A stretch of DNA of 51,036 nt from an uncultured Flavobacteriales bacterium. GTDB taxonomy: Bacteria > Bacteroidota > Bacteroidia > Flavobacteriales > BACL11. Below are positions 1 to 51,036 of this stretch, piece after piece. The stretch spans positions 1 to 51,036 of the forward strand of contig CAJWCP010000009.1 in assembly GCA_913031595.1 (NCBI GenBank), in the 5' to 3' direction. A program made the translations under genes and the position numbers. The first letter of the stretch is position 1. Each line of letters begins with the position of its first letter. Below the pieces are notes generated by a model, which had not been told where the DNA came from, did no database searches, and worked only from the letters and a program-made list of their open reading frames with translations.

Positions 1-337
1 ATCTATGGTAGCGTTAGAATCATAGTTATCTGCCGTAGGGTCAATACATCCTGAACAAGAAGAGTTCCAGTATGGGTCTCCAGTTGCTCCTGGCAGTACT
101 ACCATTTCCTGTGAAGGATTGTAATCCAATCCAGGAACTAAAGCATTTGCATCATCTACAAATGTTGCTACATGAACAATAAAATTATAAATATATGCTT
201 GATTACATGTGCCACATGAATCAACTACTGCTGTACCGTTAATCACTCCAGCACAATCTGTAGTATATGTACATGAACCATCATCTATGGTAGCGTTAGA
301 ATCATAGTTATCTGCCGTAGGGTCAATACATCCTGAA
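1..337 (-). repeat. exact 55-bp direct repeat (1-55 and 283-337)
   Basis: The first 55 bases of the window recur without mismatch at 283-337, a shift of 282 bp (94 codons, in frame). Both copies encode the same variant unit (SGCIDPTADNYDSNATID). Exact identity beside strongly diverged neighbours points to a recent duplication, or to gene conversion, at this end of the array. Confidence 0.9.
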
Positions 338-3300
338 ACTGCTACTGCAGTGTCGTTACAAGATGAAACTACACCATTTAATGTTAAAGCATCAAATTCT
401 ACATCTCCACTAGAGAATTGGAATTTAACTGCTCTATCAAAACTAACAGCAGCTACAGTAACAGTATTTGTACCAAGTGTCAATGCTTGTGCATTTCCAT
501 TGAACCAATTACCATTAGCTACAGTTTTAACTACTCTATAGTTTGCTCCACCAGCTGGTAACGAAGTTACATTCATTGTGAATGTTTGAGCTGCTTGACT
601 AGCTGCTCCATCCGCAATAGTTGTCGCTACAAGCACGTGAGTCCAAGTTGCATTAGGACCAGGAACAAAATCATCACAATCACTTATTAATGATGGAGAT
701 GATGATGATGGATAAGTACATGAGCCGTCATCTATGGTAGCGCTAGCATCATAGTTGTCAGCTGTTGGATCTGTACAACCCGCACATGAAGTGTATTCAC
801 ATGAACCATCATCAGCATTTGCTGTTGGATCATAGTTACAAGCTCCTGGATCTGTACAACCTGCATAAACACAAGAACCATCGTCAGTATTTGCACCGGC
901 GAAGTAATTGTCTGCTGCTGGATCTGTACAACCATATAAGATTGCAATACATGAACCATCATCACATGTAGCTAGTGAATCATAGTTGAATGCTGCTGGA
1001 TCTGTACAACCGTATGAACAATATACACAAGAACCATCATCAATAGTCATATTTGAATCATAATTTAAAGCCAAAGTATCTGTACATCCAGCATATACAC
1101 AAGAACCATCATCAACATTAGCTGTTGAATCATAATTATATGCTAACACATCCGTACATCCAGGGTACAGGCACGAGCCATCATCAGTATTAGCCCCAGG
1201 ATAATGATTTATAGCTAATGGATCTGTACAACCATAAAAGACAGGAATACATGACTCATCATCAACCGTAGCATTTGGATTATAATTAAACGCTGTAGAA
1301 TCTGTACAACCCAAAATAACAGGATAAACACAACTACTATCATCCGTATTAGCTAACGGATCAAAATTAAGAGCAGTCGAATCAGTACAACCTAGAACAG
1401 CAGGATAAACACAGCTACCATCATCAGTATTAGCTAATGAATCAAAATTTAATGCTAAGGAATCCAAACAACCATAGATTAAATAAAAACAACTACCATC
1501 ATCAACATTTGCTACACTATCATAATTATTTGCTAGAGTATCTGTGCATCCAAGATAAATACAAGAACCATTATCAATAGTCGCATTTGGATCATAATTA
1601 TCAGCACTTAAATCTGTACAGCCAGCATATATACAAGAACCATCATCATTATTTGCATTCACATCATAATTAATAGCCGAAGTATCTGTACAACCATCAT
1701 ACAAACAAGAACCATTATCAGTATTAGCTAACATATCATAATTTGAGGCTAATGAGTCTGTACAGCCTAGTAGCACCGCTATACAGCTACTATCTGAAGT
1801 ATTAGCTAATGAATCATAATTAAAAGCTGTAGAATCCATACAACCATAAACTACATAAACACAAGAACCATCATCAAAAACAGCGCTTGGATCATAATTT
1901 AAAGCTAGTGGATCTGTACAGCCTGCATAAATACAAGAACCATCATCAATATTAGCTCCAGGATAATAATTTAAAGCTAATGGATCTGTACAGCCATAAA
2001 ATACAGGAATACACGATCCATCATCAACATTAGCTGCAGGATTATAATTAAATGCTGAAGGATCTGTACATCCTAAAATAACAGGATACGTGCAACTACC
2101 ATCATCAGTATTAGCTAAAGGGTCAAAATTTAATGCTGCAGTATCTGTACAGCCATAAATAGGCGCACTATATTGCCAAGCAACATCTAATAAATAATCA
2201 ATAGAATCATTACAAGACATACATGAATATGATGTAGGAAATGTAAGTAGCCAATAAGTACCAGCTGGTAATGTTTGCTGAATATTAATACTGTCACATG
2301 CATAAGCAAAAACCGAATCAATAATATTTGTATTCCCACACCCTCCATTAGCTTCCATTAGAATAACATTATAAGGAGTCTCAGAAATAGATGACAATGA
2401 AAAATCAACGCTACCATTAACAATAAATTCATACCAGTCAGTATCTCTAACATTATTTTCTGACCAGAAAGAACCATGAATAATATTGCCATTAGTTAAA
2501 GAAGTATGTAAAACAGTAGGAGAAACAGTCGTGTAATCTACATACGCATTACCATCTGTACCTCCTGAAGTAAGCACAGAGAAAGTGCCAGCAGTAGTAA
2601 ATGAAGGAAGAACATAAGAACCTATAAAATCATTAGCTCCAAAAACATTTAAAAAAGATCCTGCATCATCATCCCCGACAAGAAAATCATAATTAAAGTT
2701 CTGACCAGCAACATAAGGAGAGGTGTATAATCCGTAAGTAGGAACTTCTAAGGCAGGGGTATTATTATTAGCATACATAGAGAAGCTAAGAGGCTGAGCA
2801 TTCACAGGATTCAACGTCACATCATCGTATAAATTTCCAGATGTTGTAAATGAATTAGCATACCATGTGTCAAGATAATAATCAGAATAATAAAAGAATT
2901 GATTATTCTTTCTCATATAAACATATAAATCAGGTGTGTCACCAATATCCCAATAATTATTAGTAAAAGGTATAGGAACAGTTACACCTCCAAATGCCCA
3001 TATATCTGTAACGCCAGTAATTGTAAAATTAGAAATACTCCAATGGTCATCACAACCATGATTAGAATCAACACCACAAGGCTCTCCTTCCGGTATTACA
3101 CCAGAAGGAATTGTAATTTGACAATTAGGCACACATAAGCCTATACCACAATGCTCATAAGAATACCCAAAAGCACCACCACTAGCAACAGAAACTCCAT
3201 CATAAGTCACATTATAAGACCCATTTCCCCAACCACAACAAATACCATCTCCATACGAATCAAGCATAGTAAAAGTATAACAATGAGTATCTGGAACACA

Positions 3301-4188
3301 TAATATCCATGTAAATGTCGTATTTGCATCATTTGTAGTTAAAGGAACATTAGTCCATCCCCCTCCAAATTGATCCATTAAAAACCAAGACGTCTCAGTA
3401 GGATAATCATCAGTAGAAACTGTAATAATAATTTCAGTTTCTCCACTATTGCAATTTAAAACCGGAGGACAATAACCAATACCTGATGTTGTTTCAGAAG
3501 ATAAAAAAGAAGCTCCAGAAGCCACCGTATCTCCTGAATAAGCTACTGTATAAGAACCATTACCATACACACAACATAAACCATCTCCATAAGAATCATA
3601 CACTGTAAATTGATAACAGTTTGTATCAGGCACACAAAGCGTCCAACTATATGTATGATTAGGAAGTGTTAAACTAGGACTATATAAAAAATTACCATTC
3701 TGATCTACTAATGTAAAAGAAGTTTCTAAAGGAAAACTATCAGTAGTAAGAGTAATAACCATCTCCTGCTCATTAGCTGGACAAGAAGGAGGAGATGATG
3801 TGCAATTTCCAATATCAAATGTTGTTTCACTAGACCCAAAAGACCCTCCACTAGCTACAGTAATTCCAGCATATGTTACATTATAGAATCCTGAGCCAGA
3901 ACTACAACAAATACCATCCCCATATGTATCATAAATCTTAAAACTATAGCAATTTGTATCTGGAACACAAAAAGTATCTACGTATAATGAATTAGTTAAA
4001 TTTAAATCACCCGGAGAAATATAAAAACCTGTTCCATTTTGATCTACTAACTGCCAAGAGGTTTCCAAAGGAAAATTATCTGTCTGAATACTTACTACTA
4101 TTTGAGCCTCATTTGGACCACATTGAGAATATAATCTAATCTGTAAGAAAAGAACTAATGATAATAATATTAAAAAGCTTCTACTCAT
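1..4188 (-). CDS. giant secreted Cys-rich repeat protein (C-terminus outside window)
   Basis: The frame is open from the ATG at 4188 to the window edge (1396 codons, no stop), so the C-terminus and any T9SS sorting domain are not visible. Order from the N-terminus: signal peptide (residues 1-22, ending ...RLYSQ before C23); three homologous modules of about 100 residues (about 29-130, 141-247, 250-352), each with TDxxPxETS, a CVPDTxCY core and a DxYGDGxCC motif; a region to about 678 that includes a pre-peptidase-like DTDWYEF segment; 19 copies of a two-cysteine module (GCTDPxAxNY...DDGSC, first at residue 679); an insert of about 125 residues without repeats; one more copy, a VINGTAVVDSCGTC segment, and a last copy cut by the window. 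Similar modules are common in secreted proteins of Flavobacteriales; their function is unknown. An extended adhesin or surface stalk is inference. The ATG overlaps the upstream stop by 8 nt, which implies translational coupling. Confidence 0.9.
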   Translation of the reverse strand, partial: MSRSFLILLSLVLFLQIRLYSQCGPNEAQIVVSIQTDNFPLETSWQLVDQNGTGFYISPGDLNLTNSLYVDTFCVPDTNCYSFKIYDTYGDGICCSSGSGFYNVTYAGITVASGGSFGSSETTFDIGNCTSSPPSCPANEQEMVITLTTDSFPLETSFTLVDQNGNFLYSPSLTLPNHTYSWTLCVPDTNCYQFTVYDSYGDGLCCVYGNGSYTVAYSGDTVASGASFLSSETTSGIGYCPPVLNCNSGETEIIITVSTDDYPTETSWFLMDQFGGGWTNVPLTTNDANTTFTWILCVPDTHCYTFTMLDSYGDGICCGWGNGSYNVTYDGVSVASGGAFGYSYEHCGIGLCVPNCQITIPSGVIPEGEPCGVDSNHGCDDHWSISNFTITGVTDIWAFGGVTVPIPFTNNYWDIGDTPDLYVYMRKNNQFFYYSDYYLDTWYANSFTTSGNLYDDVTLNPVNAQPLSFSMYANNNTPALEVPTYGLYTSPYVAGQNFNYDFLVGDDDAGSFLNVFGANDFIGSYVLPSFTTAGTFSVLTSGGTDGNAYVDYTTVSPTVLHTSLTNGNIIHGSFWSENNVRDTDWYEFIVNGSVDFSLSSISETPYNVILMEANGGCGNTNIIDSVFAYACDSINIQQTLPAGTYWLLTFPTSYSCMSCNDSIDYLLDVAWQYSAPIYGCTDTAALNFDPLANTDDGSCTYPVILGCTDPSAFNYNPAANVDDGSCIPVFYGCTDPLALNYYPGANIDDGSCIYAGCTDPLALNYDPSAVFDDGSCVYVVYGCMDSTAFNYDSLANTSDSSCIAVLLGCTDSLASNYDMLANTDNGSCLYDGCTDTSAINYDVNANNDDGSCIYAGCTDLSADNYDPNATIDNGSCIYLGCTDTLANNYDSVANVDDGSCFYLIYGCLDSLALNFDSLANTDDGSCVYPAVLGCTDSTALNFDPLANTDDSSCVYPVILGCTDSTAFNYNPNATVDDESCIPVFYGCTDPLAINHYPGANTDDGSCLYPGCTDVLAYNYDSTANVDDGSCVYAGCTDTLALNYDSNMTIDDGSCVYCSYGCTDPAAFNYDSLATCDDGSCIAILYGCTDPAADNYFAGANTDDGSCVYAGCTDPGACNYDPTANADDGSCEYTSCAGCTDPTADNYDASATIDDGSCTYPSSSSPSLISDCDDFVPGPNATWTHVLVATTIADGAASQAAQTFTMNVTSLPAGGANYRVVKTVANGNWFNGNAQALTLGTNTVTVAAVSFDRAVKFQFSSGDVEFDALTLNGVVSSCNDTAVAVSGCIDPTADNYDSNATIDDGSCTYTTDCAGVINGTAVVDSCGTCNQAYIYNFIVHVATFVDDANALVPGLDYNPSQEMVVLPGATGDPYWNSSCSGCIDPTADNYDSNATID
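1118..2154 (-). repeat. 762-bp offset higher-order duplication inside the repeat array
   Basis: Units 1-4 (about 2154-1880) match units 11-14 (about 1392-1118) better than their neighbours do, including the irregular linkers YPVIL and IPVFYG in the same order and the odd YPGAN variant. Equivalent bases (for example acaggaat at 2003 and 1241) are 762 bp apart, exactly 254 codons. This indicates that a block of about ten units was duplicated in frame. Confidence 0.8.
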
Positions 4189-4459
4189 CATTCTTATTCC
4201 TAATACTATACTTTGATAATTTAACAGGTTTTTTAGGTTTTCTTTTCTGTTGAGTAATCAAATTACTTTCTTGAATTATTCCAGAATTAATAAAGACAGT
4301 TGGCGTAATCTTAGTCAACTTCTTAGTGTTTACCTCTTTAGCGAGAGAAACACCTTTCTTTAATCTATATCTATTTGATTCTTTCTCTAATAATTGAGAC
4401 TGGGCCTGCATCAGAAAAAAAGAAAAACAAAAAACAACAATAAATAGTCTTTTTATCAT
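4181..4459 (-). CDS. small secreted basic protein, unrecognised
   Basis: 92 residues. Residues 1-21 form a signal peptide (hydrophobic FIVVFCFSFFLM, then QAQSQ); the rest is a Lys/Arg-rich, low-complexity stretch without cysteines. No family recognised. It is the first gene of the transcription unit that contains the giant repeat protein: its stop (4181-4183) lies 8 nt inside that gene, and a perfect TAAATTTG promoter element is at 4476-4483. It may be an accessory or export-related partner of the giant protein, but this is only suggested by the overlap. Real-gene support comes from the signal peptide, the promoter and the coupling. Confidence 0.7.
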   Translation of the reverse strand: MIKRLFIVVFCFSFFLMQAQSQLLEKESNRYRLKKGVSLAKEVNTKKLTKITPTVFINSGIIQESNLITQQKRKPKKPVKLSKYSIRNKNDE

Positions 4460-4475
4460 AAAACAAAATTTTCCT

Positions 4476-4483
4476 CAAATTTA
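4476..4483 (-). promoter_or_regulatory. -7 element TAAATTTG
   Basis: Perfect match to the Bacteroidota TAnnTTTG element, 16 nt before the ATG at 4459; it would drive the small secreted protein and the giant repeat gene. Confidence 0.65.
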
Positions 4484-4515
4484 CAAAAATGTTAAGAGAG
4501 GCGAATTAAAAAGCT

Positions 4516-4523
4516 TATATTTG
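4516..4523 (+). promoter_or_regulatory. -7 element TATATTTG
   Basis: Perfect TAnnTTTG match 26 nt before the ATG at 4550. It lies back to back with the minus-strand element at 4476-4483, so both divergent units share this 90-bp gap. Confidence 0.65.
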
Positions 4524-4549
4524 TAATAAACCAAGAAAATTACAAGAAA

Positions 4550-5338
4550 ATGAAAAAAATAATATTCTTATCAATACTAGTATTTTTAGCCTATCTTTTT
4601 TATCCAAACGTTATAAATAGTAGTTCCTCAGGTTCTCCTGGAGGAAAAACAGGATCACCTACTGATGGAGCAAGCTGCAACGCATGTCATTATGCAGGAA
4701 ACGGCAACCAAAATAATATATCTATAACATCCAATATTCCTTCAGATGGATATACACCTAATGAGATATATAGCATTACCGCAACAATAAATCAATCAGG
4801 AACAAATAAGTTTGGATTTGAGATAACTAGTGAAGAGGGAAATTTGGGATCTTCTAAAGCAGGAACTTTTATTATAACAAATAGTAATGAAACAAAACTT
4901 GTAAATAACAATACAGCCGTAACGCATAAATCTAGCGGAAATACAGGAATAAATAATACTAAAAGCTGGACCTTTGACTGGCAAGCCCCTAATGCTGGAA
5001 TCGGTAATATTATATTTTACGCAGCATTCCTTGGAACAAATGAGGACGGGACAAATAGTGGAGATATGCTTTACACAAAGCAAATAAACTTTGAAGAAAG
5101 TAATACTAATTCTACAAATAACATGAAAGAAGAAGAAATAGTATTTAATTCTATAAATAAATTAGTAGAAACAAATCAAATCGCTAATATTAAAGTATAT
5201 ACAATAAATGGAAGTTTAATCACAGAATCAAAAAACACAAACTCAATATCTTTAAAAAATTTAAAACCTGGAATCTATTTAATTAACGCCACCAACTTAA
5301 AAGGCAAACAAAAAATAAAGAAAATCAACATCAACTAA
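4550..5338 (+). CDS. Reeler-like (choice-of-anchor V) secreted protein with T9SS tail
   Basis: 262 residues. An N-terminal signal segment (about residues 1-24) is followed by the start typical of this family: a Gly/Ser-rich SPGGKTGSPTDG and then SCNACH at about 43-48. CxxCH is the form of a c-type haem site, though in this family it may just be a conserved structural motif. The Reeler-like beta domain runs to about residue 180. The C-terminal 75 residues look like a type A T9SS sorting domain (VYTINGSLI, then LKNLKPGIYLINA and a Lys-rich end). The expected product is exported and cell-surface attached or released. Function unknown. Confidence 0.8.
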   Translation: MKKIIFLSILVFLAYLFYPNVINSSSSGSPGGKTGSPTDGASCNACHYAGNGNQNNISITSNIPSDGYTPNEIYSITATINQSGTNKFGFEITSEEGNLGSSKAGTFIITNSNETKLVNNNTAVTHKSSGNTGINNTKSWTFDWQAPNAGIGNIIFYAAFLGTNEDGTNSGDMLYTKQINFEESNTNSTNNMKEEEIVFNSINKLVETNQIANIKVYTINGSLITESKNTNSISLKNLKPGIYLINATNLKGKQKIKKININ

Positions 5339-5471
5339 AGTTAAGTAAAAGACGTTTATTTATACAATTATCCAAAAAATAATAAATTATTATACTTAAT
5401 TATATATATATAAAATTTAACTTTAGAAGAATTTTATAAATTACTGAAAAATAAATGTTTAAAAAAAATAA

Positions 5472-5495
5472 ATGACATAATGTCATGCCTTTTTT
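5472..5495 (+). terminator. inverted repeat with T-run (terminator or operator)
   Basis: ATGACAT-A-ATGTCAT is a perfect palindrome at 5472-5486, followed by gcc and six T at 5490-5495. Read as RNA it makes a 6-bp stem with a TAA loop and a U-tract, so it may end transcription of the T9SS gene 135 bp upstream. It also lies 50-60 bp before the trmD promoter element, so an operator is possible. The rest of 5339-5547 is very AT-rich and holds nothing else I recognise. Confidence 0.4.
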
Positions 5496-5535
5496 ATAAG
5501 TAAAAATAGCCAAAAAAACATAATAATCTATTTTG

Positions 5536-5543
5536 TAAGTTTG
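5536..5543 (+). promoter_or_regulatory. -7 element TAAGTTTG, 4 nt from the trmD start
   Basis: Perfect TAnnTTTG match with only four bases before the ATG at 5548. Transcription would begin at or beside the start codon, giving a leaderless mRNA. Confidence 0.65.
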
Positions 5544-5547
5544 CAAG

Positions 5548-6222
5548 ATGAGAATTGATATCATTACAATATTTCCAGATTTTTTTAAACACATCTTCAA
5601 CTACTCAATACTTAAAAGAGCACAGGAAGAAGAAAAAATAACATTAGCAATTCACAATATAAGAGATTACTCTACAAACAAACAAAAAAGCATAGATGAC
5701 TACCAGTTTGGAGGAGGCGCAGGAATGGTAATAAAAATAGAACCTATTGATATACTAATAAGTAAATTAAAAAAAGATAGAGAATATGATGAGATAATCT
5801 ACCTTTCTCCTGATGGAGAGACATTAAACCAAAACATATGCAATCATCTATCAATGCATGAAAATATAATCCTACTATGCGGACACTACAAAGGAATAGA
5901 TGAAAGAATAAAAGAACTACATATTACAAAAGAAATAAGTATTGGAGACTATGTCTTAACAGGAGGAGAAATGCCAGCAGCAATTCTAACAGATGCTATT
6001 ACTAGATTAATACCAGGAGTAATCAATGATGAGACTTCCGCCTTAACCGACTCATTTCAAGACAATTTATTAGCCCCACCTATTTACACTAGACCAGCCA
6101 ACTATAAAGGATTAACAGTTCCTGACATACTACTATCAGGAAACGAAAAACTCATCAGCCAATGGAGAGAAGAGCAGTCATTCAAAAAAACACAAAAAAG
6201 AAGACCTGATCTGTTAAAATAA
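5548..6222 (+). CDS. trmD: tRNA (guanine37-N1)-methyltransferase
   Basis: 224 residues, normal for the family. TrmD transfers a methyl group from S-adenosylmethionine to N1 of G37 in tRNAs, which prevents +1 frameshifting. Visible hallmarks: the start [13 protein letters not shown]; the [12 protein letters not shown] loop near residue 50; the trefoil-knot SAM site with [12 protein letters not shown] (about 110-121) and [15 protein letters not shown] (about 131-145), whose glycines and following Asp/Glu residues form the active site. It lies just upstream of rplS, the trmD-rplS order seen in many bacteria. The start is fixed by the family N-terminus. Confidence 0.97.
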
Positions 6223-6296
6223 AAATCTTAGATACAGATCAGATAAATAAAATATTTATTGTAATATTGCAGACCTATTTTGGAAAAATAAATACA

Positions 6297-6641
6297 ATGG
6301 ATATTACTAAGACTATAGCAGATCAATTAACCGAAGCTAAAGAGCTGCCTGCTTTCAAAGCAGGAGATAATATTACAGTTTATTATACAATTAAAGAAGG
6401 AAGTAAACAAAGAACCCAATTCTTTAAAGGGGATGTTATACAAAGAAAAGGAAGTGGAGCAACAGAAACATTTACAATTAGAAAGATATCACACTCTATA
6501 TCAGTAGAGAGAATATTTCCTGTTAACTCTCCGTTAATTGAAAAAATTGAAGTAAATAAAAAAGGAAAAGTAAGAAGAGCGAGGATTTACTATCTAAGAG
6601 GATTAACTGGTAAAAAAGCAAGAATTAAAGAAGTAAAATAA
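6297..6641 (+). CDS. rplS: 50S ribosomal protein L19
   Basis: 114 residues from the ATG at 6297. Family features: [16 protein letters not shown] near the start, [16 protein letters not shown], the [21 protein letters not shown] core and the basic C-terminus [21 protein letters not shown]19 lies at the 30S/50S interface. An in-frame TTG at 6267 would add ten residues that do not resemble L19, so the ATG is preferred. A one-mismatch promoter element (TAATATTG, 6262-6269) lies 27 nt upstream, so rplS may have its own start as well as read-through from trmD. Confidence 0.97.
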
Positions 6642-6655
6642 TTCAAACAATATTT

Positions 6656-6683
6656 AAAAAACCTGCTTAAAAGCAGGTTTTTT
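6656..6683. terminator. bidirectional rho-independent terminator
   Basis: ACCTGCTT (6661-6668) pairs with AAGCAGGT (6671-6678) around a 2-nt loop, flanked by five A on the left and five T on the right. It lies between the convergent rplS and OmpA-family genes and can serve both. Confidence 0.9.
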
Positions 6684-6685
6684 AT

Positions 6686-8593
6686 TTACTCATCTAAAAT
6701 CTTGAACTCTGTACGTCTATTTTGAGATCTTCCAGCTTCCGTACTATTATCAGCAATAGGATAACCCTCTCCAAAACCATTAAAAGAAATTCTAGAGGAA
6801 GGAACACCATAAGACAATAGTAACTTACAAACCGCCTCTGCTCTTCTCTCTGAAAGAATCTGATTGTCAATTGCAGAACCTACATTATCAGTAAATCCAT
6901 TAATCTCGATAATCAAGTTTTCATTAAGCAACAAATAATCCGCAAACTCTTCAAGAACCTGAGAAACTACTGAATTAATAGCAAAAGAATTAGTCGAGAA
7001 ATAAACATTATCTAAATTAAACGATTTACCTGCTTCTAAACTCTGTAATTCTAAGTCTAAAGTAGACGGAGCACTAAACATCGTATCCTTAGAACTAATA
7101 TATTCAGATGTAAAAACAAATCCCTCCTTTTTTACTACAAGCAACACATCATCATTCTTAGCTAATGATAATGCAGTCACATAACGACCCTGAACAGCAT
7201 CTACAGTAACCACTTCCTGCGTTCTTATATTCTTAAATTCAAGCTGCACATTATCAATAAGATTACCATCCTTATTCAATAAATCTCCTTTTAAAAAAAG
7301 AACCCTGCCAGGAGAAGCCTCTTCATATAACGGAAAAGTATAAATATCCCATCCACCAACACCTTTAAGCTGATTAGACGCAAAATATGCTTTTTCCCCA
7401 TCCGTACTAACAAATAATGAAATCTCATCAAATACAGTATTAATAGGAGAGCCTATATTAATTGGCTCTTGCCAATTTCCTAAACTATCTTTCCTGCTAT
7501 AAAAAATATCAAAGCCACCAATTGAAGGAAAACTATTAGAAGAAAAAAACAAAGTTTTACCATCAGCATGTAAAAAAGGTGATTTTTCATAATCACTACT
7601 ATTAATAACAGGACCTAAGTTCTTTGGCTCCTCCCAACGTCCATTTACAAAGTTTATTTCATACAAATCCATATTTCCATAACCTCCTGCCCGATCACTA
7701 GAAAAAATAATTGTATTGCCGTCTGCAGAAACAGAAGGTTGAGATTCCCATGTTGAATCCTGAGAAATCTTTTTAGAAAAAGACTGAACATCTGACCAAC
7801 CTTCTTCCGTCTTATAAACATAATAAATATCACAGTTATTATAACCTGATCTATTTCTTTTACATTTTGTATAGTACAAAACATTATTATTAATTGAAAC
7901 GCTTGCCCCTCCTTCATTACTCTCCTGATTAAAAGGAAAAGACATAGCTTCACCTACTAAAAAATCACCACTTTTTTTCTGACTACAAACAAACTCCTCA
8001 ATATAAGTAGGAACCAACATATCAAGACCCTTCTTAAGAAATCTTCTAGTAAAAAAGAAATAATCCTGATCTGGAGAAAGAATAGGCAAATACTCATCTG
8101 ACTTTGTTGAAACCCCTTCTACAATAACAGGATTAAATGGCACAGGGTTCTCTAAAATTTCAGCAATAACTTTTGCCTTACTTAGGTAATTAGCCGCCTT
8201 AGAATAATACGGTTCTGCAACAATAAAATCTATACTTTTCTGCAAATACACACGAGCAGAAATATAATCTTTTCTAGAGAAAGCTATCTCTCCTAAAAAA
8301 TAGTAAACCTTAGGAAAGTTATCTGGACAAATAGAAATCGTATACAAACCAAATTTTTCTGCACTTAAATCATTATCCTGCAACCAAGCTATTTCTGTTT
8401 TTAAAGCAGAATAAACAACAGCATCATCTTGGCCATTCAGCAAATCTAATGCATTATAAAAATTTCCCTTAGAGATACTCCTATTTATTTTCTTAACAAT
8501 CTTTGCTTGCTTCTTATCAGGAACACAATCTTGAGCCCAAACCCAACCAGACTGAACATATAAAAAAAAGAATATAAGAACAAAGACTCTCAA
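6686..8593 (-). CDS. PorE-like TPR / beta-propeller / OmpA-domain protein
   Basis: 635 residues. Domain order: signal peptide (1-20, ending VWAQ); helical TPR-like region (about 25-145); PD40/WD40-like propeller strands (about 160-410, with repeats such as NTIIFSSDRAGGYGNMDLYEI and KTLFFSSNSFPSIGGFDIFYS); a carboxypeptidase-regulatory-like sandwich (about 420-500); and an OmpA-type peptidoglycan-binding domain (about 515-635) with GFTDN, NQILSERRAEAV and NRRTEFKI. This is the architecture described for PorE, a peptidoglycan-tethering part of the T9SS; flavobacteria have many paralogues, so a direct T9SS role is not certain. The start appears to be TTG at 8593: the only upstream in-frame option near it is an ATT and no ATG fits the signal peptide. 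It lies 10 nt after the symporter gene. Confidence 0.85.
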   Translation of the reverse strand: MRVFVLIFFFLYVQSGWVWAQDCVPDKKQAKIVKKINRSISKGNFYNALDLLNGQDDAVVYSALKTEIAWLQDNDLSAEKFGLYTISICPDNFPKVYYFLGEIAFSRKDYISARVYLQKSIDFIVAEPYYSKAANYLSKAKVIAEILENPVPFNPVIVEGVSTKSDEYLPILSPDQDYFFFTRRFLKKGLDMLVPTYIEEFVCSQKKSGDFLVGEAMSFPFNQESNEGGASVSINNNVLYYTKCKRNRSGYNNCDIYYVYKTEEGWSDVQSFSKKISQDSTWESQPSVSADGNTIIFSSDRAGGYGNMDLYEINFVNGRWEEPKNLGPVINSSDYEKSPFLHADGKTLFFSSNSFPSIGGFDIFYSRKDSLGNWQEPINIGSPINTVFDEISLFVSTDGEKAYFASNQLKGVGGWDIYTFPLYEEASPGRVLFLKGDLLNKDGNLIDNVQLEFKNIRTQEVVTVDAVQGRYVTALSLAKNDDVLLVVKKEGFVFTSEYISSKDTMFSAPSTLDLELQSLEAGKSFNLDNVYFSTNSFAINSVVSQVLEEFADYLLLNENLIIEINGFTDNVGSAIDNQILSERRAEAVCKLLLSYGVPSSRISFNGFGEGYPIADNSTEAGRSQNRRTEFKILDE

Positions 8594-8603
8594 TATGTAA
8601 TCA

Positions 8604-9887
8604 TTAATTATTTTCTGAAATTAAATTTAACTGATCTTCACTAGAAGCTACCACTGTAGCAACTGTAGCATCTCCAGTAACATTAACAACTGTTCTTAGC
8701 ATGTCAAGTATTCTATCGACAGCAAAAATCAAAGCGATTCCCTCAGGATCAATACCAATAGCAGAAAGAACAATAACTAACATAACCATCCCAGCTCCAG
8801 GTACAGCAGCAGCACCAATAGAAGCTAAAGTAGCAGTAAGCACAATAGTAAGTTGAGCTGATAAACTAAGATCGTAACCAAAAGCCTGAGAAATAAAGAC
8901 TGCAGCTACAGCCTGATATAAAGACGTGCCATCCATATTTATAGTGGCTCCTAAAGGCAAAACAAATGAAGAAACCTCTTCTGAAACACCTAAATGCTCT
9001 TCACACCTTTCCATAGTAACTGGCAAGGTTGCGGCAGAAGAAGAAGTAGAAAAAGCTAACATTTGAGCTGGAGAAATTGCTCTAAAAAAATCAAAATATT
9101 TAACCTTAGTGAAAAACTTTAAAATAATAGGATATATCAATAGAATCATTAATAATAAACCGATAACAACAGTTAAAGAGTACATTCCAAGAGCAAGAAA
9201 AAGATCTGAACTACCTCCAAAATCAACAATCAAACCTCCTAAGAGCGCAAAAACCCCATAAGGAGCCATCAACATAATAAGATCTACTATAACTAAAATA
9301 ATATCATTTACACCGTCAAAGAAACCTTTCACATACAGAGTTTTCTCTTTGGGTAATATAACCATTGCAATTCCAAACAAAATTGCAAAGAAAATTACCT
9401 GTAACATATTCTTATTACTTCCAGCTGACTCTATAATATTGCTCGGAACAATATCCACTAAAAATTGTAAAGGACCTTCTTCTTTAACATTATTAGCAGC
9501 AGATATCTTTTCTCCAGCTTTAGAAGCATAAGCTTCTTTTAGTTCTATTCTTTTTTCTTCAGAAAATGTCTTTCCTGGTTGCACACTATTAACAAGAAAA
9601 AGACCAATAGTAACAGCTAAAACAGTAGAAAACAAATAAAAGATAATTGTTTTACCTCCTATTCTCGACAACCTTGCTATATCGGACAAAGAAGCTACAC
9701 CTTTTATAAGAGATGCGAAAACTAGAGGAACAGCTATCAACTTTAATAAATTTACAAATATCACACCCCAAGGCTTGATCCATGCATTGGTAAAATCTAC
9801 CAAACCTAATTTATTAGCAATAAGACCATAAACCACACCTAATATCATACCAATTATTATTTTCCAATGCAATGCTAGCTTTTTCAT
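8604..9887 (-). CDS. dicarboxylate/amino acid:cation symporter (DAACS family)
   Basis: 427 residues, usual size for GltP/DctA-type carriers. These inner-membrane proteins import glutamate, aspartate or C4-dicarboxylates with H+ or Na+. Visible: hydrophobic segments throughout; the serine-rich re-entrant loop FSTSSSAATLPVTM; the NMDGTSLYQ cation site in the helix 7 region; the second hairpin GAAAVPGAG; and the conserved DRILDMLRTVVNVTGDA in the last helix. In related carriers the NMDGT motif is part of the cation site. Substrate cannot be assigned. It starts 19 nt after the stop of the upstream hypothetical gene, so the two are probably cotranscribed. Confidence 0.93.
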   Translation of the reverse strand: MKKLALHWKIIIGMILGVVYGLIANKLGLVDFTNAWIKPWGVIFVNLLKLIAVPLVFASLIKGVASLSDIARLSRIGGKTIIFYLFSTVLAVTIGLFLVNSVQPGKTFSEEKRIELKEAYASKAGEKISAANNVKEEGPLQFLVDIVPSNIIESAGSNKNMLQVIFFAILFGIAMVILPKEKTLYVKGFFDGVNDIILVIVDLIMLMAPYGVFALLGGLIVDFGGSSDLFLALGMYSLTVVIGLLLMILLIYPIILKFFTKVKYFDFFRAISPAQMLAFSTSSSAATLPVTMERCEEHLGVSEEVSSFVLPLGATINMDGTSLYQAVAAVFISQAFGYDLSLSAQLTIVLTATLASIGAAAVPGAGMVMLVIVLSAIGIDPEGIALIFAVDRILDMLRTVVNVTGDATVATVVASSEDQLNLISENN

Positions 9888-9906
9888 GTTATTTTTAATT
9901 AATAAA

Positions 9907-10641
9907 TTAAAGGTTTTCGGTTTCTTTAATCTGCTTTATAGTTGCATCACTAAACTTATTAACTTCTGTAAGGAATTTACGAGGATTCCATTCTGGAAAA
10001 TCATCCCACACTCTCAGTGTTAAACATAGAAGATCACCAGGATAGTCACCCCAATTTTTAGATGGGGACCATTTAATGTTGTCTACAATTCCATTATCAA
10101 GCAACCATTTATTAAACTCATAACTACTCTCATTAGAAGTATTACTCATGATAAAATAATTCAAGTCTTTATCACTTAATAATAATAATTTAGTAATTAA
10201 AGCCTTATACTTGTAAATCGTATTTATGTGTAGCTCCCAATATTCCTTACTAGAAAAGCTTCTGACTCCATCCTGCTGAGATATATCATACGCTAAATGT
10301 GAATTTACTTGTCTAATAAAATACTCTCCATAAATATTTAATGCAGAATAGCCAAGCTGTGGATTTGAAGCAAATAATTTCCTCCATCCAAAACGATATT
10401 CATCAGGAGTGTAATCACCAGCCGCTCCAAACAATCCAGTCTTAGCATCAATATATGCATGTATATTTATGTAACATAAATTATCTAATGAAAGATATGT
10501 ATGAGAATTAACACCGCCTGATGTTATTCTATCTACCATAAAATCAATTTGTTTTCTATTATAAAGATCGGTCACACTAACTGACGCTCCTAATGTAATT
10601 ACAACTGAAAATAGAATAATAATTGTTTTTTTCATTCTCAT
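9907..10641 (-). CDS. unrecognised exported protein
   Basis: 244 residues. The N-terminus (MRMKKTIIILFSVVITLGASVSV) is a signal peptide or membrane anchor; the rest is soluble and rich in aromatic residues (for example YRFGWRKLF, WSPSKNWGDYPGD, WDDFPEWNPRKF), with few cysteines and no motif I recognise. A perfect TAAATTTG promoter element ends 7 nt before this ATG; a second possible start (third residue, 10635) would leave 13 nt. It heads an apparent operon with the dicarboxylate symporter and the PorE-like gene. Function unknown; an envelope role is suggested only by export and neighbours. Confidence 0.75.
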   Translation of the reverse strand: MRMKKTIIILFSVVITLGASVSVTDLYNRKQIDFMVDRITSGGVNSHTYLSLDNLCYINIHAYIDAKTGLFGAAGDYTPDEYRFGWRKLFASNPQLGYSALNIYGEYFIRQVNSHLAYDISQQDGVRSFSSKEYWELHINTIYKYKALITKLLLLSDKDLNYFIMSNTSNESSYEFNKWLLDNGIVDNIKWSPSKNWGDYPGDLLCLTLRVWDDFPEWNPRKFLTEVNKFSDATIKQIKETENL

Positions 10642-10648
10642 TTTACAA

Positions 10649-10656
10649 CAAATTTA
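10649..10656 (-). promoter_or_regulatory. -7 element TAAATTTG, 7 nt from the start
   Basis: Perfect TAnnTTTG match on the minus strand just before the ATG at 10641, inside the 33-bp gap after aroC. It would make the hypothetical-symporter-PorE unit independent of aroC. Confidence 0.6.
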
Positions 10657-10674
10657 ATATTAATACATAAAATA

Positions 10675-11748
10675 TTATACTTTATTCAATCTACTTCTTA
10701 AATAATGATCAACTAGAGTAAGTGATAACATGCTCTCTACAATAGGAACTGCTCTTGGCACTACACAAGCATCATGCCTTCCCTTCCCTTCTAAATTTAT
10801 TCTAGAACCGTCAATATTGATCGTTTCCTGAGCTTTCATCAATGTTGCTACAGGCTTAAAAACAACCTCACAATAAATATCATTACCATTACTAATACCT
10901 CCTTGTATACCTCCAGAATAATTTGTTTTAGTAGTCCCTTTTGTATCTAAAATAACATCATTAACCTGACTTCCTCTACTTTTAACAATATCTAACCCTT
11001 CAAAACCATACTTAAAAGCATGCACAGCATTAATACTAAGCATAGCTTTACCTATATCTGCATGTAATTTATCAAATACCGGCTCCCCCCAACCAACCGG
11101 CACACCTTCAACAACAGCTATTATTTCTCCTCCCACTGTATCACCATCATTTTTTATTTTCTCTATCTCCTTTATCATCCTGTTTGCACAATTATTGTCT
11201 GGACACCTTACAATACTATTATCAATAAGTCTTAAATCTAATTCTTTATAGGACTTATTTAAACTAATATTGCCTATTCTACTAACATAAGCACTAACTT
11301 TAATATTTATATTAGCTAATATTTGTTGTGCTATAGACCCTGCCACTACCCTGCAGGCTGTTTCTCTTGCAGAAGACCTTCCTCCTCCTCGATAATCTCT
11401 AATACCATATTTAGTATAATAAGTGAAATCAGCATGTGATGGGCGAAAAGCATCTTTTATATGAGAATAATCTTTGCTTTCCTGATTATGATTATTAATA
11501 ATAAAACCTATAGGAGTACCAATGGTTTCACCTTCAAAGATACCAGAAAGAAATTTAACTTTATCAGATTCGTTTCTTTGTGTAGTAATTTCAGATTGTC
11601 CTGGTCTTCTTCTATCTAAGTTTTTTTGAATATTCTCAATATCTATTTTTAAACCTGCAGGACAACCATCAATAATCCCTCCAATCGCTTCACCATGAGA
11701 CTCCCCAAAACTAGTTAATCTAAAAACCTTACCTAAAGTATTTCCCAT
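10675..11748 (-). CDS. aroC: chorismate synthase
   Basis: 357 residues. It converts 5-enolpyruvylshikimate-3-phosphate to chorismate, the last shikimate-pathway step, using reduced FMN. Signatures: [18 protein letters not shown] (about 15-32), [15 protein letters not shown] with the substrate-binding arginines, [10 protein letters not shown], the [13 protein letters not shown] motif (about 119-131), and [13 protein letters not shown] near the C-terminus. The length and the [19 protein letters not shown] start are typical. It is divergent from hutI and carries a perfect promoter element five bases before its ATG. Confidence 0.97.
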
Positions 11749-11753
11749 AACAG

Positions 11754-11761
11754 CAAATATA
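11754..11761 (-). promoter_or_regulatory. -7 element TATATTTG, 5 nt from the aroC start
   Basis: Perfect TAnnTTTG match on the minus strand with five bases to the ATG at 11748, predicting a leaderless aroC mRNA. Confidence 0.65.
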
Positions 11762-11811
11762 CAATAATGATTGATGTGATTTTTGTATTTTTACACAATC
11801 AATTTTATGGT

Positions 11812-13056
11812 ATGAAAACTGTCATTAAAAATATCGCAGAACTTATACAAACCGAAAAGAATCCAAAACAATGGGTCGCTGGCAAAGAAATGTCAAAATT
11901 AAATACTATAAAAGATGCTTTTCTTGAAATCACAAATGGGTTAATCTCAGATTTCGGAAGCATGGAGCAATGGAAAGGAATTGAAGACTGGAACAATACA
12001 GAGATAATTGATGCAGAAGGAGGCATGGTTTTCCCTACATATTGTGATAGCCATACCCATCTAGTATTTGCAGAAAGTCGAGAAACAGAGTTTATAGACA
12101 GAATTAATGGAGCTACTTATGAAGAAATCGCGAAAAAAGGAGGAGGAATCCTTAATTCTGCTAAGAAATTACAAAATACTGATGAAGACAAACTCTTCAA
12201 TGACGCTCTTTCTCGTATAAATAAATTAACTCATCTAGGAACCGGCGCAATAGAAATTAAAAGCGGTTATGGACTTACTATAGATTCAGAACTAAAAATA
12301 CTAAGAGTAATAAAACGACTAAAAGAAAACACAAATATAAAAATCAAATCTACATTACTAGCAGCACACGCACTACCAGAAGAATTTAGCAACAATAAAG
12401 CAAAATATATAGATTTAATAATTAAAGAAATATTACCAAAATCAGTAGAAGAAAATTTAATTGATTATATCGATATATTCTGTGAAAAAGGTTATTTTGA
12501 TGTTGATGACACAAAAAGACTATTAAAAGCTGCAAATAAATTTAATATCAAGGGAAAAACACATGTTAATCAATTTAATGCTATAGGAGGGGTTAAAGCA
12601 TCTGTTGATTTAGGATCTTTATCTGTTGACCATCTAGAAGAAATGAAAGAAGAAGATTTTCAAGCATTAACAAATTCTAAATGTATACCTACTATCTTAC
12701 CTAGCTGTTCTTTTTTCCTAGGCATTACCTATAGCCCTGCACGAGAAATGATTAAAAGAGGTCTAGCTGTTGCTCTTGCCTCAGATTATAATCCAGGCTC
12801 CTCTCCTAGTGGAAATATGAATTTCGTAGCATCCCTAGCATGTATAAAATTAAAAATGACCCCTGAAGAAGTTATCAATGCTACAACGATTAATACAGCA
12901 TATGCCATGGGAGTAGAAAAAGAATTAGGCAGCATATGTATCGGAAAGAAAGCAAACTTATTTATTACTGAACCAATACCTTCATACAGCTACTTACCGT
13001 ATAACTTTGGAGAAAACATTATTAAGAAAGTGATAATTAATGGTATTATCCAATAA
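11812..13056 (+). CDS. hutI: imidazolonepropionase
   Basis: 414 residues from the ATG at 11812 (MKTVIKNIAELIQ matches the family start; an upstream in-frame ATG would add an unrelated segment). HutI hydrolyses 4-imidazolone-5-propanoate to N-formimino-L-glutamate in histidine degradation. It is an amidohydrolase: CDSHTHLVFAESRETEF holds the metal-binding HxH; further features are GTGAIEIKSGYGL, a later HVNQF histidine, SVDHLEEM and the SDYNPGSSPSGNMN aspartate region. No other hut gene is next to it, so the rest of the pathway must be elsewhere. Confidence 0.95.
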   Translation: MKTVIKNIAELIQTEKNPKQWVAGKEMSKLNTIKDAFLEITNGLISDFGSMEQWKGIEDWNNTEIIDAEGGMVFPTYCDSHTHLVFAESRETEFIDRINGATYEEIAKKGGGILNSAKKLQNTDEDKLFNDALSRINKLTHLGTGAIEIKSGYGLTIDSELKILRVIKRLKENTNIKIKSTLLAAHALPEEFSNNKAKYIDLIIKEILPKSVEENLIDYIDIFCEKGYFDVDDTKRLLKAANKFNIKGKTHVNQFNAIGGVKASVDLGSLSVDHLEEMKEEDFQALTNSKCIPTILPSCSFFLGITYSPAREMIKRGLAVALASDYNPGSSPSGNMNFVASLACIKLKMTPEEVINATTINTAYAMGVEKELGSICIGKKANLFITEPIPSYSYLPYNFGENIIKKVIINGIIQ

Positions 13057-13085
13057 AAAAGCCCCTAAAAAAGGGGCTAATTTAT
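13054..13085. terminator. bidirectional terminator hairpin
   Basis: AGCCCCT (13060-13066) pairs with AGGGGCT (13072-13078) around an A-rich loop. It has six A upstream and an AT-rich downstream side, and lies between the convergent hutI and the gene ending at 13102. Confidence 0.85.
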
Positions 13086-13101
13086 TAGAATTTATCTCCA
13101 A

Positions 13102-13518
13102 CTATTTATCACGTAACATATAATAATAGTGCGTTTTAATATTACCTACCTGCTCAACAGTAGCGCTATGAAAATTCCATCCTCTAGATGCAGCCGTATT
13201 TACCACATCTGCAAGACTCTTAAAATTACGAGATTGTTTATTTAGCTCTATAGATTCTGGTGATTTAATTGGACCAAGATCAAATTCTACTATAAGCTTT
13301 GTATTTGATTTCATAAGTGTTTTTAACTGTGCATCTGGAGATAGTACCGCCCCAGGACCTTCACTTCTTTCCTGATCAATTGACACTTGATACGCAGTAA
13401 TAATCATAAAATCATAGGTCGCATTAGTAGTCTGATTTTTACTCTTTTTTCCTCTTTTCTGAGCCATCGTAAAGAAAGGAATTATAGCTACCAATGTTAA
13501 TAATATCAACTTTTTCAT
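13102..13518 (-). CDS. small secreted protein, unrecognised
   Basis: 138 residues with a clear signal peptide (MKKLILLTLVAIIPFFTMAQ, cleavage likely after AQ), then a basic linker (KRGKKSKNQ) and a compact domain with a GPGAVLSPDAQLKTLMKS segment and a Trp-containing C-terminal half (ASRGWNFHSATVEQ). I do not recognise the family; the final part loosely resembles small alpha/beta domains in which a conserved Trp is followed by a strand. It has only a degenerate promoter element upstream (AATATTTG, 13542-13549). Monocistronic by context: a terminator follows it and a 65-bp gap precedes it. Confidence 0.7.
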   Translation of the reverse strand: MKKLILLTLVAIIPFFTMAQKRGKKSKNQTTNATYDFMIITAYQVSIDQERSEGPGAVLSPDAQLKTLMKSNTKLIVEFDLGPIKSPESIELNKQSRNFKSLADVVNTAASRGWNFHSATVEQVGNIKTHYYYMLRDK

Positions 13519-13583
13519 TTTTCTTACTTTTTTATATTTAACAAATATTAACCATATTATCTAACGAAATAAATAGACAAATA

Positions 13584-14402
13584 TTATTGCCCTCCTAAGA
13601 TAATAGGTAAATCACCATCTCCATTACCTATAACTATAACCTTAGAGTTTGGAGATTTTGAAATTTCTTGTGTTGCCTCTACACCTTTCCATTTAAGTAA
13701 TTGCGGAGTGATAGTCTGATTGACAATTCTTTGAAATTTGGCTATACCTTTTGCCTCTATCTCTTTTCTTTCTGCTTCTTTTTTAGCCTTATCTATCTTA
13801 AACTCATATTCTAGAGCTTCCTGCTCTTGCTTTAATTTTTGTTCAATAGCTGCCCTTAAAGTTTGAGGTAAAGTCACATCTCTAATTAAGATAGCATCAA
13901 GTGTTAAATATTTTGATGCAATCTTATTTCTTGTTAATTCTTCTATCTCATCTTCAATAGCTTCTCTTTTTGTTGAATACAATTCTTCTGGTAAATAATT
14001 TCCGATCACCTCTCTTGTTACTGACCGAATCTCTGGCTTAATAATTCTTTCCAAATAATTCCTACCAATTTCATCATGTAAATAGCCTATCTTTTCATGA
14101 ACAGGATTATATCTAAAAGACAGATCAATCTGTATTGATAAACCATTTTGTGATAACACCTCCATCTTTTCAAAAGTTTCATGAATCTTTACATCATAAA
14201 CATGCAAAGTATTCCAAGGAGCAATTACATGAAAGCCTTGACCATAAATTGTTTCTTTATCTAATCCTCCACCAAATTTCCTAAAAATAATCCCTTTTTC
14301 TCCCGGCTCAACAGTATAAAACATGCTGGAGCCAAATAAAACTAAGAAGATAAGACCCACAATACCCATTACTAATACTTTTGGTAATCCTTGATTTTCC
14401 AT
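13584..14402 (-). CDS. prohibitin-family (SPFH/band 7) membrane protein
   Basis: 272 residues. One N-terminal transmembrane segment (about 10-30: VMGIVGLIFLVLFGSSMFY), then the prohibitin-type SPFH domain (TVEPGEKGIIFRKFGGGLDKETIYGQGFHVIAPW...), including IQIDLSFRYNP and EIRSVTREVIGNY, and a charged helical region (about 175-225, EQKLKQEQEALEYEFKIDKAKKEAERKEIEAKG) expected to drive ring assembly. Bacterial prohibitins form large membrane rings and associate with membrane proteases; the exact role here is unknown. It follows the VWA protein gene by 50 nt without a visible promoter, so it is probably the third gene of the fabG unit. Confidence 0.92.
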   Translation of the reverse strand: MENQGLPKVLVMGIVGLIFLVLFGSSMFYTVEPGEKGIIFRKFGGGLDKETIYGQGFHVIAPWNTLHVYDVKIHETFEKMEVLSQNGLSIQIDLSFRYNPVHEKIGYLHDEIGRNYLERIIKPEIRSVTREVIGNYLPEELYSTKREAIEDEIEELTRNKIASKYLTLDAILIRDVTLPQTLRAAIEQKLKQEQEALEYEFKIDKAKKEAERKEIEAKGIAKFQRIVNQTITPQLLKWKGVEATQEISKSPNSKVIVIGNGDGDLPIILGGQ

Positions 14403-14452
14403 AATTTCTGTTTTTTTTATTTATTACTTAATTATTTTAAAAATAGAAAAGA

Positions 14453-16474
14453 CTAAACTAATCCATTATATTTTCTAATAAACCACTCAAAGAAAATTAA
14501 CAAGAGCAAACTTAATAAAATCCAAGGGATATTAATTAATCCAAGTATTTTTTCTTTCAGAAATATTTTTTTATGATAATTATCTTGACTATTTATTTTA
14601 GACACCAACTGGTCAATATTAGCAATGTCAAAAACCTGACCACCACTTCTTTCAGCTAAAGACAATAATAATTTATGATCTGCAACTGTATATAACTGCT
14701 CTAATTGTATTGGTTGCACTTCAAAAAATCCTTCCTTCTTAAATGAAGAGCCTTTAACCTTTGTCATAAAATAATATTTACCAATATCTAACACTCCAAT
14801 ATCTAAAAAATATCTATTATTATACTTAGAGAAATCAAATCTATATTGATCTCCCTCTTGATTAGTAATATTCATTTGAATATCTTTATTTGTAACCATC
14901 TCAAAACTCTCATTAAATAACACTGCATCAAAACAAACATTATCTCCTTCTATAATTTGATTTTCATAATCTAATCTAAACCTATTTTTATCTTCTTGAA
15001 TTAATAAGTATTGTGTGATTTTTCCAAATAACTCATCTAAAATATCATTTGTTTGACTATCTAAATAATCATATATTCTCCATTTCCAAAATCCTTGAGC
15101 AGTAATATAACCAATCCTTCTGTCATTATAATCAGAAAAAAACATAATTGGCCGATCCGTAATATATTCGCCTATTTTCTGGTATAAAACTAATTCACAA
15201 TCATCTGACAAAGTATAACGACCTGAAAAAACATCTAAAGGAGGTGCCTGACTAATAAAATCTAAAAAATCTGAAGACAAAGTAAATTTAGTAAAGTTAT
15301 TATTAAACGCAGGCGCAACTTTTTCTATACCTTCATGCATACTAAACTTAATGTTTGGAAATAATTCACTATCAATATCTCTAGCAGATAATTGAAATAC
15401 AAGTAAAGAAGCTGATGAGCTAGACAACTTCTTAATAATTTCTTTTTCTTTTTCATCATAAACTCCAAATAACACTACTAATTGATAAGAATCTAAATTA
15501 TCAATAAATTCATCTTCACGATATATATCTAACTTATAATTCTTATTACTTTCTAATACACTCTTATAAGCAGAAAGATCTGGATGGGAAACCCCATTCA
15601 ATATCAATATATTATATCTAGATTCAACAACATCAACATAAAATGTATAATTATTATTACGGATATTTTCTTCTCCAATAAGTGATGATAATTGAACATC
15701 ATATTTCTGTAAACCTACATCAGATGCTTCTATTAATATCTTAATTTTTCTATAATCATCATTATCTCTAACTGTTAATTGCTTAGAAAAAAGTTTTTTA
15801 CCATCGTTTAAAAGTGATAAAGTAATATTCTCATTTATAGCCTCCTGCATAGAAATTGACACTTCAACAGGAAACCTGTTACCTAAGAATGCAATATCAT
15901 TTTTTTGTATTCTTAAAATTTTAACATCTTTTTTAACATTGGTATCACCTAAAGCAATAGGATAAACAGGATAAGGAATATTATGATAAAGAAGATTTTC
16001 TCCCTCATTATACAATCCATCTGTAGCTATAATAAATGCTGAAATATTCCTATTAACAAAACGAGCCTTTATTTCATTAAATAATTTATAGAAATTTGTA
16101 CTAGTTCCATTATTAATCTCTGAAAAACCTAATTCTACATCAGAGGAAAAAGAAAAAGCATAAACATCAAATTCTGGAAATTCTTCTGAGATTCTAATCA
16201 AAAATTGAGAAGTCTTTTCCTTAATAGAGGAAGAAATATCTTGAGCAATAATAACAACTGGATTCTCAGTATTCTCCTCAAAAGATTTTATAAGAGGATT
16301 TAACAATAAAAAGCTTATTAGAAAAATGACTATGAAACGCAATAAGAACAATATTCTTAACAATAATTTATTCTTAATAATTTTTTCTTTCTTATAAAGA
16401 TAATATGCATATAAAAATGCTAAAAGAAAACAAGAAATACTATAAAATATTGGTAAATCAACTGCTAAACTCAT
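14453..16474 (-). CDS. membrane-anchored VWA-like protein
   Basis: 673 residues. Two N-terminal transmembrane helices (about 7-25 and 37-62), a von Willebrand A-like domain starting at about 72 (VVIIAQDISSSIKE, a degenerate DxSxS metal site, and FIIATDGLYNEGE with the conserved TDG), a long beta-rich periplasmic region with a glutamine-amidotransferase-like fold at about 285-390, and a final helix (about 650-668) before a short basic tail. This matches a Bacteroidota group of VWA membrane proteins of unknown function. It starts 4 nt after fabG, so coupling is likely; the prohibitin gene follows. Confidence 0.85.
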   Translation of the reverse strand: MSLAVDLPIFYSISCFLLAFLYAYYLYKKEKIIKNKLLLRILFLLRFIVIFLISFLLLNPLIKSFEENTENPVVIIAQDISSSIKEKTSQFLIRISEEFPEFDVYAFSFSSDVELGFSEINNGTSTNFYKLFNEIKARFVNRNISAFIIATDGLYNEGENLLYHNIPYPVYPIALGDTNVKKDVKILRIQKNDIAFLGNRFPVEVSISMQEAINENITLSLLNDGKKLFSKQLTVRDNDDYRKIKILIEASDVGLQKYDVQLSSLIGEENIRNNNYTFYVDVVESRYNILILNGVSHPDLSAYKSVLESNKNYKLDIYREDEFIDNLDSYQLVVLFGVYDEKEKEIIKKLSSSSASLLVFQLSARDIDSELFPNIKFSMHEGIEKVAPAFNNNFTKFTLSSDFLDFISQAPPLDVFSGRYTLSDDCELVLYQKIGEYITDRPIMFFSDYNDRRIGYITAQGFWKWRIYDYLDSQTNDILDELFGKITQYLLIQEDKNRFRLDYENQIIEGDNVCFDAVLFNESFEMVTNKDIQMNITNQEGDQYRFDFSKYNNRYFLDIGVLDIGKYYFMTKVKGSSFKKEGFFEVQPIQLEQLYTVADHKLLLSLAERSGGQVFDIANIDQLVSKINSQDNYHKKIFLKEKILGLINIPWILLSLLLLIFFEWFIRKYNGLV

Positions 16475-16478
16475 CTAA

Positions 16479-17225
16479 TCAAGTTAGCATACCTCCACAC
16501 ACATTAATTACTTGTCCAGTAATATATTTAGACATATCTGATGCTAAAAAAAGTGAAACATTAGCAACATCTTGAGTAGTTCCTCCTCTTTTTAATGGGA
16601 TCTGCGCACACCAATGACTTACCGTTTCTTCAGGCAATGCTTCAGTCATTTCAGTTTCTATAAATCCCGGAGCAATAGCATTACATCTTATATTACGAGA
16701 ACCTATCTCTAATGCTATAGATTTTGTAAATCCATTAATCGCAGACTTTGATGCAGAATAATTAGCTTGACCTGCATTACCTTTTAAACCAACAACTGAA
16801 CTCATATTAATAATAGAACCTTGTCTTTGTTTAAGCATAGGTTTTAAAACAGCTTTAGTTAAATTAAAAACTGACTTCATATTCACATTCATTACATTAT
16901 CAAAATCATCTTCACTCATTCTCATTAATAACGAATCTCTTGTAATTCCTGCATTATTAACTAAAACATCAATACTACCAAAATTATTCATCACATTATC
17001 TATTAATTCATGAGCAGAAGAAAAATCTGAAGCATCAGACTTATAACTTTCAACCTTAGAACCATATGAAAAAAGTTCTTTTTCTAATAGTTTCGCTTCT
17101 TTATCTGATGATCGATAAGTAAATACAATATTTGCTCCGTGCTGAGCAAATAAAACTGCTATTCCTTTTCCAATACCTCTAGTTGCCCCTGTAATCAACA
17201 CTGTTTTTCCTTTTAATAATTCCAT
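16479..17225 (-). CDS. fabG: 3-oxoacyl-[acyl-carrier-protein] reductase
   Basis: 248 residues, a short-chain dehydrogenase. It reduces 3-oxoacyl-ACP to 3-hydroxyacyl-ACP with NADPH in fatty-acid elongation. Motifs: TGATRGIGKG (nucleotide binding, about 12-21), NNAGITRDSLLMRM (about 91-104), catalytic Ser in INMSSVVGLKGNAGQ and YSASK (Tyr/Lys about 156-160), and IRCNAIAPGFIETEM. Length and motifs fit FabG better than other SDRs, but a paralogue is possible because no other fab gene is adjacent. It heads the unit with the VWA and prohibitin genes; a promoter element lies 67 nt upstream. Confidence 0.9.
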   Translation of the reverse strand: MELLKGKTVLITGATRGIGKGIAVLFAQHGANIVFTYRSSDKEAKLLEKELFSYGSKVESYKSDASDFSSAHELIDNVMNNFGSIDVLVNNAGITRDSLLMRMSEDDFDNVMNVNMKSVFNLTKAVLKPMLKQRQGSIINMSSVVGLKGNAGQANYSASKSAINGFTKSIALEIGSRNIRCNAIAPGFIETEMTEALPEETVSHWCAQIPLKRGGTTQDVANVSLFLASDMSKYITGQVINVCGGMLT

Positions 17226-17292
17226 TACTATTTATATTTATTAAAAATTAGGATGTTTTATAATATATGTTTAAAAAACTCGCAAGATATCG

Positions 17293-17300
17293 CAAAGATA
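17293..17300 (-). promoter_or_regulatory. -7 element TATCTTTG
   Basis: Perfect TAnnTTTG match just after the dnaK terminator, 67 nt before the fabG ATG; it would start the fabG-VWA-prohibitin unit. Confidence 0.55.
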
Positions 17301-17303
17301 AAA

Positions 17304-17331
17304 AAAAGCCTCACAAATCTGTGAGGCTTTT
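17304..17331 (-). terminator. dnaK terminator
   Basis: AAGCCTCACA (17306-17315) pairs with TGTGAGGCTT (17320-17329), a 10-bp stem with a 4-nt loop. In the minus direction it is followed by a run of T, so it terminates dnaK. Confidence 0.9.
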
Positions 17332-17358
17332 CACGTTTATAAAATAAGAGATAATAAA

Positions 17359-19266
17359 TTACTTATCCTCTTTTTTGTCGTCCTCTTTCACCTCTTCAAA
17401 CTCAACATCAGTCACATCATCTTTTTCAGATGAAGAATCCTGATTTTCAGCTCCTTCTGCTGCCTGAGAAGCTTTATACATCTCTTCTGATGCTGCAGTC
17501 CAAGCAGCATTAATCTTCTCCATAGCCGCATCAATAGACTCTAAGTTTTTAGACTCATGAGCAGATTTCAACTCTTTCAAAGCTTCTTCAATAGGAGTTT
17601 TCTTATCTTCTGATAATTTATCTCCAAATTCTTTCAGCTGCTTCTCCGTTTGAAATATCATAGCATCTCCAGCATTAATCTTATCAGCAGTTTCTTTAGC
17701 TTTATTATCTGCATCTGCATTAGCTTCTGCTTCTTGTTTCATCTTACTAATCTCATCATCAGAAAGACCAGAAGATGCTTCAATTTTAATATTCTGTTCT
17801 TTACCTGTTGCTTTATCTTTAGCAGAAACATTCAATATACCATTTGCATCAATATCAAAAGTAACTTCAATCTGCGGAACTCCTCTAGGAGCTGGAGGAA
17901 TATCAGAAAGTTGAAATCTTCCTATTGATTTATTATCTGCAGACATTGGTCTTTCTCCTTGAAGCACATGTATATCAACTGCTGGCTGATTATCAGCAGC
18001 AGTTGAAAATACCTCTGATTTTTTTGTTGGAATAGTAGTATTTGACTCTATAAGTTTAGTCATAACTCCACCCATTGTCTCAATACCTAAAGAAAGAGGT
18101 GTAACATCTAATAATAATACATCTTTTACATCTCCTGTCAATACTCCTCCCTGAATAGCAGCACCAATTGCAACTACCTCATCAGGATTCACTCCTTTTG
18201 AAGGTTGTTTACCAAAATATTGCTCCACAACCTTTTGTATAGCAGGGATTCTAGTTGAACCTCCAACTAAAATAACCTCATCAATATCAGAAGATTTCAT
18301 TCCTGCATCTTTCATAGCAGCCTTACATGGCTTAATAGTATTTTGAATTAATTCATCTGCTAATTGCTCAAATTGAGCTCTAGTTAAAGTTCTAACTAAA
18401 TGCTTCGGTCCTGAAGAAGTAGCTGTTACATATGGTAAATTAATTTCTGTCTGAGTAGATGAAGAAAGTTCAACTTTTGCCTTCTCTGCAGCTTCTTTAA
18501 GTCTCTGTAAAGCCATTGGATCTTCTCTTAAATCCATCTTTTCATCTTTTTTAAACTCTTCTGCTAACCAATCAATAATCACTTGATCAAAATCGTCTCC
18601 TCCAAGATGAGTGTCTCCATTTGTAGACTTAACTTCAAATACACCGTCACCTAACTCTAAAATAGAAATATCAAAAGTACCTCCTCCTAAATCAAAAACA
18701 GCAATCGTTTTTTCACTTTCTGTTTTATCCAAACCATAAGCTAGTGCTGCTGCAGTAGGCTCATTAATAATTCTTTTAACAGTTAATCCTGCAATTTCTC
18801 CCGCCTCTTTCGTTGCCTGCCTCTGTGCATCATTAAAATATGCAGGTACAGTAACAACAGCCTCAGAAACATTAGTCCCTAAATAATCTTCTGCAGTTTT
18901 CTTCATTTTCTGTAATATCATAGCAGAAATCTCTTGAGGAGTATATTTTTTTCCATCAATATCAACCCTAGGAGTATTGTTTGTTCCCTTTACTACTTTA
19001 TAAGAAACATTCTTGATTTCTTTACTCATAGCAGAAAAGCTTTCTCCCATAAATCGCTTAATAGAAGAAATAGTTTTTTCTGGATTAGTAATTGCCTGAC
19101 GTTTAGCACTATCTCCTACTTTACGATCTCCTCCTTCTATAAATGCAACAATAGATGGAGTAGTTCTAGCTCCCTCAGCATTTGGGATAACCACTGGTTC
19201 ATTACCTTCCATTACAGAGACACATGAATTTGTTGTCCCTAAATCAATTCCAATAATTTTACTCAT
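17359..19266 (-). CDS. dnaK: molecular chaperone DnaK (Hsp70)
   Basis: 635 residues, normal length. ATP-driven chaperone working with DnaJ and GrpE in the cytoplasm. Visible: phosphate-1 loop [16 protein letters not shown] at the start; [33 protein letters not shown]; phosphate-2 [11 protein letters not shown]; the adenosine motif [12 protein letters not shown]; the linker [19 protein letters not shown]; the substrate-binding domain with [16 protein letters not shown]; and the acidic tail ending [12 protein letters not shown]. It appears monocistronic, with its own terminator. Its promoter is unclear: only a one-mismatch element (TATAATTG, 19319-19326) is visible. dnaJ and grpE are not adjacent. 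Confidence 0.98.
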
Positions 19267-19409
19267 TTTTTTATGTTTTAAATTTTAATATTCTTGTTTA
19301 TACAATAAGAAAATATCGCAATTATAATGCCAAAAGATTTTTGCTTTAAAAAGCTGACAGAAATACAGGTTAAATAAAAAAAAACAATCTAAAACTGACA
19401 GAAAGACAG

Positions 19410-20411
19410 TTAGTTGAAGTTTCTATCTAATTCTTCTATAAGATATGTCCTTGTCATCTCATGTAGATCTATACCTAAAAGCTGTGTTGTCGATCTAGAT
19501 GAAAAAAGACCAACTCCATCAAAACCTTCCCCGTCAATAATATTAGTATATGGAGGCCTTTGTTGAACAAGTGAAGTAGAAGGACTATTAAGAGCTATAT
19601 AATTTGCTAACTCAATACTTCCAACAGTCAGAAAAAGATCAAGTGAAATAAATTCTCTAACAGCATTATTATCATCTATATTATTACGCAAAAAACTAAA
19701 AAACTCAGCCCCTTCTAGATTAATTGAATTATCAGAAACCAAAGGTTGTTGCCAAATTAAACTTAATGTGTCTACATTATTCTCTAAATAATTAAACCTA
19801 ACATCTAATTGATATATCCGACCAGGCGTATATTTATTCCAATCTATTTTTTTAACCTGAAATTTTAAACTATCTGCATAATTAGGATTATAAAAATTAA
19901 ATTTAAAAGGATTATCAATAGTAATCTCAGAAGGTAAGTTGGTGAAAGTAGAAACTGGAACAAGTGAAGTAACTGAAGTTGCTGTATGACCTGATCTTTT
20001 ATTTCGAATTAACAAAGAATATAGTTTGTCACTAACAAAAAAAGAAGAATGTGACTCTAACGAAGCATAAACAAAATGATTATCTGATGCAAACAAACCA
20101 TCTTCTTTCATTATAGTCAAAGTATCTAATTCTATAGAATCAATAATGTCAGTGTTTGGTAACAACTTATATATTTTTACTTCTAATATTGAATCAGGAA
20201 AATTAATTGAATCTGAAATACTTCCCATTTGAAACGCATCCCCTGCTCCTAAATAAGCTTTATTAACTCTAATATATTGCCTAGACTGACTCTGATCTAA
20301 AAGCCCATAAACAACCATTATCTCTTGCCATTGAGCATTAACGTCAAAGTCTGTTTCACAAGATGAAAAAATCAAGGAAAAAGAGATAAGCATTAAATAT
20401 ATTTTATTCAT
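19410..20411 (-). CDS. DUF4249-like outer-membrane lipoprotein
   Basis: 333 residues with a lipoprotein signal (MLISFSLIFSSC, Cys at about 19), followed by the pattern of the DUF4249 group: an acidic first strand, then IMVVYGLLDQSQSRQYIRVNKAYLG, and a beta-rich body. In Bacteroidota these lipoproteins are often found with TonB receptors; none is next to this one. The promoter element TAACTTTG ends five bases before the ATG. The family call is by overall look and is tentative; the lipoprotein call is firm. Confidence 0.75.
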   Translation of the reverse strand: MNKIYLMLISFSLIFSSCETDFDVNAQWQEIMVVYGLLDQSQSRQYIRVNKAYLGAGDAFQMGSISDSINFPDSILEVKIYKLLPNTDIIDSIELDTLTIMKEDGLFASDNHFVYASLESHSSFFVSDKLYSLLIRNKRSGHTATSVTSLVPVSTFTNLPSEITIDNPFKFNFYNPNYADSLKFQVKKIDWNKYTPGRIYQLDVRFNYLENNVDTLSLIWQQPLVSDNSINLEGAEFFSFLRNNIDDNNAVREFISLDLFLTVGSIELANYIALNSPSTSLVQQRPPYTNIIDGEGFDGVGLFSSRSTTQLLGIDLHEMTRTYLIEELDRNFN

Positions 20412-20416
20412 GTTTG

Positions 20417-20424
20417 CAAAGTTA
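20417..20424 (-). promoter_or_regulatory. -7 element TAACTTTG, 5 nt from the start
   Basis: Perfect TAnnTTTG match on the minus strand; only five bases separate it from the ATG at 20411. Predicts a leaderless mRNA. Confidence 0.65.
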
Positions 20425-20456
20425 TCTTTTTATATCATATCATAACGCAATATTTG

Positions 20457-20464
20457 TAAATTTG
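20457..20464 (+). promoter_or_regulatory. -7 element TAAATTTG
   Basis: Perfect match 27 nt before the ATG at 20492. It would drive the coiled-coil SPOR gene, panB and the RluA-type gene. It lies back to back with the element at 20417-20424. Confidence 0.65.
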
Positions 20465-20491
20465 CACATATCAGAAAAAAAACAAAACAAA

Positions 20492-22624
20492 ATGAAAAGA
20501 ATTATCTCAACTATATTATTAGCTATAATATTTATTCATACATCTTCTGCTCAGACAATATCAACAGAAGGCTATACAAACAAAAAAATAAAAGAAGAAT
20601 TTAATTATGAGTCAAGTAATATATTCAAAACAATAACTACTATAGATAATTATTTTATTATTGACAATGGAGACTATTTACTAAGTAGAAATAATAAAGA
20701 TAATGAATATGCTATTATAGCAGAAAACTCCTCTGTAACTGATTTCATATTAAAAACCAACATAAGAATTGGCCCTTCATCTAACAAAAAAGCAAGTGTA
20801 GGAATCATTTTAAAAGCACAACAAGATGGAAAAGGAGCGATTATAGTTGAAGTTAATAAAAAAGGACATTACAGAATTAAACAATTAAATTTAAATAAAT
20901 ACAACATAATAAGTGGAAATAGACTAAATAATGGATGGATTAAAAATCAAAACATAAATAAACTAGAAAAAGAAAATACTATTGAAATAAGAAGTGAAAA
21001 AAATATATATGAACTCTATATTAACGATAATTATATAACCACATTTTTTATCACAGATTACACAAGTGGATCTTGTGGACTGATCATTAATTCAGGAACA
21101 AAAGCAAGAATATCATATTACTATGTTAATACAAAAGAAAAAAGTATCAATACAAATGCATTTAACACAAATAATATAAATAAAGATGACAATAAATTAA
21201 TTGAAGAAATAAATAAAGAAATAAATATTCTTAAAGAAAATAACTCTAAACTTAATCAAATAAATGCTGAACTATTAAATATAAGAAATACAGAAAAAGA
21301 AAATAAGACTGAACAACTAGCATTAAAAGAAGATATTAAAAATAAAGAAAATGAAATAGTAATATTAAATACAAATATCACTAAACTTACTACTCAACTT
21401 GATAATAGTTTAAAAATAACTGAAAACTTTAAATCCGAAAATATTCAATTAGAAAATAAAATACAAACAACGAATCTTGAAGCAGAAACAAAACTTAAAG
21501 AGAAAGAAAAGACAATCATTGATAAAAATAATGAACTAGAATTACTAAAATCAAACATGCAAGACATTAATATTAAACTAGATGAAGTAAATCTTAAATT
21601 AGAAGTAAATAAAAAAGCTTTAGCTGAAACCGAAAAAAGTAAAAAAGAGATAATCAAAGAAAATGGAATAATACTCAAGAAATCTGAAACTGAGATTGAA
21701 ATATTAAATAAAGAAAAAATCAACCTAGAAAATATCAACTCAAAAGCTAATACAAAAATTAAGAAGCTAAATAAAGATATTGAAATATTGAATAAAGAAA
21801 AAATCAACCTAGAAAACATCAACTTAAAAGCTAATACAAAAATTAAGAAGTTAAATAAAGACATTGAATTAATCCAGCAACAAATAATAAGTGAAAAGAA
21901 TTTAAATAGTAAAATCAAAAAAGAATTAAAAAACACTATTAACACACACTCTAAAGAGAAAAATAAACTCAATAAAAACATTCAAGAACTTAAATCTAGT
22001 ATAGATGCATTGCAAAAAGAAAAGGAAGGACTAGTAAATAAATTGTCATCTGAAAAAATTAAATACAACGCAGTAAATAAAGAAAAGAAGAAAGCTAACG
22101 CAAAAGCAAAAGAATTATCAAATAAATTATCTCAAAGTAATAATGCTCTTGCTAACGCAAAAAATAAAAATAAAAAACAAACATCTTTAATTAATGAACT
22201 AGAAAATAATAATAATAATTTAAATGCTGTTATAGAAAATCAGAGCACTGAATTAAATGAATTAAAAAAAGAAGTAAAAGATCTTGAATCAAAAAACAAA
22301 AATCTAAAAGAATTATTTATTCTAAGAGACTTTGAAGTAAATGGAGTTAAACCATCTCAACTAATAAAAAAAATAAATTACCCAGATTCTAAAAAATTAA
22401 AAGATAATAAGACTTATTCAGTACAAATAGGTGTTTATATGAGTGTACAACCAAATACAACACTGAAAGGACTAAAAGATGTTTGGTATGAAACTACAGA
22501 AAAAGGAGCATATGTATACTTTTCTGGACGCTTTACATCACCATTAGAAGCAACAGAACATAAAATAAAATTAGTACAACTAGGATATGTAAATGCCTTT
22601 ATTGTAACTCTACCTAATAAATAA
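20492..22624 (+). CDS. exported long coiled-coil protein with C-terminal SPOR domain
   Basis: 710 residues from the ATG at 20492, chosen because a signal peptide ([21 protein letters not shown]) begins there; upstream in-frame sequence does not look coding. Residues about 25-215 form a beta domain resembling LamG/DUF1080-type sandwiches ([55 protein letters not shown]). Residues about 225-620 are Lys/Glu/Asn-rich heptads, a long coiled coil containing an 84-bp tandem duplication. The last 75 residues ([10 protein letters not shown]... [33 protein letters not shown]) look like a SPOR domain, which in other proteins binds denuded septal peptidoglycan. A periplasmic envelope spacer or division-linked role is inference. 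panB begins 5 nt downstream. Confidence 0.8.
21698..21865 (+). repeat. 84-bp tandem duplication in the coiled-coil gene
   Basis: Bases 21698-21781 and 21782-21865 differ at only a handful of positions, mostly silent; each copy encodes 28 residues ([14 protein letters not shown]... ending KKLNKDI). 28 residues is four heptads, so the register of the coiled coil is kept. Confidence 0.92.
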
Positions 22625-22629
22625 AAACA

Positions 22630-23442
22630 GTGAAAGAAAAAGACTACAAAAAAATAACCACCCATAGTCTTGCTGAAATGAAAAAAAACAGCATAAAGAT
22701 ATCTATGTTAACCGCATATGACTATACCCTTGCTAAAATTATTGACAGAGCAGGTGTTGACATAATCTTAGTTGGAGACTCTGCATCCAATGTAATAGCA
22801 GGTCATGAAACAACCTTGCCTATCACATTAGACCAAATGATTTATCATGCATCATCAGTTATAAGAGCAAGTAAAAGAGCTTTAGTAGTAGTAGATCTAC
22901 CATTTGGAACATATCAAGGAAACTCTAAGAAAGCACTAAACTCTGCTATTAAAATAATGAAAGAAAGTGGAGCACATTCAGTGAAACTAGAGGGAGGAGA
23001 AGAAATAGTTGATTCCGTAAAGAGGATTCTAAAAGCCGGTATTCCTGTCATGGGTCACCTCGGACTAACACCTCAATCTATTTATAAATTTGGAACTTAT
23101 ACTGTACGCGCTAAAGAAGAAGCAGAAGCAAAAAAACTATTATCTGATGCAAAATTATTAGAAGAAAGTGGATGTTTTGCTATAGTGTTAGAAAAAGTAC
23201 CTGCAATATTAGCAGAAAAAGTGTCAAAATCAATTAATATTCCAGTAATAGGAATTGGAGCTGGAAACAATGTGGACGGACAAGTATTAGTATCACATGA
23301 TATGCTTGGAATGACTCATGAATTTAACCCTAGATTTATTAGAAGATATCTAAATCTATTTGATGATATATCAATAGCTGTAAAAAATTATATAGCAGAT
23401 GTTAAAACACAAGACTTCCCAAATAAACAAGAACAATACTAA
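22630..23442 (+). CDS. panB: 3-methyl-2-oxobutanoate hydroxymethyltransferase
   Basis: 270 residues. It makes ketopantoate from 2-oxoisovalerate and methylenetetrahydrofolate, the first committed step to pantothenate and CoA. Signatures: [20 protein letters not shown], the metal-binding [46 protein letters not shown] and [21 protein letters not shown]. The start is GTG at 22630, 5 nt after the upstream stop; the resulting [19 protein letters not shown] aligns with the family start. panC and panD are not adjacent. The RluA-type gene overlaps its stop by one base (TAATG). Confidence 0.96.
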
Positions 23443-24101
23443 TGATAGATGTCTTATATGAAGATAACCATCTTATTGCCATAAATAAAAAACCAGGAGA
23501 CATAGTACAAGCAGATAAAACAGGAGACAAACCTTTATCAGAATATATTAAGGAGTATATTAAAAAAAAATATCAAAAACCTGGCAATGTGTTTTTAGGC
23601 ACAATTCATAGATTAGATCGGCCTACTTCTGGCATTATACTTTATGCCCGTACAAGTAAAGCCCTAAAAAGAATGAATGAACAATTTCGCAACCAATTGA
23701 TAGAGAAAACATATTGGGCAATAGTAGATAAGTATCCTCCTCATAGTAAAGGAACGTTGGAGAACTATTTAATGAAAAATCAAAAAAAAAATAAATCTGT
23801 TATTACAGATAAAAAAGGCAAATATGCTATGTTAGATTATAAAGTAATCAAACAATTACAAAATTTCGTTCATCTAGAAATCAAACCAAAAACAGGTCGG
23901 CATCATCAGATAAGAGTACAATTAGCAAATATTGGATGTATTATTAAGGGAGATATAAAATATGGCGCAAAAAGAAGTAATAAAGACAAAGGAATATCGC
24001 TAGTAGCAAAAGAGATTAAATTTACTCACCCCACAACAAAAAGAGAAATTACAATAACAGCACCCATACCAAATAACAATATATGGAAAGCATGCAAATA
24101 A
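23442..24101 (+). CDS. RluA-family RNA pseudouridine synthase (short form)
   Basis: 219 residues without an S4 domain. Catalytic motif HRLDRPTSGIILYART (Asp about residue 61), then the KTYWAIV and KTGRHHQIRVQLA motifs of the family. It isomerises a uridine in rRNA or tRNA; the exact site cannot be told. The ATG overlaps the panB stop. Its stop lies 5 bp from that of the convergent priA, with no terminator visible between them. Confidence 0.92.
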   Translation: MIDVLYEDNHLIAINKKPGDIVQADKTGDKPLSEYIKEYIKKKYQKPGNVFLGTIHRLDRPTSGIILYARTSKALKRMNEQFRNQLIEKTYWAIVDKYPPHSKGTLENYLMKNQKKNKSVITDKKGKYAMLDYKVIKQLQNFVHLEIKPKTGRHHQIRVQLANIGCIIKGDIKYGAKRSNKDKGISLVAKEIKFTHPTTKREITITAPIPNNNIWKACK

Positions 24102-24106
24102 ACAAA

Positions 24107-26548
24107 CTATAAAGGGTCAACATCAACAATAAACCTTATTGAACGAAAATCTTTTTTACTACGTAAATTACTAATAATAAGATCTAAAATATTTTTTGCC
24201 TTAGTAAAAGAAGCTTTCTTTTCAATCTTTAATAATATATCTTTCTGATAATAATTCCTCACTTTAGAAATAAAAGGATATTCAGGCCCAAGCACTCTAT
24301 CTCCAAAACTATTACGCATAGAGAAAGCTAATGCATCCGCTGAGAGATCTACCTTCTTTTTTCTTAAATGTTTTAATGTAATACGAATAAGCCTACTATA
24401 AGGAGGGTAATTAAATTGCTCTCTTTCTTTAATTTCTTTTTTTATAAAATCAGTATAAGAATTTGATCTTAATAAGGTAAAGATGTCATTATCTTCATCA
24501 TATGTCTGAATTAAAACCTTACCTTCACTTGATTTTCTTCCTGCCCTTCCTGCTACCTGTATCATCATCTGAAATGCTCTCTCATAAGATCTAAAATCTG
24601 GAAAATAAAGCATACTATCTACATTTAATACTCCAACTAACATTACATTATCAAAATTAAGACCCTTAGTTACCATTTGAGTCCCAACCAAGACATGAAT
24701 ACTTCCCTTTTGAAATTCACTAATTATCTTTTTGTATGAGTTCTTTGCTCTTGTAGTATCATAATCCATACGTTTGATAATATGAGTAGGAAAGATATCT
24801 TTTAAGTTTTCTTCTATCTGTTCAGTCCCAAAACCTTTATCATCGAATTCTAAACTATTACACTTTGAGCAACTTGTAGGAACTACATCTGAATAACCAC
24901 AATAATGACATTTTAAAATATTACTCCATTTATGATAAGTAAGACTAACATCACAATATGTACAATGAGGAGTAAAAAAACATTCTGAACAATTAAGTAG
25001 AGGAGAATAACCTCTCCTATTATGAAATAATATCACCTGTTTATCCTCCTCTAATGCTTCTCTTATACTATCTATCATTACTGGAGAAAATTGATACTTC
25101 ATCTGCTTCTTTAAGTATGCTTTCCTAATATCAATAGTTTCAATTACGGGTAGATTAATTTTATTAAACCTACTCTTCATTTCTACTAATCCATATTTAT
25201 TAATAATAGTATTATGATAACTCTCTACACATGGAGTTGCTGATCCTAATAAAATATCTGCACCATGAAGCTTAGAAAGAAAAATGGCAGAATCCCTAGC
25301 ATGATATCTAGGAGAAGGTCGACTTTGTTTAAATGAAGTATCATGTTCTTCATCAACAATAATAAGACCTAAATTAAGAAATGGTAAAAATAAAGATGAT
25401 CTAGTACCTAAAATAATTGAATAATTAGAAACACCCGCTTTCCCTTGTACAGCATACCACACTTCTGCTCTTTCTGAATTACTAAGATGTGAATGACACA
25501 CTAATACTTTTTCTCCAAAATGATCTTGCAAACGCTGTATGATTTGTACTGTAAGGGCTATTTCTGGCAATAAATACAGTACTTGCATCCCTTGATCTAA
25601 TTTTTCTTGAATAAGTTTTATGTAAATCTCCGTTTTTCCTGAAGCAGTCACACCATGCAAAAGACATACTTTATTTTTTGTAAAAACTTGACGAATTTCT
25701 TTTAAGGCCTGAAGTTGAAAATCAGACAATTTTATATTTACATTCTTATCTTCCCTAGCTAATATTAATCTACTTACTGGCTTCTCCTCTATTACAAATA
25801 CCTTTTTCACAATTAAACTATTTAAAATTGACCTAGAAAAACCTATATACTTCAACACTTCTGAAATAGTTAATTTAGGTTCCCTTTCCTGGTTATTAAG
25901 TTTAATGAAGGTATTAATAAATATACGCTGCTTATTTGTTAATCTGATTTTAGATAAATCATCTTCATTTATAATTAATTTCAAAAACTTAATCTTCTTC
26001 TTTTTATACTTATCATGAAGATCTTCTTTAATAATAACTATTTGCTTTCTAATTAATTCATTAATAAAAGGAAAAATATTTTTACTCTTTAATAATTTTG
26101 AAATCTTACTTAATGTCAATTCTTCTTCTACAATTAATAAATCTAGTAATCTCTGTTGATTTTCATCGAGAAAATCTACATCACCATCAAAATAAGGAGA
26201 AATAACAATTCTTGACTCTGACTCTAATTTTAAGGAAGAAGGTAAAGCTGCATTCATCACATCACCTATATTACACATATAATAACCTGACATCCAATCC
26301 CAAAATTCCAATTGTCTTAAATTAACTATTGGAGGTTCCTCTAACACCTCCAAAATAGGCTTCGCCTCATAATTCTCAGGTTTTTCATGATGTATTCTTT
26401 TTACAATACCTGTGTATAGTTTACGTGAACCAAACTGCACAACAACCCTCTGACCTTCAAGAATATTTAGAAAATTAGTTGCATAACAAAAAGTACCCTT
26501 AACCGGTAAGGGAAGGATAATGTCTACATAAAAATCTTTCACTTTCAT
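24107..26548 (-). CDS. priA: primosomal replication helicase PriA (protein N')
   Basis: 813 residues. PriA is the 3'-5' helicase that reloads the replisome at stalled forks. Visible: N-terminal 3'BD-like domain (VDIILPLPVKGTFCYA...), a winged-helix region, Walker A in LLHGVTASGKTEIY (about 296-309), LGTRSSLFLPF, Walker B VDEEHD, a zinc domain with cysteine pairs (CSECFFTPHCTYCDVS and KCHYCGYSDVVPTSCSKC), and motifs V/VI with GTQMVTKGLNFDNV and QVAGRAGR. A one-mismatch promoter element (CATATTTG, 26554-26561) lies five bases before the ATG. Confidence 0.97.
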   Translation of the reverse strand: MKVKDFYVDIILPLPVKGTFCYATNFLNILEGQRVVVQFGSRKLYTGIVKRIHHEKPENYEAKPILEVLEEPPIVNLRQLEFWDWMSGYYMCNIGDVMNAALPSSLKLESESRIVISPYFDGDVDFLDENQQRLLDLLIVEEELTLSKISKLLKSKNIFPFINELIRKQIVIIKEDLHDKYKKKKIKFLKLIINEDDLSKIRLTNKQRIFINTFIKLNNQEREPKLTISEVLKYIGFSRSILNSLIVKKVFVIEEKPVSRLILAREDKNVNIKLSDFQLQALKEIRQVFTKNKVCLLHGVTASGKTEIYIKLIQEKLDQGMQVLYLLPEIALTVQIIQRLQDHFGEKVLVCHSHLSNSERAEVWYAVQGKAGVSNYSIILGTRSSLFLPFLNLGLIIVDEEHDTSFKQSRPSPRYHARDSAIFLSKLHGADILLGSATPCVESYHNTIINKYGLVEMKSRFNKINLPVIETIDIRKAYLKKQMKYQFSPVMIDSIREALEEDKQVILFHNRRGYSPLLNCSECFFTPHCTYCDVSLTYHKWSNILKCHYCGYSDVVPTSCSKCNSLEFDDKGFGTEQIEENLKDIFPTHIIKRMDYDTTRAKNSYKKIISEFQKGSIHVLVGTQMVTKGLNFDNVMLVGVLNVDSMLYFPDFRSYERAFQMMIQVAGRAGRKSSEGKVLIQTYDEDNDIFTLLRSNSYTDFIKKEIKEREQFNYPPYSRLIRITLKHLRKKKVDLSADALAFSMRNSFGDRVLGPEYPFISKVRNYYQKDILLKIEKKASFTKAKNILDLIISNLRSKKDFRSIRFIVDVDPL

Positions 26549-26553
26549 TAAAA

Positions 26554-26561
26554 CAAATATG
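26554..26561 (-). promoter_or_regulatory. near-match -7 element CATATTTG before priA
   Basis: One mismatch to TAnnTTTG on the minus strand, with five bases to the ATG at 26548; the same spacing as the perfect elements before trmD, aroC and the TonB receptor. Confidence 0.4.
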
Positions 26562-26670
26562 ATTATTTTGACCGAATACTTTTTTATTTAATACCGTTAA
26601 TTATAAACAAATTATAATCTAATCAATATTTAGAGTACGAAGACAATTAAAGATTATAAAAAAGAATTCC

Positions 26671-26678
26671 TAAATTTG
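26671..26678 (+). promoter_or_regulatory. -7 element TAAATTTG
   Basis: Perfect TAnnTTTG match 16 nt before the ATG at 26695; the only clear promoter in front of the five-gene MbnP-MqnE operon. Confidence 0.65.
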
Positions 26679-26694
26679 ACATCAAATAAAAAAA

Positions 26695-27456
26695 ATGAAA
26701 AGAAAATATCTAATCATATTACTTGTAATCATTCTTATATCATGTAAAAAAGAAAAAGGATGTACAGACCCTACCGCTATTAATTACAACTCTCAGGCAG
26801 AAGAAAATAATGGCTCATGTAAATATAACCTGGAAATAAATTTTACACATACAGTAAACAACTCTCCACTAGAGTTAAACCAAATGATATATACTAATGC
26901 AGCGGGAGAAGATTACAGTGTGCAAACATTAAAATATTTAATCTCAAACATAACCCTTAAAGGACCTAGCATTAATGATTCGATAATATACAATGTTCAT
27001 TTTGTGAATATAATAGATAGCTCAACCTTTATAATAAATATCCCTAACCTTCCTAATAAGACATATACTGGGATTTCTTTTACTATGGGATTAGATAGCT
27101 TAAATAATCAAACAGAATTATTTATAAATGAAAGTTTCTTTCCCTCATTTGCATGGCCTGACTTCTTAGGGGGAGGATATCATTACATGCAATTAGAAGG
27201 AGATTTTATTACTCCTTTCCAAGGTTATGCAACACATACTGGCCCAACAAATGGAAATAATTATTCTTTTTTAGTAGAGACTAATTTTGAAGAAAATATA
27301 TTAGAAAATAATAGAATTATTATAAATATGGAGATTAATAATTGGTACGCCCCTAACATAATTAACTTTACCATAAATGGTATTATGGATGATGAATTAA
27401 CTCAAAACCAATTAAGAAATAATGGTAATAATGTTTTCTCTATTTCTCTAGAATGA
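26695..27456 (+). CDS. MbnP-like copper-protein-family lipoprotein
   Basis: 253 residues. Lipoprotein signal with Cys17 (VIILISC), then one GCTDP...NGSC module at about 22-42, like the units of the giant protein at the window start, and an MbnP-type domain: YNLEINFTHTVNNSPLELNQ, YSVQTLKYLISNITL, and SFAWPDFLGGGYHYMQLEGDF with Trp154 in the region expected for the modified tryptophan. Known for the family: MbnP is a periplasmic copper-binding partner of the di-haem enzyme MbnH, which oxidises a tryptophan in it to kynurenine. The next gene encodes an MbnH-like enzyme, overlapping by 4 nt, which supports the call. No methanobactin biosynthesis gene is present. Confidence 0.85.
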   Translation: MKRKYLIILLVIILISCKKEKGCTDPTAINYNSQAEENNGSCKYNLEINFTHTVNNSPLELNQMIYTNAAGEDYSVQTLKYLISNITLKGPSINDSIIYNVHFVNIIDSSTFIINIPNLPNKTYTGISFTMGLDSLNNQTELFINESFFPSFAWPDFLGGGYHYMQLEGDFITPFQGYATHTGPTNGNNYSFLVETNFEENILENNRIIINMEINNWYAPNIINFTINGIMDDELTQNQLRNNGNNVFSISLE

Positions 27457-28487
27457 TAATGACCAAAAATACGTGTCTTCTATTAATTATGATTACTCTT
27501 TTCGGATGCAGAAAAGAAGATGATTATGAATGTAACCCAACTCCTTTTAACCCAACTCCTTATACAATAGCAACACCTCCTGGTTTTCCAGACATGATTA
27601 TACCAGAAGACAATCCTATGACTGTTGAAGGTATAATGTTAGGAGAAAAATTATTTAATGATAATATATTAAGTGGTGATGAAACGGTATCCTGCGCTTC
27701 ATGTCATATAAAAACAGCAGGATTCTCAGACACTAATCAATTTAGTATAGGAATCAATGGCTTAGCAGGAGATAGAAATGCCTCAACAATTATAAATGCT
27801 GGATGGAATAATCAGTTTAATTGGGATGGTAGCGCAAGAAATCTAGAAGAACAAGCATTTGAACCTATTAGAAATCCTATTGAAATGAATAACACATGGG
27901 AAAATGTAGAAATGAAATTAAATACCCATGCTGAATACCCTACTTTATTTAAAAATGCTTTTAATATTGATTATATTGATTCAATACATATAGTGAAAGC
28001 AATTGCTCAATTTGAAAGAACATTAATATCTGTCAATAGTAGATATGACCAATATCTTAGAGGAGAAATTCAGCTCACCCCCTCTGAATTAAATGGATTT
28101 GCAATATTTAATTCAGAAAAAGGCGACTGTTTTCACTGTCATGGAACTCAAATGTTTACAGATAATCTTTTTCATAATAATGGGCTTGACACAGAACCTT
28201 TTAATGATTGGGGATTAGGAAATATAACCAACAACCCTTTAGATAATGCTAAATTTAAATCGCCTACTTTACGTAATATTGAATTTTCAAAACCATATAT
28301 GCATGATGGAAGATTTAATTCTCTAGAAGAAGTTGTAGAGCATTACAACTCAGGAGGAAATTTCTCTTCAACAGTTGACCCTTTAATGAAAAAATTAGGT
28401 GTAGGATTACAACTAACAAATGAAGAAAAACAAGATCTAATTGCATTCCTCAAAACATTATCTGATCCTGATTTTTTAGACAAATGA
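27453..28487 (+). CDS. MbnH/MauG-type di-haem cytochrome c peroxidase lipoprotein
   Basis: 344 residues. Lipoprotein-type start (LLLIMITLFGCRKED), then two c-type haem sites: CASCH (about residue 79) and CFHCH (about 225). Also GEKLFNDNILSGDETVSCASCH, WDGSARNLEEQAFEPIRNPIEM, FERTLIS and PTLRNIEFSKPYMHDGRFNSLEEVVEHYN, as in bacterial cytochrome c peroxidase and MauG proteins. Next to an MbnP-like gene the likely job is oxidation of the MbnP tryptophan rather than peroxide detoxification; that is inference from known MbnP/MbnH pairs. It starts within the mbnP-like stop (ATGA), and its own stop overlaps the first protease start in the same way. Confidence 0.9.
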   Translation: MIMTKNTCLLLIMITLFGCRKEDDYECNPTPFNPTPYTIATPPGFPDMIIPEDNPMTVEGIMLGEKLFNDNILSGDETVSCASCHIKTAGFSDTNQFSIGINGLAGDRNASTIINAGWNNQFNWDGSARNLEEQAFEPIRNPIEMNNTWENVEMKLNTHAEYPTLFKNAFNIDYIDSIHIVKAIAQFERTLISVNSRYDQYLRGEIQLTPSELNGFAIFNSEKGDCFHCHGTQMFTDNLFHNNGLDTEPFNDWGLGNITNNPLDNAKFKSPTLRNIEFSKPYMHDGRFNSLEEVVEHYNSGGNFSSTVDPLMKKLGVGLQLTNEEKQDLIAFLKTLSDPDFLDK

Positions 28488-30352
28488 TATATTCTTCTAC
28501 AAGAATATCTTTTATTATGAGATTATTAATTGCCTTATTAATATTTACTAAATGTAATCTCTGTGCACAAGAATATAATTGTGGGAGTCAAGAACGGTTA
28601 AACTATTATCTAGAATCAAACACAAAAAAGAAAATAGAACGAAAAGAAATTGAAGAAAGAATTAGAAAAAACATAAAAGAACATAACACAAATACTATTA
28701 TCCCTGTTATATTTCATATTGTTTATAAAAATCCATACGAAAACATATCAGACAATCAAATATATGAACAACTTGATGTTTTAAATAAAGATTTTACCAG
28801 AACAAATACTGATGCTTCAAATACACCAACTGATTTTATTCCCATTGCAGCAAACATGGAAATAAATTTCTGTTTAGCTCAACAAACTCCTAATGGCCTA
28901 CCAACTAATGGAATAATCAGAAAACAAACAAACAATAACTTTTTCCCTCTATACGGAGATGCTATATTCTATGATTCACTAGGGGGAAGCTCTGCATGGG
29001 ACACAAAAAAATATTTAAATATATGGGTCTGTGATATTGAAGATGGAATACTAGGGTGGGCACAATTTCCTTCAGGAGGAGATGTAAACACAGATGGAGT
29101 TGTAATAAACTTTGAACACTTTGGAAAGACAGGAACAGCTATATATCCTTATAATCTAGGACGTACTACAACACATGAAGTAGGACATTGGTTAAACTTA
29201 TATCATATATGGGGAGACACTAATTGTGGAGATGACTGGGTAAATGATACTCCTGAACAAGAACAAGCAAACTTTGGATGTAAAATTCACCCTCATCAAA
29301 GTTGTAATAATAATGGAGATATGTTCATGAACTATATGGACTATACAAATGATGCTTGCATGAATTCTTTCACTCTAGGACAAAAGAATAGAGTCTGGAC
29401 AGGAATATACAACTATAGGATAGATCTCTTATCATCAAATGGATGTAATCCTATAACAATTCCTAATAGTGATGCCGGTATTAGTAAAATTATAGAGCCA
29501 GATTTTTCAGACTGTGCTAATCCTATATACCCAAAAGTTGTACTTAAAAACTATGGTGGCAATATATTAAATTCTGTATCTATTGAATACTCAGTTAATG
29601 GAAGTAATATTTACACCAATAGTTGGAATGGAAACTTATCTCCTCTAGAAACAGATACAATAATTCTTTCAGGCATAATGAGTTCAGGAACAACTCAATT
29701 ATTAATTGCTAATACCATTTTACCAAATGGTAGTGCAGATATTAATCCAAGTAATGATCAACAACAATTAATTTTCTCCTCAATTAATGGAGAACTAATA
29801 AATATAAACATAATGACTGATAATTATGGTAATGAAAATTCTTGGAAATTATTAAATGAAGATAATATAGTCATAGACAGTAATGACAGTTTACTCAACA
29901 ATACATTATATGAACTTTCTTATTGTTTAGAATATAGCTGTTATAAATTTATAATTAATGATAGTTATGGAGATGGTTTTTGCTGTAATTTTGGAAATGG
30001 TTATTATGAATTATACGAGCATACATCTACAACACCTATTACTTTCGTACAGAATTTTTCTTTTACCGATACTACATATTTTTGTCTAGGTGCAAACTCA
30101 GTAAATGAAGAAGGAAAAAATTTAGAAATATATCCAAACCCAACAGATGGAAAACTTTACATAAATAATAATCTTGAATCAAAGAATCCGCTTATATTCG
30201 CAAGAATATTTAACATGCTTGGTCAAGAAGTCTTACATACCGAAATTAAAGATGAAGAAATTAACCTAAACATACTAAAAGAAGGTTTATATCAACTTAT
30301 AATTTATAATAAAGAAAAGCACTATCACCATAAAATAATACTAAAAAAATGA
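28484..30352 (+). CDS. secreted M43-type zinc metalloprotease with T9SS tail (1)
   Basis: 622 residues. Signal peptide in the first about 30 residues (ATG at 28484 in an ATGA overlap; an in-frame ATG at 28517 is an alternative). The catalytic zinc motif HEVGHWLNLYH is at residues 231-241 and the Met-turn region (MFMNYMDYT) follows at about 283. The upstream IIPVIFHIVYKN and DxVVINFEHFG parts match pappalysin-like M43 proteases. Residues about 440-540 are a module with SWKLLNEDN, CYKFIIND and DSYGDGFCC, the same type as the three N-terminal modules of the giant repeat protein. The end (LEIYPNPTDGKLYI... GLYQLIIYNKEKHYHHKIILKK) is a type A T9SS sorting domain. Expected secreted or surface-bound. 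Confidence 0.93.
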   Translation: MIYSSTRISFIMRLLIALLIFTKCNLCAQEYNCGSQERLNYYLESNTKKKIERKEIEERIRKNIKEHNTNTIIPVIFHIVYKNPYENISDNQIYEQLDVLNKDFTRTNTDASNTPTDFIPIAANMEINFCLAQQTPNGLPTNGIIRKQTNNNFFPLYGDAIFYDSLGGSSAWDTKKYLNIWVCDIEDGILGWAQFPSGGDVNTDGVVINFEHFGKTGTAIYPYNLGRTTTHEVGHWLNLYHIWGDTNCGDDWVNDTPEQEQANFGCKIHPHQSCNNNGDMFMNYMDYTNDACMNSFTLGQKNRVWTGIYNYRIDLLSSNGCNPITIPNSDAGISKIIEPDFSDCANPIYPKVVLKNYGGNILNSVSIEYSVNGSNIYTNSWNGNLSPLETDTIILSGIMSSGTTQLLIANTILPNGSADINPSNDQQQLIFSSINGELININIMTDNYGNENSWKLLNEDNIVIDSNDSLLNNTLYELSYCLEYSCYKFIINDSYGDGFCCNFGNGYYELYEHTSTTPITFVQNFSFTDTTYFCLGANSVNEEGKNLEIYPNPTDGKLYINNNLESKNPLIFARIFNMLGQEVLHTEIKDEEINLNILKEGLYQLIIYNKEKHYHHKIILKK

Positions 30353-31674
30353 GAAAAATACTACTTCTATTATTATTCTACAATATTAACATTATGAATG
30401 CGCAAGAAAATAGATTTTGGTGTAATACAACAAACATCATGAATAAAGCACTAGAGGAAAATATTACATATAAGGAAAATAGAAAAAAAATACAAGAGAA
30501 TAATAAACATTGGATTGATCAAAAGAATCAAAAAACAATAATCACAATACCTATAGTCGTACATGTTATACACAGAAATACACATGTTAATATAGGATCT
30601 GGCACAAATATATCAGATGATCAAATTGAAGACGCTATACGAATACTAAATGAAGATTATAGTAAATCAAATTCAGAATTTCCTAATCCTCCAAGAACAA
30701 CTTTTCTAAATCAGGCAAGTAATCCTGAATTGGAATTCTGCTTAGCTAGTGTTGATCCTGATGGAAATCCAACAAATGGTATCACAAGAACTTCATCTTC
30801 AAAAAACAACTTCGATCCTGATACAGAAGCTGATGATATGAAAAAAAATAATACAGGAGGAAGAGATGGATGGGATCCATCAAAATATCTAAATATATGG
30901 GTATGTGATTTAGCCACAACTTCCGGAGGAGGAATGGTTTTAGGTTATGCCTACTTGCCAGGATTACCATGGTGGTGGGAATGGAGAGATGGCCTAGTTG
31001 TAGACTTCCAATGGTTTGGAAGCATAGGAGCTGCTCAAGCCAGCGATGGTAGAACTGCAACTCATGAAATTGGCCACTATCTTGGTTTAGAACATACATT
31101 TTGTGAATCACAAAGCGGAGGCTGCTGTGATCAAGACAATGGAAATGTAAATGACACACCTCCTACAGATGGAGTATATTGGTATGGTGTTAATAATAGT
31201 ACGCCATCTCCTACTTCTTCCTCATATAATTCATGTAATGATATGAACTATGGTTTTAACTCTGATTCGCCTGACATGCATGAGAACTATATGTCATATG
31301 CATCTGATACATGGATGTTCACAAATAGTCAAGCTAATGTAATGCAAGCTACACTGAATGGATATAGATTAAGCTTAAAAAACTCTATAAGCTCAGGAAC
31401 AAATGTAAATTGTGGTGATATTACCATGAATAATTATATCTCATTAAATACAATCGATATACACCCTAATCCTAATAATGGAATAATATTAATTAATAGC
31501 TTAGAAAACATAGAATCTATATCAGTATCTACAGTAGCAGGCAGTCAGGTATTGCTAAAGAATCAAATAAAAAACAACCAAATTGATCTAGGTCACTTAA
31601 ACAATGGTGTATATGTTATTACTATCAATACAAATAATCAAACGTATACTAAAAAAATCATTCTGAAAAAATAA
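30349..31674 (+). CDS. secreted M43-type zinc metalloprotease with T9SS tail (2)
   Basis: 441 residues. Signal peptide (MRKILLLLLFYNINIMNAQ), propeptide-like N-terminal part, catalytic motif HEIGHYLGLEH at 239-249 and Met-turn MHENYMSYASD. Loops carry cysteines (CESQSGGCCDQDNGNVND) typical of M43 proteases. The last about 75 residues (IDIHPNPNNGIILIN... LNNGVYVITINTNNQTYTKKIILKK) form a type A T9SS sorting domain. It overlaps the first protease gene by 4 nt (ATGA). It lacks the DSYGDG module of its neighbour, so the two are not simple copies. Confidence 0.93.
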   Translation: MRKILLLLLFYNINIMNAQENRFWCNTTNIMNKALEENITYKENRKKIQENNKHWIDQKNQKTIITIPIVVHVIHRNTHVNIGSGTNISDDQIEDAIRILNEDYSKSNSEFPNPPRTTFLNQASNPELEFCLASVDPDGNPTNGITRTSSSKNNFDPDTEADDMKKNNTGGRDGWDPSKYLNIWVCDLATTSGGGMVLGYAYLPGLPWWWEWRDGLVVDFQWFGSIGAAQASDGRTATHEIGHYLGLEHTFCESQSGGCCDQDNGNVNDTPPTDGVYWYGVNNSTPSPTSSSYNSCNDMNYGFNSDSPDMHENYMSYASDTWMFTNSQANVMQATLNGYRLSLKNSISSGTNVNCGDITMNNYISLNTIDIHPNPNNGIILINSLENIESISVSTVAGSQVLLKNQIKNNQIDLGHLNNGVYVITINTNNQTYTKKIILKK

Positions 31675-32780
31675 TGTTATCTACTGAACATATAAATAAA
31701 GATTTAAAACCGATTGTAAAGAAGGTTTCTCAGCAGAAAAGAATATCAGAAAAAGAAGGCTTGCTATTATATACAAAAGCACCTCTCGCATTATTAGGAT
31801 CCCTTGCCAATTCTATTCGAGAAAGAACAAATGGAGAAAAAGTGTTTTTTAATAGAAATATACATATTGAACCTACAAATATTTGTGTATTTGATTGTAA
31901 ATTCTGTGCATACTCAAAATTACTTCGAAATAAAGATGAAGGATGGGAGTATACAATTAATGAAATGTGTGAAAAGATTACAAAATATAAAGAAGGAGAA
32001 ATCACAGAAGTGCATATAGTAGGAGGAGTACATCCTAAAATGGGATTAAAATACTTCATAGACTTAATAAAAGAAATTAAAAAAATTAGGCCAAAACTAC
32101 ATATAAAGGCATTTACCGCTGTGGAACTAGAATATATGTGTCGTAAAGCAAAGGTCAGCTATAAAGAAGGTTTAGAAATGTTGAAGAATGCAGGACAAGG
32201 CTCTTTACCTGGAGGAGGCGCAGAAATATTTCACAATGATATTCGATCAGAAATTTGTAAAGATAAATGTACTACAGAACAATGGCTAGAAATACATGAA
32301 GAAGCTCATAAATTATCTATGCCTTCTAATGCAACTATGTTATACGGACACATCGAAGATCCTATTCATATTATTGACCACATGAGCAAATTAAGATCTT
32401 TACAAGATAAGACAGGGGGATTTAACACCTTTATTCCACTTAAATATCGTAATGGAAACAATCAAATGTCACATATTGAAGAAGTAAGTTTAATTGAAGA
32501 TATACGCTTATATTCGTTTTCTAGGATTTTTATGGATAATTTCAAACATTTAAAAGCATATTGGCCAATGATAGGCAAAAAAACCACTCAGTCTTTATTA
32601 TCTTTTGGAGTAAATGATATTGATGGTACTATTGACGACACTACTAAAATTTATTCAATGGCTGGAGCTGAAGATCAAAATCCAGTTATGAGTACAGAGG
32701 AAATTGTTAAGCTAATAAAAGATGCAGGAAAGACTCCTGTAGAAAGAGATACACTATATAATACTATTAAAGAATATTAA
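31674..32780 (+). CDS. mqnE: aminofutalosine synthase
   Basis: 368 residues, a radical SAM enzyme. It joins 3-[(1-carboxyvinyl)oxy]benzoate to SAM to give aminofutalosine in the futalosine route to menaquinone. Features: cluster motif CVFDCKFCAYS (CxxxCxxC, about 72-79), IVGGVHPKMG, HIKAFTAVEL, SLPGGGAEIFHNDIR and SNATMLYGHIEDP. The last two, with the length, favour MqnE over MqnC. The ATG overlaps the protease stop (TAATG), so a quinone-synthesis gene rides at the end of an export operon; functional linkage is doubtful. Its stop overlaps the convergent RluD-type stop by 4 nt. Confidence 0.92.
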   Translation: MLSTEHINKDLKPIVKKVSQQKRISEKEGLLLYTKAPLALLGSLANSIRERTNGEKVFFNRNIHIEPTNICVFDCKFCAYSKLLRNKDEGWEYTINEMCEKITKYKEGEITEVHIVGGVHPKMGLKYFIDLIKEIKKIRPKLHIKAFTAVELEYMCRKAKVSYKEGLEMLKNAGQGSLPGGGAEIFHNDIRSEICKDKCTTEQWLEIHEEAHKLSMPSNATMLYGHIEDPIHIIDHMSKLRSLQDKTGGFNTFIPLKYRNGNNQMSHIEEVSLIEDIRLYSFSRIFMDNFKHLKAYWPMIGKKTTQSLLSFGVNDIDGTIDDTTKIYSMAGAEDQNPVMSTEEIVKLIKDAGKTPVERDTLYNTIKEY

Positions 32781-33784
32781 TACTTCTGATTAGAAGAATA
32801 TTTTCTCCATTTATCAATTAAAAAAGACATATCTTTAGGTAATTCAGAATCAAATAATAAGTTCTTAGAAGTTATTGGATGATTAAATTCTAATGATTTG
32901 GCATGTAGAGCGTGACGATCGCAAATCTTAAAGCAATTTTGTACAAATTGTTTATACTTAGAGAATACCGTTCCTTTAAGTATTAAATTTCCTCCATAAT
33001 CTGAGTCATTAAATAAAGGATGACCTAGATATTTAAAATGAGCACGGATCTGGTGTGTTCTTCCAGTTTCTAATGTACACTCAACTAATGTGGTATATCT
33101 AAATCGTTCTTTAACTTTATAATGAGAAACAGCATGCTTTCCATACTCTCCATTTGGAAAAACATCCATTATCTTTCGATTCTTTAAACTTCTTCCAATA
33201 TTACCAGTAATCGTACCTTCTTCTTCTTCTAAATTCCCCCATACTAATGCAATATATTTTCTATTAAGATCTCTTTTTTCAAATTTCTTTGATAAAGAAA
33301 TCATACTCTTCTCTGTTTTAGCAATAACTAATAATCCAGATGTATTCTTATCTATTCTATGTACTAATCCAGGACGATTATAACCTTGATAACTTGGTAA
33401 GTTATTAAAATGAAATACTAATGCATTTACTAACGTGCCTTCATAATTACCAAAACCAGGATGAACTACCATGCCAGCTTCCTTATTAACAATTAAAAGA
33501 TAATCATCTTCATAAGTAATATCTAAGGCTATATTTTGGGGTATTAATTCATGTTTTTCATTAGGAAAATCATAAACAACGGTAACAATATCTTCTGCCT
33601 TAACTTTATAATTTGACTTTACTATCTTAGCATTTACCTTAACATTTCCATCTTTAATAGCTTGTTGAATTTTATTTCTACTAGCAAACTCAATAAAGTT
33701 TAATAAAAACTTATCAATCCGTAAAGGCCTCTGTCCTTTATCTGCAATAAATTTATAATGTTCAAACTCGTGATACTCCTCCAT
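32777..33784 (-). CDS. rluD: RluD-type 23S rRNA pseudouridine synthase
   Basis: 335 residues. N-terminal S4 RNA-binding domain (LRIDKFLLNFIEFASRNKIQQAIKDGNVKVN, about 20-50), then the RluA-family catalytic core with HRIDKNTSGLLVIAKT (Asp about residue 142) and ETGRTHQIRAHFKYLGHPLFND. In other bacteria RluD modifies U1911, U1915 and U1917 of 23S rRNA; I infer the same. It is third in an operon after a PASTA gene and a T9SS gene, the start overlapping the previous stop by one base. PASTA / exported protein / RluD / ddl is a familiar Bacteroidota neighbourhood. Confidence 0.9.
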   Translation of the reverse strand: MEEYHEFEHYKFIADKGQRPLRIDKFLLNFIEFASRNKIQQAIKDGNVKVNAKIVKSNYKVKAEDIVTVVYDFPNEKHELIPQNIALDITYEDDYLLIVNKEAGMVVHPGFGNYEGTLVNALVFHFNNLPSYQGYNRPGLVHRIDKNTSGLLVIAKTEKSMISLSKKFEKRDLNRKYIALVWGNLEEEEGTITGNIGRSLKNRKIMDVFPNGEYGKHAVSHYKVKERFRYTTLVECTLETGRTHQIRAHFKYLGHPLFNDSDYGGNLILKGTVFSKYKQFVQNCFKICDRHALHAKSLEFNHPITSKNLLFDSELPKDMSFLIDKWRKYSSNQKY

Positions 33785-35571
33785 TAATAAACAAGTAATT
33801 TTTCATACTTCTTACTGACGTTATTTTCCAACTCAACTATATATAATGCCGCAGGAAGATCAGAAATAGAGATATTATTCACATTATCCCTTATATAAAC
33901 TTGCTTTACAAGTACACCTTGTAAAGTATAAAAAGAAACTCTATTATTATTACAATTAGTATTAATAAAGATATTAGAATTAGTTGGATTTGGATATAAA
34001 GTAAAATTATGATTACTCTCTGAAGTAACTAAAGGTAATGGTTTTTGACTAACAATAGGGCGAATCATCCAAGCACCTGGAAACTGAGAATTCATCCACC
34101 CAGAACCTACATTATAATGCATATATTGATTAGCATGTAAATTCTTGTCTAAACCTATATTTAATAAATCATCTGTAGTTTGCTCCCAGCCTACATAAAA
34201 AGTACCAACTAATTGAAAAAGAGAATCTAATCTATAAGTATGAAACTCACCATAATCAGTATGAAAAGGATAAACCTCTTGCTGATAAATTACAGATTCA
34301 CTCGCAAAAATATCACTCCAAATTGTTAATTTAAAAGGGATTTGATTAACAGAATCTAACATTTGCGGGAAATACATCTGAATAGCTCTTAATGTATCTG
34401 GCCTATTTAATTTAAATTGATAAGCTATCTTTGCACCATCTACATTAATACCATACGCAGACTCAGCAATACCATCATCATAAGAAAAATGAGAGAAAAA
34501 ATTCTGAGTTCTTATTATAGTATCATTCTTCTTATAGTCATTAATACCCGTGCCTATAATATGTTCAATATTAAATGAAACACTATCTAACATAATCGAG
34601 GAAAATGTATTACTAGCAACAGAAATAGGTGGAGAAAAAGAAAAATTACCAATGGAATCATAATTAAGAATCGTTACATTACGACTAACACCTATAGTTG
34701 GATAATGTGCTACCAAACTAACATCATCATACACATTATATTGATATTCAATATTAATACTACTATTATTATTTCTAATTAGAATATCAAGCGTATCTTT
34801 AATTTCTAAAGCTTCATTATTTAAGAAGTGTGACCAAGGCATCTCATTATATCTAGACAAAAACGATGGACTACTATATACAAAAGATACATCCTCTAAA
34901 CTCGTTGTGTCTGAAGGATTAATATATTCATCTAACTTAATGTAATCTATATGCCAATGATCAAAATTACCTGAAAGTGTAGCTTTATTTCTAAATCTAA
35001 ATTGAAAATCTTCAATAAGATAATCTGAAGTATTAATTAAAACAACATGTTTCTTAAACTCATAACTATAATCACCTTCTTTTTTCCATTGCACATTCCA
35101 ATCACCATTAACATCTTTAAATTCTAAAATTAATGAATCTTGTATTTCTGGATTGTCTCCTATACCCTGAGGTTGATAATAAAAAAAGAAGAAGGCCGTA
35201 CTTATATTTGACAAATCAATTTCTTGTGACATCAAAGTATCCGCGTATCCTTCAGGTATTGACATATCAATTGCATAAGCCAACCCATTAGCATTTAGGC
35301 CATCAAAAGTAGCAACACCTATAGTAGGGGGATTAATAGGATAAGTAGAATTTAAAAAAACATTACCTGAATACCATAAATTAGTATCTAAACCGGAAGA
35401 AAAGGACGAGAAATCATCAATAAAAGGCAAAGATATTCCATTCTTAATTTTAGATTTAGCAACAATATCTTTAGAAGGAGGGCCAAATAATAAATGACTA
35501 ATTACCTCCTGTGAAGAAAGAGTAAAACTAATAGTAATAAATACAAAAAGAAATAAATATCTATTCATCAT
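33784..35571 (-). CDS. T9SS-sorted exported protein, function unknown
   Basis: 595 residues. Signal peptide (MMNRYLFLFVFITISFTLSSQ), an FIDDFSSFSSGLDTNLW segment at about 50-66 and a jelly-roll-like beta region up to about 215, a long beta-rich body without recognisable enzyme motifs, then the type A sorting domain (FTLYPNPTNSNIFINTN, then LPAALYIVELENNVSKKYEKLLVY). The start overlaps the PASTA gene stop by 4 nt (ATGA). The same type of gene lies between PASTA and RluD genes in related genomes, so it may have a conserved envelope role, but no function is known to me. Confidence 0.8.
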   Translation of the reverse strand: MMNRYLFLFVFITISFTLSSQEVISHLLFGPPSKDIVAKSKIKNGISLPFIDDFSSFSSGLDTNLWYSGNVFLNSTYPINPPTIGVATFDGLNANGLAYAIDMSIPEGYADTLMSQEIDLSNISTAFFFFYYQPQGIGDNPEIQDSLILEFKDVNGDWNVQWKKEGDYSYEFKKHVVLINTSDYLIEDFQFRFRNKATLSGNFDHWHIDYIKLDEYINPSDTTSLEDVSFVYSSPSFLSRYNEMPWSHFLNNEALEIKDTLDILIRNNNSSINIEYQYNVYDDVSLVAHYPTIGVSRNVTILNYDSIGNFSFSPPISVASNTFSSIMLDSVSFNIEHIIGTGINDYKKNDTIIRTQNFFSHFSYDDGIAESAYGINVDGAKIAYQFKLNRPDTLRAIQMYFPQMLDSVNQIPFKLTIWSDIFASESVIYQQEVYPFHTDYGEFHTYRLDSLFQLVGTFYVGWEQTTDDLLNIGLDKNLHANQYMHYNVGSGWMNSQFPGAWMIRPIVSQKPLPLVTSESNHNFTLYPNPTNSNIFINTNCNNNRVSFYTLQGVLVKQVYIRDNVNNISISDLPAALYIVELENNVSKKYEKLLVY

Positions 35572-36362
35572 TCTGAGGATTTACTTTTAAAATATAAATC
35601 AATTGAAGAACCTATACTTATTTCCTTTTCATCATTACTTTCTGGGTATTGTTTATAAATAACTGCTAAAGTAGAGTCTTGAATAGAAGATAAAAAAACC
35701 TCTGAACCAACATTTAAAGAATTAGATTTCAAAACAATATTAGCCTCTACTCTATTAAGACCAATCAAATTAGGAATTATCACTCTCTCATGACTTAAAC
35801 CTTTACCTACTACTAAATCAACAACCGTACCTACGTATAACTCTTCTCCTTCTAGAATCTTGATGCCATTAACCTTAAAATCTAACACTTTATTCGTTGC
35901 AATATCAGCACGATATTCTAGCTCTCCAACTTCTAACTCTAACTTTTCTAACTTTCTAATAGCCTGTCTCAGAGATAAATCATAAATACTTGGAAAAAGA
36001 ACTTTTCTTGATTCTAATGAATTAATAGTTAAATAGATTCTTCTATTCTTTTTAACATCTGTAAGAGGTTCAGGATCCTGATTTACCACTATACCTTTAG
36101 GCCTTTTTCTATCAAAGATAGAATCAATAATAATATAACGAAGATTATTAGCTTCTGTAATAGAGTCTATATTATATAACTCAACATTAACATAATTAGG
36201 AACCTTAATATAATTGTCATGTAATGTGTAAATATCAAGGAATTTCAACCAAATAAAAAACAAAAGAATAAGTGTTATAAAAGCATATGCGAAATGACGA
36301 AGAAATGGAGAAGAAACCATTTCTTTTAAAAAAGAAATTAAATGCTGTATTATTTTATACAC
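35568..36362 (-). CDS. PASTA-domain membrane protein
   Basis: 264 residues from a GTG start at 36362. Short cytoplasmic end, one transmembrane helix (about 24-43, HFAYAFITLILLFFIWLKF), then three PASTA-like repeats (about 53-117, 121-186, 193-260; each with a VPN or IPN-type strand, a helix, and a closing Y/V-D-L strand). There is no kinase domain, unlike Gram-positive PASTA kinases. PASTA domains can bind muropeptides, and neighbouring ddl supports a cell-wall link. First gene of the PASTA-T9SS-RluD operon; promoter element 32 nt upstream. Confidence 0.88.
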   Translation of the reverse strand: MYKIIQHLISFLKEMVSSPFLRHFAYAFITLILLFFIWLKFLDIYTLHDNYIKVPNYVNVELYNIDSITEANNLRYIIIDSIFDRKRPKGIVVNQDPEPLTDVKKNRRIYLTINSLESRKVLFPSIYDLSLRQAIRKLEKLELEVGELEYRADIATNKVLDFKVNGIKILEGEELYVGTVVDLVVGKGLSHERVIIPNLIGLNRVEANIVLKSNSLNVGSEVFLSSIQDSTLAVIYKQYPESNDEKEISIGSSIDLYFKSKSSE

Positions 36363-36394
36363 TAACTAAGAAAATTTTTAATTAAAACGTAATA

Positions 36395-36402
36395 CAAATA
36401 TA
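36395..36402 (-). promoter_or_regulatory. -7 element TATATTTG
   Basis: Perfect TAnnTTTG match on the minus strand, 32 nt before the GTG start at 36362. Confidence 0.55.
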
Positions 36403-36450
36403 AAAATTATACATGCACAGATGCTTGCATTATAGAATAAAAAATATTTG

Positions 36451-36458
36451 TAAGTTTG
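36451..36458 (+). promoter_or_regulatory. -7 element TAAGTTTG before ddl
   Basis: Perfect TAnnTTTG match 17 nt before the ATG at 36476; also shows that the upstream in-frame ATG at 36413 is not the start. Confidence 0.6.
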
Positions 36459-36475
36459 TTATATTAATCATTATA

Positions 36476-37438
36476 ATGGAAAACATTGCAATTCTAACAG
36501 GAGGTGATTCAGCAGAATATGATATATCATTATTAAGTGCTAATACTGTATTTAAACATCTAGATCATAATATCTATAAAAGATATATTATACATTTAAA
36601 AAACAATATTTTCACAACCATAATCGATAACAAAGAAATAGTACTAGATAAAAAAGATTTCTCCTTTATATATAATAGTAAAAAGATAGAGTTTAAAAAA
36701 GTATTTATGGCTCTACATGGACCTCCAGCTGAAAACGGAATAATTCAATTGTATTTTGACAAATTAAATATTACATATACTGGATGTAAGGCCAAAATCG
36801 CTTCTTTAACTTTTAATAAATACCAATGTAACTCAAAACTAAAGGATTTAGGCTTTAATTGTGCTAGATCTTATCTATATACCAAAAATAAAAAAATAGA
36901 TAAAAATATCATAAAAAAGCTAGGCTTTCCTTGTTTCGTGAAACCAAATGCATCAGGATCAAGCTTCGGAGTTTCCAAGGTAAACAATGAATCTGAATTA
37001 GATAATGCAATTAAAAAAGCTCTTAAACATGATGATCAAGTTATTATTGAAGAATTTATTAATGGGACAGAAGTAAGCTCTGGAGTTTTCTACAATGGAA
37101 AAAAAATAATTGCACTACCAATCACAGAAATTATAAGTGATAATGATTTCTTTGACTATGAAGCTAAATATCATGGGAAATCACAAGAAATAACTCCAGC
37201 TAGAATCAGTAAGAGAAAAACAAAAGAAATTCAAGAAACTTCAATTAATGTATATAAAAAGATCCTATTAAAAGGAATATGTAGAATAGACTATATTATA
37301 ATGAAAAATAAAATATATATAATAGAAATTAACACTATACCAGGATTATCAGAAGAAAGCATAATACCTAAACAAATTAAATCTGGAAAATTTCAAATTA
37401 GTCAAATTTTTCAAACATGCTTGTTGAACACTAAATAA
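36476..37438 (+). CDS. ddl: D-alanine--D-alanine ligase
   Basis: 320 residues from the ATG at 36476 (MENIAILTGGDSAEYDIS, the family start). ATP-grasp enzyme that makes D-Ala-D-Ala for peptidoglycan. Motifs: ALHGPPAENGIIQ, YTGCKAKIASLTFNK, FVKPNASGSSFGVSKV (ATP binding), VIIEEFINGTEVSSGVF, and CRIDYIIMKNKIYIIEINTIPGLSEESIIPKQ with the metal-binding Asp/Glu/Asn set. The promoter at 36451 lies between this start and the ATG at 36413, so the longer reading is rejected. Divergent from the PASTA gene. Confidence 0.96.
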   Translation: MENIAILTGGDSAEYDISLLSANTVFKHLDHNIYKRYIIHLKNNIFTTIIDNKEIVLDKKDFSFIYNSKKIEFKKVFMALHGPPAENGIIQLYFDKLNITYTGCKAKIASLTFNKYQCNSKLKDLGFNCARSYLYTKNKKIDKNIIKKLGFPCFVKPNASGSSFGVSKVNNESELDNAIKKALKHDDQVIIEEFINGTEVSSGVFYNGKKIIALPITEIISDNDFFDYEAKYHGKSQEITPARISKRKTKEIQETSINVYKKILLKGICRIDYIIMKNKIYIIEINTIPGLSEESIIPKQIKSGKFQISQIFQTCLLNTK

Positions 37439-37478
37439 TTAGTAATATATTAGCATCCTAAATTTTTATATAAAGAAA

Positions 37479-38612
37479 ATGGCAGACAAAACAAATGATG
37501 AAAAGCTAAAAATTTTACAAGAAAGATTAGCGCAAATCAAACAAAAAAATGAACAGCCTAATTCAATCAAAGACGTAAAGCAAAAAACAAACATAAATCT
37601 TGATGCGAATGACACAGAAGTAAATACAGAAAAAAGTGAAAAGAAAAGTTCATTTTATTGGATTAGGAATGTCGGAATATTATGTGTAATAATTCTAGGA
37701 GCAATGTATATATATACAAATCTTGATAATTTAATGCCAGTGTCAACCTCTAATGAAAATAAAGAAATAATAACAAATATAGAAACAGAAGAAGAAGTAT
37801 TAGTAGTAGAAGAAGAAATAGTAGAAGAAGAAATAGTAGAAGAAGAAATAGTAGAAGAAGTAGTAAATACACTTAATTTAGAATATAATTTTAATAATTT
37901 CTCACAAAAAGGACATTACATAGTAATGATAGAAGAAGAATTAAAAGAAGAAAATACTGCAAAACTAAAGAAAAACAGTCTACAAGTAAAAGGCTTTGAA
38001 GCTGATTATTTTCAAATAAACGAACACATAAATACTGATAAAGAATACTATAAAGTATTTATTGGTCCATATTATAATATTAGAGAAGCTCATCAATGGA
38101 AAAATAATATTAAAGAGAAAACATATATTCAGCGAATTAATAAAAAAGATGATAAACTAAATAGATTGCTTACAAAAGAAGAAAATGAATTCTTAAAAGA
38201 AATTCAAATAAAAGAAGAGAAGTTAGCTGAAGAAAAAAGATTGGCTGAAGAAAAAAGATTGGCTGAAGAAAAAAGATTAGCTGAAGAAAAAAGACTAGCT
38301 GAAGAAAAAAGACTAGCTGAAGAACAAAAGCAAAAAATAAATAAAGATGGGTTAATAGCAATAAGTTATAAGTATGAATGGAAATCAACAGTAGCAGATG
38401 AAGGAATAATAATAATCACAAATAATGCTAATTACCCTGAAATAAGAGCTGCTTATGCAAAAGTAGAATCTCAAGGAGGAAAAGAGCAAATAATGAAAGA
38501 CATAAAAGCTGATATGGAACGATTTGGACATTGGGCAAATGGCATACATTTTGAGATGCCAGGCACCCTAGTCCCTTTATATAATGGAGACCTTGTCAGT
38601 GTAATAAGATAG
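37479..38612 (+). CDS. single-pass membrane protein with SPOR-like domain and charged repeats
   Basis: 377 residues. Cytoplasmic, charged N-terminus (about 1-60), one transmembrane helix (about 67-84, NVGILCVIILGAMYIYT), an acidic repeat (EEEIV, about 110-128), a SPOR-like domain (about 140-225, ending YYKVFIGPYYNIREAHQWKNNI), a six-fold LAEEKR helix (about 249-285), and a C-terminal domain (about 295-377) with YEWKSTVADEG and GHWANGIHFEMPGTLVPLYNG that I do not recognise. SPOR-like domains act at peptidoglycan, so an envelope role is plausible; the helix would be a rigid spacer between two periplasmic domains. The upstream promoter is a near match only (TAAATTTT, 37459-37466). Confidence 0.78.
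   Translation: MADKTNDEKLKILQERLAQIKQKNEQPNSIKDVKQKTNINLDANDTEVNTEKSEKKSSFYWIRNVGILCVIILGAMYIYTNLDNLMPVSTSNENKEIITNIETEEEVLVVEEEIVEEEIVEEEIVEEVVNTLNLEYNFNNFSQKGHYIVMIEEELKEENTAKLKKNSLQVKGFEADYFQINEHINTDKEYYKVFIGPYYNIREAHQWKNNIKEKTYIQRINKKDDKLNRLLTKEENEFLKEIQIKEEKLAEEKRLAEEKRLAEEKRLAEEKRLAEEKRLAEEQKQKINKDGLIAISYKYEWKSTVADEGIIIITNNANYPEIRAAYAKVESQGGKEQIMKDIKADMERFGHWANGIHFEMPGTLVPLYNGDLVSVIR
37806..37862 (+). repeat. 15-bp tandem repeat (three full copies and a partial)
   Basis: gtagaagaagaaata is repeated at 37806, 37821 and 37836, with a partial copy at 37851. In frame, it encodes an acidic five-residue unit just outside the membrane helix. Confidence 0.9.
38226..38333 (+). repeat. 18-bp tandem repeat, six copies
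   Basis: Copies begin at 38226, 38244, 38262, 38280, 38298 and 38316; near-identical and in frame (AEEKRL). Copy number could change by slippage in 6-residue steps, altering the length of a charged single helix without breaking the frame. Confidence 0.95.
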
Positions 38613-38625
38613 ATCTTTAACTAAT

Positions 38626-40158
38626 TTATTTTGCAAAAGATATTGCTCTAGTTTCTCTAATCACTGTAACTTTAACTTGACCAGGATAGGTCATCTCATT
38701 TTCTATCTGATCTGATATCTGAAAAGATAATTTTTCTGCTTCTTCATCATTCACTTTATCACTCTCTACAATAACACGAAGCTCTCTCCCTGCTTGAATA
38801 GCGTAAGACTTTATTACTCCAGGATAAGATAGAGCTGTATCTTCAAGTTCATGAATCCTCTTCATATAAGCATCTGCCATTTGTCTTCTAGCACCAGGCC
38901 TTGCTCCAGAAATACCATCACAAACTTGCACTAAAGGAGCAATCAAACAATTCATCTCAATCTCATCATGATGAGCTCCAATCGCATTACATACATCTGG
39001 CTTCTCTCCATATTTCTCAGCTAACTGCATGCCTATTATTGCATGAGGGGTTTCATGATCATCAGCAGAAACCTTACCTATATCATGTAACAAACCTGCT
39101 CTCCTTGCTAACTTAACATTTAGACCCAACTCTGCAGCCATCGTTGAACAAAGATTTGCTGTCTCTCTAGAGTGTTGTAATAAGTTCTGCCCATATGAAG
39201 ATCTATAGCGCATTCTACCAACCATCTTCATAAGTTCAGGATGCAAGCCATGTATACCCAAATCAATAGTTGTTTTTTTACCTATCTGAATAATCTCATC
39301 TTCTATATCTTTAGTGGTTTTCTTAACTACTTCTTCTATTCTTGCAGGATGTATCCTTCCATCAGTAACTAATTTATGTAAAGATAAACGAGCAACCTCT
39401 CTTCTCACAGAATCAAAACAAGAAAGAACTATAGCTCCTGGAGTATCATCAACTACAATATCAACTCCAGTTGCAGATTCAATAGCTCTAATATTACGAC
39501 CTTCCCTTCCAATAATTCTACCTTTCACTGCATCATCCTCTATATTAAATACAGATACAGAATTATCAATAGCCTCTTCAGTAGCTATTCTTTGAATAGT
39601 TTGAATAACAATCTTCTTAGCTTCTTGTTTTGCTGTTATCTTTGCATCATCAATTGTATTTTGTATAATAGATAAAGCCTGTGTTTTTGCCTGCTCCTTT
39701 AAAGATTCTATTAATTCTAATTTAGCATCTTCTGCTGATAAATTAGAAATTTGTTCTAGCTGATCAACTTGTTTTTTATGTAACTTTTCTAATTCAGATT
39801 GTTTTTTAAAAATAGCGCTCTTTTGCTTTTCTAATTCTTCTTTACTGTTCTCTAACTCCTTATCTTTTCTGTTACACTGTGCTAATTTCTGATTTAAAGT
39901 ATTCTCTTTTTGTTTAATTCTTTGTTGTGTATTATTAATATCATTATTCTTCTTATTAATAATGTGTTCGTGTTGAGATTTTAATTCAATAAATTTCTCT
40001 TTAGCGTGTAATAATTTTTCTTTTTTTAATTGCTCTGCATCCTTTTTTGCTTTTTCAACTATATCATTTCCTTTTTTAGCATTAATAAATCTTAAAAAAA
40101 AGAATCCTAAAAATCCCCCTAATAACACACCAACACTTCCTATTAATATCTCTATCAT
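38626..40158 (-). CDS. rny: ribonuclease Y
   Basis: 510 residues. Endoribonuclease that starts mRNA decay at the membrane. Features in order: N-terminal membrane helix (about 1-25, [18 protein letters not shown]), long coiled coil (about 28-150), KH domain with [24 protein letters not shown], and the HD domain with [12 protein letters not shown] and [17 protein letters not shown], the metal-binding histidines and aspartate. The C-terminal region has the expected ELRVIVESD and [12 protein letters not shown] parts. It follows 6S RNA and zapA, a block conserved in Bacteroidota; no separate promoter was seen. Confidence 0.97.
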
Positions 40159-40175
40159 TTTTATAATATTTAATT

Positions 40176-40357
40176 ATTAAAAAATCCCGTACTAAATCTG
40201 AAAAAACTCCTTTTATACATTTAATAGGGATACCAATATATTGCAAACTTCCACTGTCTCAATGAGAACCAAAATGGTTGAGGCCTGTTTTTAATATACC
40301 GAATAAACCCCAATACTTTTCGTGTTGAGTTTAACAGTAATATTAATACGGGATTAG
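40176..40357 (-). ncRNA. ssrS: 6S RNA (Bacteroidota/6S-Flavo type)
   Basis: The zapA-rny gap encodes a long rod-like RNA on the minus strand. Ends: 40347-40355 pairs perfectly with 40183-40191 (9 bp). Inner arms: 40293-40301 pairs with 40234-40242 (9 bp with two G-U), and a GGG at 40308-40311 can pair with CCC at 40227-40229, leaving a large internal bubble on each side; the apex has the hairpin AACCA-TTT-TGGTT with flanking CTCAA/TTGAG. The 3' end is followed by a T-run. A closed rod with a central bubble is the 6S RNA form, which mimics an open promoter and binds RNA polymerase. Position after zapA matches known 6S genes. Confidence 0.85.
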
Positions 40358-40371
40358 TATATTTAAAAGAA

Positions 40372-40659
40372 CTATTCGATATTTTCTGTAAGAATGTTTT
40401 CTAATTGAGTTAACTGTTCAATCAAATCATCATCCTCTACTTCTTTCTTATTATTCAATGTTTCAAACTTTGAAGCATATTCAATAAGACACATTGCTAA
40501 CAAATCTTGTTTGTCTTTAATAGCATAATTATCCTCATAAAACTTCAACCGCTCCTCTATTTTTCTAACAGAATTCCGAATATATTCTTCTGAATCTCGA
40601 TCGATCTTCATAGGATATATACGATTGGCTATATGTAACTTTATCGATAACTTATCCAA
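40372..40659 (-). CDS. zapA: cell division protein ZapA
   Basis: 95 residues. Short ZapA: DKLSIKLHIANRIYPMKIDRDSEEYIRNSVRKIEERLKFY in the N-terminal domain, then a C-terminal coiled coil. ZapA binds and cross-links FtsZ filaments. It starts 2 nt after the ZauP-like stop and is followed by 6S RNA. Confidence 0.93.
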   Translation of the reverse strand: MDKLSIKLHIANRIYPMKIDRDSEEYIRNSVRKIEERLKFYEDNYAIKDKQDLLAMCLIEYASKFETLNNKKEVEDDDLIEQLTQLENILTENIE

Positions 40660-40661
40660 AA

Positions 40662-40943
40662 TTATTTATTTAACAATGCTATACATTTATCTATTTCCCG
40701 TACATACTTATTTATCTTTAATCTACTTTCTTTCACTTCTTCCTCTGACACATCAACAGATTTAGAAATATTCATAAGTTTTATCTTATCATTTAAACTT
40801 AAAATTTCTTTTTCTTTTTTCTGAATATCCAAAGATAAATCATCATTTTTCTTTTTTAAACTTATGTTTTCCTGATTCAATTTTCTATATTTAGATATAA
40901 AAATATTGAGCTTAGATTCTATATTATTTATAATATTATTCAT
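40662..40943 (-). CDS. small coiled-coil protein (ZauP/ZapB-like)
   Basis: 93 residues, almost entirely heptad-patterned (IESKLNIFISKYRKLNQENISLKKKNDDLSL...). Immediately upstream of zapA (2-nt gap). Small coiled-coil proteins in this position in other bacteria (ZauP) bind ZapA and stimulate FtsZ bundling; homology itself cannot be judged from a coiled coil. A perfect promoter element lies 16 nt upstream. Confidence 0.8.
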   Translation of the reverse strand: MNNIINNIESKLNIFISKYRKLNQENISLKKKNDDLSLDIQKKEKEILSLNDKIKLMNISKSVDVSEEEVKESRLKINKYVREIDKCIALLNK

Positions 40944-40959
40944 AGAAAAACAATTATCA

Positions 40960-40967
40960 CAAAATTA
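40960..40967 (-). promoter_or_regulatory. -7 element TAATTTTG
   Basis: Perfect TAnnTTTG match 16 nt before the ATG at 40943; likely promoter of the ZauP-like/zapA/6S/rny block. Confidence 0.6.
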
Positions 40968-40991
40968 AGGATTTTATATATACTATTAATA

Positions 40992-40999
40992 TATTTTTG
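40992..40999 (+). promoter_or_regulatory. -7 element TATTTTTG
   Basis: Perfect match 37 nt before the ATG at 41037 of the M23 peptidase gene. Confidence 0.5.
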
Positions 41000-41036
41000 A
41001 TGTTATATTTATTAATTGGAAGAAATATAAATAACT

Positions 41037-42728
41037 ATGAAAAAAATAATTCTAATATTACAGATTGCTATAATAACAAACATGTATTCTCAAGAATACT
41101 CTTGCCCACTTAATATACAAAAGTGCCTTCTTTCAGGAACATTTGGAGAATTAAGAAGCAATCATTTTCATACTGGTATTGATATAAAAACAGGAGGTGT
41201 AGAAGGGAAAGAGGTTTATTCAATTGATGATGGATATGTGTCAAGAATTAAAGTGTCAGCATGGGGATACGGAAAAGCAATTTATATTAACCATCTCAAT
41301 GGAACAACATCAGTATATGCCCATCTTAAAGAATTTTCAGATAAAATTGATAGTATTGTAAAAAAAGAACATTATAAAAAAGAAAGTTTTGAGATTAATC
41401 TGTATCCAGAGAAAAATAAAATTCCAATCAGTAAAGACGAAGTGATTGCTCTATCAGGGAATAGTGGCTCTAGTGGAGGGCCTCACTTACATTTTGAAAT
41501 AAGAGAAACAAGCACATCAAAACCAATCAATCCATTATCTACAGGTTTTAACATCGAAGATAATATTAGTCCTATTCTGAAAAAGCTAAAAATATATACT
41601 TTGGGAAAAAGTTCTATCAATAAATCTAAAGAAAATAAGATATACAATATAAAAAAAGAGAGAAACATTCACACTATAGATGAAAAACCTTTAATTACTG
41701 GAAAATTTGCTCTAGGCATTTATACATATGACCAGCTCAATGGTGCGCAAAATAAAAATGGAATATATTCTATAAAAATTATAGTGGATAGTATGATTAT
41801 TTATTTCTTTAAAGCTGAAGAATTAGATTTTAATACAAATCGTTATATAAATGCTCATATTGATTATCAAGAAAAAAAAGAGAATAACATTAAATACCAT
41901 AAATGCTACAAACTTTCAAATAATAAACTACAAAACTATGTTACATTAATAAATAATGGAATTATAAACTTCCAAGATGATAATCTACATTTAATACAGA
42001 TAGAAGTTTCCGATATTACTGGCAATAAATCCACTCTAGAATTCCATGTACAATCTAAAAGACTAGAAGAAAAAGAAGAAAAAGAAGAAAAAGAAGAATA
42101 TACAAAGCAATTTTTGTTTAATAAAGCTAACATATTTAAAAACAATGACCTCTCTTTACATATGGAAAAAAATACACTATATGAGAATTTGAATTTTATA
42201 TATGATCGTAAAGACTCTATAGATGATAGCTTTAGCGCATTACACAAAGTACATTACAACATAACGCCTGTACACAAAAAATATGTTCTTTCTATAAAAG
42301 GAAGTGTTCCTGAAAGTTTAAGAAAAAAAACGTATATAGCAAGAAAAGATAAAACAGGCAAATTCTTATATATAGGAGGTGTTTGGAAAAACGAATATCT
42401 AAGAGCTAAAGTTAGAGAATTTGGAGATTTCTGTATTATAGCAGACACAATAAAACCAGAAGTGAAAGGCCTAAATATTTATCCAGGAAAGATATTAGAA
42501 ACATCTCAAAAATCTATCAAATGTATAATTAAAGATAAAGAAAGTGGTATAAAAAAATACCGTGGAGAAATAAATGGAAGATGGATACTTATGGATTATG
42601 ATCCTAAAAAGAATTTGCTAAGATTTGACATTCCAAAATCATTCCCAAAAGGAAATCACAATTTTATCCTAAAAGTAGAAGATAAATTAGGTAATATTAC
42701 CAGTTATATTGCCGATTTCACATTATAA
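41037..42728 (+). CDS. M23 (LytM) family metallopeptidase
   Basis: 563 residues. Signal peptide (1-19, ending TNMYSQ), then the M23 domain right after it: FGELRSNHFHTGIDIKTGG (zinc ligands His and Asp), WGYGKAIYINHLNGTTSVYAHL, and GNSGSSGGPHLHFEIRE with the HLH ligands. The long C-terminal part (about 180-563) is beta-rich and has an EEKEEK low-complexity stretch at about 345-355. These peptidases cut peptide bridges of peptidoglycan or regulate amidases; the full ligand set suggests an active enzyme. The gene end overlaps the convergent arsC-like gene by 11 bp. Confidence 0.93.
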   Translation: MKKIILILQIAIITNMYSQEYSCPLNIQKCLLSGTFGELRSNHFHTGIDIKTGGVEGKEVYSIDDGYVSRIKVSAWGYGKAIYINHLNGTTSVYAHLKEFSDKIDSIVKKEHYKKESFEINLYPEKNKIPISKDEVIALSGNSGSSGGPHLHFEIRETSTSKPINPLSTGFNIEDNISPILKKLKIYTLGKSSINKSKENKIYNIKKERNIHTIDEKPLITGKFALGIYTYDQLNGAQNKNGIYSIKIIVDSMIIYFFKAEELDFNTNRYINAHIDYQEKKENNIKYHKCYKLSNNKLQNYVTLINNGIINFQDDNLHLIQIEVSDITGNKSTLEFHVQSKRLEEKEEKEEKEEYTKQFLFNKANIFKNNDLSLHMEKNTLYENLNFIYDRKDSIDDSFSALHKVHYNITPVHKKYVLSIKGSVPESLRKKTYIARKDKTGKFLYIGGVWKNEYLRAKVREFGDFCIIADTIKPEVKGLNIYPGKILETSQKSIKCIIKDKESGIKKYRGEINGRWILMDYDPKKNLLRFDIPKSFPKGNHNFILKVEDKLGNITSYIADFTL

Positions 42729-43131
42729 AATAATTAAAATTTAAGAAATATTCTTTAATCTTTTCTCTCACATTAGAATACGTTTCTATAATCTCTTCTT
42801 TTGTTCCAATGGCCTTTGCAGGATCAGGAAAACTATGATGAATCAGTTTATTGGCATTAGAGTAGACAGGACAGATTTCCTTAGCATTATCACATACAGT
42901 AAATACAAAATCAAAATGAAAATCTTTATATTCATCAACATGATTTGAAGTGTGATTAGAAATATCTATACCTGCTTCACGCATAACTAATATAGAATAA
43001 GGATTAACTGGTTCTGGGTGCGTACCTGCTGAATAAACCACAACCTTATCTTTTAAGAAATATCTAATCCAACCTTCAGCCATCTGAGATCTACAAGAAT
43101 TGCCTGTACATAAAACTAAAATGTTAAGCAT
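42718..43131 (-). CDS. low-molecular-weight phosphatase / ArsC-type arsenate reductase
   Basis: 137 residues. The N-terminal P-loop CTGNSCRSQMAEGW (CX5R-S) is the active site of low-molecular-weight phosphatases and thioredoxin-coupled arsenate reductases. VFTVCDNAKEICPVY, with a second and third cysteine, and FPDPAKAIGT with the catalytic Asp favour arsenate reductase (ArsC/Wzb superfamily). No arsR, arsB or acr3 is adjacent, so use in arsenate resistance is unproven. It overlaps the convergent M23 gene by 11 bp. Confidence 0.85.
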   Translation of the reverse strand: MLNILVLCTGNSCRSQMAEGWIRYFLKDKVVVYSAGTHPEPVNPYSILVMREAGIDISNHTSNHVDEYKDFHFDFVFTVCDNAKEICPVYSNANKLIHHSFPDPAKAIGTKEEIIETYSNVREKIKEYFLNFNYFIM

Positions 43132-43178
43132 ATAAAAGAAGTTAAATTATATTTTTTATGAAATAATTTGCTAAGGTT

Positions 43179-43186
43179 CAAATATA
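43179..43186 (-). promoter_or_regulatory. -7 element TATATTTG
   Basis: Perfect TAnnTTTG match on the minus strand, 47 nt before the ATG at 43131 of the arsC-like gene. Confidence 0.5.
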
Positions 43187-43227
43187 ATAATTTTTCATTT
43201 TTAATGTTTATCAGTGGTATATAATCC

Positions 43228-43235
43228 TATTTTTG
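43228..43235 (+). promoter_or_regulatory. -7 element TATTTTTG, 5 nt from the start
   Basis: Perfect TAnnTTTG match with five bases before the ATG at 43241 of the TonB receptor. Predicts a leaderless mRNA and argues against a GTG start at 43214. Confidence 0.65.
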
Positions 43236-43240
43236 TAAAT

Positions 43241-45685
43241 ATGTATAAATTTCTTTTTATCATCTGCATCTTTTTTTTCCCTATTAATACATATAGCCAA
43301 ACTATAAGCGGCATCATTACAGAGAAAAATAAAAAAAAATTAGAAGGAGTCAATATTAAGATATTAGATGAAAGTATTGGAAGCACATCAAAAAAGGATG
43401 GCAGCTATATAATTACAGTTCCCTCTAATAAATCAGTTATTATTATTTATAGCTTTATTGGATATGAAATTGAAAAAATAAGAATCCCTGGATTAAGAAA
43501 AGGTGAAGAATATAAATTAGATATAATGCTACAACCCAGCAATATGTTATTAAATGATGTTATTGTAACTGACAAAAAAGAAAGAAAAAAGAGTTTTAGT
43601 AAAATTAAAGCAAAATACGTAAACTTATTACCTGGAAGTTCAATTGGTGTCGAAGCAATACTTAAAACATTACCTGGAGTAAGTTCCGCAAATGAACTTA
43701 GCTCACAATACTCTGTGCGAGGAGGAAATTTTGATGAAAACTTAGTATACGTAAATGGAATTGAAATATATAAACCTTTCTTAATCCGTTCTGGAAAACA
43801 AGAAGGATTATCTTTTGTAAATACAGATATGATAAATAATATCATGTTCTCAGCTGGAGGATTTGATGCTAGATATGGAGATAAAATGTCATCTGTTCTA
43901 GATATTAGATATAAAAAACCTATAAAAAATAACACCAGTATAAAATTAAGCCTATTAGGAGGTAGTACTTATACCGAAGGTATAAGTAACAATAAAAAAT
44001 TCTCTTATCTGCTAGGATTCCGACATAAGACCAACCAATATCTTTTTAGAAGCATGGATACAAAAGCAGAATACACACCTGTATTCTCAGACATACAGAC
44101 TTTTATTAATTATGATATTAATAAAAAATGGTCTATTAACTTTTTAGGAAACATTAGTCAAAATAAATATATTATGAGACCTGAGAATAGAGAGACTGAA
44201 TTTGGAACAATAAATGAAGCCTTAAAACTTAGAATATATTTTGAAGGACAAGAAATTGATCAATATAAATCTTTTTTTGGAGCACTAAGTAGCATATATA
44301 ATCCAAATAAGAATTATCAATTACATTTTACAGCTTCTGCATTCAGGACTCTTGAAGAAGAGAATTTTGACATATTAGGAGAATATTGGTTATATCAATT
44401 AAATAATAATATGGGATCAAATGAATTTGGAGATGTAGCTTTTGAAAGAGGAGTAGGCAAATACATTAATCATGCTAGAAATAACTTAAAAGCAACCATT
44501 ATAAATTTCTCACATAGAGGGAAATATGAAAAAGAATCACTAAAAGTGCATTGGGGATTCAGACTACAAGAAGAAAAAATTGAAGATGAAATAAGTGAAT
44601 GGACTTTAATCGACTCTGCTTTTTTCAATTTCCCACACCCTGTAGACTCGATAGGAATGCCTGGAGATCCTAACCAAGAAATTATACTCAACGAATCTCT
44701 TAAAACAAAAATCAATTTATCCTCATATCGACAATCCGCCTATATTCAGTTTTCAAAAGATTTTAACAACTTCACTCTAAATTCAGGAACAAGAGGAAGT
44801 TACTGGGATTATAATCAAGAAATATTACTTAGTCCAAGAATCTCTATAGCATATGCCCCTCTTTGGGAAAAAGACATTGTATTCCGAGCTTCAAGTGGAA
44901 TATATTATCAATCACCATTCTATAAAGAGCTACGCAGTGAAGAAGGTATATTAAACAATAATATAAAATCTCAGAAATCAATACATTATGTCTTAGGTAA
45001 GGATTATCTCTTTTATAAATGGGGAAGACCTTTCAAATGGGTAACAGAAATTTATTATAAAGATCTCAAAAACTTAATTCCTTATAAAATAGATAATGTG
45101 CAAATACAATATATGACAAATGATTTATCAAATGGATACGCAACTGGAATTGATATGAAAATTAATGGAGAATTTGTAAATGGTGTAGAAAGCTGGGCTT
45201 CTTTATCAATCATGAAAACTGGAGAAGATATTATAGGAGATGAAAGAATAGATGAAAATGGTAATTTAGTTGCGGTAGGATTTATACCTAGACCAACTGA
45301 TCAAAGGGTGAATTTTTCTATGTTTTTTCAAGACTATATACCAAGAAACCCAAATTATAAAATGCATCTAAATATGATATATGGTACAGGATTACCATTT
45401 GGACCTCCTGGCTCTGAGAAACATGAAGATGTGCTAAGAATACCTGATTACAGGAGAGTAGATATTGGTTTCTCTGCAATACTAAAATCAGAGAAAAGAG
45501 AAAGTAAAAGAAGATGGCTAAACACATTTAAAAATATCTGGATATCAGCTGAAGTTTTTAATCTATTAGATATAAATAACACAATATCATATCTATGGGT
45601 GTCCGATATAAGTGGAAGAGAATATGCAGTTCCTAACTACCTTACTCAAAGACAATTAAATGCTAAACTAGTTATCTCTTTTTAA
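43241..45685 (+). CDS. TonB-dependent receptor with carboxypeptidase-regulatory N-domain
   Basis: 814 residues from the ATG at 43241, where a signal peptide begins (MYKFLFIICIFFFPINTYSQ). Residues about 21-105 are a carboxypeptidase-regulatory-like domain (ISGIITEKNKKKLEGVNIKILDESIGSTSKKDGSY), about 125-235 the plug (GVEAILKTLPGVSSANELSSQYSVRGGNFDENLVYVNGIEI), the rest a beta barrel ending ...RQLNAKLVISF. No SusD-like partner is adjacent, so it is not a classic SusCD pair; substrate unknown. The stop directly abuts the convergent purL stop with no base between. Confidence 0.93.
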   Translation: MYKFLFIICIFFFPINTYSQTISGIITEKNKKKLEGVNIKILDESIGSTSKKDGSYIITVPSNKSVIIIYSFIGYEIEKIRIPGLRKGEEYKLDIMLQPSNMLLNDVIVTDKKERKKSFSKIKAKYVNLLPGSSIGVEAILKTLPGVSSANELSSQYSVRGGNFDENLVYVNGIEIYKPFLIRSGKQEGLSFVNTDMINNIMFSAGGFDARYGDKMSSVLDIRYKKPIKNNTSIKLSLLGGSTYTEGISNNKKFSYLLGFRHKTNQYLFRSMDTKAEYTPVFSDIQTFINYDINKKWSINFLGNISQNKYIMRPENRETEFGTINEALKLRIYFEGQEIDQYKSFFGALSSIYNPNKNYQLHFTASAFRTLEEENFDILGEYWLYQLNNNMGSNEFGDVAFERGVGKYINHARNNLKATIINFSHRGKYEKESLKVHWGFRLQEEKIEDEISEWTLIDSAFFNFPHPVDSIGMPGDPNQEIILNESLKTKINLSSYRQSAYIQFSKDFNNFTLNSGTRGSYWDYNQEILLSPRISIAYAPLWEKDIVFRASSGIYYQSPFYKELRSEEGILNNNIKSQKSIHYVLGKDYLFYKWGRPFKWVTEIYYKDLKNLIPYKIDNVQIQYMTNDLSNGYATGIDMKINGEFVNGVESWASLSIMKTGEDIIGDERIDENGNLVAVGFIPRPTDQRVNFSMFFQDYIPRNPNYKMHLNMIYGTGLPFGPPGSEKHEDVLRIPDYRRVDIGFSAILKSEKRESKRRWLNTFKNIWISAEVFNLLDINNTISYLWVSDISGREYAVPNYLTQRQLNAKLVISF

Positions 45686-47926
45686 TTAAGAATTCATTTT
45701 CTTAGAAAGACTATTATAATATATATCTTTATAGTCGTCAATATTACCAAAGATCTGATCATCAATACGTATTTCTCTTTTTGTCACATGCCCAAGTAAG
45801 AGAAAAGGCACTCCACTAACACTAAGCATATCTAAAAACTCATCCTCCCCTGTTTCTGTAACAGAAACAACTACTCTAGAAGGAGACTCCCCAAATAGAA
45901 AAGCATCTTCTCTAACATCAGAGTGAGTAGTAATATCAAAACCTAGATTATTACACATTGCACTTTCAATCAATGTAATAAATAAACCCCCATCAGAAAT
46001 ATCATGAGCAGACTCAATAATATTTGCCCTTATTAGTTGTGTAATAATAGTTTGAACTCTATATTCCATGTCAAGATCAAAATTTGGAACAGAGGATTCT
46101 TTAATCTTATGATAAGAAGCTAAATACTCTGAAGAAGATATGTCATTAATACTCTCTCCTATTATATAAATTAAATCTGACTTACCTTGAAAAGCTAAAG
46201 ATGTAATATGTTTTTTATCTTCAATAATACCTAACATACCAATAGTAGGAGTGGGAAAAACAGGCGCTTCTTCTTGATCTGATACAGATTGATTATAAAA
46301 ACTTACATTACCTCCTGTAACTGGAGTACTAAATTTACTGCAAGCTTTACTCATACCTTTAATAGCACCTACAAATTGCCAATAAACTTCAGGATTATAG
46401 GGATTACCAAAGTTTAAACAATTAGTAATTGCTGAAGGAACTCCTCCAGAACAAACAATATTTCTAGCTGCTTCAGCAACTGCCATTGCGCATCCCTCTT
46501 CAGGATCAGCGTGTACCATACGAGCATTACAATCAACAGTCATGGCAAGTGCCTTATTTGTACCCTTAAGATTAACTATACCTGCATCAGTTGGAAAATT
46601 AGTGCTCATATTAACAGTGCCTACCATAGAATCATACTGTTCATATATCCATCTCTTAGATGAAATGTTTTCATGACCTGCCAAAAACTTAGCAACTTGC
46701 ACTAAATCTTCTGGCTGTTCGACTGTATTAATATTAAATTTTTTCCATTCCTTAAAATAAGATGGTTCTTTAAATGATCGCTCATATATTGGAGCTCCTC
46801 CTCCTAAAACTAAATCTGCACAAGGAACATCTGCAACTAATTCATCATGCATAAAATATCTAACTCTTTCTCCCTCTGTAACGACACCTATCTCTTCACA
46901 AGATAAATCCCATTTATCAAAGATTGATATAACCGTATCTTCTTGTCCTTTTTTTACAACGACTAACATTCTCTCTTGTGATTCAGAAAGTAGTATCTCC
47001 CAATCATGCATATCTTTTTGACGAGTTGGAACCCTATCTAACCATAAATCCATACCATGTTTTCCTGCAGCTGACATTTCATTTGAAGAACATGTAATTC
47101 CAGCAGCTCCCATATCCTGCATACCAACAATAGCATCTGTTTGTGCTAATTCCAAAGTCGCCTCTAATAATAATTTTTCTTGGAACGGGTCGCCAACTTG
47201 TACTGCAGGTAAATCATCCACAGAATCATCCGTAATATCTTTTGAAGCAAATGAAGCTCCATGAATACCATCTTTACCAGTCCGAGACCCTACTATAAAA
47301 ACAGGATTCCCAACTCCTGATGATGTAGCGGAAATCATATCTTCTTTTTTCATAATACCTGCAGAGAAAGCATTAACTAATGGATTAGTATTATAACAAT
47401 CATCAAAAAATACTTCTCCTCCAACTATAGGAATACCAAAAGCATTACCATAATCTCCAATACCTTTTGTAACTCCCTCAACTAACCATTTTGTACGATC
47501 TAAAGTTATATCACCAAATCTAAGAGAATTTAATTGTGCAATTGGACGAGCGCCCATCGTAAAAATATCTCGATTAATACCTCCTACGCCTGTTGCAGCT
47601 CCTTGATAAGGTTCAAGCGCTGAAGGATGATTATGTGACTCTATCTTAAAACAACAAGCTAGACCATCCCCTATGTCAACTAAACCAGCATTTTCTTCTC
47701 CAGCTTCCACTAACATATGTGGTCCATCCTTTGGTAAAGTTTTCAACCATTTAATAGAATTTTTATATGAACAATGCTCTGACCACATTACACCAAATAT
47801 ACTTAACTCACAAAAATTTGGAGTACGGCCTAATATCTCTATTATTCTATTAAATTCATCTTCCAAAAGGCCCATCTCAAGAGCTTGTTCTACAGTTGCT
47901 AAATCGTTTGCTATTTCTAAAGACAT
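45686..47926 (-). CDS. purL: phosphoribosylformylglycinamidine synthase subunit PurL
   Basis: 746 residues, the small PurL form that works with PurQ and PurS. It makes FGAM from FGAR, ATP and glutamine-derived ammonia in purine synthesis. Features: SEHCSYKNS (about 51-59), [29 protein letters not shown] (ATP site), [34 protein letters not shown], a second half-repeat with [24 protein letters not shown], and HDISDGGLF near the end. A promoter element lies 20 nt upstream. The stop abuts the convergent TonB receptor stop. Confidence 0.97.
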
Positions 47927-47946
47927 AAATTAAAAATTTAAAAAAA

Positions 47947-47954
47947 CAAATATA
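47947..47954 (-). promoter_or_regulatory. -7 element TATATTTG before purL
   Basis: Perfect TAnnTTTG match on the minus strand, 20 nt before the ATG at 47926. No purine riboswitch is visible in the leader. Confidence 0.6.
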
Positions 47955-48030
47955 ACTCTTCATTATATATTTTTATTTCTAAATTCATCTTTTAAAATTG
48001 TGTTTTCAACATCTTTTTAATAAATATATA

Positions 48031-48582
48031 TTATTTAATAACTGGATTATAACAATTAGGTTTCTTAGCGTGAACTGAAGAAAATTCTTTTTCTATAAAG
48101 AGAATATCTTTCTTATAATTGCCCGTAGGTATTAATTGATTAAATACTCCGATCTCTTTATACTTATAATCAATCTTTAAAAATAATATAGGAATATCTG
48201 CTTGATGCGCTATATGATAAAATCCTGTTTTCCACCTATCTACTCTACTTCTTGTTCCTTCTGGAGAAAGACCTATAATAAGATTATTTCTTTGATTATA
48301 CATCTCTACAATCTGTGCAACCATATTATTACTAGAAGATCTATATATAGGTATAGCTCCATTCCACTTAAGTATTTTACCTAAAATTGGCAAAAACAAT
48401 TCACTCTTCGCTAGATAACCAGGAGAAATACCTAGAATATATCCATAACATTTTGCAAAGAAGAAATCCCAATTAGATGTATGAGGAGCGCAAATTACTA
48501 AACATCTTTTTGGGAACACAGAAAGCCCTATAACTTTCCATCCAATTAATCTAAAAATCATTATAGCTAAAATTCTTTTCAT
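48031..48582 (-). CDS. PlsC-like lysophospholipid acyltransferase
   Basis: 183 residues, short for the family. Motif I APHTSNWDF (the HX4D catalytic pair, about 31-36) and motif III SPEGTRSRVDRWKTGFYHIA (about 110-129) are clear, with NGAIPIYRSSS as motif II. Members move acyl groups to lysophosphatidic acid or related lipids; a true 1-acylglycerol-3-phosphate acyltransferase role is likely but not certain at this size. It is divergent from the gene at 48668; no perfect promoter element is visible. Confidence 0.85.
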   Translation of the reverse strand: MKRILAIMIFRLIGWKVIGLSVFPKRCLVICAPHTSNWDFFFAKCYGYILGISPGYLAKSELFLPILGKILKWNGAIPIYRSSSNNMVAQIVEMYNQRNNLIIGLSPEGTRSRVDRWKTGFYHIAHQADIPILFLKIDYKYKEIGVFNQLIPTGNYKKDILFIEKEFSSVHAKKPNCYNPVIK

Positions 48583-48639
48583 AAATTATTTTTTGTTACA
48601 AAGAAAAAAAACATTTTATAATTATATCACCAAAAATTG

Positions 48640-48647
48640 TAAGTTTG
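48640..48647 (+). promoter_or_regulatory. -7 element TAAGTTTG
   Basis: Perfect match 20 nt before the ATG at 48668; drives the three-gene overlapping unit ending in rsmD. Confidence 0.6.
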
Positions 48648-48667
48648 CAATAATAAAAAGATTGAGG

Positions 48668-49285
48668 ATGAAAGCAAAACACATCGCATTACTACTTATA
48701 CCGATTAATATAATATTGTTCTATTTTGTATATAACAGTGTTAATGATTATATGGACTTTGAAGCATCAGCCAAAATACGAATATCAGAAAATATTCAAA
48801 AATTAAAAGATTTAAGACAAGTTCAAATTGGTCATAAAAAGGCAAAAGGTTATTATGCAAGAGATTTTAACTCTCTAATTCGATTTTTAGAATCTGGACA
48901 GATTCCTACAATAAAAGCAATAGGTGAGATTCCTGATGAAATGACAGAAGAAGAAGCCTTAAAATTAGGCCTAATAAGCCGTGATACTATTTATGTAAAT
49001 GCAAAAGATCATATATTTGATGAAGTATACCTAAGAAGTAGAAATAAATCATTTCGTTTAGAAATAGAAAAACTTCACCAAATTCCACAATCAGAAATTG
49101 AATATAATATAAATGCTGGCACTATAGAAAAAGGGAAAGTACTAGTTCAAGTATTTGAAATATCAGCTACCTATGAAAATATTCTGAAAGGACTTAATGC
49201 AAAAAATAAAAACTATGATCTAAATAGTTTATTAAAAGTTGGCTCAATGTATGAAGCTTCATTAAATGGAAACTGGGGAGAATAA
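48668..49285 (+). CDS. conserved unknown membrane-anchored protein upstream of DUF3822
   Basis: 205 residues from the ATG at 48668. N-terminal membrane helix (HIALLLIPINIILFYFVYN), then a soluble region with a helical segment (YMDFEASAKIRISENIQKLKDLRQVQIGHKKAKGYYARDFNSLIRFL) and a C-terminal part ending LKVGSMYEASLNGNWGE. The same kind of gene precedes DUF3822 and rsmD in Bacteroidota. Function unknown. Starting upstream at 48593 would place a Lys/Tyr-rich segment before the helix and would include the promoter, so 48668 is preferred. The end overlaps the DUF3822 start by 20 nt. Confidence 0.8.
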   Translation: MKAKHIALLLIPINIILFYFVYNSVNDYMDFEASAKIRISENIQKLKDLRQVQIGHKKAKGYYARDFNSLIRFLESGQIPTIKAIGEIPDEMTEEEALKLGLISRDTIYVNAKDHIFDEVYLRSRNKSFRLEIEKLHQIPQSEIEYNINAGTIEKGKVLVQVFEISATYENILKGLNAKNKNYDLNSLLKVGSMYEASLNGNWGE

Positions 49286-50114
49286 TACTGCCTTAATAAA
49301 AACGAGCAATTTTAACATTGATTTATCTGAACAGTATCATTTGTCAATAGAAATTGACCTATATACTTTTACATTTTGCGTGTTAGATATTAAAACTCTA
49401 ACTTATGTATATCTAGAAAAAAAAATATACAATAAAAATCAAAAAAAATATAGCCACTTTCTTACATCAGTAATAAATAATAATGAAATCTTAAACTCAA
49501 AGTTTTCTTCTATTTCTATTAGCTTTTCTGGATTTCCAAATTCATTAATACCTAAATCTTTGTATGACAAGAAATATGTTAAAAAAGTTCTTAATCTACA
49601 CACAAACAGTTCTGACAACATTTTCACTAATGATCTTTATCTTCATGAAGCTAAAATAATATATGCAATACCAGAAGAAATCACTACAACCATAAACACC
49701 TTTTTTCCGACAGCTTACTACAATTGTTCAGAAAATATATTAATCAGTCAATATACAAAACTTAAAAAAGCAGGTAAAACAAATTATATAGATGTAAAAA
49801 AAGATAGTGTAAATATAACAATATTAGATGGTGAGAGATTACTTCTAAACAATACCTATAAATTTTTAACAAAAGAAGATTTCTTATATTATATACTTTA
49901 TTCTTTTGAACAATTAAATCTAATAACTGAAAAAGATCCTGTAGTATTATCTGGAGATATCTCTGAAAAAGATGAAAACTATAAGATAATATATCAATAT
50001 ATAAAGAATATTGATTTTATAAATAGACCCAAACAAATTACATTCCCTAATGAATTTAAGAGTATAAAAGAACACCAGTATTTTGGATTATTTGGACAAG
50101 TGCTATGCGAATAA
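49266..50114 (+). CDS. DUF3822 family protein
   Basis: 282 residues. The pattern (FNIDLSEQYHLSIEIDLYTFTFCVLDI, a middle NYIDVKKDSVNITILDGERLLLNN, then DPVVLSGDIS) fits DUF3822, an actin-like-fold family of unknown function placed before rsmD in Bacteroidota. The ATG at 49266 overlaps the upstream stop by 20 nt; the 10-residue extension before SNFNIDL is typical in length, so the start is reasonable. The end overlaps rsmD by 10 nt. Confidence 0.85.
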   Translation: METGENNTALIKTSNFNIDLSEQYHLSIEIDLYTFTFCVLDIKTLTYVYLEKKIYNKNQKKYSHFLTSVINNNEILNSKFSSISISFSGFPNSLIPKSLYDKKYVKKVLNLHTNSSDNIFTNDLYLHEAKIIYAIPEEITTTINTFFPTAYYNCSENILISQYTKLKKAGKTNYIDVKKDSVNITILDGERLLLNNTYKFLTKEDFLYYILYSFEQLNLITEKDPVVLSGDISEKDENYKIIYQYIKNIDFINRPKQITFPNEFKSIKEHQYFGLFGQVLCE

Positions 50115-50794
50115 TATCAGGCAATCTTAAAGGAAGAAAAATACCCTTTCTAAAAGAACTATCTATTCGCCCAACTACCGACAGAGCTAAAGAAGCTATT
50201 TTCAACATACTAGATAATCGGTATTATTTTAAAAACAAATGTATGCTAGATTTATGTTCAGGAACAGGGAATATTGCATTTGAATTCGCCTCAAGAGGCA
50301 TAAAGAATATAACTGCTGTTGACAACAATATAAAATGTATTAATCAAATAAAATCAAATGCAAAAATACTAGAGTTAGAAATTCTTACAATATTATCAGA
50401 TTGTAAAAGTTACATTGAAAAATGTAATCAAAAATTTGATTTCATTTATTTAGACCCCCCTTACAATTACACAAAATATAAAGAATTAAAAGATATGGCT
50501 GAATTAAAAGCAGTCTATGCAGAAATGGAGCAACTAGCGAGAGATAGAGGCGAAGGAGGTTACGCAATACACTTCTTTACACCATATAGAGGCATCCAAG
50601 ATGCACCTTATGATTTCTTAATGTCATATATTTGGTTTACCTCAGAAGCTAGGTCAGCTGGAGTAGCAAATTGGCCTGAATGGAACGCTCTGATGGAGGA
50701 ATCTGGCTTATACAAGAAAAGAGATAAGCATATTGAATCATGTACTGGTGCTGATACTTACCAACTCGATTGGGTTTATAGCACTATAAAATAA
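50105..50794 (+). CDS. rsmD: 16S rRNA (guanine966-N2)-methyltransferase N-terminal part fused to a foreign tail (chimeric)
   Basis: 229 residues; RsmD is usually about 180. Residues 1-126 are normal RsmD: MRIISGNLKGRKIPF, RPTTDRAKEAIFNIL, SAM motif LDLCSGTGNIAFEFASRG, and catalytic DPPY at 117-120. After about residue 127 the sequence no longer fits; the last about 95 residues (AYAEMEQ-type helix, GGYAIHFFTPYRG, NWPEWNALMEESG) are unrelated and unrecognised. GC is about 25-30% before the join and about 43% over 50521-50700 (hand count). A 10-bp direct repeat (gaattaaaag, 50483-50492 and 50501-50510) brackets the join. An assembly or recombination chimera is much likelier than a functional fusion; the true C-terminus is missing. 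Confidence 0.8.
   Translation: MRIISGNLKGRKIPFLKELSIRPTTDRAKEAIFNILDNRYYFKNKCMLDLCSGTGNIAFEFASRGIKNITAVDNNIKCINQIKSNAKILELEILTILSDCKSYIEKCNQKFDFIYLDPPYNYTKYKELKDMAELKAVYAEMEQLARDRGEGGYAIHFFTPYRGIQDAPYDFLMSYIWFTSEARSAGVANWPEWNALMEESGLYKKRDKHIESCTGADTYQLDWVYSTIK
50483..50510 (+). repeat. 10-bp direct repeat at the rsmD break
   Basis: gaattaaaag occurs at 50483-50492 and 50501-50510, exactly where the RsmD family match ends and the base composition changes. Short microhomology of this sort is typical of chimeric joins. Confidence 0.7.
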
Positions 50795-50810
50795 TAAGTT
50801 CTACACTTCT

Positions 50811-50838
50811 AAAAGGGAGCATTTGCTCCCTTTTTTTT
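50811..50838. terminator. strong GC hairpin terminator after the foreign tail
   Basis: GGGAGC (50815-50820) pairs with GCTCCC (50825-50830) around ATTT, with four A before and eight T after. It terminates the plus-strand chimeric gene and, reversed, could serve the minus-strand gene that ends at 50891. Confidence 0.88.
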
Positions 50839-50890
50839 ACATAAATTTTATTGCAGCTTACTTGATAAAATAAATATCACTTATATTTAA

Positions 50891-51036
50891 TCAATCACAG
50901 AACTGCGCATACACGTTCGTATGATTTGAAGCCATCTGTGCTAAGGCAAAACTAGCATCAAATAGTTCCTTTGCTTCTTTTTCTTTGTTGGCTTTTCTTG
51001 CTTTGTCTGACATATCGAGCGTTTCACTAGATAACC
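50891..51036 (-). CDS. C-terminal end of an unrecognised protein (start outside window)
   Basis: On the minus strand one frame is open from the window edge (51034) to a TGA at 50891-50893, giving 47 residues: SDKARKANKEKEAKELFDAS, then a predicted helix, ending NVYAQFCD. Charged helical content and the more even base composition resemble the foreign tail of the chimeric rsmD rather than the rest of the window. No family recognised. It may be only a fragment of a larger gene, and it belongs to the possibly foreign end segment. Confidence 0.5.
   Translation of the reverse strand, partial: LSSETLDMSDKARKANKEKEAKELFDASFALAQMASNHTNVYAQFCD

Follow-up and report, generated by a model that had tools for sequence, protein, structure and literature searches.

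Five genes lie head to tail on the forward strand at 26695-32780 of the window, the whole 51,036-nucleotide stretch analysed here, which comes from contig CAJWCP010000009.1 of an uncultured Flavobacteriales bacterium (source assembly 1.32 Mb, 77% complete). Open reading frames and family matches confirmed the gene content given by the first-pass annotation, namely an MbnP-type lipoprotein (P), an MbnH-type di-haem enzyme (H), two T9SS-sorted M43 metalloproteases (M43a and M43b) and mqnE. Its gene overlaps were exact, with ATGA junctions at 27453 (mbnP/mbnH, a 4-base overlap), 28484 and 30349 and a TAATG junction at 31674 before mqnE, the last of which is retained in nearly all relatives having mqnE. 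In the source genome, MbnP and MbnH-like genes occur once each, and M43 gives six matches. The features of the row are as follows.

26671..26678, + strand: TAAATTTG, Bacteroidota-type -7 promoter element (TAnnTTTG motif), 24 nt 5' of the mbnP start
26695..27456, + strand: mbnP, type II MbnP lipoprotein, 253 aa (PF20243, fold match 7l6g, lipobox)
27154..27156, + strand: Trp154 codon, predicted kynurenine precursor (Trp in 104/105 homologues)
27181..27183, + strand: His163 codon, extra His of the type II clade (51/105 homologues)
27235..27237, + strand: His181 codon, candidate copper ligand (103/105 homologues)
27385..27387, + strand: Met231 codon, candidate copper ligand (Met 63/105, His 38/105)
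27453..28487, + strand: mbnH-type di-haem enzyme, 344 aa (CCP_MauG 198 bits, TIGR04039 274 bits)
28344..28346, + strand: Tyr298 codon, predicted MauG-type axial haem ligand (97/99 homologues; aligns with the 1iqc Met)
28484..30352, + strand: M43a, T9SS-sorted metalloprotease, 622 aa (PF05572, PF18962; clade of operon copies)
29174-29206, + strand: M43a zinc motif, HExxHxxxxxH
30349..31674, + strand: M43b, T9SS-sorted metalloprotease, 441 aa (PF05572, PF18962; single family-specific clade)
31063-31095, + strand: M43b zinc motif, HExxHxxxxxH
31674..32780, + strand: mqnE, aminofutalosine synthase, start of the conserved backbone (TIGR03700 440 bits, above cut-off)

Both M43 proteins combine a PF05572 domain with a PF18962 T9SS tail and possess the HExxHxxxxxH zinc motif, which is invariant among M43b relatives. 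No copper transport gene adjoins the mbnP/mbnH pair, whose neighbours are the M43 proteases and mqnE. A 595-residue T9SS protein, with its sorting tail as the sole Pfam domain, is encoded at 33784-35571 of the window and, in several families, keeps its place with rluD on one side and a PASTA protein on the other.

The window MbnP passed the PF20243 profile (86 bits, E 4e-24, curated cut-off 27), with a score far under those of WxW-type members (up to 205 bits). When an AlphaFold2 model of the protein (pLDDT 93) was compared with the PDB using Foldseek, E values below 0.001 were obtained only for six chains of 7l6g, with TM scores of 0.59-0.61. Searching the PDB by sequence, whether from the window MbnP, from a Bacteroidota MbnP or from two profiles, matched no MbnP structure; the link to 7l6g was made via the fold search and afterwards via a Methylocystis MbnP, which is closely homologous to 7l6g (537 bits) and about 17% identical to the window protein. 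In the alignment with this homologue, W154 corresponds to the first Trp of WNW, M231 to the Met of GCM and H181 to a His, while Phe152 occupies the slot of the Met preceding the Trp. A 2021 study of MbnP reportedly described a copper site made up of His, Met, solvent and a kynurenine formed with the assistance of MbnH from the first Trp of WxW, and is said to be the source of the criterion of a complete WxW motif. That motif is incomplete in the window protein, where it reads WPD (the second Trp occurs in 46/105 homologues), and membership of the MbnP family is for this reason based on profile and fold. The first-pass annotation had picked out Trp154, which is indeed the invariant Trp (104 of 105 homologues); His181 is kept by 103 of them, and residue 231 is Met in 63 and His in 38. 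None of the likely copper-site residues whose loss had been envisaged is missing, W154, H181 and M231 all being kept at positions conserved in 96-99% of homologues. H181 and M231, perhaps with H163, are predicted copper ligands, and, as judged from sequence and model, the MbnP of this species looks functional.

All 51 homologues with His163 have Met231 and none has Trp156; His163 and His231 occur together in no sequence of the 105. This type II MbnP group (51 sequences) has a WP[DEN]-like motif in place of WxW, plus a YHYM strand (window 27154-27189, residues 154-165), and the His163 sequences sit in one clade of the P tree (support 99). Their confinement to a single clade indicates that the His163/Met231 pattern probably reflects one evolutionary change rather than repeated covariation. 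An H gene lies near 50 of the 51 type II P genes. Across the family of the source genome (f1), P and H begin with lipoprotein signals, after which come residues rich in Lys, Asp and Glu (in the window MbnP, a lipobox with charged residues after the Cys), which would be compatible with surface export. MbnP was found in 66/100 relatives and in 110/149 genomes sampled of class Bacteroidia. At one locus (L041:8842-9630) an in-frame stop lies inside MbnP, with MbnH and both proteases open, possibly as an assembly error. At some type I loci in Bacteroidia, MbnP is preceded by a CHGKCQL-type protein of ~120-130 residues (L083:9715-10098 and similar) and MbnH is followed by a CxxCGC protein; around type II MbnP, genes of both kinds hardly occur.

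The partner enzyme matched CCP_MauG (198 bits, E 1e-58). TIGR04039 (MbnH) was its best model at 274 bits, below the curated cut-off of 363, as were eight Bacteroidota relatives scanned (235-286 bits). Its CxxCH motifs, C81-H85 and C226-H230, are invariant in 99/99 homologues, and Tyr298, present in 97/99, falls in the alignment on the position of the Met ligand in the Nitrosomonas peroxidase 1iqc; Tyr298 is a candidate haem ligand as in Tyr-His enzymes of the MauG/BthA type. The closest solved relative is 6e1c. Spacing to mbnP is near zero, H overlapping or abutting P in nearly all relatives. An MbnH-type gene stands divergently beside mqnE in families f14 and f15, where both P and M43 are missing from the locus (L232:6403-7470, L233:568-1626, L236:6161-7234, L237:5414-6475); two sister genomes (G065, G076) have no such H at the mqnE locus and no MbnP at all.

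The pair resembles MbnP/MbnH of Methylosinus trichosporium OB3b (7l6g) in its adjacency, in the predicted fold of MbnP (TM about 0.60), in keeping the first Trp, His181 and Met231 positions, and in having an MbnH-family di-haem partner. Unlike the OB3b protein, the window MbnP is a lipoprotein; it has neither the second Trp of WxW nor the Met ahead of Trp154, and it carries His163 in addition. No methanobactin genes lie near the window pair. With its predicted copper site, the pair also resembles the methanotroph systems MopE/SACCP and CorA/CorB, in which a surface protein with a kynurenine copper site is accompanied by a di-haem peroxidase-like partner (PMC3912023, PMC3621798); MopE and CorA gave no sequence match to the window MbnP, and neither was among the 50 fold matches listed. 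MauG and BthA are di-haem CxxCH enzymes with Tyr-His ligation (PMC6405878), and Tyr298 of the window MbnH stands at the matching position by alignment. However, MauG modifies methylamine dehydrogenase and BthA has a phosphatase-like neighbour (PMC6405878), whereas the neighbour of the window enzyme is MbnP. MbnPH pairs outside methanobactin clusters are found beside copper genes (PMC9426467), and on a Deinococcus radiodurans plasmid MbnP, cytochrome c peroxidase, CopC and CopD stand in a row. Unlike such copper operons, the window pair has M43 and mqnE neighbours.

Gene order was assessed from 60 mapped neighbourhoods, with counts in f1 taken over the 37 loci in which the H of the pair was present and the downstream sequence was readable. 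The next co-directional gene after H was an M43 gene in 35 of these 37 loci, a recurrence that places the P-H-M43 order far beyond chance; both exceptions belong to genus g10. Conservation of the order, on which the first-pass annotation had staked its proposal, held, with an M43 gene after the pair in 13/14 resolved f1 genera and in family f9. Tandem M43 genes were seen in 15 f1 loci (a 16th ends at a contig edge), the others having M43b alone. In f9, the order P-H-M43a-trypsin-like T9SS protease-mqnE was found, tightly spaced, in 5/5 such loci seen. In most f1 loci, however, 25-130 bp separate the first M43 gene from the gene before it, frequently accompanied by a separate -7 element, and the tight fusion is thus peculiar to this species and a small number of others. 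Elsewhere, P-H is followed by an unrelated gene in f7, where a T9SS subtilase is transcribed away from P; in several loci of f8, f3 and f6 the gene after P-H encodes a CxxCGC protein some 310 residues long. The other orders of the class contributed 40 P loci; a co-directional neighbouring M43 gene was seen at none of them, and one had an M43 gene about 2 kb away on the opposite strand. These comparisons draw on metagenome assemblies that are incomplete, on quick trees whose only support values are SH-aLRT, and on promoters called from motifs. The apparent absence of P from 14 f1 genomes was dropped as evidence, since the orthologous mqnE is also missing in nine and the region was probably unassembled. 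At the f1 loci L043, L055, L047, L051, L038, L048 and L053, mqnE is stop-broken, truncated or missing; this decay in several f1 lineages may correspond to loss of the futalosine menaquinone route there.

The -7 element consensus of Bacteroidota is TAnnTTTG. It occurred within 80 nt of 41/44 P genes, 2/43 H genes and 0/39 mqnE genes, against a background of 5.4% of random 80-nt stretches. At the source row, the one visible promoter described previously was recovered as the element before mbnP, and none was seen at the inner junctions. Among relatives, the first protease gene had its own TAnnTTTG 14-45 nt upstream in 18/19 f1 loci with M43b alone, 7/16 f1 loci with M43a and 4/4 loci of genus g10. 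The element before M43 is missing, and the spacing tight, in the source species and a few other genera; in the f9 row the sole promoter-like element stands before P. On the strength of these M43-side motifs, two transcription units appear to be the commoner state in f1 and the fused row the less common one.

Comparison across lineages also separated the parts of the row. The protease copies of the locus group by themselves: M43b forms one clade of 40 rows, M43a of f1 forms a clade whose sister is that of f9 (SH-aLRT 87), and non-operon M43 genes fall outside. In genus g10, M43a-M43b-mqnE-rluD is intact and P-H is on another contig; one g10 genome has an H gene between M43a and M43b. Loss of P-H was considered for the g10 genomes G020 and G028 and rejected, H having been found at contig starts. 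Two further lineages of Bacteroidota (L165, L193) carry M43-mqnE followed by rluD, with P-H absent there. Among the best 80 M43b relatives from about 85,000 genomes, P was in the flanks of eight loci, all of them in f1; outside f1, none of these 80 had P in its flanks, and mqnE was present in four such loci. Relatives with the same M43b are, where named, uncultured Flavobacteriales metagenome assemblies. Five f1 loci (L038, L047, L048, L051, L053) have M43b adjoining P-H without mqnE. P-H, M43 and mqnE thus behave as three separable parts set around a conserved backbone of mqnE, rluD, T9SS protein, PASTA and ddl, and this chromosomal neighbourhood of mqnE is old. The MbnP of f9 stands apart from that of f1 in the tree (AU p 1.6e-5), and MbnH of the two families possibly forms one clade; in one family a resident H may have had its P exchanged, or P-H may have entered the locus on two occasions, and either history would fit these data. 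Repeated joining, if true, would favour some link. Separate origins of the mqnE-linked MbnH genes (f1, f9, f14, f15) were also considered, and a single clade was unrejected (p 0.42), so no repeated recruitment is claimed.

Taken together, these data support the idea, to which we give a probability of roughly 0.7, that the locus consists of two neighbouring modules, mbnP-mbnH and M43-(M43)-mqnE, fused in this species. MbnH, as a MauG-type di-haem enzyme, would probably oxidise Trp154 of MbnP to kynurenine, which with His181 and Met231, and perhaps His163, would form a Cu(I) site serving copper handling at the presumed cell-surface location of MbnP. The M43 T9SS metalloproteases would probably carry out general extracellular protein degradation, with mqnE downstream of them as a gene of the menaquinone pathway. 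Because the genes overlap and no promoter element stands between the modules, both are probably co-transcribed in this species, which would need no shared biochemical step. The two-module reading is favoured by the element of its own that the first M43 gene has in many relatives, and H and mqnE almost never have, by g10, in which the M43 genes stay with mqnE and P-H lies elsewhere, by L165 and L193, which have M43-mqnE and no P-H there, by the lack of P beside the best 80 M43b relatives outside f1, and by the 40 other-order P loci. It is weakened by the persistence of the P-H-M43 order through 13 genera, by the tight f9 copy without an inner element and by the five mqnE-less loci in which M43b stays with P-H.

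The main alternative is that the pair and the M43 proteases form one system, in which the proteases release anchored MbnP, mature it, or free copper for capture by MbnP. The conserved f1 order and the tightly spaced f9 row are consistent with this, as is the recurrence of a secreted protease as neighbour, with the f9 trypsin-like enzyme in the place of M43b and a subtilase in f7; a precedent exists in MopE, whose C-terminal part is released as MopE* in Methylococcus (PMC3621798). By contrast, many relatives have a promoter element before M43 itself, the modules lie apart in g10, M43-mqnE occurs without P-H elsewhere, none of the 40 P loci of other orders has a co-directional M43 neighbour, and T9SS proteases are common (1-8 M43 per f1 genome with a match), so that we regard a single system as rather unlikely. 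Neither the description of the pair as locked to the proteases nor the placing of the proteases in the same system as the pair is supported by the promoter elements, the g10 arrangement, L165 and L193, or the 40 other-order loci. An MbnP/MbnH-plus-M43 unit that is always linked or co-controlled was not recovered, given the M43-side elements, the unlinked g10 modules and M43-mqnE standing alone elsewhere, and an undescribed joint copper-protease system is possible but unlikely. A more specific version, in which the pair and proteases of f1 and f9 would constitute one surface metal-acquisition unit, with proteases of exchangeable family (M43, trypsin-like) freeing protein copper or releasing copper-loaded MbnP and with a type II site modified by the added His, we consider improbable.

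Two further alternatives concern the pair itself. Type II MbnP may no longer make a kynurenine copper site, with WPD, His163 and Phe152 serving another metal or another modification by MbnH. The missing second Trp of WxW and Met before Trp154 point in this direction, as do the PF20243 score (86 bits, compared with up to 205 for the WxW type) and the TIGR04039 score below cut-off; however, all Bacteroidota members scanned score under that cut-off, Trp154, His181 and Met231 are kept in a fold that matches 7l6g, and the MbnH partner retains its haem motifs and Tyr298, which together leave a changed site with a small probability. It would be more surprising still if the tie of MbnH were to mqnE or to the locus and not to MbnP, with the enzyme acting, for instance, as a peroxidase of the periplasm or the surface. 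The divergent MbnH-type genes beside mqnE in f14 and f15 and the g10 genome with H between the two proteases are consistent with such a tie, but H overlaps or abuts P in the source and nearly all relatives, 50/51 type II P genes have H nearby, and mqnE encodes a cytosolic radical SAM enzyme, and we accordingly find this highly improbable.

The pair itself is a known one; its neighbourhood here is unusual, and its MbnP site is a variant. To our knowledge, all functional data on MbnP come from proteobacteria, and the type II clade with its changed motif offers a clean test of which residues a kynurenine copper site needs. The neighbourhood analysis illustrates how what looks like an operon may consist of two older units that fused in a single lineage, and guards against reading too much into gene order.
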